From positions 102,347 through 146,865 of the forward strand of contig PLGY01000037.1 of NCBI GenBank assembly GCA_003139855.1: a stretch of DNA of 44,519 nucleotides, read 5' to 3'. This DNA is from Candidatus Methanoflorens stordalenmirensis. Its GTDB lineage: Archaea; Halobacteriota; Bog-38; Methanoflorentales; Methanoflorentaceae. The notes beneath the pieces are model-generated. The model had not been told where the DNA came from. It made no database searches and worked only from the letters and a program-made list of their open reading frames with translations. Every line of letters starts with the position of its first letter. The stretch's first letter is position 1. Made by a program: the position numbers and the translations under genes. Below are positions 1 to 44,519 of the stretch, piece by piece.

Positions 1-2
1 CG

Positions 3-381
3 AAGCCTGCTGACCTCGCTAAATGCATAAACGACCAAACGCTCGCGTCTGAACTGAAACGTTTGCAGGTCACCGGTTCGCTGCCTGATCTGCCGCGGGC
101 AATCAAATATACCGGCGCGCTGTATAGCATTGGCCTGCCTCCTGAGAGCATCGGGACTGGCCGAGGCCTTAAGGAAGCTGACGAGCGTGGTTTGTTAGAT
201 AAGTTGCTGACCAAGCACTTGCGAGCATTTCTTCAGATTAGAGTTCGCGTACCAGTTCGTCAACCTAAAGGTGGCAAAGGACTTCATTCCGCCAGCCGCA
301 TTTCGACAGGTCTCGCAAGACGTAAAATATCTTGCAGAGTATCTGGAGCTTGGAAAAAAGCGCCTGACTTGTTGTATGTGA
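3..381 (+). CDS. ppcA: Archaeal-type phosphoenolpyruvate carboxylase, C-terminal end, with an apparent frameshift (partial)
   Basis: The frame is open from base 3 and reads a helix-rich segment ending PRAIKYTGALYSIGLPPE (about 93-146), which resembles the C-terminal region of the small archaeal PEP carboxylase (PEP + bicarbonate to oxaloacetate). Past about base 222 this frame turns into Arg/Ser-rich low-quality sequence that runs to 488. The +1 frame instead gives a convincing continuation (EFAYQFVNLKVAKDFIPP, then QDVKYLAEYLELG) from about 241 and stops at 379-381. One extra base or two missing bases between about 222 and 243 would join the halves. This may be a sequencing error or a real inactivating shift. 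The N-terminal part lies outside the window. The family call rests on remembered motifs, so it is moderate. Confidence 0.6.
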
Positions 382-561
382 CTTTGATAGAAACCCTAAA
401 ACCGTCGCTAAGCCAATTCGTTAGCAGTGGACACAAGATGCTCGTTGACGAAGTAACTCAATCGGGCTCATCGAAAGCTGCCTGCTAAAGATGAGCAAGA
501 TTCGAGGTGCGTTGGGATAGCGCGAAGCTCGTTTCTGCAAGTCGCTTGGACGAATAGGCGG

Positions 562-1257
562 CTAGTTCGAACGCTCGTACGCGTCGACAATTGCCTGCCC
601 AGTCACGAACGTAAGCTGGTGTCGTTTTGCGTAATCAATCGAGTCTCGCTTGGTACGGGCTCTCCCGCTTTGTGCATCGAGCATTTCGCACATAGCCATA
701 GCTGGGGTAATGCCCGCCATCTCAGCTAAGGCTATTGAGAGTTCTGTTTGTCCTCTTCGCTCTGAAATCAACCCTTGGGCTGCTCGAAGCAGCGGGACGT
801 GTCCCGGAGACCGAAAAGCTGCGCCGAATTCAACTGGAAGATGAAGCGCCACCTTCTCTACAGTGAAGCCAAGCTCGGTAATCGTTAGTGCGCGATCTAT
901 GTCAGTTATCCCGGTTCCAACATCCCTGTGATTGACGGCGATTGAAAAGGAGGAGCGCGTATCATAAGCAAGATCACCGGGCTTCTCGCAAACCGAGTCA
1001 AGCTTCAAGCTGCATCCATTTGAGCTAACGAATTTTAAAATGTCTGACATGAAGGGGAGACACAGACTTTCAGCAGCTTGTGGAGAAATGGCAACGCAGA
1101 TCAGCCCTCCCGCCTCTACACGCATTCGCGCCACCTGTTTAGGCGTCGTCGAGACGGCGGGCACTACCATGTCCGTCTCGCCTTCTCTGTCTTCTGAATC
1201 GTAAATAAGTACCATTTCTCCTTTTCGAACTGCCTTAATAGCTTCTGCTACGCTCAT
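562..1257 (-). CDS. ribB: 3,4-dihydroxy-2-butanone 4-phosphate synthase
   Basis: RibB converts ribulose 5-phosphate to dihydroxybutanone phosphate and formate, supplying the four-carbon unit of riboflavin (and so FMN, FAD and the F420 chromophore). The 231-residue protein covers the whole family length. The acidic loop DSEDREGETDMV is at 20-31, HRDVGTGIT at 110-118 and SPGHVPLLRA at 150-159. The motif that normally reads GHTE, whose His is a metal ligand in E. coli RibB (His153), reads GQTE here (169-172), so Gln170 replaces the ligand; the codon is CAA. The ATG overlaps the ribK stop by four bases (ATGA), so the two are probably translationally coupled. Family assignment is secure; full activity is less certain. 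Confidence 0.93.
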   Translation of the reverse strand: MSVAEAIKAVRKGEMVLIYDSEDREGETDMVVPAVSTTPKQVARMRVEAGGLICVAISPQAAESLCLPFMSDILKFVSSNGCSLKLDSVCEKPGDLAYDTRSSFSIAVNHRDVGTGITDIDRALTITELGFTVEKVALHLPVEFGAAFRSPGHVPLLRAAQGLISERRGQTELSIALAEMAGITPAMAMCEMLDAQSGRARTKRDSIDYAKRHQLTFVTGQAIVDAYERSN

Positions 1258-1898
1258 ACTATCGCGACCTCTATAAAATCGCCATTATCCGTGTTGAGAG
1301 TCTGTTTGATTGAAACTCGAGCAACGGTTTCGATCACGTCGTTCTTATAATGGGAGCGATCGGGCACAATTACGGCTCCGTCGATGCCTCCAATCAAAGC
1401 CCTATAACACCTGATACCGCCATAGGTACGGTTACTTGTCTTGAAGCTTGAGATATAGATGGGGGATAGGTTGTCCAGCCGCACGCGAGTTGCGGCGCTT
1501 TCTTCGTCCAATTTTACGTTCAGCGTGCCGGCATATGGCATGAACCCTAGACGCTCTTCAAACTGCTTTGTGTAGCCGCGGACCGAGAGGTAGTACCGGC
1601 CCTCGCCCAAGCCTGATACTATGGTGCCGCTCAATTCGATCACCGGTTTTGATTCGAAAATGGACTTATAAGCCAAATACTGCTCTTTTAGTACGCCGGA
1701 TCCCTTCTCCGTAATGGTAATAGCTTGTGATCTGCCTGAAAGCGTTCGTGCAATCAACCCTGCGTCCTCGAGTTCTTTCAGTCTTCGCGAGGCCGTCATA
1801 GGACTGGTTCTGAGCCTCTTAGCAAACTCAACAGCTGATACTTGGATAGGTTTTTGCGCCGCGTTAATAAGCGCGAGCTCTAGAAGCGGATCTTTCAT
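1254..1898 (-). CDS. ribK: CTP-dependent riboflavin kinase with N-terminal winged helix
   Basis: Archaeal RibK phosphorylates riboflavin to FMN using CTP. From the chosen ATG (214 residues), residues 1-60 form a winged helix (TASRRLKELEDAGLI at 35-49) and the rest is the DUF120 kinase barrel with GLGEGRYYLS at 96-105 and GFMPYAGTLNVKL at 118-130. The frame is open to 2051, but the extra 51 residues look non-coding and contain a TATA-like element. The start at 1898 has GGTGA about 11 bases upstream, and the length fits the HTH-RibK form. The HTH suggests the protein may also act as a regulator, which is an inference. It overlaps ribB by four bases, forming a flavin operon. Confidence 0.88.
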   Translation of the reverse strand: MKDPLLELALINAAQKPIQVSAVEFAKRLRTSPMTASRRLKELEDAGLIARTLSGRSQAITITEKGSGVLKEQYLAYKSIFESKPVIELSGTIVSGLGEGRYYLSVRGYTKQFEERLGFMPYAGTLNVKLDEESAATRVRLDNLSPIYISSFKTSNRTYGGIRCYRALIGGIDGAVIVPDRSHYKNDVIETVARVSIKQTLNTDNGDFIEVAIV

Positions 1899-1948
1899 TG
1901 AATCTTGAGTCACCAATATTGATATGCCTATCAATAATGAGTTGATGC

Positions 1949-1958
1949 TATAATAAAC
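1949..1958 (-). promoter_or_regulatory. Candidate TATA box for ribK-ribB
   Basis: On the minus strand this reads GTTTATTATA. It is centred about 55 bases before the ATG at 1898, which would give a leader of about 30 bases containing GGTGA (1910-1914). Its position inside the longer open frame supports the shorter ribK start. Confidence 0.4.
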
Positions 1959-2205
1959 TATTTGGTCTGAGCGCCCCCGTGATTGCGCAAACAGTGTGAG
2001 CGCATCGCCGAGCTCTGGGCTTGGGTACAAAGAATCTAGCTTCAGACCCAACTGATACAGAATTTACACACAGGAAAAATCAGCAAGAAGGCGTGGCGCT
2101 TCTGCCGCAGATACCGGTCGAAGCGTTGCGTTTAGCGCCGAATCGACAGTTCACAATTTCTTTGGGTTCTTGAGTTTTATTCCGTGGATAGGTTTCCTTG
2201 TCGAT

Positions 2206-3798
2206 TTAAACGGCTTGCATACGGACAGTCGTGAATATTGGGCCCCGCAGGTCGATTTTCTTGTTCCGGCTCGTTATGTATCGTGTGGCAATTGGATCTA
2301 TTCGTAGGTTTAAGTCGTTTGGTGAGCGAGAGATCCGCACTCGCACCTCGAGTTTCGTCTTCCCCTGTTGCAAGGCTTTTTCGATCTCGTACGCAGCTTC
2401 GGCTGCGAATGCTTTTATGTACGTTATCCCTGTCGAAAGGCCTTCGAGCTTTACAGCCCCTATAACGTTTCCATCTTTGACAAAAACCTCATTCAGAAAG
2501 GCAGGTCCGCAAAGCTTCGTATTCTCTTCAGGCTCAATCACGGTGATTTTGACGAAGTTGTCGAGGAGCTCGCCTTCCCACGCCACGAATTCAACTGGGC
2601 TTGCATCAGCGCCGTGCGTTTTGCACACGCTGACAATTGCTTGTTGTATCGCTTCTCCCTGCAGCGTTGCGGGGGTGTGTTTCAGGGCGATGAGGCTGGC
2701 CAGCTCATCGTCCGTCAAAACGAATTCTCCATAAAACTGTGGGTATACCAGTGTTCTAATGTCCTTAAACGCGTGCGCGATCATTGCGATTCTCTCTACT
2801 CCAATGCCACAGTTAACTACCGGATATTCGATGCCATAGTTGGCCAATGTGAGGGGGCTGTATAGCCCGAAATCGGCTACTTCAAGCCATCCCGCATCGT
2901 TGCTTCTTGCATCATTAAAGTCGGGAGAATACGCAAAAGCTTCGTAGTGCTTTCCTGGCGCATAATAAGTATCTGTGCCGGTGGCAACTTGTCTGAACTG
3001 AAAATCGTCAAATCCGAACGGCCGCAAGAACTCCTCGACTAGCCATTTGCCTACATCAATAGACACGTCCTCGTCCATTACGACGCACGAAGCTGAATCG
3101 TGCACTCGAAGGTGCGTTGCATCCTCACGCTGCTCTCTTCGGTAACGAGGACCAATCGAAAAAAGCGTCACTGGTACAGCGGTGTATTTCTGGACGGTAG
3201 CTAGTGTATCGAACCAGGCGGCAGTCATGTGCGATCGCAGCGTCAGGTTGGAAGCCAGTGGTTTTAAATCCTTGAATTCGAAAAATACCTCTTCGAAGAC
3301 CTGTATGGCACGGTCGTCGGGGACATCCAGTACTTTTGCGATTTCTCTAATCAGCTCATCGCTCTCCAGCTCGCCGGTTTTGAGTTTGTGAAGCGTCAAC
3401 TGGAGCGCGGCGACTTTCTTGGGGGGTAGGTGGATACCGAAGCTTTTGATTATCTCCTGCTTCTGCGAGCTCAAACCGACGTCGGGCCTAGGCAGAGCAG
3501 CGAGATAGTAGCATCTGTCGAGTATGGCAAAACCGGTCGGCCCCCACTGCTTCATTATGTCCGCTTCGGGAAATATCGTCTCGTTGATTACCTCGTCGAA
3601 CCCCAACTCCAGCAGTCGTTGCCGCATTTTCTCGATGAGATCGTTCAGCGCGTGCGGCGCGCCCCGAGAGGGGGCTTGCTCTATTCGACGTAGGTCGTAG
3701 GTGCTCCCATCATCAAGCAGTTCACCGCCGTATTTCCACGCCTCTTCGAAGCTTTTTTCTTTGATTCGCAGTATTTCGCTCGTTGGAATCTTTTTCAA
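2206..3798 (-). CDS. sepS: O-phosphoserine--tRNA(Cys) ligase (SepRS)
   Basis: SepRS charges tRNA(Cys) with phosphoserine, the first step of indirect Cys-tRNA and cysteine synthesis in methanogens; SepCysS completes it and is not in this window. The 530-residue protein has class II synthetase signatures: LTLRSHMTAAWF (about 185-196), the motif 2 stretch SIGPRYRREQREDATHLRVHD (214-234) and motif 3 VNCGIGVERIAMI (328-340). The frame extends to a TTG at 3813, but that stretch contains GGAGG (3807-3811), placed 8 bases before a TTG at 3798. I therefore choose 3798, a TTG start. The gene is divergent from the radical SAM gene at 4009. Confidence 0.95.
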   Translation of the reverse strand: MKKIPTSEILRIKEKSFEEAWKYGGELLDDGSTYDLRRIEQAPSRGAPHALNDLIEKMRQRLLELGFDEVINETIFPEADIMKQWGPTGFAILDRCYYLAALPRPDVGLSSQKQEIIKSFGIHLPPKKVAALQLTLHKLKTGELESDELIREIAKVLDVPDDRAIQVFEEVFFEFKDLKPLASNLTLRSHMTAAWFDTLATVQKYTAVPVTLFSIGPRYRREQREDATHLRVHDSASCVVMDEDVSIDVGKWLVEEFLRPFGFDDFQFRQVATGTDTYYAPGKHYEAFAYSPDFNDARSNDAGWLEVADFGLYSPLTLANYGIEYPVVNCGIGVERIAMIAHAFKDIRTLVYPQFYGEFVLTDDELASLIALKHTPATLQGEAIQQAIVSVCKTHGADASPVEFVAWEGELLDNFVKITVIEPEENTKLCGPAFLNEVFVKDGNVIGAVKLEGLSTGITYIKAFAAEAAYEIEKALQQGKTKLEVRVRISRSPNDLNLRIDPIATRYITSRNKKIDLRGPIFTTVRMQAV

Positions 3799-3806
3799 AA
3801 CGGCAG

Positions 3807-3811
3807 CCTCC
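3807..3811 (-). promoter_or_regulatory. Ribosome-binding site that sets the sepS start
   Basis: GGAGG on the minus strand lies 8 bases before the TTG at 3798. It lies within the longer open frame, so it argues against the upstream TTG at 3813. Confidence 0.6.
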
Positions 3812-4008
3812 AAGCACGGGCCACGCAGGGCTCCCTATGCATCTGGCTTGCGCAACGGCGCTACAAACCCCTCAACACGATTATACTTAAGTTTTTACGT
3901 GATAAAGGGGCAGTTCTTCTATAGAGGGCGAGCTACGTTTGCGTCAAAGAACAGAGGACAACGCAGGCTTACTGAGCCGCTTGAAGTGAGTCAGGTTCCG
4001 AGGGAGCC

Positions 4009-5016
4009 GTGTATAGCAAAGGATGCGAGTTATGCCAGCTTGGCGCGAAGATGGTGCTTTTTGTCACCGGCTTATGCTATAGGAGCTGTTTTTATTGTCC
4101 TTTGTCTGAACACAGGAAGGGAAAAGACGCTGTATATGCGAATGAGCGTCTCGTAAAATGCGATACTGATCTTATAGTAGAGGCACGTTCCATGGACGCG
4201 CTCGGAACAGGCATCACCGGGGGCGAACCGTTGTTGGTGCTCCCAAGAGTCATACACTACGTGAAACTCCTGAAAAGTGAGTTCGGACCGCAGCACCATA
4301 TTCACCTTTACAGCTCTCTTGCTCCCTCGGGGCATGCTCTCCGCGTGCTTGCTCGTGCGGGATTGGATGAAATCCGCGTTCATCCACCGATCGAGGAGTG
4401 GGACAACTTTGCCTCCTCTCAATATTGCGAGGCGCTTAAATATGCCAAGACACTCGGTCTGGAGGCTGGAGTCGAGATTCCAGCCATCAAGCCCGTCCCT
4501 GCGATTTTAAACGTTCTCAAAGAGGTCTCCGGCTTCTTGAATCTTAATGAACTCGAGTTTTCAGAAACAAACTACAACGCTATGACCGCCGCAGGGTTTG
4601 TTCCGCTTGAGTCTGGCTACGCCGCTGTCGGTAGCCGAAAGATGGCCGATGAGATTGCTAACGATGAGGTGCCGACGTATTTCTGCACTTCGGCATCAAA
4701 AGATCGGGTCCAGCTTAGAGAACGATTTAAGCGTAAAGCGCGGCGTTTAGCTAGACCGTTCGATGAAGTCACCGAAGACGGCACACTCGTGTATGGCGTT
4801 GTAGAATCGGTGTCGAGTTTCGATTGTTTTACAAGCATTCCTGAAGACGACTACGCGATTGTTAATGGCGAGTTGCACATGTCTTGGCAATTAGCGCTAC
4901 AGCTTGCAAAAAAAAATCCGGCGCTGGCCGAGGCAGCGCGCGTCGTAGAGACGTATCCGGACGGGACGGTAGTTGAAGTAACGCCCCTGAGCTATTGTTT
5001 AAAACCGAAAACGTAA
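4009..5016 (+). CDS. Radical SAM protein, COG2108 family
   Basis: The 335-residue protein is a radical SAM enzyme: the cluster motif C-x3-C-x2-C is at Cys23, Cys27 and Cys30, and GGEP follows at about 71-74. An extra pair, Cys6 and Cys9, precedes it, as I recall for the archaeal COG2108 group related to pyruvate formate-lyase activases. The substrate is unknown to me. The start is GTG at 4009, because an in-frame stop at 3982 leaves only a few codons upstream and the N-terminus aligns with the family pattern from there. The gene is divergent from sepS across a 195-210 bp spacer with an AT-rich stretch near 3880-3897. It precedes the DUF2551 gene by 33 bases and may be co-transcribed with it. 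Confidence 0.8.
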   Translation: MYSKGCELCQLGAKMVLFVTGLCYRSCFYCPLSEHRKGKDAVYANERLVKCDTDLIVEARSMDALGTGITGGEPLLVLPRVIHYVKLLKSEFGPQHHIHLYSSLAPSGHALRVLARAGLDEIRVHPPIEEWDNFASSQYCEALKYAKTLGLEAGVEIPAIKPVPAILNVLKEVSGFLNLNELEFSETNYNAMTAAGFVPLESGYAAVGSRKMADEIANDEVPTYFCTSASKDRVQLRERFKRKARRLARPFDEVTEDGTLVYGVVESVSSFDCFTSIPEDDYAIVNGELHMSWQLALQLAKKNPALAEAARVVETYPDGTVVEVTPLSYCLKPKT

Positions 5017-5049
5017 ATACTTCCGCGCTGACTTACTATCGCCCCGGAT

Positions 5050-5391
5050 GTGATTGCGCTGAACGGCAAAAATGTTGAGAACCGACTGAAGGATTATCTT
5101 GAACGAGATGGGCAAGGGGTGCGGAGGGCCGTACTTGAACTGTTTCTCGAAAAGCACATCTTCACAACTGAGGAGGTTTATCAACATTTGAGGGACGGCG
5201 GGTACGACGTAAGCTATCGGGGAGTTTCCGCCATGGTAGGGCTTATGAATACTCGATTGGGCATCTTTAGAATAGATGTCACGAAAAATCACAACGTCTA
5301 TTCGCTAAAAGACTCATATAAAGACGTCGTTCGGTCGCTCCTAAGCGAAGGAAATGGGCTTGTCTCCCTTGGCGAGGATATCGTGTCTTAG
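5050..5391 (+). CDS. DUF2551 family protein (HTH-like)
   Basis: The 113-residue protein matches my memory of archaeal DUF2551: VENRLKDYLERDGQGVRR near the N-terminus, FTTEEVYQHLRDGGYDVSYR in the middle, then a helix-turn-helix-like VSAMVGLMNTRLGI. The layout suggests a small winged-helix DNA-binding protein, but no role is established that I know of. The start is GTG at 5050, overlapping an ATG at 5048 in another frame. The stop at 5391 lies 7 bases before the cis-prenyltransferase start, so the two probably form an operon. The frame overlaps a longer but unlikely upstream extension of the next gene. Confidence 0.75.
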   Translation: MIALNGKNVENRLKDYLERDGQGVRRAVLELFLEKHIFTTEEVYQHLRDGGYDVSYRGVSAMVGLMNTRLGIFRIDVTKNHNVYSLKDSYKDVVRSLLSEGNGLVSLGEDIVS

Positions 5392-5398
5392 AGGCTTT

Positions 5399-6343
5399 AT
5401 GTCGTGGATCAGACAAAACGCGCATAACTCACTGTACAAAGCTTACGAACGGCTTTTGGTCAGAGAGGTGAGGTCAGCTCAGATGCCCCAACACGTCGCC
5501 ATAATACAGGATGGCAACCGACGATATGCTGACAAGGTAGGCGAACCACGCGCGTATGGCCACGTTTATGGAGCGTTGACGACTGAGCGGGTATTGTGGT
5601 GGTGTCTGGATCTCGGAATCGAACAACTGACGCTTTATGCCTTTTCAACCGAAAACTACTGTCGCTCGAAAGAAGAGCTCGTACCGTTGTTCTCGCTTTT
5701 CGAACAGAGGTTTGCTGATCTCTACAATGAAGAGCAAATCTACCAAAAAGAGGTCCAGGTGCGAGTGATCGGAGAACGTGAGCTGTTGCCTGAGGGCGTG
5801 CTGAGGTCCGTCGAGCGCGTGGAAGAAGCCACGCGTCACTTCAGAAAGCACTCCTTGAACTTTGCTCTGGCGTACGGGGGACGAAAGGAGATAGTCGATG
5901 TCGTGCGGTCCTTGGCTACGCTGGTGGAGAACAACACCATAAACGTTGACGAAATCGATGAAGATATGCTCACAAAGCTTTTCTACAACAACAATGCACT
6001 CGCTGACGTTGATCTTATTATCCGATCAGGCGGCGAAGCGCGCACGTCGAACTTCTTGCCGTGGCAGGCGAGTGGCAACGAGTGTTGTTCGTATTTTTGT
6101 GCCCCCTATTGGCCGGAATTTCGAAGAATTGATCTTCTCAGAGCTATCCGGACATTTCAAGAGAAGGAGCGGGAGCGCAGAATCAGCATCGTTGAGCGCG
6201 CATTCTCTTTTCTCAACGAGATAGGCAAAGTCGAAGTGGAAGAGGTCTTCAGACTCTCACGAAAAGCTTGCGTCATTACTCACGAAGAAGTAAGCGAGAT
6301 CCTGCGGGACTTTGTTCCGGGAATCAAAGCTAATAACGACTGA
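5399..6343 (+). CDS. uppS: Cis-prenyltransferase, catalytic (UppS/DHDDS-like)
   Basis: This family adds isopentenyl units in cis to make long polyprenyl diphosphates, which in archaea become dolichol-type lipid carriers for glycosylation. The 314-residue protein keeps the catalytic signature DGNRR at 38-42, AFSTENYCRSKEE at 81-93 and a C-terminal RSGGEARTSNFLPWQ at 209-223. The usual SE.YF end is altered to NECCSYF. About 60 residues after 255 exceed the bacterial enzyme length. ATG at 5399 is chosen over an upstream ATG at 5354 because it follows the DUF2551 stop and has GAGG just upstream. The stop overlaps the mobA ATG by one base. A degenerate homologue lies at 9127, which suggests a two-subunit enzyme. 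Confidence 0.88.
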   Translation: MSWIRQNAHNSLYKAYERLLVREVRSAQMPQHVAIIQDGNRRYADKVGEPRAYGHVYGALTTERVLWWCLDLGIEQLTLYAFSTENYCRSKEELVPLFSLFEQRFADLYNEEQIYQKEVQVRVIGERELLPEGVLRSVERVEEATRHFRKHSLNFALAYGGRKEIVDVVRSLATLVENNTINVDEIDEDMLTKLFYNNNALADVDLIIRSGGEARTSNFLPWQASGNECCSYFCAPYWPEFRRIDLLRAIRTFQEKERERRISIVERAFSFLNEIGKVEVEEVFRLSRKACVITHEEVSEILRDFVPGIKANND

Positions 6344-6936
6344 TGAGAACGGCGGTCATACTTGCGGGAGGCAAAGGTTCCAGACTCAATTTTGCAGAAA
6401 AGGCGCTGCTTGAGCTGCACGGGAAACCGATACTGAACCACATTATCGAAACGTTCTCGGGCTGCGTCGATGAGATTATCGTTGTTGTGAGAGATGAGGA
6501 GCAGCAAAGGAAGCTGCACCTCTCTGGAGTCACCATCGTGCGCGATGAGGTTCGAGATTTCGGCCCTGTGGCAGGTATTTGTAGCGGGTTAAGTGCGTCC
6601 AGCTCTCAATACGCATTTGTCGCTGCCTGCGATATGCCTTTCATAAAGGCCGACGTCGTCGACTTTCTGTTTCATAGGGCTATGGGGTATGACGTAGCTA
6701 TTCCGTATCCGCCGGAACCATTGCATGCGGTATACAGGCGCGAAACGACGATTCGGGCGGCGAAGGTGGCGATCCAGAGGCGTAAAGGGGCTATAATGTA
6801 TGTCGTTGGTCAGCTCCAGGTTAACTACGTTCCGAAAGATGAGATCCGCCTCATAGACCCCAGTTTGTGCACCTTCGTGAACATTAACAGCCTGGAAGAC
6901 GTAGAAATATTAAACAAGAAAAAGCTGTGTGACTAA
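6343..6936 (+). CDS. mobA: Molybdenum cofactor guanylyltransferase
   Basis: MobA transfers GMP to molybdopterin to form the guanine dinucleotide cofactor used, for example, by formylmethanofuran dehydrogenases. The 197-residue protein starts with the nucleotide-binding loop LAGGKGSRL (7-15), followed by the Lys at 20 and the family's FGPVAGICSGL and ACDMPF motifs, both typical of MobA. The ATG at 6343 overlaps the preceding TGA by one base, so translation is probably coupled to uppS. The 3' end overlaps the convergent ccsA gene by four bases. MobA and MoaC (21402) are both in this window but not adjacent. Confidence 0.88.
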   Translation: MRTAVILAGGKGSRLNFAEKALLELHGKPILNHIIETFSGCVDEIIVVVRDEEQQRKLHLSGVTIVRDEVRDFGPVAGICSGLSASSSQYAFVAACDMPFIKADVVDFLFHRAMGYDVAIPYPPEPLHAVYRRETTIRAAKVAIQRRKGAIMYVVGQLQVNYVPKDEIRLIDPSLCTFVNINSLEDVEILNKKKLCD

Positions 6937-8000
6937 GGCGTCGGTCCAGATTCGGCGTCCGTTTGAGCTGGCGGCGCACGCGTGGCGTTCGGTGGTCTTT
7001 TTCGCGTCGCGAGTAGCAGTAGGAGCACTGCGACTAGAATCCCACAGAACAGCACCGTGCCGCTGATCGCGCCGCCGCCGGCATACCCGTGCAAGCCGGT
7101 GCTTACGCTTATGTAGGTTTGGAGAAATGGAAGGACGTACCCTACGCCAAGAAACGTGCAGATGGCCGAAATGAATCCAAACGCGGCGATATAAGCGGCA
7201 AGAGAAGCGCTCCAGTTCTGCGTTTTTGCGTGCAAATAGATGAGAAACACGAACCATGTGATGAGCGCCCACGTCTCTATGGGATCCCAGCTCCAGTAAC
7301 TTCCCCAGGCGCTCTCAGCCCAAATCGCCCCGGTTATTATGCCGATAGTGAGGAGAGGGAATCCTACTGCGACGCTTTTATATGCTAATTCATCGAGCTG
7401 CTCCAGACTGAAGTTTGCAAGGATGCCTGTCGATTCGGGCGTCCTTGAGGGCGGAGTGTCCTTAGAGGCGACGTCTCTCTGACGGTTGAAGCCTTCTGTC
7501 ATACGCGCCTCGCTTAGCTGTTTGTCTTTGAACAAATACAGCACACTCGCTACGAAAGCGATGACGAAAGCGCAGTACGCTAGAATAATGATTGGCACAT
7601 GTATAAAGATCCAAACGCTCTGCAATGCTGGGATAAGCGGAGCGGGGTTTGTCGGTTGCATAGAGGCGAAGCCGAGCAGCACGAATGCGAGCGGCGCGAT
7701 CAGCACTCCTGCGCTCTTATAGTCAGATTTTACGTTCAAGATCACATAGGCGCCCATGACAGCCCACGCAAAAAATGACATCACTTCATAGGTGCTTACC
7801 CACGGAGGGTAGCCCGCGTACAGCCATCGGGACGCAAGTGCAAGGGTTTGAAATGCAAATCCAAAAAGTGCTAAGGTAAATCCCATCTCCACGAGTCGTC
7901 GCTTTTTTATTGAAAAATATAGGATAAAAAGGACCGACGAAATCAGATAGGTTCCAAGTGCAATTTCGAATCCAAGATGTTCAAGAGCTACTGCGTCCAT
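6933..8000 (-). CDS. ccsA: Cytochrome c biogenesis protein CcsA/CcsB family (heme handling)
   Basis: This is a polytopic membrane protein of the heme-handling family. It carries the tryptophan-rich WWD-type motif WGSYWSWDPIETWALITW (232-249 from the ATG at 8000) and conserved histidines in HVP (134) and YLH (257), which ligand heme in this family. About eight hydrophobic segments are visible. A charged insertion, about 158-200, separates two membrane halves. With ResB (next gene upstream) it forms system II cytochrome c synthetase, which attaches heme outside the membrane. A GTG at 8012 is an alternative start. It lies 17-29 bases after the resB stop, so an operon is likely. The tail overlaps convergent mobA. 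Confidence 0.87.
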   Translation of the reverse strand: MDAVALEHLGFEIALGTYLISSVLFILYFSIKKRRLVEMGFTLALFGFAFQTLALASRWLYAGYPPWVSTYEVMSFFAWAVMGAYVILNVKSDYKSAGVLIAPLAFVLLGFASMQPTNPAPLIPALQSVWIFIHVPIIILAYCAFVIAFVASVLYLFKDKQLSEARMTEGFNRQRDVASKDTPPSRTPESTGILANFSLEQLDELAYKSVAVGFPLLTIGIITGAIWAESAWGSYWSWDPIETWALITWFVFLIYLHAKTQNWSASLAAYIAAFGFISAICTFLGVGYVLPFLQTYISVSTGLHGYAGGGAISGTVLFCGILVAVLLLLLATRKRPPNATRAPPAQTDAESGPTP

Positions 8001-8028
8001 GGGTCGTTCCACTCAGTTCAACGCTACT

Positions 8029-9000
8029 TCATATCTCTTCTGATCTGGTCGTATGGTCAACACTATGAGCGTGGCTCTCCAGCTTTGTGCGCACGCCCTC
8101 AATCTCCCTAAAAAACCTTGCTGAGCTTTTGTTACTAATCGCGCCGAGCTGCGTGCTCTGGTCGGCCTCCTTAATCCAAATTCGCTTGTGTGGGACGTAA
8201 AGCGATAGCATTATCCCCACTAGTGCGACCGCTGCTCCGACCCACACGAATGGGAGTCCCGACGTGCTTTTGATTTGAAACGCGACCCAGGCGTTTCCGG
8301 ACTGAGTCACTCCGTACCCATAAAGGTAGAAGGTGAGCCCTTTGTAGGTCAGCGGCCCGTTGACCGTGACGTTTTGAGTCTGGATAAGGTTTCCATCTAG
8401 CACGGTTACCGTAGCCGTGTAGTCTCGTACGGCACCGTTATTGTAATAGCTGACGTTAAAATCGTCGAGTCGCAAGGTAAAGCCATCAACTTGCTGCGAA
8501 CCGCCTTCTTGAATGACTGCAATTTTGTTGTTGTATGGGTTTGCATTTCCATAAGCGGCTCCAATGGCAACGCCAAGCAATAGTATTAACACTCCAAAAT
8601 GCGCAATGTGAGGTCCGAATCTACCGATCCGCCCCTTCTGAGCCAACAAAAAGGTTGTTTTCCCAGTTCTTGTTTCGCGGATCATGTACCCCTTCAAACT
8701 GTCTCTGACTTGGGTAAGCGTGACACCCGAAAGATGCACGGCATACGGGAGCGTCTGAATGAAGTGATCACTTACCTCTACAGGAGGTCGTCTTACGTCG
8801 CGCCACAAGGGAACGATCCTCGTCAGGCTGCACAGGGCAGTTGATATCGCAAGGATCCCAACAAGAGCGAGAAATAAAGGGCTTCCAAAAACTATGTCGC
8901 CACCAGGGTAAAGTGTACCGACAACCGAGACGAGTATAATCACGCCTATCGTAGCAAGTGCAAATCTGATCGAAGTCAGCACTTTGATTGCGAAATTCAT
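8029..9000 (-). CDS. resB: ResB/Ccs1 family cytochrome c biogenesis protein
   Basis: ResB is the partner of CcsA in system II cytochrome c maturation and is thought to help deliver reduced apocytochrome. The 323-residue protein shows the family layout: an N-terminal pair of membrane segments (about 5-27 and 40-62), a third starting FGPHIAHFGVLILLLG (about 129-144), a large outward domain (about 150-250) and a last segment near FVWVGAAVALVGIML, followed by a charged cytoplasmic tail. The family-typical transition VSVVGTLYP is near residue 25. It is the first gene of the resB-ccsA pair. Its presence implies that c-type cytochromes are made by this organism, though none is encoded in the window. 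Confidence 0.85.
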   Translation of the reverse strand: MNFAIKVLTSIRFALATIGVIILVSVVGTLYPGGDIVFGSPLFLALVGILAISTALCSLTRIVPLWRDVRRPPVEVSDHFIQTLPYAVHLSGVTLTQVRDSLKGYMIRETRTGKTTFLLAQKGRIGRFGPHIAHFGVLILLLGVAIGAAYGNANPYNNKIAVIQEGGSQQVDGFTLRLDDFNVSYYNNGAVRDYTATVTVLDGNLIQTQNVTVNGPLTYKGLTFYLYGYGVTQSGNAWVAFQIKSTSGLPFVWVGAAVALVGIMLSLYVPHKRIWIKEADQSTQLGAISNKSSARFFREIEGVRTKLESHAHSVDHTTRSEEI

Positions 9001-9126
9001 ACTTTTTACGTAGCTTAGCAGTTCAGAGCAGTCAAGTTAGAGGTTTACTCGGACTGCCCCCGGTTCGCGTGTGGTTATTGTCGACGGACGAAATCGGATG
9101 TGCCCGACAGATAGGCCGTCGCGCCT

Positions 9127-9765
9127 TCACACCCCGTGCCGTCGTTGTCTTTTTTGATAGTCGCGGATGGCCCTGAGCAAATCCATTCTTCTGAAATTCG
9201 CCCAGTTGACTTCGGTAAAGTACAATTCGGAATAAACCGCTTGCCATATCAAGAAATCGGTCAAACGATTCTCGCCCGTTCTTATCACGAGTTCAGGCTC
9301 TTCCTTGAAGATGAGATGCGAACTAATGGTGTCCTCGGATATGTCGTCGGCACATAGCTCCTTGTTCCGGACCTCTTGCGCTATCGACCGAATGGCATCG
9401 ACTAACTCTTTTTTGCCTCCATATCCGATCGAGATGCTCATAACAGGTGTTTCCTCGCGGCTAATCGTTTCAGGAGCGTCAGGTGAGTAGATAGTGGCGG
9501 CCACTGAAGTAGATTGAAGATAGTCAGTAATCCTTTGGACGATCTGCGACCGCAGTCGCTGATTTACCTCTTCTCCAAAGCGCAGCATGTTTATGCAGAT
9601 GGTCACTCGACTTATGCCAATCTCGTTGCACCACGAGGCGAAGGCGCCAATCCTCTTGTAAGCGTCGGCGGTATCGAGATCCTTTTCGGCGATGATGAGT
9701 GCCACGTGTCGTGGTACTTCTCGAATCTGATCGAAAAGTCGTCGTTCGTAAAGGTTTGAGATCAT
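9127..9765 (-). CDS. Degenerate cis-prenyltransferase homologue, probable non-catalytic (NgBR-like) subunit
   Basis: The 212-residue protein has the cis-prenyltransferase fold sequence: PRHVALII at 18-25, SIGYGGKKELVDAIR at 112-126 and a C-terminal VIRTGENRLTDFLIWQ at 160-175 leading to YSELYF. At the place where catalytic enzymes have the Asp of DGNRR it reads AEKDL (26-30), so the substrate-binding Asp is lost, while the C-terminal RTGE is kept. That combination is the pattern of the accessory NgBR/Nus1 subunit of two-subunit cis-prenyltransferases; heteromeric enzymes have been reported in Methanosarcina. I infer partnership with the enzyme at 5399. The gene is divergent from the DUF92 gene, with starts 94 bases apart. 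Confidence 0.78.
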   Translation of the reverse strand: MISNLYERRLFDQIREVPRHVALIIAEKDLDTADAYKRIGAFASWCNEIGISRVTICINMLRFGEEVNQRLRSQIVQRITDYLQSTSVAATIYSPDAPETISREETPVMSISIGYGGKKELVDAIRSIAQEVRNKELCADDISEDTISSHLIFKEEPELVIRTGENRLTDFLIWQAVYSELYFTEVNWANFRRMDLLRAIRDYQKRQRRHGV

Positions 9766-9859
9766 CCTTTGTCCTTCCTCAGTTTTGCAGCTTTATCTAC
9801 TCTCTAGCGGACCGTCGCAAACGTAAAGTACTTCCAGCGTGAACTAGAAGGGGATTAGC

Positions 9860-11155
9860 GTGAACATTGTTGAGGCACGCAGACTGACACTTCGCGCGAG
9901 TTTTGGGTTGGTCGCCCTGGTTGTTCCGTTCTTGGGGAGCACGGGATCCCTTTTCTTCTTTTTGTTTTTGTCTTTGTTGATTGCTCTCGTTAACCCCAAG
10001 ATGCACGTTTTCATGCTGCTCGCAACGGTGCCGGATCGAAAATCTGAAGTGCTTATCAAGCCACTAGCTCTCACCTTATCTTTGACGGCGTTGTGCATAT
10101 TTAGCGTAGTCTCTAGCTTGCCATTGTATGTAGTGAGCGACGTTATCATAATTGTAACGTTGGCTGAAGTTCTAGCTGTGCTCTTTGAATCGTACGGAGG
10201 CTTAGCCAGCAGTTTGATTTTCATACTGTCAGGTGGATTTTTTGGGCTTCTGGTTGGAGGGGCTGCTGCTACGTTCACGAACGTGAACCCTTCGGCGGAC
10301 TTCTTGCTTTTTATTGCTATGATCGGCGCGCTTGTGGGGGCACTGTTGCGGACCATTTTGCACGACATAGAAGAGAATGTGGTCGTGCCACTCGGAATCG
10401 GCTTTGCTATATGGTTCTTCGTCGGAGTTGACTACTCAGTGCCGGTGCTACGACTTCTTTTGACCCTCCTCTTCATGATACTCATCGGTTACGCCCTCGG
10501 GCGGGTCAGATTGGCAGACATCTCAGGAGTTCTCAGCGGCATTCTAATGGGCCTCCTTATAGTCTCTTTCACGGACTTTCGCTGGTTCGTCCTCATCCTC
10601 TCGTTCTTCGTCATTGGCGGAATTTTTACGAAATACAAGTACGATTACAAGCGCGCTATCGGCATTGCGCAAGGGGGGGGTGGCGCGCGGGGGTACGGGA
10701 ATGTTTTTGGTAATGGACTTGTGGCGCTTATTTGTGCCATCGGTTTCGGGATCACGGGCAACGCGCTATTTGTCGTCGCGTACATTGGTGCCGTAGCGAC
10801 GGCCACAGGTGATACCCTCGCGAGCGAGATTGGACAGACCCACAAGAAGCTGCCGCGGTTGATCACCGACCTGAGGCGGGTACCGCACGGTACCGACGGT
10901 GGGATAACGACGCTGGGAGAGTATTCTGCCTTGGCCGGAGCTGGAGCGATAGCGATTATCGGTGTTGCGCTTGGACTTGCAGCCTTCAGCATGGCGGTTC
11001 CCGTCATTCTCGGCGGTTTTTTTGGAGCCAACTTTGACAGCGTTTTGGGTGCGGTATTAGAAAGGCGGCATTATTTGACTAACAGCTCGGTCAATTTCTT
11101 GGCGACTGCTGCCGGCGCTATTGCAGCGGTGATTATCTATCTGTTGCTCTTGTGA
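9860..11155 (+). CDS. DUF92 family (TIGR00297) polytopic membrane protein, prenyl-phosphate kinase-like
   Basis: The 431-residue protein is almost entirely hydrophobic, with roughly 12 membrane segments. The C-terminal half carries the DUF92 signature: a glycine-rich GGGGARGYGNVFGNG (about 273-287), AVATATGDTLASEIGQ (about 312-327), and a DGGITTLGE segment. Plant VTE6, a DUF92 member, is phytyl-phosphate kinase. The archaeal members are often annotated only as TIGR00297, so a role in phosphorylating polyprenyl or geranylgeranyl phosphate is an inference. The N-terminal half could be a related dolichol-kinase-like domain. The start is GTG at 9860 with AAGGGG about 8 bases upstream. It sits beside the degenerate cis-prenyltransferase, which supports a lipid-carrier role. 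Confidence 0.75.
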   Translation: MNIVEARRLTLRASFGLVALVVPFLGSTGSLFFFLFLSLLIALVNPKMHVFMLLATVPDRKSEVLIKPLALTLSLTALCIFSVVSSLPLYVVSDVIIIVTLAEVLAVLFESYGGLASSLIFILSGGFFGLLVGGAAATFTNVNPSADFLLFIAMIGALVGALLRTILHDIEENVVVPLGIGFAIWFFVGVDYSVPVLRLLLTLLFMILIGYALGRVRLADISGVLSGILMGLLIVSFTDFRWFVLILSFFVIGGIFTKYKYDYKRAIGIAQGGGGARGYGNVFGNGLVALICAIGFGITGNALFVVAYIGAVATATGDTLASEIGQTHKKLPRLITDLRRVPHGTDGGITTLGEYSALAGAGAIAIIGVALGLAAFSMAVPVILGGFFGANFDSVLGAVLERRHYLTNSSVNFLATAAGAIAAVIIYLLLL

Positions 11156-11236
11156 AATTTAGAATCAGTTCTCATCGACCCTTCAGCTGAACCGTTGCGG
11201 CTGGGCGACGAAAACGGCTTCTCGATCGAATAGAGG

Positions 11237-12013
11237 TTAACTGATCGTCACGTGCTCGCTCAAAAGCCGGAGAACGATTGCTTCGCGGAGGTCGCTTATG
11301 CAATTGAAAGGTGACTCTTCCAACCTGAAGACGAGCGAAAACGTGACCCCTTGTTCATCTGTTTTCGATACAATCACTTCAATTGTCTGCTGGTTGATCG
11401 CTGCTGCTTTTTCCGCTTCGTGCCGAATGATCTGCTTCGTTAGGCGCAAGTCTGAATCGTAGGAAATGCGAACATCTATTCGAGCTGCTATGGTAGAGTC
11501 AGAGTGGTTGAAAACTACGTCGCTCGTTATCGATGAATTCGGAATGATCATGTGCGCATCGAGGAGGCGAATAACCGTATGTCTGAAGGTGATGTCCTCT
11601 ACAAAGCCGGATTCTCCGCGCACGGTAACAAAATCACCAACTCCAAACGGTTTGGATATGACAATAGCGACACCTGCGATGATATTCGAAATGGTGCTTT
11701 GGGCCGCGATTCCTATGACGATGCCGACAATGCTGACGCTAGCAAAAATAGCGATAGACAGCGATTGCAGCTGCGGCGTTGATTCGATTATAATTATGAG
11801 GCCGGTTACGTAGACTGCCGCGATGACAAGCCGTCGAAGAGCAACGTACTTGGTGGCGCTTACTCTCAGTCTTATCGCAGCTTGGCGCAAGTACCGATCC
11901 AGAAACGTCTCAATCACCCTGGCCGCGATGATGGTGACTGCTGCCAAGAGCAAGACTCTCAACAGGATGCCTGCCGTCGTGTTCAAATCATAAAAGTCGT
12001 TTGGCAGTACCAT
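11237..12013 (-). CDS. MscS-family mechanosensitive channel
   Basis: The small-conductance mechanosensitive channel family relieves osmotic pressure. The 258-residue protein has three N-terminal membrane segments (about 13-32, 62-81 and 85-117, the last being the glycine/alanine-rich pore helix with GIVIGIAAQSTISNIIAG). The MscS beta domain follows, with FGVGDFVTVRGESGFVEDI near 123-141 and the family's MIIPNS motif near 155. The length matches short MscS homologues. It lies 39 bases downstream of ABCE1 on the same strand and may be the last gene of that operon; no functional link to ribosomes is evident. Confidence 0.87.
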   Translation of the reverse strand: MVLPNDFYDLNTTAGILLRVLLLAAVTIIAARVIETFLDRYLRQAAIRLRVSATKYVALRRLVIAAVYVTGLIIIIESTPQLQSLSIAIFASVSIVGIVIGIAAQSTISNIIAGVAIVISKPFGVGDFVTVRGESGFVEDITFRHTVIRLLDAHMIIPNSSITSDVVFNHSDSTIAARIDVRISYDSDLRLTKQIIRHEAEKAAAINQQTIEVIVSKTDEQGVTFSLVFRLEESPFNCISDLREAIVLRLLSEHVTIS

Positions 12014-12052
12014 GTGCTTACGAAACGCCTTCCGCTCCGAAACGCGGAACGG

Positions 12053-13813
12053 CTACTCCGGATAGTAGTATTCTCCGTCTTCGCGTTGTTGGCGGTCCAA
12101 TTTAGAAGCCATTTTGTTTACCCTCGGGCGGTGGGTGTCTTGATCTCTTCGGAAAGTAATTCCGATGTCCTTCAAGAAGCGGTTCATCCCCTCGTGCATG
12201 TCGAAAGGACCTTCCGCTGCGCCACGCACGCCAGGGTCTCCCGTAAAAACCATCAATCGCTCACTGGCGAGGTCGATCATATAGATATCGTGATCAACAA
12301 GAAGCGTGCCCACCTTCTTGTTCTCGGTGAAGCGCCGAATCAGACTCGTCGCCAGAGCGCGTTGCTCTACATCGAGATGTGCGCTCGGCTCATCGAGCAT
12401 GAAAAGATCAGCATCGCGGCTCAGGCACGCTGCGATGGCTACTCGTTGCAGTTCACCGCCGCTCAAATTGTCAAGAGAGCGCTCTAGCATGCGTTCGAGC
12501 TGCAACGGTCTGAGGATTTCAGTTCGGTAGTAGCTCGTGTCATACGAGTCGGTGATTGCTCTTAGCAGAGAGCCGACGTTTTCTGCTGAATTGTCTTTTG
12601 CCGTTGGATACTGTGGTTTGTAAGAAGTCGTAACTTCCACGTCAACCTTTCCTTCGTCCGGTTCGATTACCCCTGCGAGCAACTTTACGAAGGTTGTTTT
12701 TCCGGTGCCATTGGCACCCAGTATGCCGATTACACCTTTTGTAAGCTCGCCGCCTTTTGCCTCAAACGTGAATGAATCGTAGCTCTTTTTGAGCCGTTCG
12801 ACGTGCGCCAGGACGCGCACATCCGTGTCGAGGCGCGGTGCGTGGAGTTCAAATTTGATCGGATCGGTTCTGATTCGAACATTCTCTTCTCGAAGATACC
12901 CCTTAAGGTATTCATTAATGCCAACTCTGACTCCTTTCGGATTGGTAATGACACCGTATGCTCCAGGTTCGCCAAAAGCGATATAAACGATATCTGCTAG
13001 CAAATCAAGGATCGCGAGATCGTGCTCAACGACCAAAACGTTTTTTTGCTTTGCAAGCCCCCGAATCGTTCGCGCGATGTTGACCCGCTGATAAATATCA
13101 AGATACGGTGTCAGTTCATCGAAAAAGTAGAAATCGGCATCTCGAGCGATGGTGGCTGCAATGGCCAGGCGTTGCAGTTCACCGCCACTCAAATGTCGTA
13201 CCTCGCGCTCTTTGACATCTTCGAGCTCAAGTTGATCGAGTAGTTCGTCACCTATGCCGCGTTCGTCGGCTTTGTCTATGAGGTCGGCGACCTTACCTGC
13301 GTACGCGCGAGGGATAAGGTCAACGTACTGCGGTTTGCTCGCAGTTCGCAGCGTGCCTTCGTAAACGCTCTTTAGATAATCGTGTAGCTCGGTCCCCGAG
13401 TAGTGCTCCAAGACTTCTTCCTCGCTGATGTGGTCTTGGCCAAAATTTGGCGTGACCTCGCCGGAGAGAATGTTGATTATCGTAGTTTTGCCTATCCCGT
13501 TTGGTCCAAGAATGCCAGTTACGCGGCCACCTCGTGGAATCGCAAGCCCGTAAAGAGCAAAACCGTTGACGCCGAAACGATGGGTGGGCTGCTCTAGCTC
13601 CTCAGGTAAACTGACGATCGTTATCGCATCAAATGGACATTTCTTGATGCAAATACCGCACCCTACGCAAAGCTCTTCTGAAATGACGGGTTTGCCATCG
13701 GGTCCAATGATTATCGTTTCGTCACCTGTTCTGACCCGAGGACAAAAACGCACGCACTCTGTGCCGCATTTTTTGCTGCGGCAGCTCTCCCTTTTTAGCA
13801 CTGCTATTCTCAT
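12053..13813 (-). CDS. abce1: Ribosome recycling ATPase ABCE1 (RNase L inhibitor homologue)
   Basis: ABCE1 splits post-termination and stalled ribosomes into subunits using two ATPase sites and an iron-sulfur domain. The 586-residue protein opens with two cluster motifs (cysteines at 11, 16, 20 and 24, and the ferredoxin type CVGCGICIKKCP at 49-60). It then has a first Walker A LGPNGIGKTT (102-111) with signature LSGGELQRLAIA, and a second Walker A LGANGTGKTT with LSGGELQRVAIA. This is the full canonical architecture. It lies 28 bases after the EMC6-like gene and is probably co-transcribed from the promoter near 14243. The ribosome quality control gene rqcH starts divergently about 240 bases beyond the EMC6-like gene. 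Confidence 0.96.
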   Translation of the reverse strand: MRIAVLKRESCRSKKCGTECVRFCPRVRTGDETIIIGPDGKPVISEELCVGCGICIKKCPFDAITIVSLPEELEQPTHRFGVNGFALYGLAIPRGGRVTGILGPNGIGKTTIINILSGEVTPNFGQDHISEEEVLEHYSGTELHDYLKSVYEGTLRTASKPQYVDLIPRAYAGKVADLIDKADERGIGDELLDQLELEDVKEREVRHLSGGELQRLAIAATIARDADFYFFDELTPYLDIYQRVNIARTIRGLAKQKNVLVVEHDLAILDLLADIVYIAFGEPGAYGVITNPKGVRVGINEYLKGYLREENVRIRTDPIKFELHAPRLDTDVRVLAHVERLKKSYDSFTFEAKGGELTKGVIGILGANGTGKTTFVKLLAGVIEPDEGKVDVEVTTSYKPQYPTAKDNSAENVGSLLRAITDSYDTSYYRTEILRPLQLERMLERSLDNLSGGELQRVAIAACLSRDADLFMLDEPSAHLDVEQRALATSLIRRFTENKKVGTLLVDHDIYMIDLASERLMVFTGDPGVRGAAEGPFDMHEGMNRFLKDIGITFRRDQDTHRPRVNKMASKLDRQQREDGEYYYPE

Positions 13814-13841
13814 CGTCGCGAGACCGCTCCTCTCGTCATGC

Positions 13842-14210
13842 CTAGGCCGGCCGGTTCAACAATATCGTCCAGCTGACAAACCAGAAAGCGAACGTCATAA
13901 ACACTAGGAAAAACCAGTCTGTAAAACGATATTCTTTCGTATCAATCTGAATGCGAGGCAAGGCGAGCCTCTGGGCATACACCACTACCAGAAGTATCAA
14001 AATGCTGTAAAGGGGCGCATAGTACGAAAGAACTCCCCCGGCAATGCCGAGCAGAGACGAAAGTAACGTCTTTTTGATGCCTTCAACGTGCTTTGTCTGT
14101 TTTTCTTGTTCTTTCTTTTCATCGGTTTTCGCCGGAACTTTTTTTTCAGCCTTTTGCGCGGCACCCTTTTTTTCAGTTTTAGGGGCAGCTTTTTCTTTAG
14201 TTTTTGCCAT
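13842..14210 (-). CDS. EMC6-like small membrane protein
   Basis: The 122-residue protein has a lysine/alanine-rich, highly charged first 40 residues, then three hydrophobic segments: about 48-66, 68-82 and 98-117. The end, DWFFLVFMTFAFWFVSWTILLN, resembles the C-terminus of archaeal proteins annotated as EMC6-like, relatives of a subunit of the eukaryotic ER membrane complex that inserts membrane proteins. The family call is from memory and is moderate. The basic N-terminus could touch rRNA, as seen in some membrane insertases, which is an inference. It is the first gene of a probable operon with ABCE1 and mscS. Confidence 0.6.
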   Translation of the reverse strand: MAKTKEKAAPKTEKKGAAQKAEKKVPAKTDEKKEQEKQTKHVEGIKKTLLSSLLGIAGGVLSYYAPLYSILILLVVVYAQRLALPRIQIDTKEYRFTDWFFLVFMTFAFWFVSWTILLNRPA

Positions 14211-14238
14211 GCTTCGACATCAACTAAGACTCAACTGT

Positions 14239-14248
14239 GTTTATATGT
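14239..14248 (-). promoter_or_regulatory. Candidate TATA box for the EMC6-like/ABCE1/mscS operon
   Basis: The minus strand reads ACATATAAAC, centred about 33 bases before the ATG at 14210. That would place transcription start about 8 bases before the start codon, a near-leaderless transcript. Confidence 0.5.
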
Positions 14249-14452
14249 TTTGTGGCTTTGTAAGTGCGCTGTTAGGCGTGCTGAAGTCACACGTAACGCA
14301 GCGCTAGTGATTCGCATCCTGAAGGGGCAGAGGCCAAGTGCAACCGCGACGCGTCACAAAAAACACAGGTTTTATTGGTTTAGCGACCATACAATAGGAC
14401 GACTTTGTTCACTAACGGCACTCGTGCGAGAGGCGATGGTTTGAAGAACGTA

Positions 14453-16390
14453 ATGACCAGCGTTGACGTTGCAGCCCTTTTACCAGAGTTGGACGTGCTA
14501 ATCGGGGCGAAACTGGAAAAAGCCTATCAGCTCTCACCTGTGGAGATTCGCTTGAAGCTTGCGGCAAGAAATCAAAAATACGATTTGATAATCGGATCGG
14601 GAAAGCGATTGCACCTGACGAGCAATCCTACTTTAGCACCCGCCGCGCCCCCCAGTTTCCCGATGCTGCTGAGAAAGGAGCTCAAAGGCGGAAGGATTGC
14701 TGCTATTGTCCAACACGGTTTCGACCGCATCGTCGAAATACAGTTTATACGTGGCGATGACGAACGCTATCTGATCTGCGAGCTCTTTTCCAAAGGGAAC
14801 GTTATCCTTACCGACACATCTAAGCGCATTATTTTACCGCTGCGGGGTATGAGGTCCGCAGCTAGGCAAGTCTTGCGGGGGCAACACTATGAATACCCGC
14901 CATCGCAACTCAACCCTATCGACATTTCGTACGACGAGTTTGAAAAAGCGATTGCGTCCATCTCGCGCGACTTAGTTAGAACGCTCGCTACGCGGTTCAA
15001 TATGGGGGGCTTATACGCCGAAGAAGTATGCTTGAGAGCTCACGTAGCGAAAGACAAAACGAGCGTCACTTCAGACGAAGTTCATACGCTCTACGAAGCG
15101 CTCAGAGCCGTCTTCGATCCATTACTATCAAGCAAGCTGAAGCCCCATATCGTGTGTGAACACGGATCGGTGCCCATTGACGTCCTCCCGTTTGAGGTGT
15201 CGCAGTTCGAGCGATACGAGAAACGCTATTTCGCAAGTTTCAATCAGGCCCTTGACGTCTACTTCGGCCTAGAAGTTGAAAAGCCAGAAACCACATCTGC
15301 GACGCAAACGCGACTTGAGAAAATTATCAACAGGCAAAAGGACGCAATTGAACAATTTAAAAGCCGAGAGCGTGAAAATCACTTCAAAGGAGATTTACTG
15401 TTCGAGAAGTATCAAGAGGTCGATCGCTTAATAGATGCGGTACGGCGGGCCCGAGAATCGAAAACGTGGGATGAATTAGGTCGCGTTCTCGGTTCTTTGT
15501 CATTCGTAGAGCAGGTCGATCAGCGCACCGGCACCGTGACCATAAACATCGAAGGCATCACAATCGACGTAGCTATAGACCGGGATGTTCCGCAAAATGC
15601 GCAAAAGTACTATGAAAAAGCGAAGGTCATGAAAGCAAAGTCAGAGGGCGCGGAGCGGGCACTGGCGCTCTCAATAAAAACAATAGATCAAGAAAAAGCG
15701 TCTGCAGGAAAACAGGTAGGGTCTGATAAACTTCGTGCGAAGAAAAAGAAAACTCGTTGGTTCGAGCGGTATCGTTGGTTTTTTTCGACTGACGGGTTCT
15801 TGGTAATTGGCGGAAGAGATGCGGAAACAAACGAAGAACTGGTCAAGAAATACTTGGAACCGCGCGATCTATTTCTCCACGCCGATGTCCACGGAGCCCC
15901 TGCGGTGATCGTGAAATCTGAAGGCAAGGAAATACCCGAACCCACGTTGCGCGAAGCAGCTCAATTCGCCGTGTCGTACTCGTCTATTTGGAAGCAAGGT
16001 TTGGGCTCTGGTCGATGTTACTGGGTGCATCCAAGCCAGGTTTCGAAAACCCCGGAATCTGGAGAGTACGTGCCGAAAGGCGGCTTTATTATTCGGGGCG
16101 ACCGACATTATATGGAATCAGAAGCGCGGCTTGCTATCGGACTCCATGATGACAAGATTGTGGGGGGCCCAGCATCGGCAATAACTCGTGTGGCTAAAAT
16201 GGCTGTCGTGCTCGAGCCGGGCAAATACAACCAGAGTGATGTCGCAAAGATGGTATCGCGAGAGCTTCTCGCTAAAGCACGCGAAGATGAGAAAAAGGGC
16301 CTGCGAACGGCTGTTACCGTGAATCAAATAGCCAAGTTTCTGCCGTCCGGCTATTCTGAAATAAGCGGGTTTGAACGAAAACAACGCTAG
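14453..16390 (+). CDS. rqcH: Archaeal ribosome quality control factor RqcH (NEMF/NFACT family)
   Basis: RqcH/NEMF binds 60S/50S subunits that carry stalled peptidyl-tRNA and can direct C-terminal tailing of the nascent chain. The 645-residue protein has the NFACT-N domain (MTSVDVAALLPEL start, residues 1-200), a coiled-coil middle (about 280-330) and the NFACT-R domain with RWFFSTDGFLVIGGRDAETN and DLFLHADVHGAPAVIV, all family hallmarks. The frame runs back to 14405, but the archaeal family begins with MTS.DVAA, so ATG 14453 is chosen. A basic stretch KKKKTR precedes NFACT-R. It is monocistronic, and divergent from the EMC6-like/ABCE1 operon. Confidence 0.92.
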   Translation: MTSVDVAALLPELDVLIGAKLEKAYQLSPVEIRLKLAARNQKYDLIIGSGKRLHLTSNPTLAPAAPPSFPMLLRKELKGGRIAAIVQHGFDRIVEIQFIRGDDERYLICELFSKGNVILTDTSKRIILPLRGMRSAARQVLRGQHYEYPPSQLNPIDISYDEFEKAIASISRDLVRTLATRFNMGGLYAEEVCLRAHVAKDKTSVTSDEVHTLYEALRAVFDPLLSSKLKPHIVCEHGSVPIDVLPFEVSQFERYEKRYFASFNQALDVYFGLEVEKPETTSATQTRLEKIINRQKDAIEQFKSRERENHFKGDLLFEKYQEVDRLIDAVRRARESKTWDELGRVLGSLSFVEQVDQRTGTVTINIEGITIDVAIDRDVPQNAQKYYEKAKVMKAKSEGAERALALSIKTIDQEKASAGKQVGSDKLRAKKKKTRWFERYRWFFSTDGFLVIGGRDAETNEELVKKYLEPRDLFLHADVHGAPAVIVKSEGKEIPEPTLREAAQFAVSYSSIWKQGLGSGRCYWVHPSQVSKTPESGEYVPKGGFIIRGDRHYMESEARLAIGLHDDKIVGGPASAITRVAKMAVVLEPGKYNQSDVAKMVSRELLAKAREDEKKGLRTAVTVNQIAKFLPSGYSEISGFERKQR

Positions 16391-16456
16391 CGTCAGAGTG
16401 CCTCTTAGCGACTTAGCAGAGTTCAATGCGCTATCGAAAAAGCATGGATAGATAAA

Positions 16457-16465
16457 CTTATAAAA
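16457..16465 (+). promoter_or_regulatory. Candidate TATA box upstream of rpl7ae
   Basis: CTTATAAAA is a good archaeal TATA match and lies about 150 bases before the rpl7ae ATG, giving a long leader of about 125 bases. A second, weaker candidate TATTTATAC at 16496-16504 would shorten the leader to about 90 bases. Confidence 0.45.
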
Positions 16466-16562
16466 TGAGGACACCAACACGACATCGCAAGCGGCTATTT
16501 ATACGATGAAATGCTTGATCGATACGGCTTTTGAGTTGCAAGCAGAGCACCTATATCGATGA

Positions 16563-16600
16563 ATGATGATAGGATTCGCGCGACTGTGTGATCCTGAAAG
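16563..16600 (+). promoter_or_regulatory. Hairpin with GA-rich flanks in the rpl7ae leader (possible L7Ae-binding element)
   Basis: AGGAT (16571-16575) pairs perfectly with ATCCT (16591-16595) around a 15-base loop. The stem is flanked 5' by ATGATGAT, which contains a C-box-like TGATGA, and 3' by GA, forming the D-box-like CTGA at 16594-16597. L7Ae binds kink-turns built from such elements and is known to repress its own mRNA in some archaea. The fit to a strict kink-turn is imperfect because of an extra base next to the GA pairs. Confidence 0.3.
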
Positions 16601-16612
16601 AGGTATGTTAGC

Positions 16613-16987
16613 ATGGCAAAACCAATCTTTGTGAAATTTGACGTCCCTGACGAAATCGCAAACAAGGCGTTAGAAGCCCTCGAAAGTGCGCGTGACACGG
16701 GTAAAATAAAAAAGGGCACCAATGAGGTTACTAAAGCGATCGAACGGGGTATTGTCCAACTTGTGTTGATTAGCATCGACGTGCAGCCAGAGGAAATCGT
16801 AGCACATATTCCACCACTTTGCGACGAGAAGGGCATATCGTACGTTTACGTAAAAAGACAGACTGATCTCGGCGCTGCGTCAGGGCTAGACGTCGGCTCA
16901 GCGGCGGCCGCAATTATCGATGCGGGAAAGAGCAAGGCTCTTGTCGATGAAGTGGTCGAGCAGCTTAAAACAATTCGCTCAGGCTAA
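16613..16987 (+). CDS. rpl7ae: Ribosomal protein L7Ae
   Basis: L7Ae is a 50S protein that also binds kink-turns in box C/D and H/ACA guide RNAs and in RNase P. The 124-residue protein has the full family length, with the RNA-binding segment [14 protein letters not shown] (about 35-48) and the [16 protein letters not shown] region (about 87-102). It starts a ribosomal cluster with rps28e, rpl24e and ndk, the common archaeal order. The stop is 30 bases before the rps28e start, with a good ribosome-binding site between them. Confidence 0.96.
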
Positions 16988-17017
16988 ACTTAGTAGAGAA
17001 TCCCGGAGGACGTGGCG

Positions 17018-17233
17018 GTGGCCGAATACAACGATGCAACGCCTGCAGAAATAATCGAAATAGTAGGAAACACGGGGATGCACGGAGAGGCGAAACAGGT
17101 CAAGTGCCGTATCCTCGAAGGCTCGAACAAGGGAAGAATAATCACGCGGAATTGTGTGGGCCCTGTCCAAATCGGCGACATTCTCATGCTGCGTGAGACT
17201 GCCCACGAGGCTAAGAAACTTATGACGCGGTGA
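17018..17233 (+). CDS. rps28e: Ribosomal protein S28e
   Basis: This is a small-subunit protein found in archaea and eukaryotes, near the mRNA exit. The 71-residue protein matches the family throughout: [19 protein letters not shown] near the start and the invariant-type C-terminus [16 protein letters not shown]. The frame allows GTG at 17012 or 17018. The second is preferred: GGAGG at 17005-17009 is then about 8 bases upstream, and the protein begins MAE as in homologues. It is 4 bases before rpl24e. Confidence 0.94.
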
Positions 17234-17237
17234 GATC

Positions 17238-17426
17238 ATGGAAAATCGGACGTGTTCGTTCTGTGGAGGCGCCATCGAACTTGGAACAGGCAAGATGTTC
17301 GTCAAACGTGATGGCACGGTGTTCCATTTTTGCTCTTCCAAGTGTGAAAAGAACTACAGATTGGGGCGTCTTGCGCGACGCGTCGCTTGGACAGAGCACG
17401 GGCGATTGGCACGTAAAAGAGCGTGA
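17238..17426 (+). CDS. rpl24e: Ribosomal protein L24e
   Basis: This is a 50S zinc-ribbon protein. Its 62 residues carry four metal-binding cysteines, Cys6-x2-Cys9 and Cys32-x3-Cys36, and the family stretch FVKRDGTVFHFCSSKCEKNY (21-40). It sits 4 bases after rps28e and 11 bases before ndk. It ends basic (GRLARKRA), as is usual. Confidence 0.95.
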   Translation: MENRTCSFCGGAIELGTGKMFVKRDGTVFHFCSSKCEKNYRLGRLARRVAWTEHGRLARKRA

Positions 17427-17437
17427 GAGGGGTCTAG

Positions 17438-17899
17438 ATGGCGTCCGAGGACCACATTGAACGCACTTTTGTGATGATTAAACCGGACGGGGTTCAAAGA
17501 AGGCTGGTGGGTAAGATTGTTGCGCGACTCGAGCAGAAAGGTCTGGAACTTCGAGCGCTAAAACTCAAGAACCTAGATATCGAGACCGCACGAAAGCACT
17601 ACACAGAACATAAGGACAAGCCTTTTTACGACCATCTGGTTTACTACATCACCTCGGGACCAATCATCGTGATGGCGGTCGAGGGATTCAACGCCGTGCG
17701 AGCGGTGCGCCAACTCGTCGGAGCGACGAATCCTATTGAAGCGGTGCCAGGCAGCTTGCGCGGGGATTTTTGTCTCGACACCGTGAGGAACTTAGTTCAT
17801 GCCGCCGACTCGCCAGAGGCTGCTTCACGCGAGTTGTCGTTGCACTTTGGCGCTGAAGATTACGTGAGCGAAGTGCGGATCGGGGAGCATAACGATTAG
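17438..17899 (+). CDS. ndk: Nucleoside diphosphate kinase
   Basis: Ndk transfers the gamma phosphate of ATP to other nucleoside diphosphates through a phospho-histidine. The 153-residue protein has the N-terminal TFVMIKPDGVQR (10-21) and the active-site histidine at 121 in RNLVHAADS, where most homologues read HGSD, so two residues next to the catalytic His differ. Placement after rpl24e is the common archaeal arrangement. The gene that normally follows in archaea, infB (aIF5B), is absent, and a ferredoxin gene takes its place 24 bases downstream. Confidence 0.95.
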   Translation: MASEDHIERTFVMIKPDGVQRRLVGKIVARLEQKGLELRALKLKNLDIETARKHYTEHKDKPFYDHLVYYITSGPIIVMAVEGFNAVRAVRQLVGATNPIEAVPGSLRGDFCLDTVRNLVHAADSPEAASRELSLHFGAEDYVSEVRIGEHND

Positions 17900-17922
17900 C
17901 TTTCTTACCACATTGCCTCAAA

Positions 17923-18144
17923 ATGCCTCAGATTTTTATAGATCTGGAAAAGTGCGACGGCATAGGAAAATGTGCCCGCGTTTGTCCGAAAGGCGAGCGA
18001 ATCTACGGTACGGCAATGGTCAGCGGCAAGCGAAAATGTATCGTTAAGGATCCGCGTTACTGTCTAGGGTGCACGACTTGCATTGGAAGTTGCCCCAAGC
18101 ATGCAATCCGAATCGACTTCTCGGCACCAAAACCGAAGCGTTAG
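17923..18144 (+). CDS. Ferredoxin with one complete and one incomplete 4Fe-4S motif
   Basis: This is a small electron carrier of 73 residues. The C-terminal motif C47-x2-C50-x2-C53-x3-C57-P is complete. The N-terminal motif has C11, C17 and C21-P but Ile14 replaces the second cysteine, so the site could hold a 3Fe-4S cluster or use Cys39 as a substitute ligand; both are inference. The C-terminus is basic. It follows ndk by 24 bases and may be read from the ribosomal operon. It overlaps the convergent guaAA stop by four bases. Confidence 0.85.
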   Translation: MPQIFIDLEKCDGIGKCARVCPKGERIYGTAMVSGKRKCIVKDPRYCLGCTTCIGSCPKHAIRIDFSAPKPKR

Positions 18145-18701
18145 GACTCGCAGATCTTTAAAAAGTTTAGTATAAGAGTGTTGCCCGCCTCTGTGTGCGC
18201 CACTTCCGGATGCCACTGCACTCCATAGATAGGTTTGGAAGGGTGCTTCATTGCTTCTATTTCGCATATCGCTGAACGGGCGAGTTTTACAAAATTATTC
18301 GGCAAGCGACTGACTTCGTCGGCGTGAGACGCCCATGTAGTTATTGTCGGCCCGATACCTAGCAGTATGTCGTCAGGCTCAATGATCTCAACCGTGACGT
18401 CAGCATACCCCCCTGACGCGCCTTTACCGACGGCACCCCCAAACGTCTCGGCTATCAGCTGATGGCCCAAGCAAATCCCTAGAATCGGCAGCTCTATCTC
18501 TCGTACGTATTGCTTGCAGTTGCCTATGCGGTCCAGCGTTGGGCCGCCGCTCAAGATTAAACCATCGGGACTGCGCTGGAGCAACTCGTCGGGGCTAAGC
18601 GTATTTTTCACGAGCTCGCATCGCGTGCCTAGGTCCCGAACAGTACGATGAATCAAATGGGCAAATTGTCCGTAATTGTTGATAACCACAACCGAAGTCA
18701 A
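18141..18701 (-). CDS. guaAA: GMP synthase, glutamine amidotransferase subunit A
   Basis: In archaea GMP synthase is split; this subunit frees ammonia from glutamine for XMP amination by subunit B, which is not in the window. The 186-residue protein has the class I glutaminase triad: Cys77 in GICLGHQ, His164 and Glu166 in WHPEV. LSGGPTLDR near 50-58 is also typical. The length matches stand-alone GuaAA. It lies 33 bases downstream of the small winged helix gene on the same strand, so they may be co-transcribed from the promoter near 19005. Confidence 0.92.
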   Translation of the reverse strand: MTSVVVINNYGQFAHLIHRTVRDLGTRCELVKNTLSPDELLQRSPDGLILSGGPTLDRIGNCKQYVREIELPILGICLGHQLIAETFGGAVGKGASGGYADVTVEIIEPDDILLGIGPTITTWASHADEVSRLPNNFVKLARSAICEIEAMKHPSKPIYGVQWHPEVAHTEAGNTLILNFLKICES

Positions 18702-18734
18702 GAGCTCACCTGAGGTCGGGGCAAAAAAGAAATT

Positions 18735-18968
18735 TCAAGCTTTCTTCGCCGTGTACACCCGCCACGTAGTTCCGTGAGAATAACTCCACTTCTCGATGAC
18801 GATGTCGTCGGCGTTGTCGATGAGCATGCTGATATTCGTGCCGACTTCGTTGGGACTCAGGCCTAGTTCTCGCGCTATTGATTTGCTTTTGAAAAAGTGT
18901 TTCCCTCGCGTAACCCCTTTTTTCAAATAGCTCAGTATCTTTGTTTGGTTGTCGTTAGGGCCAGACAT
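18735..18968 (-). CDS. Small archaeal winged-helix-type protein (DUF7123-like)
   Basis: The 77-residue protein begins NDNQTKILSYLKKGVTRGKHFF, then KSKSIARELGLSPNEVGTN, a clear helix-turn-helix, and ends EKWSYSHGTTWRVY, the wing. Similar short proteins are widespread in euryarchaea and I recall a halophile family with the same KW...TTWRV ending. Function is unknown; DNA binding is inferred. A strong TATA box about 36 bases upstream indicates a short leader of about 11 bases. It may lead an operon with guaAA. Confidence 0.75.
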   Translation of the reverse strand: MSGPNDNQTKILSYLKKGVTRGKHFFKSKSIARELGLSPNEVGTNISMLIDNADDIVIEKWSYSHGTTWRVYTAKKA

Positions 18969-19000
18969 CTTAATCTCTCATGTAAAGTGACTGCTTTTGC

Positions 19001-19009
19001 TATATATAC
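19001..19009 (-). promoter_or_regulatory. TATA box for the small winged-helix gene and guaAA
   Basis: The minus strand reads GTATATATA, with centre about 37 bases before the ATG at 18968, predicting a leader of roughly 11 bases. Confidence 0.55.
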
Positions 19010-19070
19010 GCTCTTACTTGGACGTTTTCGGGCATTCCTGCGCCTATTACATCTCTATAAGCTAGCGGCA

Positions 19071-20042
19071 TTATGTGTAGTTAGGCAAAAAGTGTTGCCC
19101 CTTCTCGAGTGGCACGGCATCGATCCCAAGCTGGGCGCGAACGAGACCCGCAAACTTCTTTGCAAACCCGTGGCACGTGTAGACCACATCAGGGTTACAT
19201 CGGTCAACGAAGCGTAAGAGATCTTGAAAATCTGCGTGATCTGACAATGCAAATGCGTAGTCTACTCCTCGAAAGTACTTGAAACCGCGGCCCGTCGCCC
19301 AACCGGAGACTGCTAGAGTACGCGTTTTCCCGCGAAGCGGTCCGTCCTGCCCTTGGGGGGTCGAGCGCCCCGACGTGATGAGCACAAACGGCTCTCGCGC
19401 TTCGGTGACTGCAGCTGCGTCGAATAGTTGATCACGAAAATCGTAACCAAGGCTTCTCAGTGCGTCATTAATTTGATAGATGCTGCTGTCGACGAAAGGA
19501 ACATAATCGCGAAGCAGGTGTGTAAGCTCTTGCGCCTTTCCGAAAGGATAAGCGAGAACGATCACCGATTCGTCGTTCTCAATGCACGAAGCGACACATT
19601 GTCGAATCTGCGTGGCGACTTCCTTCGTTTCGGGAAAGATATACTCCTCGCTTCCGAATGTGGATTCGATGATCAAAACGTCGGCATTGACTGGCTGCGC
19701 CCCTTGCGAAAAAAACTTTTGCTTGGTGCAGAAGTCGCCAGTGTAGAGGATACTTTGGTCGCCCTCAAGGAAAAACATACGCGAGCCGACAACGTGACCT
19801 GCGTCAAGTGGGCGCACACTTGCGTGGCACAATATGTCTGCTGTCGCCCGTTTCCTTAGCTGCAGCAGTTTCTGTGTGACATCAGACATAACGACGCTTT
19901 TGCCGTGGCAGCGAGTGGGAAGGTGGTCAGAGTGCCCGTGTGAAACCAAATTTATTTCTTCTGGGGAGTACGTTCTCGGGTCTAATCTGAATTTTGTTCC
20001 GTCTGCAAAAGTGACGGATATTCCGTTTTTCTGATAGATCAT
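19071..20042 (-). CDS. Metallo-beta-lactamase fold RNA-processing exonuclease (COG1236-like)
   Basis: The 323-residue protein is a metallo-beta-lactamase hydrolase. Metal ligands are visible: H35, H37, D39 and H40 in SHGHSDH, H83 in DAGHVVGS and D103 in YTGDF. ESTFG and a late SDHAD motif follow, the pattern of the COG1236 group that includes CPSF-like nucleases and related exonucleases. A full beta-CASP domain is not obvious at this short length, so it is closer to the compact archaeal or SNM1-like forms. It lies 33 bases after the chorismate mutase stop on the same strand. Substrate unknown. Confidence 0.8.
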   Translation of the reverse strand: MIYQKNGISVTFADGTKFRLDPRTYSPEEINLVSHGHSDHLPTRCHGKSVVMSDVTQKLLQLRKRATADILCHASVRPLDAGHVVGSRMFFLEGDQSILYTGDFCTKQKFFSQGAQPVNADVLIIESTFGSEEYIFPETKEVATQIRQCVASCIENDESVIVLAYPFGKAQELTHLLRDYVPFVDSSIYQINDALRSLGYDFRDQLFDAAAVTEAREPFVLITSGRSTPQGQDGPLRGKTRTLAVSGWATGRGFKYFRGVDYAFALSDHADFQDLLRFVDRCNPDVVYTCHGFAKKFAGLVRAQLGIDAVPLEKGQHFLPNYT

Positions 20043-20075
20043 AAGGGTTGCTCGCGCTTCTGCGCAGATATGCGG

Positions 20076-20360
20076 CTACGGCAAATTACCTTCGCCGCTC
20101 AATCCATGCTGTATTTCTAAGTTCATTGCGATGAGAATCTCGAAAATTTTTTTCACTGCACCCGCGTCAATGTTTCGTTCGGTAGCCATGTCGACGGCTC
20201 TATTGAGCACTCGTTCATGCTGCTTCTCATCGTCAATCTGGATGAAGCCATCCGCCCTTTTCGCGCGTAAGACCTGCGACGCTAGGTCTGTTCGTCGTGC
20301 TATCAGTTCAACGATTTCCGCATCGATTACTGCTATTTGACCTCGCACTTGTTCTATCAT
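20076..20360 (-). CDS. aroQ: Chorismate mutase (AroQ class)
   Basis: This enzyme rearranges chorismate to prephenate for phenylalanine and tyrosine. The 94-residue all-helical protein matches AroQ: IDAEIVELIARRTDLASQV (12-30) carries the paired arginines, followed by a Lys at 34 and DDEKQHERVL near 43-52. It is downstream of the archaeal shikimate kinase by 61 bases on the same strand, so the two steps of the same pathway are linked. A TATA-like TATATA at 20371-20376 is only about 14 bases before the ATG. If it is used, translation would have to begin at the GTG at codon 5. Confidence 0.88.
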   Translation of the reverse strand: MIEQVRGQIAVIDAEIVELIARRTDLASQVLRAKRADGFIQIDDEKQHERVLNRAVDMATERNIDAGAVKKIFEILIAMNLEIQHGLSGEGNLP

Positions 20361-20421
20361 TCGGCTTGACTATATATGCCTTGTATTAGAAGAACGTTGG
20401 CTCTTCGTCGTCGGTTGATGG

Positions 20422-21270
20422 TCAAAACGCTTCTATCTGCGCCCCGCTATTCGACGTCTCGGTCTCAATAATAAACCCCTCGAGCGGTTCCCACGCTTGT
20501 TTGACGGTCCGTAAAGATGACCGATCCACAACAGCAATGTATGCTGGTCCCGTTCCGGAAAGGGTCGCAGCTTGCGCTCCGGCAGTCAGCGCGGATACTA
20601 TAGGCTCCGGGCTAAAGCCAAATGCGGTGCAGTACAGCAAGCCGTTTAAGACCATAGCCTTTTCATATTCGCCATCGAGAGCCAGATGGTACGCCATATC
20701 GACCCACGGCGCGAGCAGTCTTGCTCGCGAGACGTCCGCCTTCGCTGAATAGGCTTTGCGTCGCGGGACGTATACTACTACAGTGTCGTTTATTTCAACA
20801 CGCTTTAGGAGCACGTCGTGCTCGTTGTCCGTGAAGACGAGTCCTCCGAAAAACGAGGCGCACGCATCATCGAACGCCCCCGTAATGGTGACCCCGGCTC
20901 TTCGCGCTGCAAGGACGCCAAGTTTGATGATGTCGAGCGGTTCCAGTTCAACGTCAAGGGCTTCAACGAGTGCGAGTACCGCGGCGTTCGCTGCTGCGCT
21001 ACTGCTCTTTAGACCACTTGCCATCGGTATTTCGCTTCTCGTTACGATGTGGACGCCGGATCTAGGGGCGTATCGTTCGACAACCAAGCGCCCGCACTCT
21101 GCGATGAGCGAGGTATCGGCAGAGGGATCATCGGCAATTTCGCACGTGATGCCGCTGTCGACAACCTCGACATCAGCGTGAGTTTTCAGCCCGATGGCAA
21201 AAGCAGATCCTTTGAGCGTGGCGATCCCATTGATGACGGTGCCGGCCCCGCGTGCTGACGCGCGTGTCAT
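20422..21270 (-). CDS. aroK: Shikimate kinase, archaeal GHMP type
   Basis: Archaea phosphorylate shikimate with a GHMP-family kinase unrelated to bacterial AroK. The 282-residue protein has the GHMP ATP loop PMASGLKSSSAAANA (82-96), preceded by the family start GAGTVINGIATLKGSAFAIGL (9-29), and the third motif LSGTGPAYIAVV near 256-267. The length matches archaeal AroK. It is upstream of chorismate mutase in the same direction, an aromatic amino acid mini-operon. The promoter is not obvious; a weak CTATAC lies near 21298. Confidence 0.93.
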   Translation of the reverse strand: MTRASARGAGTVINGIATLKGSAFAIGLKTHADVEVVDSGITCEIADDPSADTSLIAECGRLVVERYAPRSGVHIVTRSEIPMASGLKSSSAAANAAVLALVEALDVELEPLDIIKLGVLAARRAGVTITGAFDDACASFFGGLVFTDNEHDVLLKRVEINDTVVVYVPRRKAYSAKADVSRARLLAPWVDMAYHLALDGEYEKAMVLNGLLYCTAFGFSPEPIVSALTAGAQAATLSGTGPAYIAVVDRSSLRTVKQAWEPLEGFIIETETSNSGAQIEAF

Positions 21271-21401
21271 ATGACACTCACTGTTTTCGCATGCCGTATA
21301 GAAGTGTGGTCGCCAAAACGGTTGTGCTTTTTTCGCGTAGCGCAGGGCAACGCAGGCGCGATGAACGCAGCGTTGGATACGTACGATTTTTTAATGAGAA
21401 G

Positions 21402-21869
21402 TCACCTCTCAATTTTGCTCTTGTGTAAGACTCGTATATCACGCATTCTTGTGATTGGGTAATTGCCAGTTGCGTCTTTCTCGACGCTCTTGACCATATC
21501 CCATATCGTTAAAAGTGCAACGCTTACGCCCGTGAGTGCTTCCATCTCAACTCCCGTCTTGCCCTCAGATTTTACCTCAACAGTCGCCGTGATTGACGTG
21601 TTGAGCACGGAATAATCCACTTTAATGCTTGTCAGTTGGATCGGATGACAAAATGGGATGACGTAGGCCGTCTGCTTGGTCGCTAGAACAGCGGCGACCG
21701 TCGCGGTATTCAGTACATTCCCCTTTTCAATCGAACCCTGCTTTATTGCGTCAACAGTCTCGGATTTAAGCTCAATAGTCCCTTCAGCTAACGCGCGCCT
21801 GTAAGCGACTGGTTTGTTAGAGATATCCACTTGCTGTGCCTTACCGTTCTGTATATGCGTAAAATGCAT
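21402..21869 (-). CDS. moaC: Cyclic pyranopterin monophosphate synthase MoaC
   Basis: MoaC forms the pyranopterin ring of molybdopterin/tungstopterin. The 155-residue protein shows the invariant regions: KGNVLNTATVAAVLA (49-63), PFCHP (72-76; usually PLCHP), KTGVEMEALTGV (104-115) and the catalytic MVKSVEKD (125-132). It is full length. The methanogenesis enzyme formylmethanofuran dehydrogenase needs this cofactor, as does the product of mobA at 6343. It stands alone between aroK and a 344-bp spacer with an inverted repeat. Confidence 0.95.
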   Translation of the reverse strand: MHFTHIQNGKAQQVDISNKPVAYRRALAEGTIELKSETVDAIKQGSIEKGNVLNTATVAAVLATKQTAYVIPFCHPIQLTSIKVDYSVLNTSITATVEVKSEGKTGVEMEALTGVSVALLTIWDMVKSVEKDATGNYPITRMRDIRVLHKSKIER

Positions 21870-22213
21870 GCGTCACTCACCAACGAGATAAAACTCTCAT
21901 GTAGTTAGTAATGTCCAAATAAAAAAAAGTGATGATTGGTTAAGAGAACCTAACGCATTTTTCCCACACGTTAGGTCACGTGCGGTGTTGCAGCGCACAC
22001 AACCCCATTTGCACGGCCTTCAAAGTTTTTTCTGTCAACGTGGGAAGAAATGAGACAACCGCGGCTCTCTCCCAGTTGGCGGTTTATCGCCGCGAGACTG
22101 TCGCTGTGTTCTTGACGTCTGCGTCTGGCAAGAACCTTAGCAGAGCACTTGACAGGCGGGGTCGAGGTAAAGAGGGGGCAAGATATTTCTCAAGAAACTC
22201 GCAACGATGGTTT
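21870..22213. other. Intergenic spacer between moaC and the PfpI gene with an 8-bp inverted repeat
   Basis: No convincing gene here. The open frame from 21980 that continues into the PfpI gene reads as non-coding until the Met at 22214. The main structure is ACCTAACG (21948-21955) matched by CGTTAGGT (21969-21976) across 13 bases, possibly an operator or hairpin. A minor GTGCG/CGCAC pair follows at about 21979-21997. The spacer serves two divergent genes. Confidence 0.5.
21948..21976. repeat. 8-bp inverted repeat, possible operator for moaC or the PfpI gene
   Basis: Arms ACCTAACG and CGTTAGGT are perfect reverse complements separated by 13 bases. The centre is about 93 bases upstream of moaC. 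Spacing of arm centres is near two helical turns, as for a dimeric regulator site. The regulator is unknown. Confidence 0.35.
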
Positions 22214-22765
22214 ATGCCCATTATCAAGAGATTAGAAGGAAAACATGTACTCGTTTTGCTGGCGTCAGAGTTCGAGGATTCGGAGTTTCGCGACGTTGCT
22301 GGACCGCTGATGCTAGAAGGCGCGACTGTCACCGCAGCTAGTACTTCGCGCGACGTTATCAACGGAAAGCGCGGCGAAGTGGCCGTTATTCCCGATACAT
22401 TAGTGCGTGACGTCGACGCTAGAGACTATACGGCGCTTTATATTCCTGGCGGGAGAGCACCGTCTAAAATGCGCGACGATCCGGACGTTCAAAAAGTCGT
22501 TAGAGAAGCTTATGACGGAGGACTCCGGATCGGCGCCGTTTGTCACGGGCCACAGGTGCTCATATCGGCTGGAATTGTCAAGAATAAGACTTTGACATCG
22601 CACCCGGCAGTGGGGGCCGAGTTGGAGCAAGCCGGGGCAAACTACACCGGCAGGCCAGTCGAGCGTGATGGCAGCATCACAACAGCAACCGATCCGCGGG
22701 CGATTGCGGAGTTCAACACTGTGTTCATTAGAGAGATCGCGTGCTGTGAGCTTTTTGGTCCTTGA
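22214..22765 (+). CDS. DJ-1/PfpI family protein
   Basis: The 183-residue protein belongs to the class I glutamine amidotransferase-like PfpI/DJ-1 family, whose members act as deglycases, proteases or chaperones; the exact activity is not predictable here. The nucleophile elbow is GAVCHGPQVL (107-116) with Cys110 and His111, and the acidic residues after ASEFEDSEF (17-25) fit the family. The Met at 22214 is chosen because the family begins with a short KRLEGKHVLVL strand; the upstream open frame looks non-coding. Its last 38 bases overlap the 3' end of convergent cfbB. Confidence 0.87.
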   Translation: MPIIKRLEGKHVLVLLASEFEDSEFRDVAGPLMLEGATVTAASTSRDVINGKRGEVAVIPDTLVRDVDARDYTALYIPGGRAPSKMRDDPDVQKVVREAYDGGLRIGAVCHGPQVLISAGIVKNKTLTSHPAVGAELEQAGANYTGRPVERDGSITTATDPRAIAEFNTVFIREIACCELFGP

Positions 22766-24170
22766 ACTCGGCGCACGAGTGCACAAAGGTTGCCGGAAAG
22801 TCGGGGTACGATAGCGGGTGAACGTGGGTGTACGAGGCGAGCGTCTTCTCGACTTGTATACCATCGCATCCGTCTGTTATACCTGCTCCTTTTTGCAGCT
22901 TAAACGCAAACTCGAGTTTGCCGCTGAGATCTGTGAGTTCTGAATAGTGAAATTCGTGTCCTCGAAATCGGGTTCCCTTGCGCCCAATGATGGTATCACG
23001 GATAGTTGTGCCCGCGACGTAGCCGATCACCCGTTTGTGGATCATATTCGTTTTTGCAGGAATAATGCCGACCATTTTTGAGGTTCGTCCATCATACTCG
23101 AGCGATTCCGTCAGGTACATAAGGCCGCCGCATTCTGCAAAAATCGGCACGCCCTCTTGAGCGCTTGAAGCGAGGGATTCTCGCATTGAGCGGTTTCGCT
23201 CCAGCTCGTGTGCGAACAGTTCTGGATATCCGCCGCCTAAATAGACACCGTGAACGTTGGGGATCTCACCATCGCGTAAAGGACTAAAGAAGACCACATC
23301 AACGGCGTTTAAGAAAAATAAATCGAACAAGTCGTGATAATAAAAGTTAAAAGTCTCGTCGTACGCCACTCCGATGCGCACCTTTGCTCTGCTTGTCCGC
23401 TCTTCCTTCGGCCGCACAAACACCGTAGGCGTGACTCGCGGCATCGGGCCGGCGCTCTTCGCAATTTGGATCACCTTATCGACGTCAAGGTGACCGCGGA
23501 TAATATCTTCGATGTTTTCCAGCTGTTTTCGAAAAGCACGGTCTCGAACAAGCCCTTCGGAAGCGGGTACGAGTCCTAAGTGGCGCATTGCTAGGTGCAT
23601 CGAATCGTCACGCGGGATTTGCCCGATCACGTCGATGCCCGTATAGTGTTCAATTGCCTCTTTCGCTTTGGCTGCGTGCGTCGTACTTCCTATATTGTTG
23701 AGTATGACTCCTTTGATGTCAACTCGCCTGTCAAATGACCGGTAGCCCTGCACTAACGCTGCGGTACTTCTTGTGATGCTCCGCGCGTCTATGACCAAGA
23801 TGACGGGCGAACGCAGAATCTTGGCGACTTGCGCCGTGCTGCCGATGTCGCTTAAGCTTTCGAGACCCTCGTAAAGACCTCTAACACCCTCTACGATGCC
23901 TATATCGGCACCGCGACTTGCGTGGGAAAAAACCTCAACGATAGCTTGCCTGCTCATCAAATAGCCATCGAGGTTGCGGGAAAAGCGCCCCGTGACCTCA
24001 GAATGGTAACTCGGGTCAATATAGTCTAAGCCCACTTTGAATGGCTGAACGGCTTGGCCCTCTTTGGTGAGGATGGACATCAGTCCCACAGCGATCGTCG
24101 TTTTTCCCGCTGAACTCCTATCAGCCGCGATGAGCACGCGGGGCACGTCGAGATTGCGTTGCTGCATCAT
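22728..24170 (-). CDS. cfbB: Ni-sirohydrochlorin a,c-diamide synthase CfbB
   Basis: CfbB amidates the a and c acetate groups of Ni-sirohydrochlorin in F430 synthesis. It is homologous to cobyrinate diamide synthase CbiA/CobB, and the neighbouring cfbA, cfbD and cfbE decide for F430. The 480-residue protein has the ATP loop ADRSSAGKTT (16-25), KVGLDYIDPSYH (45-56) and the glutaminase domain with LGGGYPEL (311-318) and the nucleophile Cys347 in FAECGGL; HVHPLS near the end supplies the late His. It begins with ATG immediately after the cfbD stop codon, so coupling is likely. It is the last gene of the minus-strand cfb run. Confidence 0.93.
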   Translation of the reverse strand: MMQQRNLDVPRVLIAADRSSAGKTTIAVGLMSILTKEGQAVQPFKVGLDYIDPSYHSEVTGRFSRNLDGYLMSRQAIVEVFSHASRGADIGIVEGVRGLYEGLESLSDIGSTAQVAKILRSPVILVIDARSITRSTAALVQGYRSFDRRVDIKGVILNNIGSTTHAAKAKEAIEHYTGIDVIGQIPRDDSMHLAMRHLGLVPASEGLVRDRAFRKQLENIEDIIRGHLDVDKVIQIAKSAGPMPRVTPTVFVRPKEERTSRAKVRIGVAYDETFNFYYHDLFDLFFLNAVDVVFFSPLRDGEIPNVHGVYLGGGYPELFAHELERNRSMRESLASSAQEGVPIFAECGGLMYLTESLEYDGRTSKMVGIIPAKTNMIHKRVIGYVAGTTIRDTIIGRKGTRFRGHEFHYSELTDLSGKLEFAFKLQKGAGITDGCDGIQVEKTLASYTHVHPLSYPDFPATFVHSCAEFKDQKAHSTRSL

Positions 24171-25325
24171 CTACGAGTTCTGGCCTGCCTTCCTGTAGTT
24201 CTCCTGGAACACCGCCCGTAATGTGTCGCCGAGTTCTGATGGGACGACGTGACTGACCCCGAGAGTCTTTGGATGTAGGTCGATCTCGACCGTGACGTGC
24301 GTATGACCCAGTTGTTTCAGGGGCAGCACTTGCCGAGGTCCGTTGGTGACTGAGAAGATTGTCTTCCGGCTGATGCTCTTCATCGGCACGGCGTGCGGAA
24401 CGCCGAGCAGGACCGCGAAGTCATAGTCGCTGTAGCGGCTTTCGATTAAGGCCCCGGCATTGACGCCGGTGATCGGGTACTCGTCCAATCCGCCAGTGAT
24501 ATGATCAATGGAGACGCCACTCTCTTTCATGTCGTTCAGGATGTTTTCGGCGTGCTTTCGGAGTCGCGGCAAGCCAACGCCAGCGTCGAGATTCGCAAAA
24601 GTCTTGAGGTATTCGTTCCCGAGTTCACCGGCAACGGCTGAGAGCGCGATGAGAATGTCTGCGAATTGATAGGCGGTCTCTTTTTTGGCGTTTAACACGA
24701 CGACGCCTTTCTTATTGTGCTCTAAGAGCCCTAGCAGTTTCTTTGCAGTTATATATTTGAGGTCGCCTCGCGATGGCTGGATGTACTCCATGCTTGCCAC
24801 GCCTGCAATTTTTTCAAGATCTGTCGCTTTGATTAGTAGCTCCTTTTGCCGTAGGTATTCCGCGGGATCGAGCACTCCCGCATCGGCGGCAGCTTCGAGC
24901 GTCGCAATGGCTCCGTACGTGTTGTCTCGGTATCCGGCGTGGATTTCTACCTCGATTGTCGGACACGGCGGATTTGCGTCCAACACGGCTTGATGGATGT
25001 TCTCACCAATTATCATGCTCGCGCAGGAGCCGATAACTCCTAGAAGGCTTGGATTGAACAGCTCCACGGCACGTCGGATGACTTTCGTGAGAACTTGGTC
25101 TCCCCCAAATACAAAGTTCGTCTCATCCATCGCCGTCGTGACGACTCGAATTCCATCCTCTTCAAGCAATCTGCTGTGTTTGAAGCAGCAGCCTGAGGGT
25201 CCGTGTATTATCACTACGTCAGTTTCCAGATCTCTTAGCGTATAGAGCGCGGCAACGATAGAGCTCGGTCGAGGATGGATTATCTGCTCCACGCCTGCAT
25301 CAGTTACGCGCACATTGGATGACAT
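24171..25325 (-). CDS. cfbD: Ni-sirohydrochlorin a,c-diamide reductive cyclase subunit CfbD (NifD-like)
   Basis: CfbD is the catalytic partner of the NifH-like CfbC; together they reduce the macrocycle by six electrons and close the gamma-lactam ring to give seco-F430. The 384-residue protein resembles NifD-type subunits, with cysteines 46 and 47 in [10 protein letters not shown] and Cys101 in [15 protein letters not shown] as cluster ligand candidates. GGAGGT precedes the ATG directly, inside the last codons of cfbE. cfbC is not in the run or elsewhere in the window, which is unusual since the two proteins work as one enzyme. Confidence 0.93.
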
Positions 25326-25326
25326 G

Positions 25327-26637
25327 CTACCTCCACATTTTCACACACGAAATAATGACGTCACATTCTTTGGTCAGTGTAAGGGCCGCGCGCAGCGCAC
25401 TCTCCAAGTCGTTTGACCGGACAACGTTCGGCCGAGACGTACGCATCTGATCGCCAACGACAACAACGTCGTCGAGGGCGGTGTCTTCAGCTAGCGGCGC
25501 GAGCGCTTCCGGAGGGATCCCTTCGCATACGTTTTTTGCCTCTGCTCCGATGATTAGGACAGCTTTGTGACCGGATTTTTTCAACGTCAACCCGTAACGT
25601 ATTGCCCGTTTGATCGACGTTGCTTCGAGGCCAGAATTTGAATTGTCGATGAGAAGCCTTCTCTTGATTATTGCGGCAGACATCCTCCCCAGTACTCCTT
25701 TGAAGTGAGCGAGTCTCTGGGTAATCACCTCGGGATCGAGCTTCGAACAGAGCGCTGCGGTCACAAAACAGAGCAGCGAATCCTCATAACTCGTAAGGTC
25801 ATAACATCCCGTGGGCGTGAAGCGCACCTCTCCAGAGACTCGGCCGCCGTCTATTCTTGCCAAATCGCTGTATGCAATTGTTACTTCATCAGTTTCTATG
25901 TTTTCGTATTGTACGGTTGCTCCTTCATCGCCGAAGGTGTTGAGACACTGACCCGGCTCTGCCAAGGATGCCGTCTCCGTTGACGTGACGAGGCAGGAAT
26001 TGACTTTCGCATTTGATAGCATCTGCAGTTTGGCAAACGTTGATGTCTTGGTTTCTTGCGCAATGCCGTACTCAGGAGACAACGTCGTAAGGATATTCAC
26101 GTCGGCAAGACCGGTTCCGCCAAGGGACACCTCGAAGATGCATACCTCTGGATCGAAGTCGAACTCTCTAGCTAGGTCCAACGCCGTCAGTATACTCGCG
26201 GGGGTGATGCTGAGTCGCCTCTTAGCCACGTATCTCCCGTTTTCGTGGATTTCGAGGCCGCGGCTCGTGAGCGTGAGTAACTTGCGGTCAGAAAAAGCAA
26301 TCTCCAACAGGGATGCGACCGTCGTTTTTCCCGTTACGCCTGTCACTTCAAAAACGAGCGCGTGTTGCAAGGCCTTGTTTTGCCGTGCGAGTTGGCCGAC
26401 AGCCTGATGGTGGGTTAACACGGGAATGCCCAGCCCTTCGGCACGCGCGGTGAGCTGGGTGTAAGCGTGAACAGGGGCGATCACCACGTCAAACAAATCG
26501 ATCGGCTGAGGTTCTGGGGCACCTTCGTAAATATTGATTGCGACCGGGTCTGCTCCAATCTCGCGAAGCTTCTCGCAGATTATTCGCCCGCCGTGAATGG
26601 TGTCTAGAACAGCCGCTTTTTTGCCGCGAAAATCCAT
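25327..26637 (-). CDS. cfbE: Coenzyme F430 synthetase CfbE (Mur ligase-like)
   Basis: CfbE completes F430 by ATP-dependent closure of the carbocyclic ring of seco-F430. The 436-residue protein is Mur-ligase-like: Walker-type VTGVTGKTT (98-106), an [19 protein letters not shown]-type stretch in the middle, and a C-terminal domain with [10 protein letters not shown] followed by a ligase-like tail. It differs from true MurD-type ligases in being smaller and lying among F430 genes. One base separates its TAG from the cfbD ATG, and 9 bases separate it from cfbA. Confidence 0.92.
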
Positions 26638-26645
26638 TTGGGAGT

Positions 26646-27038
26646 TTAAGCCTCTGTAAGCCTTCTATGTGCCAAATCAGCGATGCACGAATCGATGCCT
26701 AGAGGCTCTGCGTACACGACGTCGATGTTTCGGGCACCGAGCGAATACGTAGTTCGGTGCTCGCCGTCGGGAAGTCCAAGGATCTTAGGAATATCCTTTA
26801 ACGTGTGCGTTCCGTGAGCAAGAAAGAGCGGAAGCACATACAGCGTTGTAACGTCGGTTTCTGCAAAGCTTTTGAGCCCCTCTTCGACCGTCGGCCGATC
26901 CATGTTGAGGTACGCCGTTTTTATGGTAACGCCTGCCATTCGCTCCGCCAACATGCCAGCCACAGTTTCCACGGTGCGTTTGTTGTAGGTCAGCTTGCTG
27001 CCGTGACCCAGCACCAGTACCCCAAAGTTCTCTTGCAT
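26646..27038 (-). CDS. cfbA: Sirohydrochlorin nickelochelatase CfbA (small CbiX)
   Basis: CfbA inserts nickel into sirohydrochlorin, the first committed F430 step (the same small chelatase can insert cobalt for B12). The 130-residue protein has the size of the single-domain archaeal homodimer. Metal-site histidines are His12 in LGHGS and His75/His78 in FLAHGTHT. It is first in the cfbA-cfbE-cfbD-cfbB run. A TATA-like element about 43 bases upstream of the ATG and a GGAG just before it suggest that the operon starts here. Confidence 0.93.
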   Translation of the reverse strand: MQENFGVLVLGHGSKLTYNKRTVETVAGMLAERMAGVTIKTAYLNMDRPTVEEGLKSFAETDVTTLYVLPLFLAHGTHTLKDIPKILGLPDGEHRTTYSLGARNIDVVYAEPLGIDSCIADLAHRRLTEA

Positions 27039-27076
27039 AGTGGTTCTCCGTTCAGTGTGTGCGAATTGTTCTTCTG

Positions 27077-27086
27077 ATATTTAATG
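27077..27086 (-). promoter_or_regulatory. Candidate TATA box of the cfbA-cfbE-cfbD-cfbB operon
   Basis: The minus strand reads CATTAAATAT, centred about 43 bases before the cfbA ATG, which would give a leader of about 16 bases containing GGAG. It lies just past the stop of the DUF169 gene, so cfb transcription could be partly independent of that gene. Confidence 0.45.
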
Positions 27087-27128
27087 ATACAGCTCAACCG
27101 CGGGCCAATTTGCTCGCGTTCACGTCAA

Positions 27129-27800
27129 TCAAGCAAGCTTTTGGAGAGCGTCGACCAGCTTCGGGAGAATCTTCATAGGGATACCGACAATCAGTTCTTC
27201 TTCGCTCACCTTGGCGTATTTTCGCGAACCAGAACATCCAAGGGTGAAGTTGATGCTGCCTCTCATTAGAGGCGCAGCAACTGCATCGCCACACAGCGAT
27301 TGAATGCCGGAGAAATCGGCGGTATTTCGTGAATGTAGCTCGTACACGTTCGCCTGCGCAATCATCATCGCTTGGCGGGGGTTCACGACGAGCACCACGA
27401 CGTCAGGCTCAAAGGGAGTTTCGCCGAGAGGCGCGTAAGCCGTTGCATAGGTTTTGAAATCCACAATGGGAACCGCTTGCATGGTCTCCCCGGCGTGCTC
27501 GACTGAAGAGAAGCGCCCAAGTTTGTGGTAGAATTCACCCGACTTGATGTTTTCCGGTATCTCGATCAGGCCGAGCATTCCTGCGCCGCCTTTACAGGCA
27601 TGCTGCTCGACGGTTGCGTAGAATTTCGAACCACCGCGCGCCTTCTGCACCATTTCGCAATGGCGCAACACCTCGTTTGTGTGATTCAGTCCTTTTGGGA
27701 GGCTGGATTCAGTTCGAATGAGTTTGACTGCCACGGGTGAGCCTTTCAGTGCTAAAACACTCGTGAGCTTGTCGGACAGCGCATTATAGTCTAGACTCAT
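27129..27800 (-). CDS. DUF169 (COG2043) family protein in the F430/methanofuran locus
   Basis: I recognise this as DUF169, a family without an agreed function. From the Met at 27800 it has 223 residues; a Met at 27821 is an alternative. Visible features are LALKGSPVAVKL near the N-terminus, Cys48 in RHCEMVQ, Cys69 in HACKGGAGMLGL, Cys170 in SLCGDA and Cys189 in TLGCSGSRKY. The four cysteines and the glycine-rich turns suggest binding of a metal or cofactor, which is an inference. It lies between mfnB (77 bases upstream) and cfbA (90 bases downstream) on the same strand, so it could be co-regulated with cofactor synthesis for methanogenesis. Confidence 0.75.
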   Translation of the reverse strand: MSLDYNALSDKLTSVLALKGSPVAVKLIRTESSLPKGLNHTNEVLRHCEMVQKARGGSKFYATVEQHACKGGAGMLGLIEIPENIKSGEFYHKLGRFSSVEHAGETMQAVPIVDFKTYATAYAPLGETPFEPDVVVLVVNPRQAMMIAQANVYELHSRNTADFSGIQSLCGDAVAAPLMRGSINFTLGCSGSRKYAKVSEEELIVGIPMKILPKLVDALQKLA

Positions 27801-27877
27801 ACCGTAATCATGAGCGCGCACAAAGTAATAGTTTTCCAGGTACGGGCAGTCCGAGCGTGGCGGCTATCAGCGGGCTA

Positions 27878-28591
27878 TCACGCCTGCTTCGCCATCGCCA
27901 TCAGAGCCCTGACGCTTTCGGCTTGTATCGTTCCGGCCAATCGGTCGCCATGCGAACAAGCTGCGCCACGGATTCCAACGATGTCAGCGCCAACGTGCTT
28001 CAGTATAGGGATCTCTGGCAGTTTGATGGATCCTGCGAGGGCAACGTCCAGATTTCGCGTGTGGCCTTCTTCGACAAACTGTCTGCAGGCGGCTTCGTCC
28101 ATGAAATCAAAAATGCCCCTTCCATCCTTGACAAAGGTATCGACCATCACGACGTCACAGCCCGCAGTGCGTGCTACGTCGGGCAGCAGAAAGGGATCGA
28201 GAGTTGATGCCCGTCGAAAGTCTGCGTATCCCGCGAGAACGACCTTGGTCTGCGTATCGTATTCCTTCACCGTTCTCGTTACACCCTGCATCAAAAAAAT
28301 CGCGTCATCTCTGGTTTTGGAGCCTTTTAGCCCCACTTTGACGTAGTTAGCACCAGAGACAGCCGCGCCGAGTGCTGCCAGCGAGGCAGAACCGGGAAGG
28401 TGCGGAAAATCACCTATCGTTGCGCTTACTTCTATCGAGTGCGGCACGAGGCTCCGAATCTGTCGGATAACCCAAGGAAAGTTAGCCCCGAGTGACCCTT
28501 CGATCGGGTTCTTGACATCGATGATATCGGCGCCGCCATTCACTGCCTCTGTCGCCTCAAATTCGTCTTTTGGACTTATTAATACCTTCAT
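27878..28591 (-). CDS. mfnB: (5-formylfuran-3-yl)methyl phosphate synthase MfnB
   Basis: MfnB condenses two glyceraldehyde 3-phosphates into the furan precursor of methanofuran, the C1 carrier of the formyl step. The 237-residue TIM-barrel protein keeps the residues implicated in M. jannaschii MfnB at identical positions: Lys27 (IIDVKNP), Lys85 (YVKVGLK), Asp151 and Lys155 (MVDTFVKDG). The start is ATG at 28591, giving MKVLISPKDE; the longer frame to 28735 would run through the promoter. A TATA box about 31 bases upstream predicts a near-leaderless message. It is divergent from mcrBDCGA. Confidence 0.95.
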   Translation of the reverse strand: MKVLISPKDEFEATEAVNGGADIIDVKNPIEGSLGANFPWVIRQIRSLVPHSIEVSATIGDFPHLPGSASLAALGAAVSGANYVKVGLKGSKTRDDAIFLMQGVTRTVKEYDTQTKVVLAGYADFRRASTLDPFLLPDVARTAGCDVVMVDTFVKDGRGIFDFMDEAACRQFVEEGHTRNLDVALAGSIKLPEIPILKHVGADIVGIRGAACSHGDRLAGTIQAESVRALMAMAKQA

Positions 28592-28617
28592 ACGCAAAGG
28601 CGAGATGAGATTGGTTG

Positions 28618-28627
28618 CATATATAAC
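28618..28627 (-). promoter_or_regulatory. TATA box of mfnB
   Basis: The minus strand reads GTTATATATG, preceded by an A-rich BRE-like stretch, and is centred about 31 bases before the ATG at 28591. Transcription would begin about 5 bases before the start codon. Confidence 0.6.
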
Positions 28628-28708
28628 TTTTGAGTGATCGGTGGCCGCCGCATCTACAAAATGGCGCTCGTGCAGTATTTTATAAAAATATAAAAATAAA
28701 ATTTTGGT

Positions 28709-28730
28709 GAGATTCTTTTGCGCAAATCTC
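28709..28730. repeat. Nested palindromes upstream of mcrB, possible operator
   Basis: GAGATT (28709-28714) and AATCTC (28725-28730) are perfect inverted arms, and inside them TTTGCGCAAA (28717-28726) is a perfect 10-bp palindrome. The block lies just after the AT-rich candidate mcr promoter. A two-fold symmetric site in this place is typical of a dimeric regulator; which one is unknown. Confidence 0.4.
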
Positions 28731-28945
28731 TGCAAAAATAATTCTAATTATTCTCCGCGTTTTCTCAGCACAAGCTTAATAAACTATGAAATTGAACTTA
28801 ACTTAAACCCGGGGTAAGCTCCATGCTAGGTGAAACGTACAACTCGTTATCTTTTTTTCAATCGAGCTGTATCTAGTTAATTTCAGTCCTGGTATTCAGC
28901 ATACAGTGTCGTTCGCGTGGCAGCTGACTCCGCGGAGGAATAGAA

Positions 28946-30268
28946 ATGCCAAAATTTGAAGACAAAGTCGATTTATACAACGACAGAGGTCAAAAGGTTG
29001 GTTCGAACATACCGCTCGAGGCGCTCAGCCCGACGATGAATCCGGCTATCAAGAAGATTATTAACGTCACTAAGCGAACGGTAGCCGTTAATCTCGACGG
29101 CATCCAAGGCGCGCTGATGACCGGTAAAATCGGCGGCAAGGGTAGACAGATACTCGGCCGTGAACTGAACCTGGACCTAGTCGGCAACGCCGACGGTCTC
29201 GCACAGAAGGTTAAGGACCTTGTGATGGTGAGTGAGGGCGACGACACGAACGTCCAGCCCCTCGGTGGCGGTAAGCAGCTCAAGGTTCAAGTGCCGACCG
29301 AACGCCTTAACACTGGAGCTACCTACGTCGCGGGAACCACCGCAACGAGCAGCGCACTTACGCAGGCGATTATCGACATGTTCAAAGTGGACATGTTCCA
29401 AGCGCCTATGGTTAAGTCTGCCATTTGGGGACAGTACCCACAAACAATTGACAACGAAGGCGGCAATGTGAAATCCATGCTCGAGACCCCACAGAAAGAT
29501 GAAGGGTACGGTTACTCCCTGCGAAATGTGGCGGTTAATCACGTTGCAGCCGCAACCGGCAAGCGGACGATGAACGCGGCAGCGCTGTCATCGATATTTG
29601 AGCAGACGGGTATCTGGGAGATGGGCGACGCTATCGGCTGGAACGAGCGGTTGCAGCTCTGCGGACTTGCGATGCAGGGGCTAAACGCGAACAACCTAAC
29701 CTACTCTCTCGTCAAAGAGAACGGGCAAACTGGTACCATCGGCTCTGTAGTTGGGTCGACCGTTGAAAAGGCAAAGGCAGCGGGTGTCATTAAAGCAGAT
29801 ACGACCTGGCCTTCTGGCTTCAAGGCGATGAAGACTGACGACGTCGCAGCTTGGAACGCCTATGCGGCTTCGTGCACACTTGCCGCGACCATAGTGAACT
29901 GCGGCGCGGCACGAGGTGCGCAAGCGGTCTCATCCACTCTGTTGTACTCCAACGACCTACTCGAGCACGAAACGGGACTCCCCGGTTGTGACTTCGGCAA
30001 GGTTATGGGTACGGCAGTCGGGTTCTCGTTCTTCAGCCACTCGATATACGGCGGAGGCGGACCCGGTGTGTTCAATGGGAACCACATCGTGACGAGGCAC
30101 TCCAAGGGCTTTGCGATTCCGTGCGTTGCGGCAGCCGTGTCGATCGACGCAGGCACGCAAATGTTCTCAGTCGAGGCAACGTCAAAGATCATCGGCATAG
30201 TCTACGGCGACCTACCAGAATTCAAAGACCCGATAACTGCTGTTGCCAAAGCAGCGGAGGGAATGTAG
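28946..30268 (+). CDS. mcrB: Methyl-coenzyme M reductase beta subunit
   Basis: McrB is a structural and active-site subunit of MCR, which interconverts methyl-CoM plus CoB with methane and the heterodisulfide. The 440-residue protein is full length. Tyr368 in [10 protein letters not shown] corresponds to the active-site Tyr367 of the M. marburgensis enzyme. The N-terminus KVDLYNDRG and the C-terminal [15 protein letters not shown] are typical. The ATG follows GGAGGA by 6 bases. It is first of mcrBDCGA. Codon use is biased to C/G-ending codons, consistent with very high expression. Confidence 0.98.
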
Positions 30269-30301
30269 ACACGAAAATTGCGCGGAGGTTTACGATACAC
30301 A

Positions 30302-30787
30302 ATGGATACAGACGTACCTGACACGAGCATTCCTGTTCAAATAGAGATATTCACCGAACGGCTACTCAATCCGGAGACGGTTGAGCGGTTAGTCACAGAG
30401 TTTGCCAAGATCGAAGGAATCACGCGCTTGATCATGCACGGGCCGCGGATCGCTGCTGCTGTTCCAGAAGGGCCAGCTAAGGGAACGCCGAACGTGCACG
30501 CAGCGCGCAGACACATTCAAGTGGGGCAGCAGGACGTAGAGCTCGGGGTACAGGTCGGTAGGTTTTGGCTTGAACTAGAGGATGAAGACGTGATCGAGCA
30601 GGTCGAGGAAGTGTCCAGAAGGATTCTTCCGTGTGGGTTTCAGATAAACCGAGGCTTGTATATACGAACGCGTCCGACGCAGACTGATTACGCAAAATGG
30701 GGCGTAATCAAGGACACGCGAGTACTTGGCATGACAGATCCGAAGTCGAAATCGCGGATCTGTGCGATCTATCCCCGTGAGAGGTGA
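30302..30787 (+). CDS. mcrD: Methyl-coenzyme M reductase operon protein D
   Basis: McrD is not part of the mature enzyme; it binds MCR and is thought to assist assembly or activation. The 161-residue protein has the family's PVQIEIFTERLLNPETVERL near the start and CGFQINRGLYIRTRPTQTDYA-type centre, ending DPKSKSRICAIYP. ATG 30302 is chosen; the frame continues upstream to 30278 but that part contains the GGAGG (30283-30287). The stop overlaps the GTG of mcrC by three bases. Confidence 0.95.
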   Translation: MDTDVPDTSIPVQIEIFTERLLNPETVERLVTEFAKIEGITRLIMHGPRIAAAVPEGPAKGTPNVHAARRHIQVGQQDVELGVQVGRFWLELEDEDVIEQVEEVSRRILPCGFQINRGLYIRTRPTQTDYAKWGVIKDTRVLGMTDPKSKSRICAIYPRER

Positions 30788-31413
30788 CGCATATCGTCAG
30801 CCGCGCCACACACATTGTCGATTGCCGCGAATCAATGGGCCTGGGCAAAGGCGGAGGCCTTGCCCAACGAGGCACCATTTCCGAGACAGGGATACCTGAT
30901 ATCGTCGCAATCGCAATGTCCCCCGGTAGACGGCACATAACGAAGCCCGTATGCGAGATCACGCATGGCCTGCGAAACGAAGGTTTTCAGGTAGGCGTGC
31001 TCGTCTTGAACGCCGGAAGCGGCGTCCCGGCCGATGCGCCCGAAAGCGCCCGCGGCCTCGGGCCGAAGTTTGGTCTTTCTGCAAAGGAGGTGGAACAAAT
31101 TGCTCGCCACAAGCTTGCGGTTATTCACCTCGGGGGCGTGAAGACTCACATAATCTACAAGGCGCGAAATATTCTACGCTTTGTCGCCATTCCGGCGATT
31201 GTAGTGAGTCAAACGCAGGTTGACTATGAAGATTTCGCCCGCATCGGGGTAAAGACGCGTATCGTGATGCCAAGGCCCGAAGACGTTCAAACCGATGGCA
31301 CTATCGTAGGAATCGTAACCAATGTGACTCGCGGAGAGACTATCACGCGTGATAAGCTCAACGAGGTCATTAAGTGTATCAATCACTATAAACGCGCAGA
31401 ACGAAGGAGTTGA
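30784..31413 (+). CDS. mcrC: Methyl-coenzyme M reductase operon protein C
   Basis: McrC belongs to the multiprotein complex that reductively activates MCR's nickel. The 209-residue protein has CRESMGLGKGGGLAQRGTIS (14-33), then AMSPGRRHITKPVCEITHGLR and VLVLNAGSGVP, all typical of the McrC family. The start is GTG at 30784, overlapping the mcrD TGA. Eight bases separate it from mcrG. The order B-D-C-G-A is the full canonical operon; D and C are absent or relocated in some methanotrophic lineages. Confidence 0.96.
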   Translation: MTHIVSRATHIVDCRESMGLGKGGGLAQRGTISETGIPDIVAIAMSPGRRHITKPVCEITHGLRNEGFQVGVLVLNAGSGVPADAPESARGLGPKFGLSAKEVEQIARHKLAVIHLGGVKTHIIYKARNILRFVAIPAIVVSQTQVDYEDFARIGVKTRIVMPRPEDVQTDGTIVGIVTNVTRGETITRDKLNEVIKCINHYKRAERRS

Positions 31414-31420
31414 AAAAAAG

Positions 31421-32170
31421 ATGGCACAATTAATTCCCGGTACTTCAAAGGTAGCGGCAAACAGAAGGAAGGCGCTGGACCCGACGAAGACGCTGGACAA
31501 AGTTCGTGACGTTTCAGATGATGATGTGGTAGCAATACTGGGCCACCGCACACCTGGAACAGCGTATCCGGCGACTCACCCGCCACTAGCAGAGATGGGA
31601 GAGCCTGAGGACCCCATGAGAGAGCTCGTGAAGCCCACGGAGGGAGCGGCAGCAGGCGATCGTATTCGGTACATTCAGTTCACTGACTCAATGTACTTCG
31701 CCCCCATGGTTCCTTACGTAAGGTCGTGGATGGCGGCGACCCGATTCAGAGGCGTGGATCCCGGTACGCTATCCGGCCGACAGATCATCGAAGCCCGCGA
31801 GAGAGATCTCGACAAACTCGGCAAGATGCTGCTGGAGAGCGAGGCGTTTGACTGTGCTCGAAGTGGCGTCAGAGGCTGTACTGTGCACGGGCACTCACTG
31901 AGACTGGACCAAAACGGCATGATGTTCGACATGCTACAGAGATCGGTAATGAACCCTGACGGCTCCGTCAGCATTGTGAAAGACCAGGTGGGAAGGCCTC
32001 TTGACAAGGCAGTGCCTGTCGGGAAGCCCATGTCGGACGCTGACCTGAAGAGCAGAACGACGATCTATCGGGTCGATGGAGAAGCAGCACGAGCCGACAA
32101 AGAGCTCATCACCTACATCCAGCGGATTCATACGCTGAGAACGATGTGGGGATTCAAGCCGATGGCATAA
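31421..32170 (+). CDS. mcrG: Methyl-coenzyme M reductase gamma subunit
   Basis: McrG completes the alpha2-beta2-gamma2 MCR hexamer and contributes to the F430 pocket. The 249-residue protein starts MAQLIPGTS, preceded by AAGGAG (31404-31409), and contains DDVVAILGHRTPGTAYP, then SDAD/YRVDGEA segments and the C-terminal TLRTMWGFKPMA. An upstream open frame to 31349 is rejected because it overlaps mcrC and lacks homology. It lies 15 bases before mcrA. Confidence 0.97.
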   Translation: MAQLIPGTSKVAANRRKALDPTKTLDKVRDVSDDDVVAILGHRTPGTAYPATHPPLAEMGEPEDPMRELVKPTEGAAAGDRIRYIQFTDSMYFAPMVPYVRSWMAATRFRGVDPGTLSGRQIIEARERDLDKLGKMLLESEAFDCARSGVRGCTVHGHSLRLDQNGMMFDMLQRSVMNPDGSVSIVKDQVGRPLDKAVPVGKPMSDADLKSRTTIYRVDGEAARADKELITYIQRIHTLRTMWGFKPMA

Positions 32171-32185
32171 GAGAGGTGCAACAAT

Positions 32186-33862
32186 ATGGCTACTGAAAAA
32201 ACACAAAAGATGTTCCTCGAGGCGATGAAAAAGAAGTTCGCAGAGGACCCTACTTCAAACAAGACGACCTATAAGCGCGAGGGGTGGACTCAGTCCAAGG
32301 ACAAGCGCGAGTTCCAGGAATGGGGCGCAAAAATCGCCAAGGACCGTGGAATACCGGCGTACAACGTCAACGTCCACCTCGGCGGTATGACCCTCGGCCA
32401 GCGGCAACTCATGCCGTACAATGTCTCTGGGACCGACGTGATGTGTGAAGGCGATGACCTCCACTACGTCAACAACCCCGCAATGCAACAGATGTGGGAT
32501 GAGATCAGGCGTACGGTTATCGTAGGTCTTGACACCGCTCACGAGACGCTGACCAGGAGACTCGGCAAGGAGGTTACCCCCGAGACCATCAACGGCTATC
32601 TCGAGGCATTGAACCACACGATGCCCGGTGCGGCCATTGTCCAAGAACACATGGTGGAAACCCACCCTGCGCTCGTTGAAGACTGCTTCGTAAAGGTCTT
32701 CACCGGCGACGATGACCTCGCCGCCGAAATCGATAAGCCGTTCCTTGTTGACATCAACAAGCTGTTCCCCAAGGCACAAGCCGAACAACTCAAGAAGGCA
32801 ATCGGCAAGACGCTCTGGCAGGGAGTGCACATCCCGACGATCGTTTCGCGCACGTGCGACGGCGGAAACACGAGCAGATGGTCTGCCATGCAGATCGGTA
32901 TGTCGTTCATCGCCGCGTACAACATGTGCGCCGGTGAAGCAGCGGTTGCTGACCTCGCGTTTGCGGCTAAGCACGCAAGCCTCGTTGAGATGGCGAACTT
33001 CCTTCCCGCACGTCGTGCCCGAGGACCCAACGAACCCGGTGGTCTCTCGTTCGGCTTCATGGCCGACATGGTCCAAACAGACCGGATATACCCCGAGGAC
33101 CCCGTTAAGTCATCGCTTGAAGTTGTCGCAGCTGGCTGTATGCTCTACGACCAGATATGGCTCGGATCATACATGTCAGGCGGCGTAGGTTTCACGCAAT
33201 ACGCTACTGCAGCATACACCGACAACATCCTCGACGACTACAGCTACTACGGCAACGACTACGCGAAGAAGTACGGAGAGGACGGAAAGGCACCGTCGAC
33301 GATGGACGTCGTCAATGACCTCGGAACTGAAGTTACTCTCTACGGTATCGAGCAGTACGAAAAGTACCCGACCACCCTTGAGGACCACTTTGGCGGTTCG
33401 CAAAGGGCAACGGTGCTCGCAGCCGCGTCCGGTGTGACCGTAGCTATCGCAACCGGTAACTCGAATGCCGGTCTAAGCGGTTGGTATCTCTCCATGCTTC
33501 TGCACAAGGACGCGTGGGGCAGACTTGGGTTCTACGGCTACGACCTGCAAGACCAGTGCGGATCCACTAACACGTTCTCCGTCAGGTCCGATGAGGGTGC
33601 GCCAGACGAACTCCGTGGTGCAAACTACCCGAACTACGCCATGAACGTTGGTCACCAGGGCGGCTATGCAGGCATTGCAAAGGCCGCACACGTCGGTCGC
33701 CGTGACGCGTTTGCGGTGAGCCCACTCGTTAAGGTGTGCTTCGCCGACCCCAACCTGTGGTTCGACTTCGCTGCGCCACGGAAGGAGTTTGCGCGCGGCG
33801 CTCTACGAGAGTTCCAGCCTGCCGGTGAGAGAACAATCGTCTCGCCCGGCCGAAAGTTCTAA
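32186..33862 (+). CDS. mcrA: Methyl-coenzyme M reductase alpha subunit
   Basis: McrA holds the nickel cofactor F430. The 558-residue protein aligns to M. marburgensis with a constant +6 offset: Gln153 (axial Ni ligand, Gln147), His263 (methyl-His257), Arg277 (methyl-Arg271), Tyr339 (Tyr333), Gln406 (methyl-Gln400), Gly451 (thioglycine 445) and Cys458 (S-methyl-Cys452 position). Whether each is modified cannot be seen. [17 protein letters not shown] and [12 protein letters not shown] are present. No cysteine cluster of the kind I associate with ANME-1 McrA is present. [10 protein letters not shown] resembles Methanosarcina-type McrA. The operon ends 9 bases later in a strong hairpin. Confidence 0.99.
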
Positions 33863-33870
33863 ACTGCGAA

Positions 33871-33908
33871 GGAGTGACGATTGTCACTCCTCTTTTTGTT
33901 TTTTTTAG
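33871..33908 (+). terminator. Hairpin plus T-tract terminator of the mcr operon
   Basis: GGAGTGAC (33871-33878) pairs perfectly with GTCACTCC (33883-33890) around GATT. The stem is followed by TCTTTTTGTTTTTTTT. It starts 9 bases after the mcrA stop. It looks like a bacterial-style intrinsic terminator; in archaea the T-tract alone can terminate transcription, and the hairpin may also protect the abundant mRNA 3' end. Confidence 0.85.
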
Positions 33909-34523
33909 CCACTTTTTTTCGAACGGCTGTTAGGTGCAGCAGTTATTGGCTAATTTTTCCCTATATCAGAAGAACAAGAATTGTAGGGTGTTACCTATGT
34001 TCAGACCGCCTTCGAAAGAATAATCTTGTTTCTCGCAGACTTTTTGAGCGGTCGCAGCTTGCTGTCGAGCAGATACGCCCGAGTTTAAACCTCGATCCCT
34101 TCACTCGCTAGGCTGGCCGCCGTCGTGACGGTGGCAAGAAATAATACGTGCAGACAAAGTTAGAAAAAAATGATCCACACGTTGTCCGATTCCTTCGAGC
34201 TAAGTGCATTTAGGCGCCAATGCGGAAGCACTGCACGAGGAGCTCTGACAAACGCACTGCGATGGACGCATCTAAAACGTATGCGCCGAACGCTGCGCTT
34301 ACAAAGTTTTTATCAGCACTGTAAAAGTCGGGTTCAAGCCTGTTAGCGATAAACAGGGCGTGGTAAAATGGAAAGGTGTCATACTTAAGCCGCATTACTC
34401 GAGGCCTTAGACGTGCGCCATCCTGATAATGAATTTGATAACGACGCCCTTGCTTAAGCGAGCATAAGAAATATGATAAGCATGTATAAAGTACTGACTG
34501 CACACTGGTAGGAGAGTGAGGGA
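33909..34523. other. Gene-poor stretch after the mcr terminator
   Basis: Apart from the possible PIN remnant at 34210-34394 I find no gene. Small open frames on both strands have no motif. GGCCGCCGTCGTGACGG near 34116-34132 can fold weakly. A short A-rich run lies at 34165-34172. The ribosome-binding site AGGAGAG (34509-34515) serves the PII-like gene. Confidence 0.5.
34210..34394 (-). pseudogene. Possible C-terminal remnant of a PIN-domain (VapC-like) toxin
   Basis: The minus-strand frame reads FPFYHALFIANRLEPDFYSADKNF (34314-34374 region; motif kept short here), close to the C-terminal pattern of VapC-like PIN ribonucleases, where the last acidic residue sits in a TADK/SADK turn. The N-terminal nuclease half is missing: upstream sequence soon becomes unrelated and the next gene begins at 34524 on the other strand. 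I treat it as a decayed fragment. The match is weak and from memory. Confidence 0.3.
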
Positions 34524-34853
34524 ATGGCTAAGGTGCTTCTGAACGTTTTTGTAGACTATGATACCCTAGGAAGGACGGTTAACATTTTATCCGAACAGGG
34601 CGTGACAGGGTTCTATTGTCTCGAGTACTGGGGTGTTTCACCGCAGAATTGGGAAGGTTTTGTCATCAGAGAGGAGCCTGAAATGGCCATTGAGGCGATA
34701 CGGGACCATACCGAGAGGGCTATACAGGTTAATACGGTCGTAGATAATGATCTCGCTGAAACTATCGCGCGAGCGCTGGCTACAGGACTTGGGGGAAAGC
34801 GCTACACGATTTTGAAAACTCCAGTGGATTCGATCCGCGTCGCAGCGCCGTAG
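34524..34853 (+). CDS. Small PII-like (ferredoxin-fold) protein next to mcr
   Basis: I do not know a named family for certain. The 109-residue protein starts MAKVLLNVFVDYDTLGRTVN and its pattern (strand, helix, strand, YWGVSP loop, then strand-helix-strand ending TPVDSIRVAAP) resembles PII/GlnB-like trimeric regulators or related DUF families. The loop EYWGVSPQNWEGF (39-51) would correspond to the T-loop position. A good ribosome-binding site precedes it. Codon use is like the core genome. Its last 50 residues recur, 37 of 50 identical, in a truncated copy at 37917-38066, 3 kb downstream. A link to MCR or nitrogen/energy sensing is only suggested by position. Confidence 0.6.
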   Translation: MAKVLLNVFVDYDTLGRTVNILSEQGVTGFYCLEYWGVSPQNWEGFVIREEPEMAIEAIRDHTERAIQVNTVVDNDLAETIARALATGLGGKRYTILKTPVDSIRVAAP

Positions 34854-35161
34854 AGATATGCGTACGGAACAGAGGCCGACGCGCTAGAGACATATTAGCT
34901 ATCGAGGAATGTTTGAAACGAATTATCCATGAGGCCGATTTGGGGGGCGCTTAACCTTGGATACCCATCTCCTTCGTCCACGCCGTGGTCTAGAAATTTG
35001 CACAATTTTAAAATAGCCACGTCCAAAAAAAGCATGGTGAGCAGCCCGGCTTTCGCGGTGGGGGCGCTTACCAGCAATCTAGTGCGGAGAGGATAACCAA
35101 AAGAGAGACCCTCAAGATATACTATTAGCAGTTTAAAAGTAGTTTAAAGAAGGCCAAATAA
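34854..35161. other. Spacer before the radical SAM gene
   Basis: No gene that I can support; the 60-codon minus frame at 34895-35077 has no recognisable motif. The end holds a direct repeat AGTTTAAA (35130-35137 and 35141-35148), AT-rich enough to serve as TATA box about 25 bases before the radical SAM start, and AAGAAGG (35147-35153) as a possible ribosome-binding site. No Cys-rich peptide gene is visible. Confidence 0.45.
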
Positions 35162-36325
35162 ATGATGAAACAAAAAAGGCCCTTTCACGTCATGATCATT
35201 CCTACTCTCGGCTGCCCTTCGAAATGCGCTTACTGCTGGAGTTCTGAGGTGGGTTCGCCTCTGATGAGCATAGAGACCGTCAAGGATATTGTGGCCTGGC
35301 TTAAAGACTTCAGAAATGATCCCGTCACATTTACATTTCACGGGGGGGAACCCCTTCTAGCTGGAGCCGATTTCTACAGACAGGTTCTCTCTATGCTCTC
35401 AACAGAGCTCGAGCATATTAAGCCCAATTTCGCCCTACAAACCAACCTCTGGAAGCTCACACCCGAGCTGGCGGAGGTTCTGTCTGAGTACAATATTCCT
35501 ATAGGCTCAAGCCTAGACGGGCCTCAGGAGCTGAACGACCTGCAACGATCGGAGGGCTACTATGAGAGAACCATGAAAGGATACGAAGTGGCCAAGAGCC
35601 ACGGCCTTCAGGTGCAGTTTATCTGCACGTTCACCTCTTATTCCGTGCAGTTCAAAGAAAAGATATTCAATCATTTCCTTGAAAACGGGCTGACGCTCAA
35701 GCTGCATCCCGCTTTGCCGTCCCTGCGCAGTGACGAGCCAGATAAATGGGCGCTCTCTCCGGAGAAGTACGGCGAGCTTCTTGTCTATCTGATGGATAGG
35801 TACCTAGATAACATGAACCGTATTGAGGTCAGAAACATCAACGACTACTGCAGATGCGTCTTAACCGGGCGTGGTACAGTCTGCACCTTTGTGGACTGCA
35901 TGGAGAACACCTTTGCCGTTGGCCCAGACGGAAGCATCTATCCTTGCTATCGCTTCGTGGGCATGCCCGAATACGCCATGGGCCATGTTCAGGATCGCCC
36001 CAGCCAAAAGGATCTGGCTGAATCAGCTGCTGGACTTCTGATGCGCCGCTTTAAGGAGTATGTGGATGAGGGGTGCAAAGGTTGCAAGCATATCCGCTAC
36101 TGCAGGGGAGGCTGCCCTTACAACGCAATGGCGTCTACTAGCGGCGAGATTATGGGCGTTGATCCGCATTGCCTTGCATATAAGAGGATCTTTGATGAGA
36201 TCACAGATCGTTTCAACCAGGAGATGATGGGATCCTTCAGCCTGGAGGGGGGCCTATCTACCAAGCCAGCGACGGGCACGAGGCCGGCAATCATGCCGCT
36301 TGTACGAAAGCTGGCCTCAAATTAG
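35162..36325 (+). CDS. Radical SAM/SPASM peptide-modifying maturase-like enzyme (CbpB-like)
   Basis: Radical SAM enzymes with a SPASM domain mostly modify ribosomally made peptides or activate sulfatases. The 387-residue protein has the SAM cluster C18-x3-C22-x2-C25, GGEP at 61-64, and a complete SPASM set: C246...GSIYPC262, then C305-x2-C308-x5-C314-x3-C318, and C337. The start PFHVMIIPTLGCPSKC recalls the methanogen family TIGR04083 (CbpB), which works on a Cys-rich peptide; I see no such peptide gene within 1 kb on either side. Codons (AAG, GAG, AGG, CTC rich) differ from neighbouring core genes, suggesting acquisition. It lies between a PII-like gene and its truncated copy. A tandem ATG leaves the exact start open by one codon. 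Confidence 0.82.
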   Translation: MMKQKRPFHVMIIPTLGCPSKCAYCWSSEVGSPLMSIETVKDIVAWLKDFRNDPVTFTFHGGEPLLAGADFYRQVLSMLSTELEHIKPNFALQTNLWKLTPELAEVLSEYNIPIGSSLDGPQELNDLQRSEGYYERTMKGYEVAKSHGLQVQFICTFTSYSVQFKEKIFNHFLENGLTLKLHPALPSLRSDEPDKWALSPEKYGELLVYLMDRYLDNMNRIEVRNINDYCRCVLTGRGTVCTFVDCMENTFAVGPDGSIYPCYRFVGMPEYAMGHVQDRPSQKDLAESAAGLLMRRFKEYVDEGCKGCKHIRYCRGGCPYNAMASTSGEIMGVDPHCLAYKRIFDEITDRFNQEMMGSFSLEGGLSTKPATGTRPAIMPLVRKLASN

Positions 36326-36346
36326 AGCAGAGGCCTGAATCTCAAA

Positions 36347-36370
36347 CGCCTAGCACTACGCCTAGCACAG
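36347..36370. repeat. Two 12-bp direct repeats after the radical SAM gene
   Basis: CGCCTAGCACTA (36347-36358) is followed at once by CGCCTAGCACAG (36359-36370), 10 of 12 identical. The core CTAGCAC recurs in the 24-bp repeats at 36607-36654. Confidence 0.5.
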
Positions 36371-36468
36371 CTATACACGATGCTTTTTTGGAAACGTATT
36401 TTGAAGTTTGTAAAAAAGGGGACATGCGAATCAGCACTTAAGCATCAAGGCTTGGGAACACGTGGATT

Positions 36469-36502
36469 AAAAGCACCTCTGCACGTTTGGAAGTGCTTTT
36501 TT
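36469..36502 (+). terminator. Hairpin with T-tract downstream of the radical SAM gene
   Basis: AAAAGCAC (36469-36476) pairs with GTGCTTTT (36493-36500) around 16 bases and ends in a run of six Ts. It is 144 bases after the stop of the radical SAM gene and may end its transcript. The stem is symmetric, so it could work in either direction. Confidence 0.45.
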
Positions 36503-36606
36503 GACTGAACCTCAAGTGAGAACGGTGTAACGACATTTGTTGTATTTCCAAGTCACAAGACGCGACAAATCATCTTAACCCCACGAACAAAACTGCATAT
36601 AGCCTA

Positions 36607-36654
36607 GCTAGCACCTAATCCTCACGTAGGGCTAGCACTTAATCCTTAGGTAGG
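36607..36654. repeat. Two imperfect 24-bp tandem repeats
   Basis: Unit 1 (36607-36630) and unit 2 (36631-36654) both begin GCTAGCAC and end in GTAGG, with 20 of 24 positions identical by eye. The GCTAGC start is itself a palindrome. Too few units for an array; it could be protein-binding iterons or remnants of a mobile element. Confidence 0.5.
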
Positions 36655-36952
36655 GGCTTATACGGATGTAACGCGTCACGCATCACAAACTCAAAAACAA
36701 TATTTATGGAACGAGGGAAATCCGTTCAATATCTCAGGATATAAGTATCTCGAAATTTCATAGATCGATAAACATTATCTAATACACAAAGGAAGAAACA
36801 TTGGGTTACGTGCAAAGTATCATGACCGCCTGGCGTGTTTCGTTTATCCTCTCTTTAACTCGTAGCTTGTTATTTTCTTTTCCGATTTCGCCCGCGTAGG
36901 TTCACTCCTTAAAACAAGGCACTATATTAGTGTTTCAAGCATAGGCGTAAGT

Positions 36953-37111
36953 ATGGAAAAGCCTGTAACAATACGAATTAAAGAGAGTACGCGAGAACGT
37001 ATCAAGAACCTGAGGACGGTTGACGATACGTTTGATAATCTCATAACCAAGGCTTTAGACTGTTTGGAGCGGAGACGCTCAAGATGTGGAGCGATAGAGA
37101 ATTACTTGTGA
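36953..37111 (+). CDS. Small antitoxin-like (ribbon-helix-helix type) protein
   Basis: This 52-residue gene encodes a protein starting MEKPVTIRIKESTRERIKNL, a beta strand followed by a helix with alternating basic and polar residues, then DDTFDNLITKALDCLERRR. That is the pattern of archaeal ribbon-helix-helix antitoxins or regulators. No toxin gene follows; only a possible PIN remnant lies 2.5 kb away. A TATA-like ACTATATTAG (36921-36930) about 27 bases upstream predicts a leaderless transcript, which would explain the lack of a ribosome-binding site. The call is by pattern only. Confidence 0.5.
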   Translation: MEKPVTIRIKESTRERIKNLRTVDDTFDNLITKALDCLERRRSRCGAIENYL

Positions 37112-37437
37112 AGAATAAATGTTCTCAACCTTGCTATACTAGTTTGTGAGATTTTGCCCCCAATTGAGCCACATCGCGAAGTGGAAGAAGACAGAGTTAT
37201 TACGTCCGTTAATATGATAGACCATAACGAGCGGATATTTTTGTGAACTTTTCATCATTTTGTGACTGACCAAGGCTGCCACGCACCCCGTCATTTCCAA
37301 GGCCCAGCCGTTACGCCTACCTGCAATTGGCAACTGCCGGCTTTTTTATAAAAAATTTAAACGGAGCCCGATTTGGCGTTTTCCGCTAGTCGACTTTATA
37401 TAGCTCCCTTTTTTCATGCGTAATTTAGTGATCTATA
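37112..37437. other. Spacer within the island
   Basis: No supported gene. The 64-codon minus frame at 37139-37333 ends VFFHFAMWLNWGQN and matches nothing I know. TTTATATA at 37395-37402 is a good TATA box for the small gene at 37438. A GC-rich part (37268-37345) sits in AT-rich surroundings and may be a leftover of another insertion. Confidence 0.45.
37395..37402 (+). promoter_or_regulatory. TATA box of the two-gene mobile-type unit
   Basis: TTTATATA is centred about 40 bases before the ATG at 37438, predicting a leader of about 12 bases. Confidence 0.5.
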
Positions 37438-37566
37438 ATGGAATCGAAGACGAATACGAAGTCGGTTACGATCGACGAACATGCTACCCTCTCGCGCCGG
37501 CCCATGGATATCGAGTGCACCGGCCTCGAAGTAACGCGTTTTGAAGGCACCCGACGGACAGAATAA
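37438..37566 (+). CDS. Small hypothetical protein
   Basis: A 42-codon frame beginning MESKTNTKSVTIDEHATL, with a TATA box 40 bases upstream and a following gene whose ribosome-binding site (AAGGAAGGCGG, 37565-37575) overlaps its end. The product is hydrophilic, rich in Thr, Arg and Glu, with no motif. Position and size are typical of small genes in archaeal integrated elements. It could be a leader peptide for the next gene. Confidence 0.4.
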   Translation: MESKTNTKSVTIDEHATLSRRPMDIECTGLEVTRFEGTRRTE

Positions 37567-37578
37567 GGAAGGCGGTAA

Positions 37579-37884
37579 ATGCCCCACGCAGACCCTGCGC
37601 GACGTCGCGCATACGACGCGGCACGCAAGCGTAGGAAACGGGCCCAGGGGTGGACGAAAAAAAGGTTGGACACACGTCTAACCGCCCTTCAAATCGAAAC
37701 TGCCCGAGACGTGTGTGACTTATTCAACGAGGCTGTGGCAGAGGTGCGAACTACTGATGACTCTTCACTGCAGCTTGAGGCGAAGTTAAGAACCAAGCTG
37801 CGCGCCGTAGAGATCGGCCTACGCGTCATCGAAATCAGGAATCTTGAGGGGAGAATAACCGCGCTCGAGGAGCAATCCAAATGA
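37579..37884 (+). CDS. Mobile-element-type small protein
   Basis: The 101-residue protein begins PHADPARRRAYDAARKRRKR, a strongly basic N-terminus seen in many phage and plasmid proteins (for example next to terminase or HNH genes), followed by helices: TARDVCDLFNEAVAEVR (41-57) and a coiled-coil-like end IRNLEGRITALEEQ. Proteins of this layout are common in proviruses, so I read it as a remnant of a mobile element. No integrase, terminase or structural gene is near. Its TGA overlaps the ATG of the truncated PII-like copy (ATGA), possibly by chance. Confidence 0.55.
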   Translation: MPHADPARRRAYDAARKRRKRAQGWTKKRLDTRLTALQIETARDVCDLFNEAVAEVRTTDDSSLQLEAKLRTKLRAVEIGLRVIEIRNLEGRITALEEQSK

Positions 37885-38099
37885 ACCTACACAGATGGAG
37901 AATTAACAGTCTCGAACGGGATCATACTGAGGGGGCTATACAGGTCAATACGGTTGTTGATGATAACTTAGTTGAGCCCTTCACGCGCGCTCTCGCGAAT
38001 GGCCTTGCAGGGAAACGTCATACGATTCTAAGGCTCCCTGTAGATTCGATCTGCGTGGCGGCACCATTAGAAGCCCCAGCACTTGCGTCAGGTGGGTAA
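37881..38099 (+). pseudogene. Truncated second copy of the PII-like gene
   Basis: Residues from 37917 to 38066 (RDHTEGAIQVNTVVD ... VDSICVAAP) match the last 50 residues of the protein at 34524, 37 of 50 identical and without stops. The N-terminal 59 residues, including the WGVSP loop, are missing and replaced by 12 unrelated codons. The end continues past the original stop by about 10 residues. DNA similarity is lower than protein similarity would need for a recent copy, so the duplication is old. A functional role is unlikely unless the half protein acts on the full one. Confidence 0.65.
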
Positions 38100-38187
38100 A
38101 CCGTAGCAAGCCAATTGATCCGCTTTGACCGCTGTGAACGGCACTTTCGTAAGTACTGTTGAAATTCTGGAGGAACGCAAAGGTTGA

Positions 38188-38224
38188 CACGGCAATCGCG
38201 AAACCGTGGCGCGTGATTGCCGTG
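38188..38224. repeat. Strong hairpin: 10-bp perfect inverted repeat
   Basis: CACGGCAATC (38188-38197) and GATTGCCGTG (38215-38224) are exact reverse complements, and the next three pairs (one G-T) extend the stem to 13. There is no T-tract, so it is not an ordinary terminator. It lies about 95 bases before the DUF2124 gene and after the island, and may be a structured leader, a boundary element or an inverted repeat of a lost mobile element. Confidence 0.5.
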
Positions 38225-38319
38225 CCGCAGAGGCATAGCAGTCGCTGCGTCGCCGGGAGGTAGCCCTCACGTTTATTAACTCGCGCGAGAATTCTTTAGC
38301 TGCGTAAGCGGGTGGACAT

Positions 38320-38823
38320 ATGGAAAGAACGGTTATTAACACTACCAAGGGCGTCGCGGGTATTTCGCGTCCATTTAAGAGCATGATAGAGCAACTAGGT
38401 CTGCACGATGAAGATACTATAATGTACGTGGGTTTACCTGGAGTCTGCACTCCGTTTGTTGAGCTACTGTCGTACGCTATTAGGACTCTCAAAATCAGAC
38501 AGGTGTTTGTGCCTAAGCTCGACCTGAACTTAGCAAAGAAAGTTCAGTCTGTGGATAATATAGGTATCCAGTTCGGAGATTCCGCTGAAATCACTAAGGC
38601 CCGGGTCGTCGTCGTCCTGGGCGGATTAGCGATGCCCATTTCACCTGTAAGCCGCGACGACGTCTCCTTGTTCCTCCAGCGCGTTTTGCTTCCAGGAGGT
38701 TCAGTAATCGGTGTCTGTTTCATGAACATGTTTGAACAAGCTGGGTGGACCTCGGCTATACCGTTCAATTTTTTGATTGATGCGACTATCGACCCCGTCA
38801 GGGTCGAGCAATTCTCAAGGTAA
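38320..38823 (+). CDS. DUF2124 family archaeal protein
   Basis: The 167-residue protein fits my memory of DUF2124, a family confined to methanogens and relatives: FKSMIEQLGLHDEDTIMYVGLPGVCTPF (about 19-46; Rossmann-like strand and GxPGxCTPF loop), VVVLGGLAMP (about 97-106) and GVCFMNMFEQAGW (about 130-142). Cys43 and Cys132 lie in conserved loops. No function is known to me. It is 66 bases upstream of cofH in the same direction, so a role in F420 or methanogenesis metabolism is possible but only positional. Confidence 0.65.
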   Translation: MERTVINTTKGVAGISRPFKSMIEQLGLHDEDTIMYVGLPGVCTPFVELLSYAIRTLKIRQVFVPKLDLNLAKKVQSVDNIGIQFGDSAEITKARVVVVLGGLAMPISPVSRDDVSLFLQRVLLPGGSVIGVCFMNMFEQAGWTSAIPFNFLIDATIDPVRVEQFSR

Positions 38824-38889
38824 ACGGGCGCAAGAAAAATCGATCGCTTAGAATCGCGTTACTAGGGACCCTCCGGTGGACAAGACGCA

Positions 38890-39984
38890 ATGACTAACAC
38901 TGTTTCCGACGTTCTGGAAAAAGTCAAAAGCGGTGGCCGAGTCGACCAAAAAGAAGCCTTTACTTTGCTCAATGTGCGTGGAGCTGACCTTCACGCAGTG
39001 CTCGCAGCTGCGGACATTGTCAGAGAGACGCGGGTCGGCGACGACGTCACCTACGTGATCAATCGAAACATAAACTTCACCAATATCTGCATCGGGTCGT
39101 GCGGATTTTGCGCCTTCAGAGCGAGACAGGGCGATCCTGAGGCCTATTTCTTGTCCGTAGATCAGATCGTCGAACGGGCGGTCCAAGCGCGACGCACAGG
39201 TGCGACCGAAGTTGGGATTTTCAGTGGGCTCCACCCCAAGGTGGATGGCAATACTTATGTCGAAATCGTGCAAGCCGTGAGGAAAGCTGTTCCGGACATC
39301 CACATACACGCCTTTTCACCCGCTGAAGTCGCATATGGCGCCGATAAGCTCGGCATTTCACACGTCGATATGCTCAAGATGCTCAAAGAAGCGGGCCTCG
39401 ATTCGATGCCAGGCACGGCAGCTGAAATTCTCGTCGATGACGTGCGCAAAACGTTGTGCCCAGAGAAGATCGACACGAAAGCGTGGACTGATATCATTGT
39501 TACGGCTCATCGGCTTGGAATTCCTACGACGTGTACGATGATGTACGGCTCTATAGAGTCGTATAGGGACGTGATAGACCACCTGCAGCTTCTGAGAACG
39601 ATACAGGACACGACCGGCGGCTTTACGGAGTTCGTTCCGTTGACCTTCATCCATTACAACACGCCGATCTATCGTGCGGGCCTCGCACGTCCCGGCGCGA
39701 CAGGACGAGAAGATCTTCTCATCTTTGCGTTGGCGAGAATGTATCTCGACAACATCCCGAACATACAAGTGTCCTGGGTCAAGTTGGGAACGAAATTCGC
39801 TCAAATCGCGCTAACCTGCGGTGCAAACGATCTTGGCGGCACGTTGATAGAGGAGAACATAACTCGGAGCGCGGGAGGGACAGCTGGGCAAAGCCTAGCG
39901 CCAAGCGAGTTTATCAGAATGATCACCGACCTTGGACGTGTCCCTCAAGTACGAGACACGCTTTATCAGAAGCGGCCGGCCTGA
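38890..39984 (+). CDS. cofH: FO synthase subunit 2 (CofH)
   Basis: CofH is the radical SAM enzyme that joins tyrosine to the ribityl-pyrimidine, giving the substrate CofG turns into FO, the F420 chromophore. The 364-residue protein has the cluster motif Cys67-x3-Cys71-x2-Cys74 (CIGSCGFC), followed by AFRARQGDPEAYFLS (75-89), and later HAFSPAEV and GTAAEIL, typical of CofH rather than CofG or MqnC. The partner cofG is not in the window. F420 is needed by methanogenesis dehydrogenases, and the pyrimidine substrate comes from the flavin pathway that ribB also serves. Confidence 0.9.
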   Translation: MTNTVSDVLEKVKSGGRVDQKEAFTLLNVRGADLHAVLAAADIVRETRVGDDVTYVINRNINFTNICIGSCGFCAFRARQGDPEAYFLSVDQIVERAVQARRTGATEVGIFSGLHPKVDGNTYVEIVQAVRKAVPDIHIHAFSPAEVAYGADKLGISHVDMLKMLKEAGLDSMPGTAAEILVDDVRKTLCPEKIDTKAWTDIIVTAHRLGIPTTCTMMYGSIESYRDVIDHLQLLRTIQDTTGGFTEFVPLTFIHYNTPIYRAGLARPGATGREDLLIFALARMYLDNIPNIQVSWVKLGTKFAQIALTCGANDLGGTLIEENITRSAGGTAGQSLAPSEFIRMITDLGRVPQVRDTLYQKRPA

Positions 39985-40466
39985 ATGTGCGAACGTCCCG
40001 CATACACGCGAACCCGTGTGAAATATGGTGAGGTAGCTGTTCGCGACGTTATCAACAAAGGCTAGCTGCACCGTGGGCGATTTGGGGCCTCTACGTCATA
40101 TCTGTTCGAAATGGCAACGAAGAGGCGCACGCCAGAACAGACCTCTAGTTTTTAGGGATCTAAAGCACCTCAAAAAGCTCAAAAATGATGCTTTTTAGCC
40201 AACGAATTAGGAGCTGAAATCGAGCTTCTGAGGCAATAAAAAACCAATTTTAATTTTATTGTGGTTCCTATATTTAATTCGTTATCGTATAAATAATGTT
40301 AAATACTATTACCTATCAATTGTCCCTGATCTAGCGAACCAACTAATGCCAATAATTCATTTTAAGCAACTTTAATGCCGCAGAATACGCTGATTTCGCG
40401 GTTCGCTGGACTAGTGAATCAGAAATCTGGGCTTGAAAGCCAAATACCATACAAGGGAGGAGTTAA
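39985..40466. promoter_or_regulatory. Leader and promoter region of the mtr operon
   Basis: The 482-bp spacer has no gene. GTATAAATAATG (40288-40299) is the best TATA box and would give mtrE a leader of about 150 bases. In that leader GATTTC (40392-40397) pairs with GAAATC (40422-40427), and GGCT/AGCC (about 40430-40441) can form a small second hairpin just before the ribosome-binding site AAGGGAGGAG (40453-40462). An AAAGCA/TGCTTTTT stem (40162-40196) may terminate cofH. Confidence 0.5.

Positions 40467-44519: not shown

Follow-up and report, generated by a model that had tools for sequence, protein, structure and literature searches.

A TIGR04083 radical SAM/SPASM enzyme encoded near the mcr operon as a candidate for didehydroaspartate formation in MCR

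Gene content of the window

The window (the whole analyzed stretch of 44,519 nucleotides from Candidatus Methanoflorens stordalenmirensis) contains, in order, mcrBDCGA, a PII-like gene, a gene for a radical SAM/SPASM enzyme, a DUF2124 gene, cofH and the mtr operon. The features referred to below are as follows.

28946..33862 (+): mcrBDCGA operon, directly upstream of the enzyme gene region; subunit names of the small genes are from gene order and BLAST matches in relatives
32186..33862 (+): mcrA, the proposed substrate gene; TIGR03256 above cut-off, and the best PDB matches are all MCR alpha subunits
33551..33553 (+): codon of McrA Asp456 in GYDLQDQC, the proposed modification site; MCR of M. 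barkeri and M. acetivorans carries didehydroaspartate here
34524..34853 (+): PII-like gene (PF10126), following mcrA and preceding the enzyme gene; also beside the empty site in sister genome G004
34866..38100 (+): inserted segment, approximate extent, with the enzyme gene, small ORFs and the PII remnant; sister genome G004 lacks it
35162..36325 (+): TIGR04083 radical SAM/SPASM enzyme gene, 387 aa, the proposed McrA modifier
35213..35236 (+): radical SAM CX3CX2C motif, codons of Cys18 to Cys25; from the translation, invariant in 76 members
35882..36172 (+): SPASM region, codons of Cys241 to Cys337, eight invariant cysteines; from the alignment and Pfam SPASM and TIGR04085 matches
37881..38099 (+): second, decayed PII-like 3' end at the far edge of the insert; partial PF10126 match, and 151 bp match the first copy at 72%
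38320..38823 (+): DUF2124 gene; profile match
40467..44498 (+): mtr operon; MtrE by Pfam, the other genes from order

The site next to the mcr region is variable, as seen in sister genome G001, where about 15 kb (L069:1400-16600) separates the PII-like gene from the enzyme gene and reads like arsenic methylation and efflux, ABC transporter and copper ATPase genes. A frame-broken remnant at 34160-34400 of the window matches an intact 101-aa ORF of G001 (L069:17060-17362, minus strand). This ORF has no Pfam match and looks like the C-terminal portion of a primase of the P4 type, a hint of an old mobile element next to the PII-like gene. DUF2124 is an archaeal family with no known function. It occurs near the enzyme gene in the window (38320-38823) and in two Methanothrix mmp10 loci (L023:7318-7776 and L154:10296-10748), comes immediately after the enzyme gene in two Methanothrix loci, and is possibly another MCR-related protein. 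The window also has two ORFs within 4 kb (5354-6343 and 9127-9765) that are cis-prenyltransferase-like (undecaprenyl diphosphate synthase-type) from a reading of their translations only.

Family and conserved residues of the enzyme

The enzyme gene is an intact 387-codon ORF occupying exactly 35162-36325 (+). PF04055 and PF13186 are both above cut-off, which places the protein in the radical SAM/SPASM superfamily, and NCBIfam TIGR04083 matches with 673.4 bits (cut-off 300) over profile positions 1-376 of 376. The runner-up families are sulfatase maturase (168 bits), DynA (166) and CbpB (90), each far under its own cut-off. The first-pass annotation reported that all radical SAM and SPASM cysteines are present, and they are: the CX3CX2C motif is Cys18/22/25, the C-terminal SPASM-region cysteines are 241, 246, 262, 305, 308, 314, 318 and 337, and all 11 are invariant in an alignment of 76 TIGR04083 members. 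The resemblance of the N-terminus to CbpB was not upheld, with 90 bits for TIGR04163 against a cut-off of 375. Profile searches gave no cobalamin domain match in the enzyme, which carries radical SAM and SPASM domains alone. The gene is under purifying selection, with a dN/dS of about 0.12 against G001 and about 0.06 against Methanothrix. An AlphaFold2 model made with 21 close homologues is poor (mean pLDDT 51.6).

Search for a peptide or sulfatase substrate

The first-pass annotation described the gene as a CbpB-like orphan, with no Cys-rich or other short precursor nearby and a peptide substrate that might be encoded elsewhere or by a small neighbor. The lack of a nearby precursor is confirmed, since there is no conserved short ORF here or in relatives. 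Across 33 loci from 12 families no conserved short gene was found beside the enzyme gene, and the short-ORF clusters common to at least three families in these loci are mcrA in other frames, judging from their position over the neighboring mcrA. The remainder of that description is not supported: the family is TIGR04083, no adjacent precursor was found in the loci of relatives, and neither of the small genes at 36953 and 37438, which had been suggested as substrates, is conserved with the enzyme gene across families. A profile search of its own genome (85% complete) gave no TIGR04165-like Cys-rich peptide. A CbpB enzyme acting on CbpA was also considered and rejected on the TIGR04163 score and on the absence of CbpA from the genome and from beside the relatives.

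The possibility of a sulfatase maturase acting beside a sulfatase, raised earlier, is also not supported. There is no match to PF00884 (sulfatase) in the 85% complete genome, and the TIGR03942 score of 168 bits is below the cut-off of 349 for anaerobic sulfatase maturases (anSME). In the alignment, Tyr24, Gln64 and Asp277, which we take to be active-site residues of anSME, are replaced by S27, H60 and Y263, which are invariant in TIGR04083 members. The earlier reading left the large neighbor mcrA out as a substrate; the comparative evidence described below points to it.

Origin of the gene

The foreign character claimed for the gene is retained in part. Its origin from elsewhere is backed by the gene tree, but the compositional argument fails since codon use and GC3 are within the core range and only the 3' flank is AT-rich. 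Codon use had been called deviant; the log-likelihood per codon (-1.166) falls within the values of core genes (-1.10 to -1.29), as does the GC3 (0.626), and the GC is 0.520. The AT-rich island is the 3' flank (about 36.4-37.4 kb at 42-46% GC) and does not include the gene itself.

The window protein nests in a Methanothrix clade (17 rows, SH-aLRT 99) in a quick tree search with SH-aLRT as the only support. The copy of another congener (L016/G003) is placed elsewhere within the same clade; since the two copies sit apart, the tree suggests two transfers. Identity to Methanothrix homologues reaches 88% for the enzyme, whereas the window McrA is only about 68% identical to a Methanothrix McrA. 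In sister genome G004 (L136) the enzyme gene is absent and the PII-like gene is followed directly by DUF2124, while the insert in the window is bounded by the second, decayed PII 3' end. The tree argument for horizontal transfer holds, and the window copy came from a Methanothrix-like donor. The enzyme gene moved as a single gene, with no companion precursor, into a genome that already had McrA. The view that a SPASM radical SAM enzyme acting on a protein or peptide was gained from elsewhere is borne out. None of the viral contigs searched has a close relative of the enzyme. In G059 a truncated second mcrA 3' end (TIGR03256 positions 436-548; L065:10736-11098) lies just 3' of the enzyme gene; therefore, entry of the gene by recombination at mcrA is suggested there.

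Genomic association with MCR

TIGR04083 is present as a single copy in 165 of 392 genomes of the phylum. With the window genome left out and counting regardless of kinship, McrA is found in 155 of 164 gene-positive genomes and in 69 of the 227 others. Nine gene-positive genomes have no full McrA; four of these have mcrA fragments and five have none at all, and the latter, all drafts, are probably assembly gaps. The enzyme gene is nearly confined to mcrA-bearing genomes.

Among the matches listed, the two genes share a contig in 58 genomes, and in 20 of these, from four families, the enzyme gene is 144-1345 bp 3' of mcrA on the same strand. The distance from mcrA is 179 bp in the ANME-2c genome G422 and 5 kb in two ANME-2d genomes. 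In several Methanothrix loci the enzyme gene is directly 3' of mmp10, which encodes the McrA arginine methylase (in L019 mcrA is on the other side), and atwA, which is associated with MCR activation, is nearby in three loci. The gene tree requires at least 7 changes for adjacency to mcrA and at least 11 for adjacency to any MCR gene; therefore, adjacency arose or was lost repeatedly. In many genomes, including M. acetivorans, the enzyme gene is far from mcr. A gene that looked like an orphan in the first-pass annotation is widespread in methanogens and repeatedly found beside MCR genes.

Relation to didehydroaspartate in McrA

Nearly all biological methane comes from MCR, whose activity is tuned by unusual residues. 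One of these is didehydroaspartate, described in 2016, which gives a slight gain in catalytic efficiency; reviews list its enzyme as unknown (PMC7581889; PMC8070964). In M. acetivorans MCR, the only modifications still without an enzyme are N-methylhistidine and didehydroaspartate (PMC7058361); enzymes are known for S-methylcysteine, methylarginine and thioglycine, and a simple SAM methyltransferase is expected to suffice for the widely conserved N-methylhistidine (PMC7058361, PMC9081873). Since the other modifications have enzymes or are expected to need a simple methyltransferase, didehydroaspartate is the one fitting orphan in this species. No paper linking TIGR04083 to MCR was found in the open-licence PubMed Central literature.

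Didehydroaspartate has been found in MCR of M. barkeri, M. acetivorans (at McrA Asp470; PMC7058361), M. marburgensis, ANME-2c and ANME-2d, and is lacking in ANME-1, Ethanoperedens, M. shengliensis, M. wolfeii and others (PMC9081873 Table 1, PMC7058361, PMC12413448). Genomes were matched to the species with reported modifications through McrA. Over 545 residues the McrA of G358 is the same as M. barkeri 1E6Y; that of G422 shares 94.8% identity with the ANME-2c structure, that of G276 is closest to two ANME-2d structures, that of G009 to ANME-1 3sqg, and that of G329 to Ethanoperedens 7b1s. For M. shengliensis McrA, the top identities listed within the class of M. acetivorans were 70-77%. M. barkeri (G358) and M. 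acetivorans carry TIGR04083, as do 11 of 16 genomes of the ANME-2c family and 17 of 18 of the ANME-2d family; the gene is absent from the ANME-1 family (8 of 8 genomes with McrA) and Ethanoperedens (G329). The gene is therefore in every positive lineage examined and absent in both negative lineages examined, in a comparison of only four positive and two negative lineages, all within one phylum (M. marburgensis belongs to another). Among the MCR modifications, only didehydroaspartate matches the distribution of TIGR04083. If M. marburgensis lacks TIGR04083, a second didehydroaspartate enzyme must exist.

The residue at the Asp456 position is Asp in all 54 McrA of gene-positive genomes; because it is also conserved in McrA from genomes without the gene, this conservation is weak support. 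When McrA positions were compared with gene presence, Asp456 was invariant throughout, and the other differences reflect divergent lineages. In the Methanosarcinaceae genus g38, close and nearly complete genomes are found with (G183, G059) and without (G226, G229) the enzyme gene, and the genus makes a natural comparison set for didehydroaspartate.

At present TIGR04083 is the strongest candidate for the didehydroaspartate enzyme in MCR. It probably, though by no means certainly, dehydrogenates the Asp in GYDLQDQC of McrA, which is Asp456 in the window; we infer the substrate, the site and the chemistry alike. In the proposed mechanism, the cluster held by Cys18/22/25 would cleave SAM, and the resulting 5'-deoxyadenosyl radical would take hydrogen from this Asp (Asp470 in M. 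acetivorans). The substrate radical would then undergo one-electron oxidation via the auxiliary SPASM clusters followed by proton loss, giving a C-alpha/C-beta double bond and hence didehydroaspartate. This would be a two-electron oxidation as in anSME with a different active site, and by analogy an anSME-like enzyme could catalyze Asp oxidation. From the alignment, the invariant Arg264, Lys180, His60 and His182 are candidates for carboxylate binding or for the base.

Alternative explanations

TIGR04083 might instead act on MCR in another way, either through a different or undescribed modification (of another McrA residue, or of McrB or McrG) or in MCR assembly. The neighborhood and co-occurrence evidence fits this equally well, and M. 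marburgensis may use a different didehydroaspartate enzyme; however, no other reported MCR modification combines a matching distribution with the lack of a known enzyme, and methylation is unlikely since there is no cobalamin domain match. Such a role is possible, with a modest chance of being correct. A classical RiPP maturase with its precursor peptide encoded elsewhere in the genome is unlikely. The NCBI family name says peptide-modifying, RiPP maturases typically have the SPASM architecture, and the enzyme gene is not beside mcr in many genomes, but no short ORF near the enzyme gene is conserved across families, the genome has no TIGR04165 peptide, the gene was transferred without a companion precursor, and its association with MCR genes is repeated and independent.

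The substrate could also be another nearby methanogenesis protein, e.g. an Mtr subunit, in which case the proximity to mcr would follow from the frequent mcr-mtr neighborhood. The enzyme gene is flanked by mcr and mtr in the window and is directly upstream of mtrEDC in G048. This explanation is quite improbable given that in Methanosarcinaceae and Methanothrix the enzyme gene adjoins mcrA at loci that contain no mtr, and that mmp10 and atwA are specific to MCR. A function as anaerobic sulfatase maturase, or no function at all as a decaying passenger on the inserted segment, can be set aside with near certainty. Although the nearest solved structure is anSMEcpe and the gene does sit on an inserted segment, the sulfatase maturase reading conflicts with the TIGR03942 score, the replaced anSME residues and the genome without sulfatase, and the intact frame under purifying selection does not fit a passenger.

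Implications

The balance of evidence tips slightly toward the didehydroaspartate enzyme of MCR being a SPASM dehydrogenase that acts on the large subunit rather than on a peptide and is encoded by a stand-alone gene crossing methanogen classes. If TIGR04083 is this enzyme, the scattered occurrence of didehydroaspartate could be due to a single gene gained by horizontal transfer, and engineers rebuilding MCR in other hosts would be helped. M. acetivorans is genetically tractable, and one named gene in this species makes the question of the didehydroaspartate enzyme answerable.

Comparison with known systems

The window enzyme resembles TIGR04083 (rSAM_pep_methan) in its full-length match, its single copy and its occurrence in a methanogen family; TIGR04083 itself is an uncharacterized NCBIfam family with no assigned substrate, and the link to MCR is the present proposal. 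CbpB (TIGR04163), which works with CbpA (TIGR04165), is likewise an archaeal enzyme of SPASM radical SAM architecture, but differs in the profile score (90 bits against 375) and in its partner, which is missing here and beside the relatives. Mmp10 (TIGR03278) and MgmA are radical SAM enzymes that act on McrA, and Mmp10 adjoins TIGR04083 in several Methanothrix loci; both are methylases, cobalamin-dependent per the literature, whereas TIGR04083 has only the radical SAM and SPASM domains. The closest solved relative is anSMEcpe (TIGR03942; PDB 4k36-4k39). The window enzyme differs from anSME in falling below the family cut-off, in the replacement of Y24, Q64 and D277, and in coming from a genome without a sulfatase, but the two share the same radical SAM and SPASM layout, and the two-electron oxidation of a protein side chain (Ser or Cys) by anSME is comparable to the chemistry proposed for TIGR04083.
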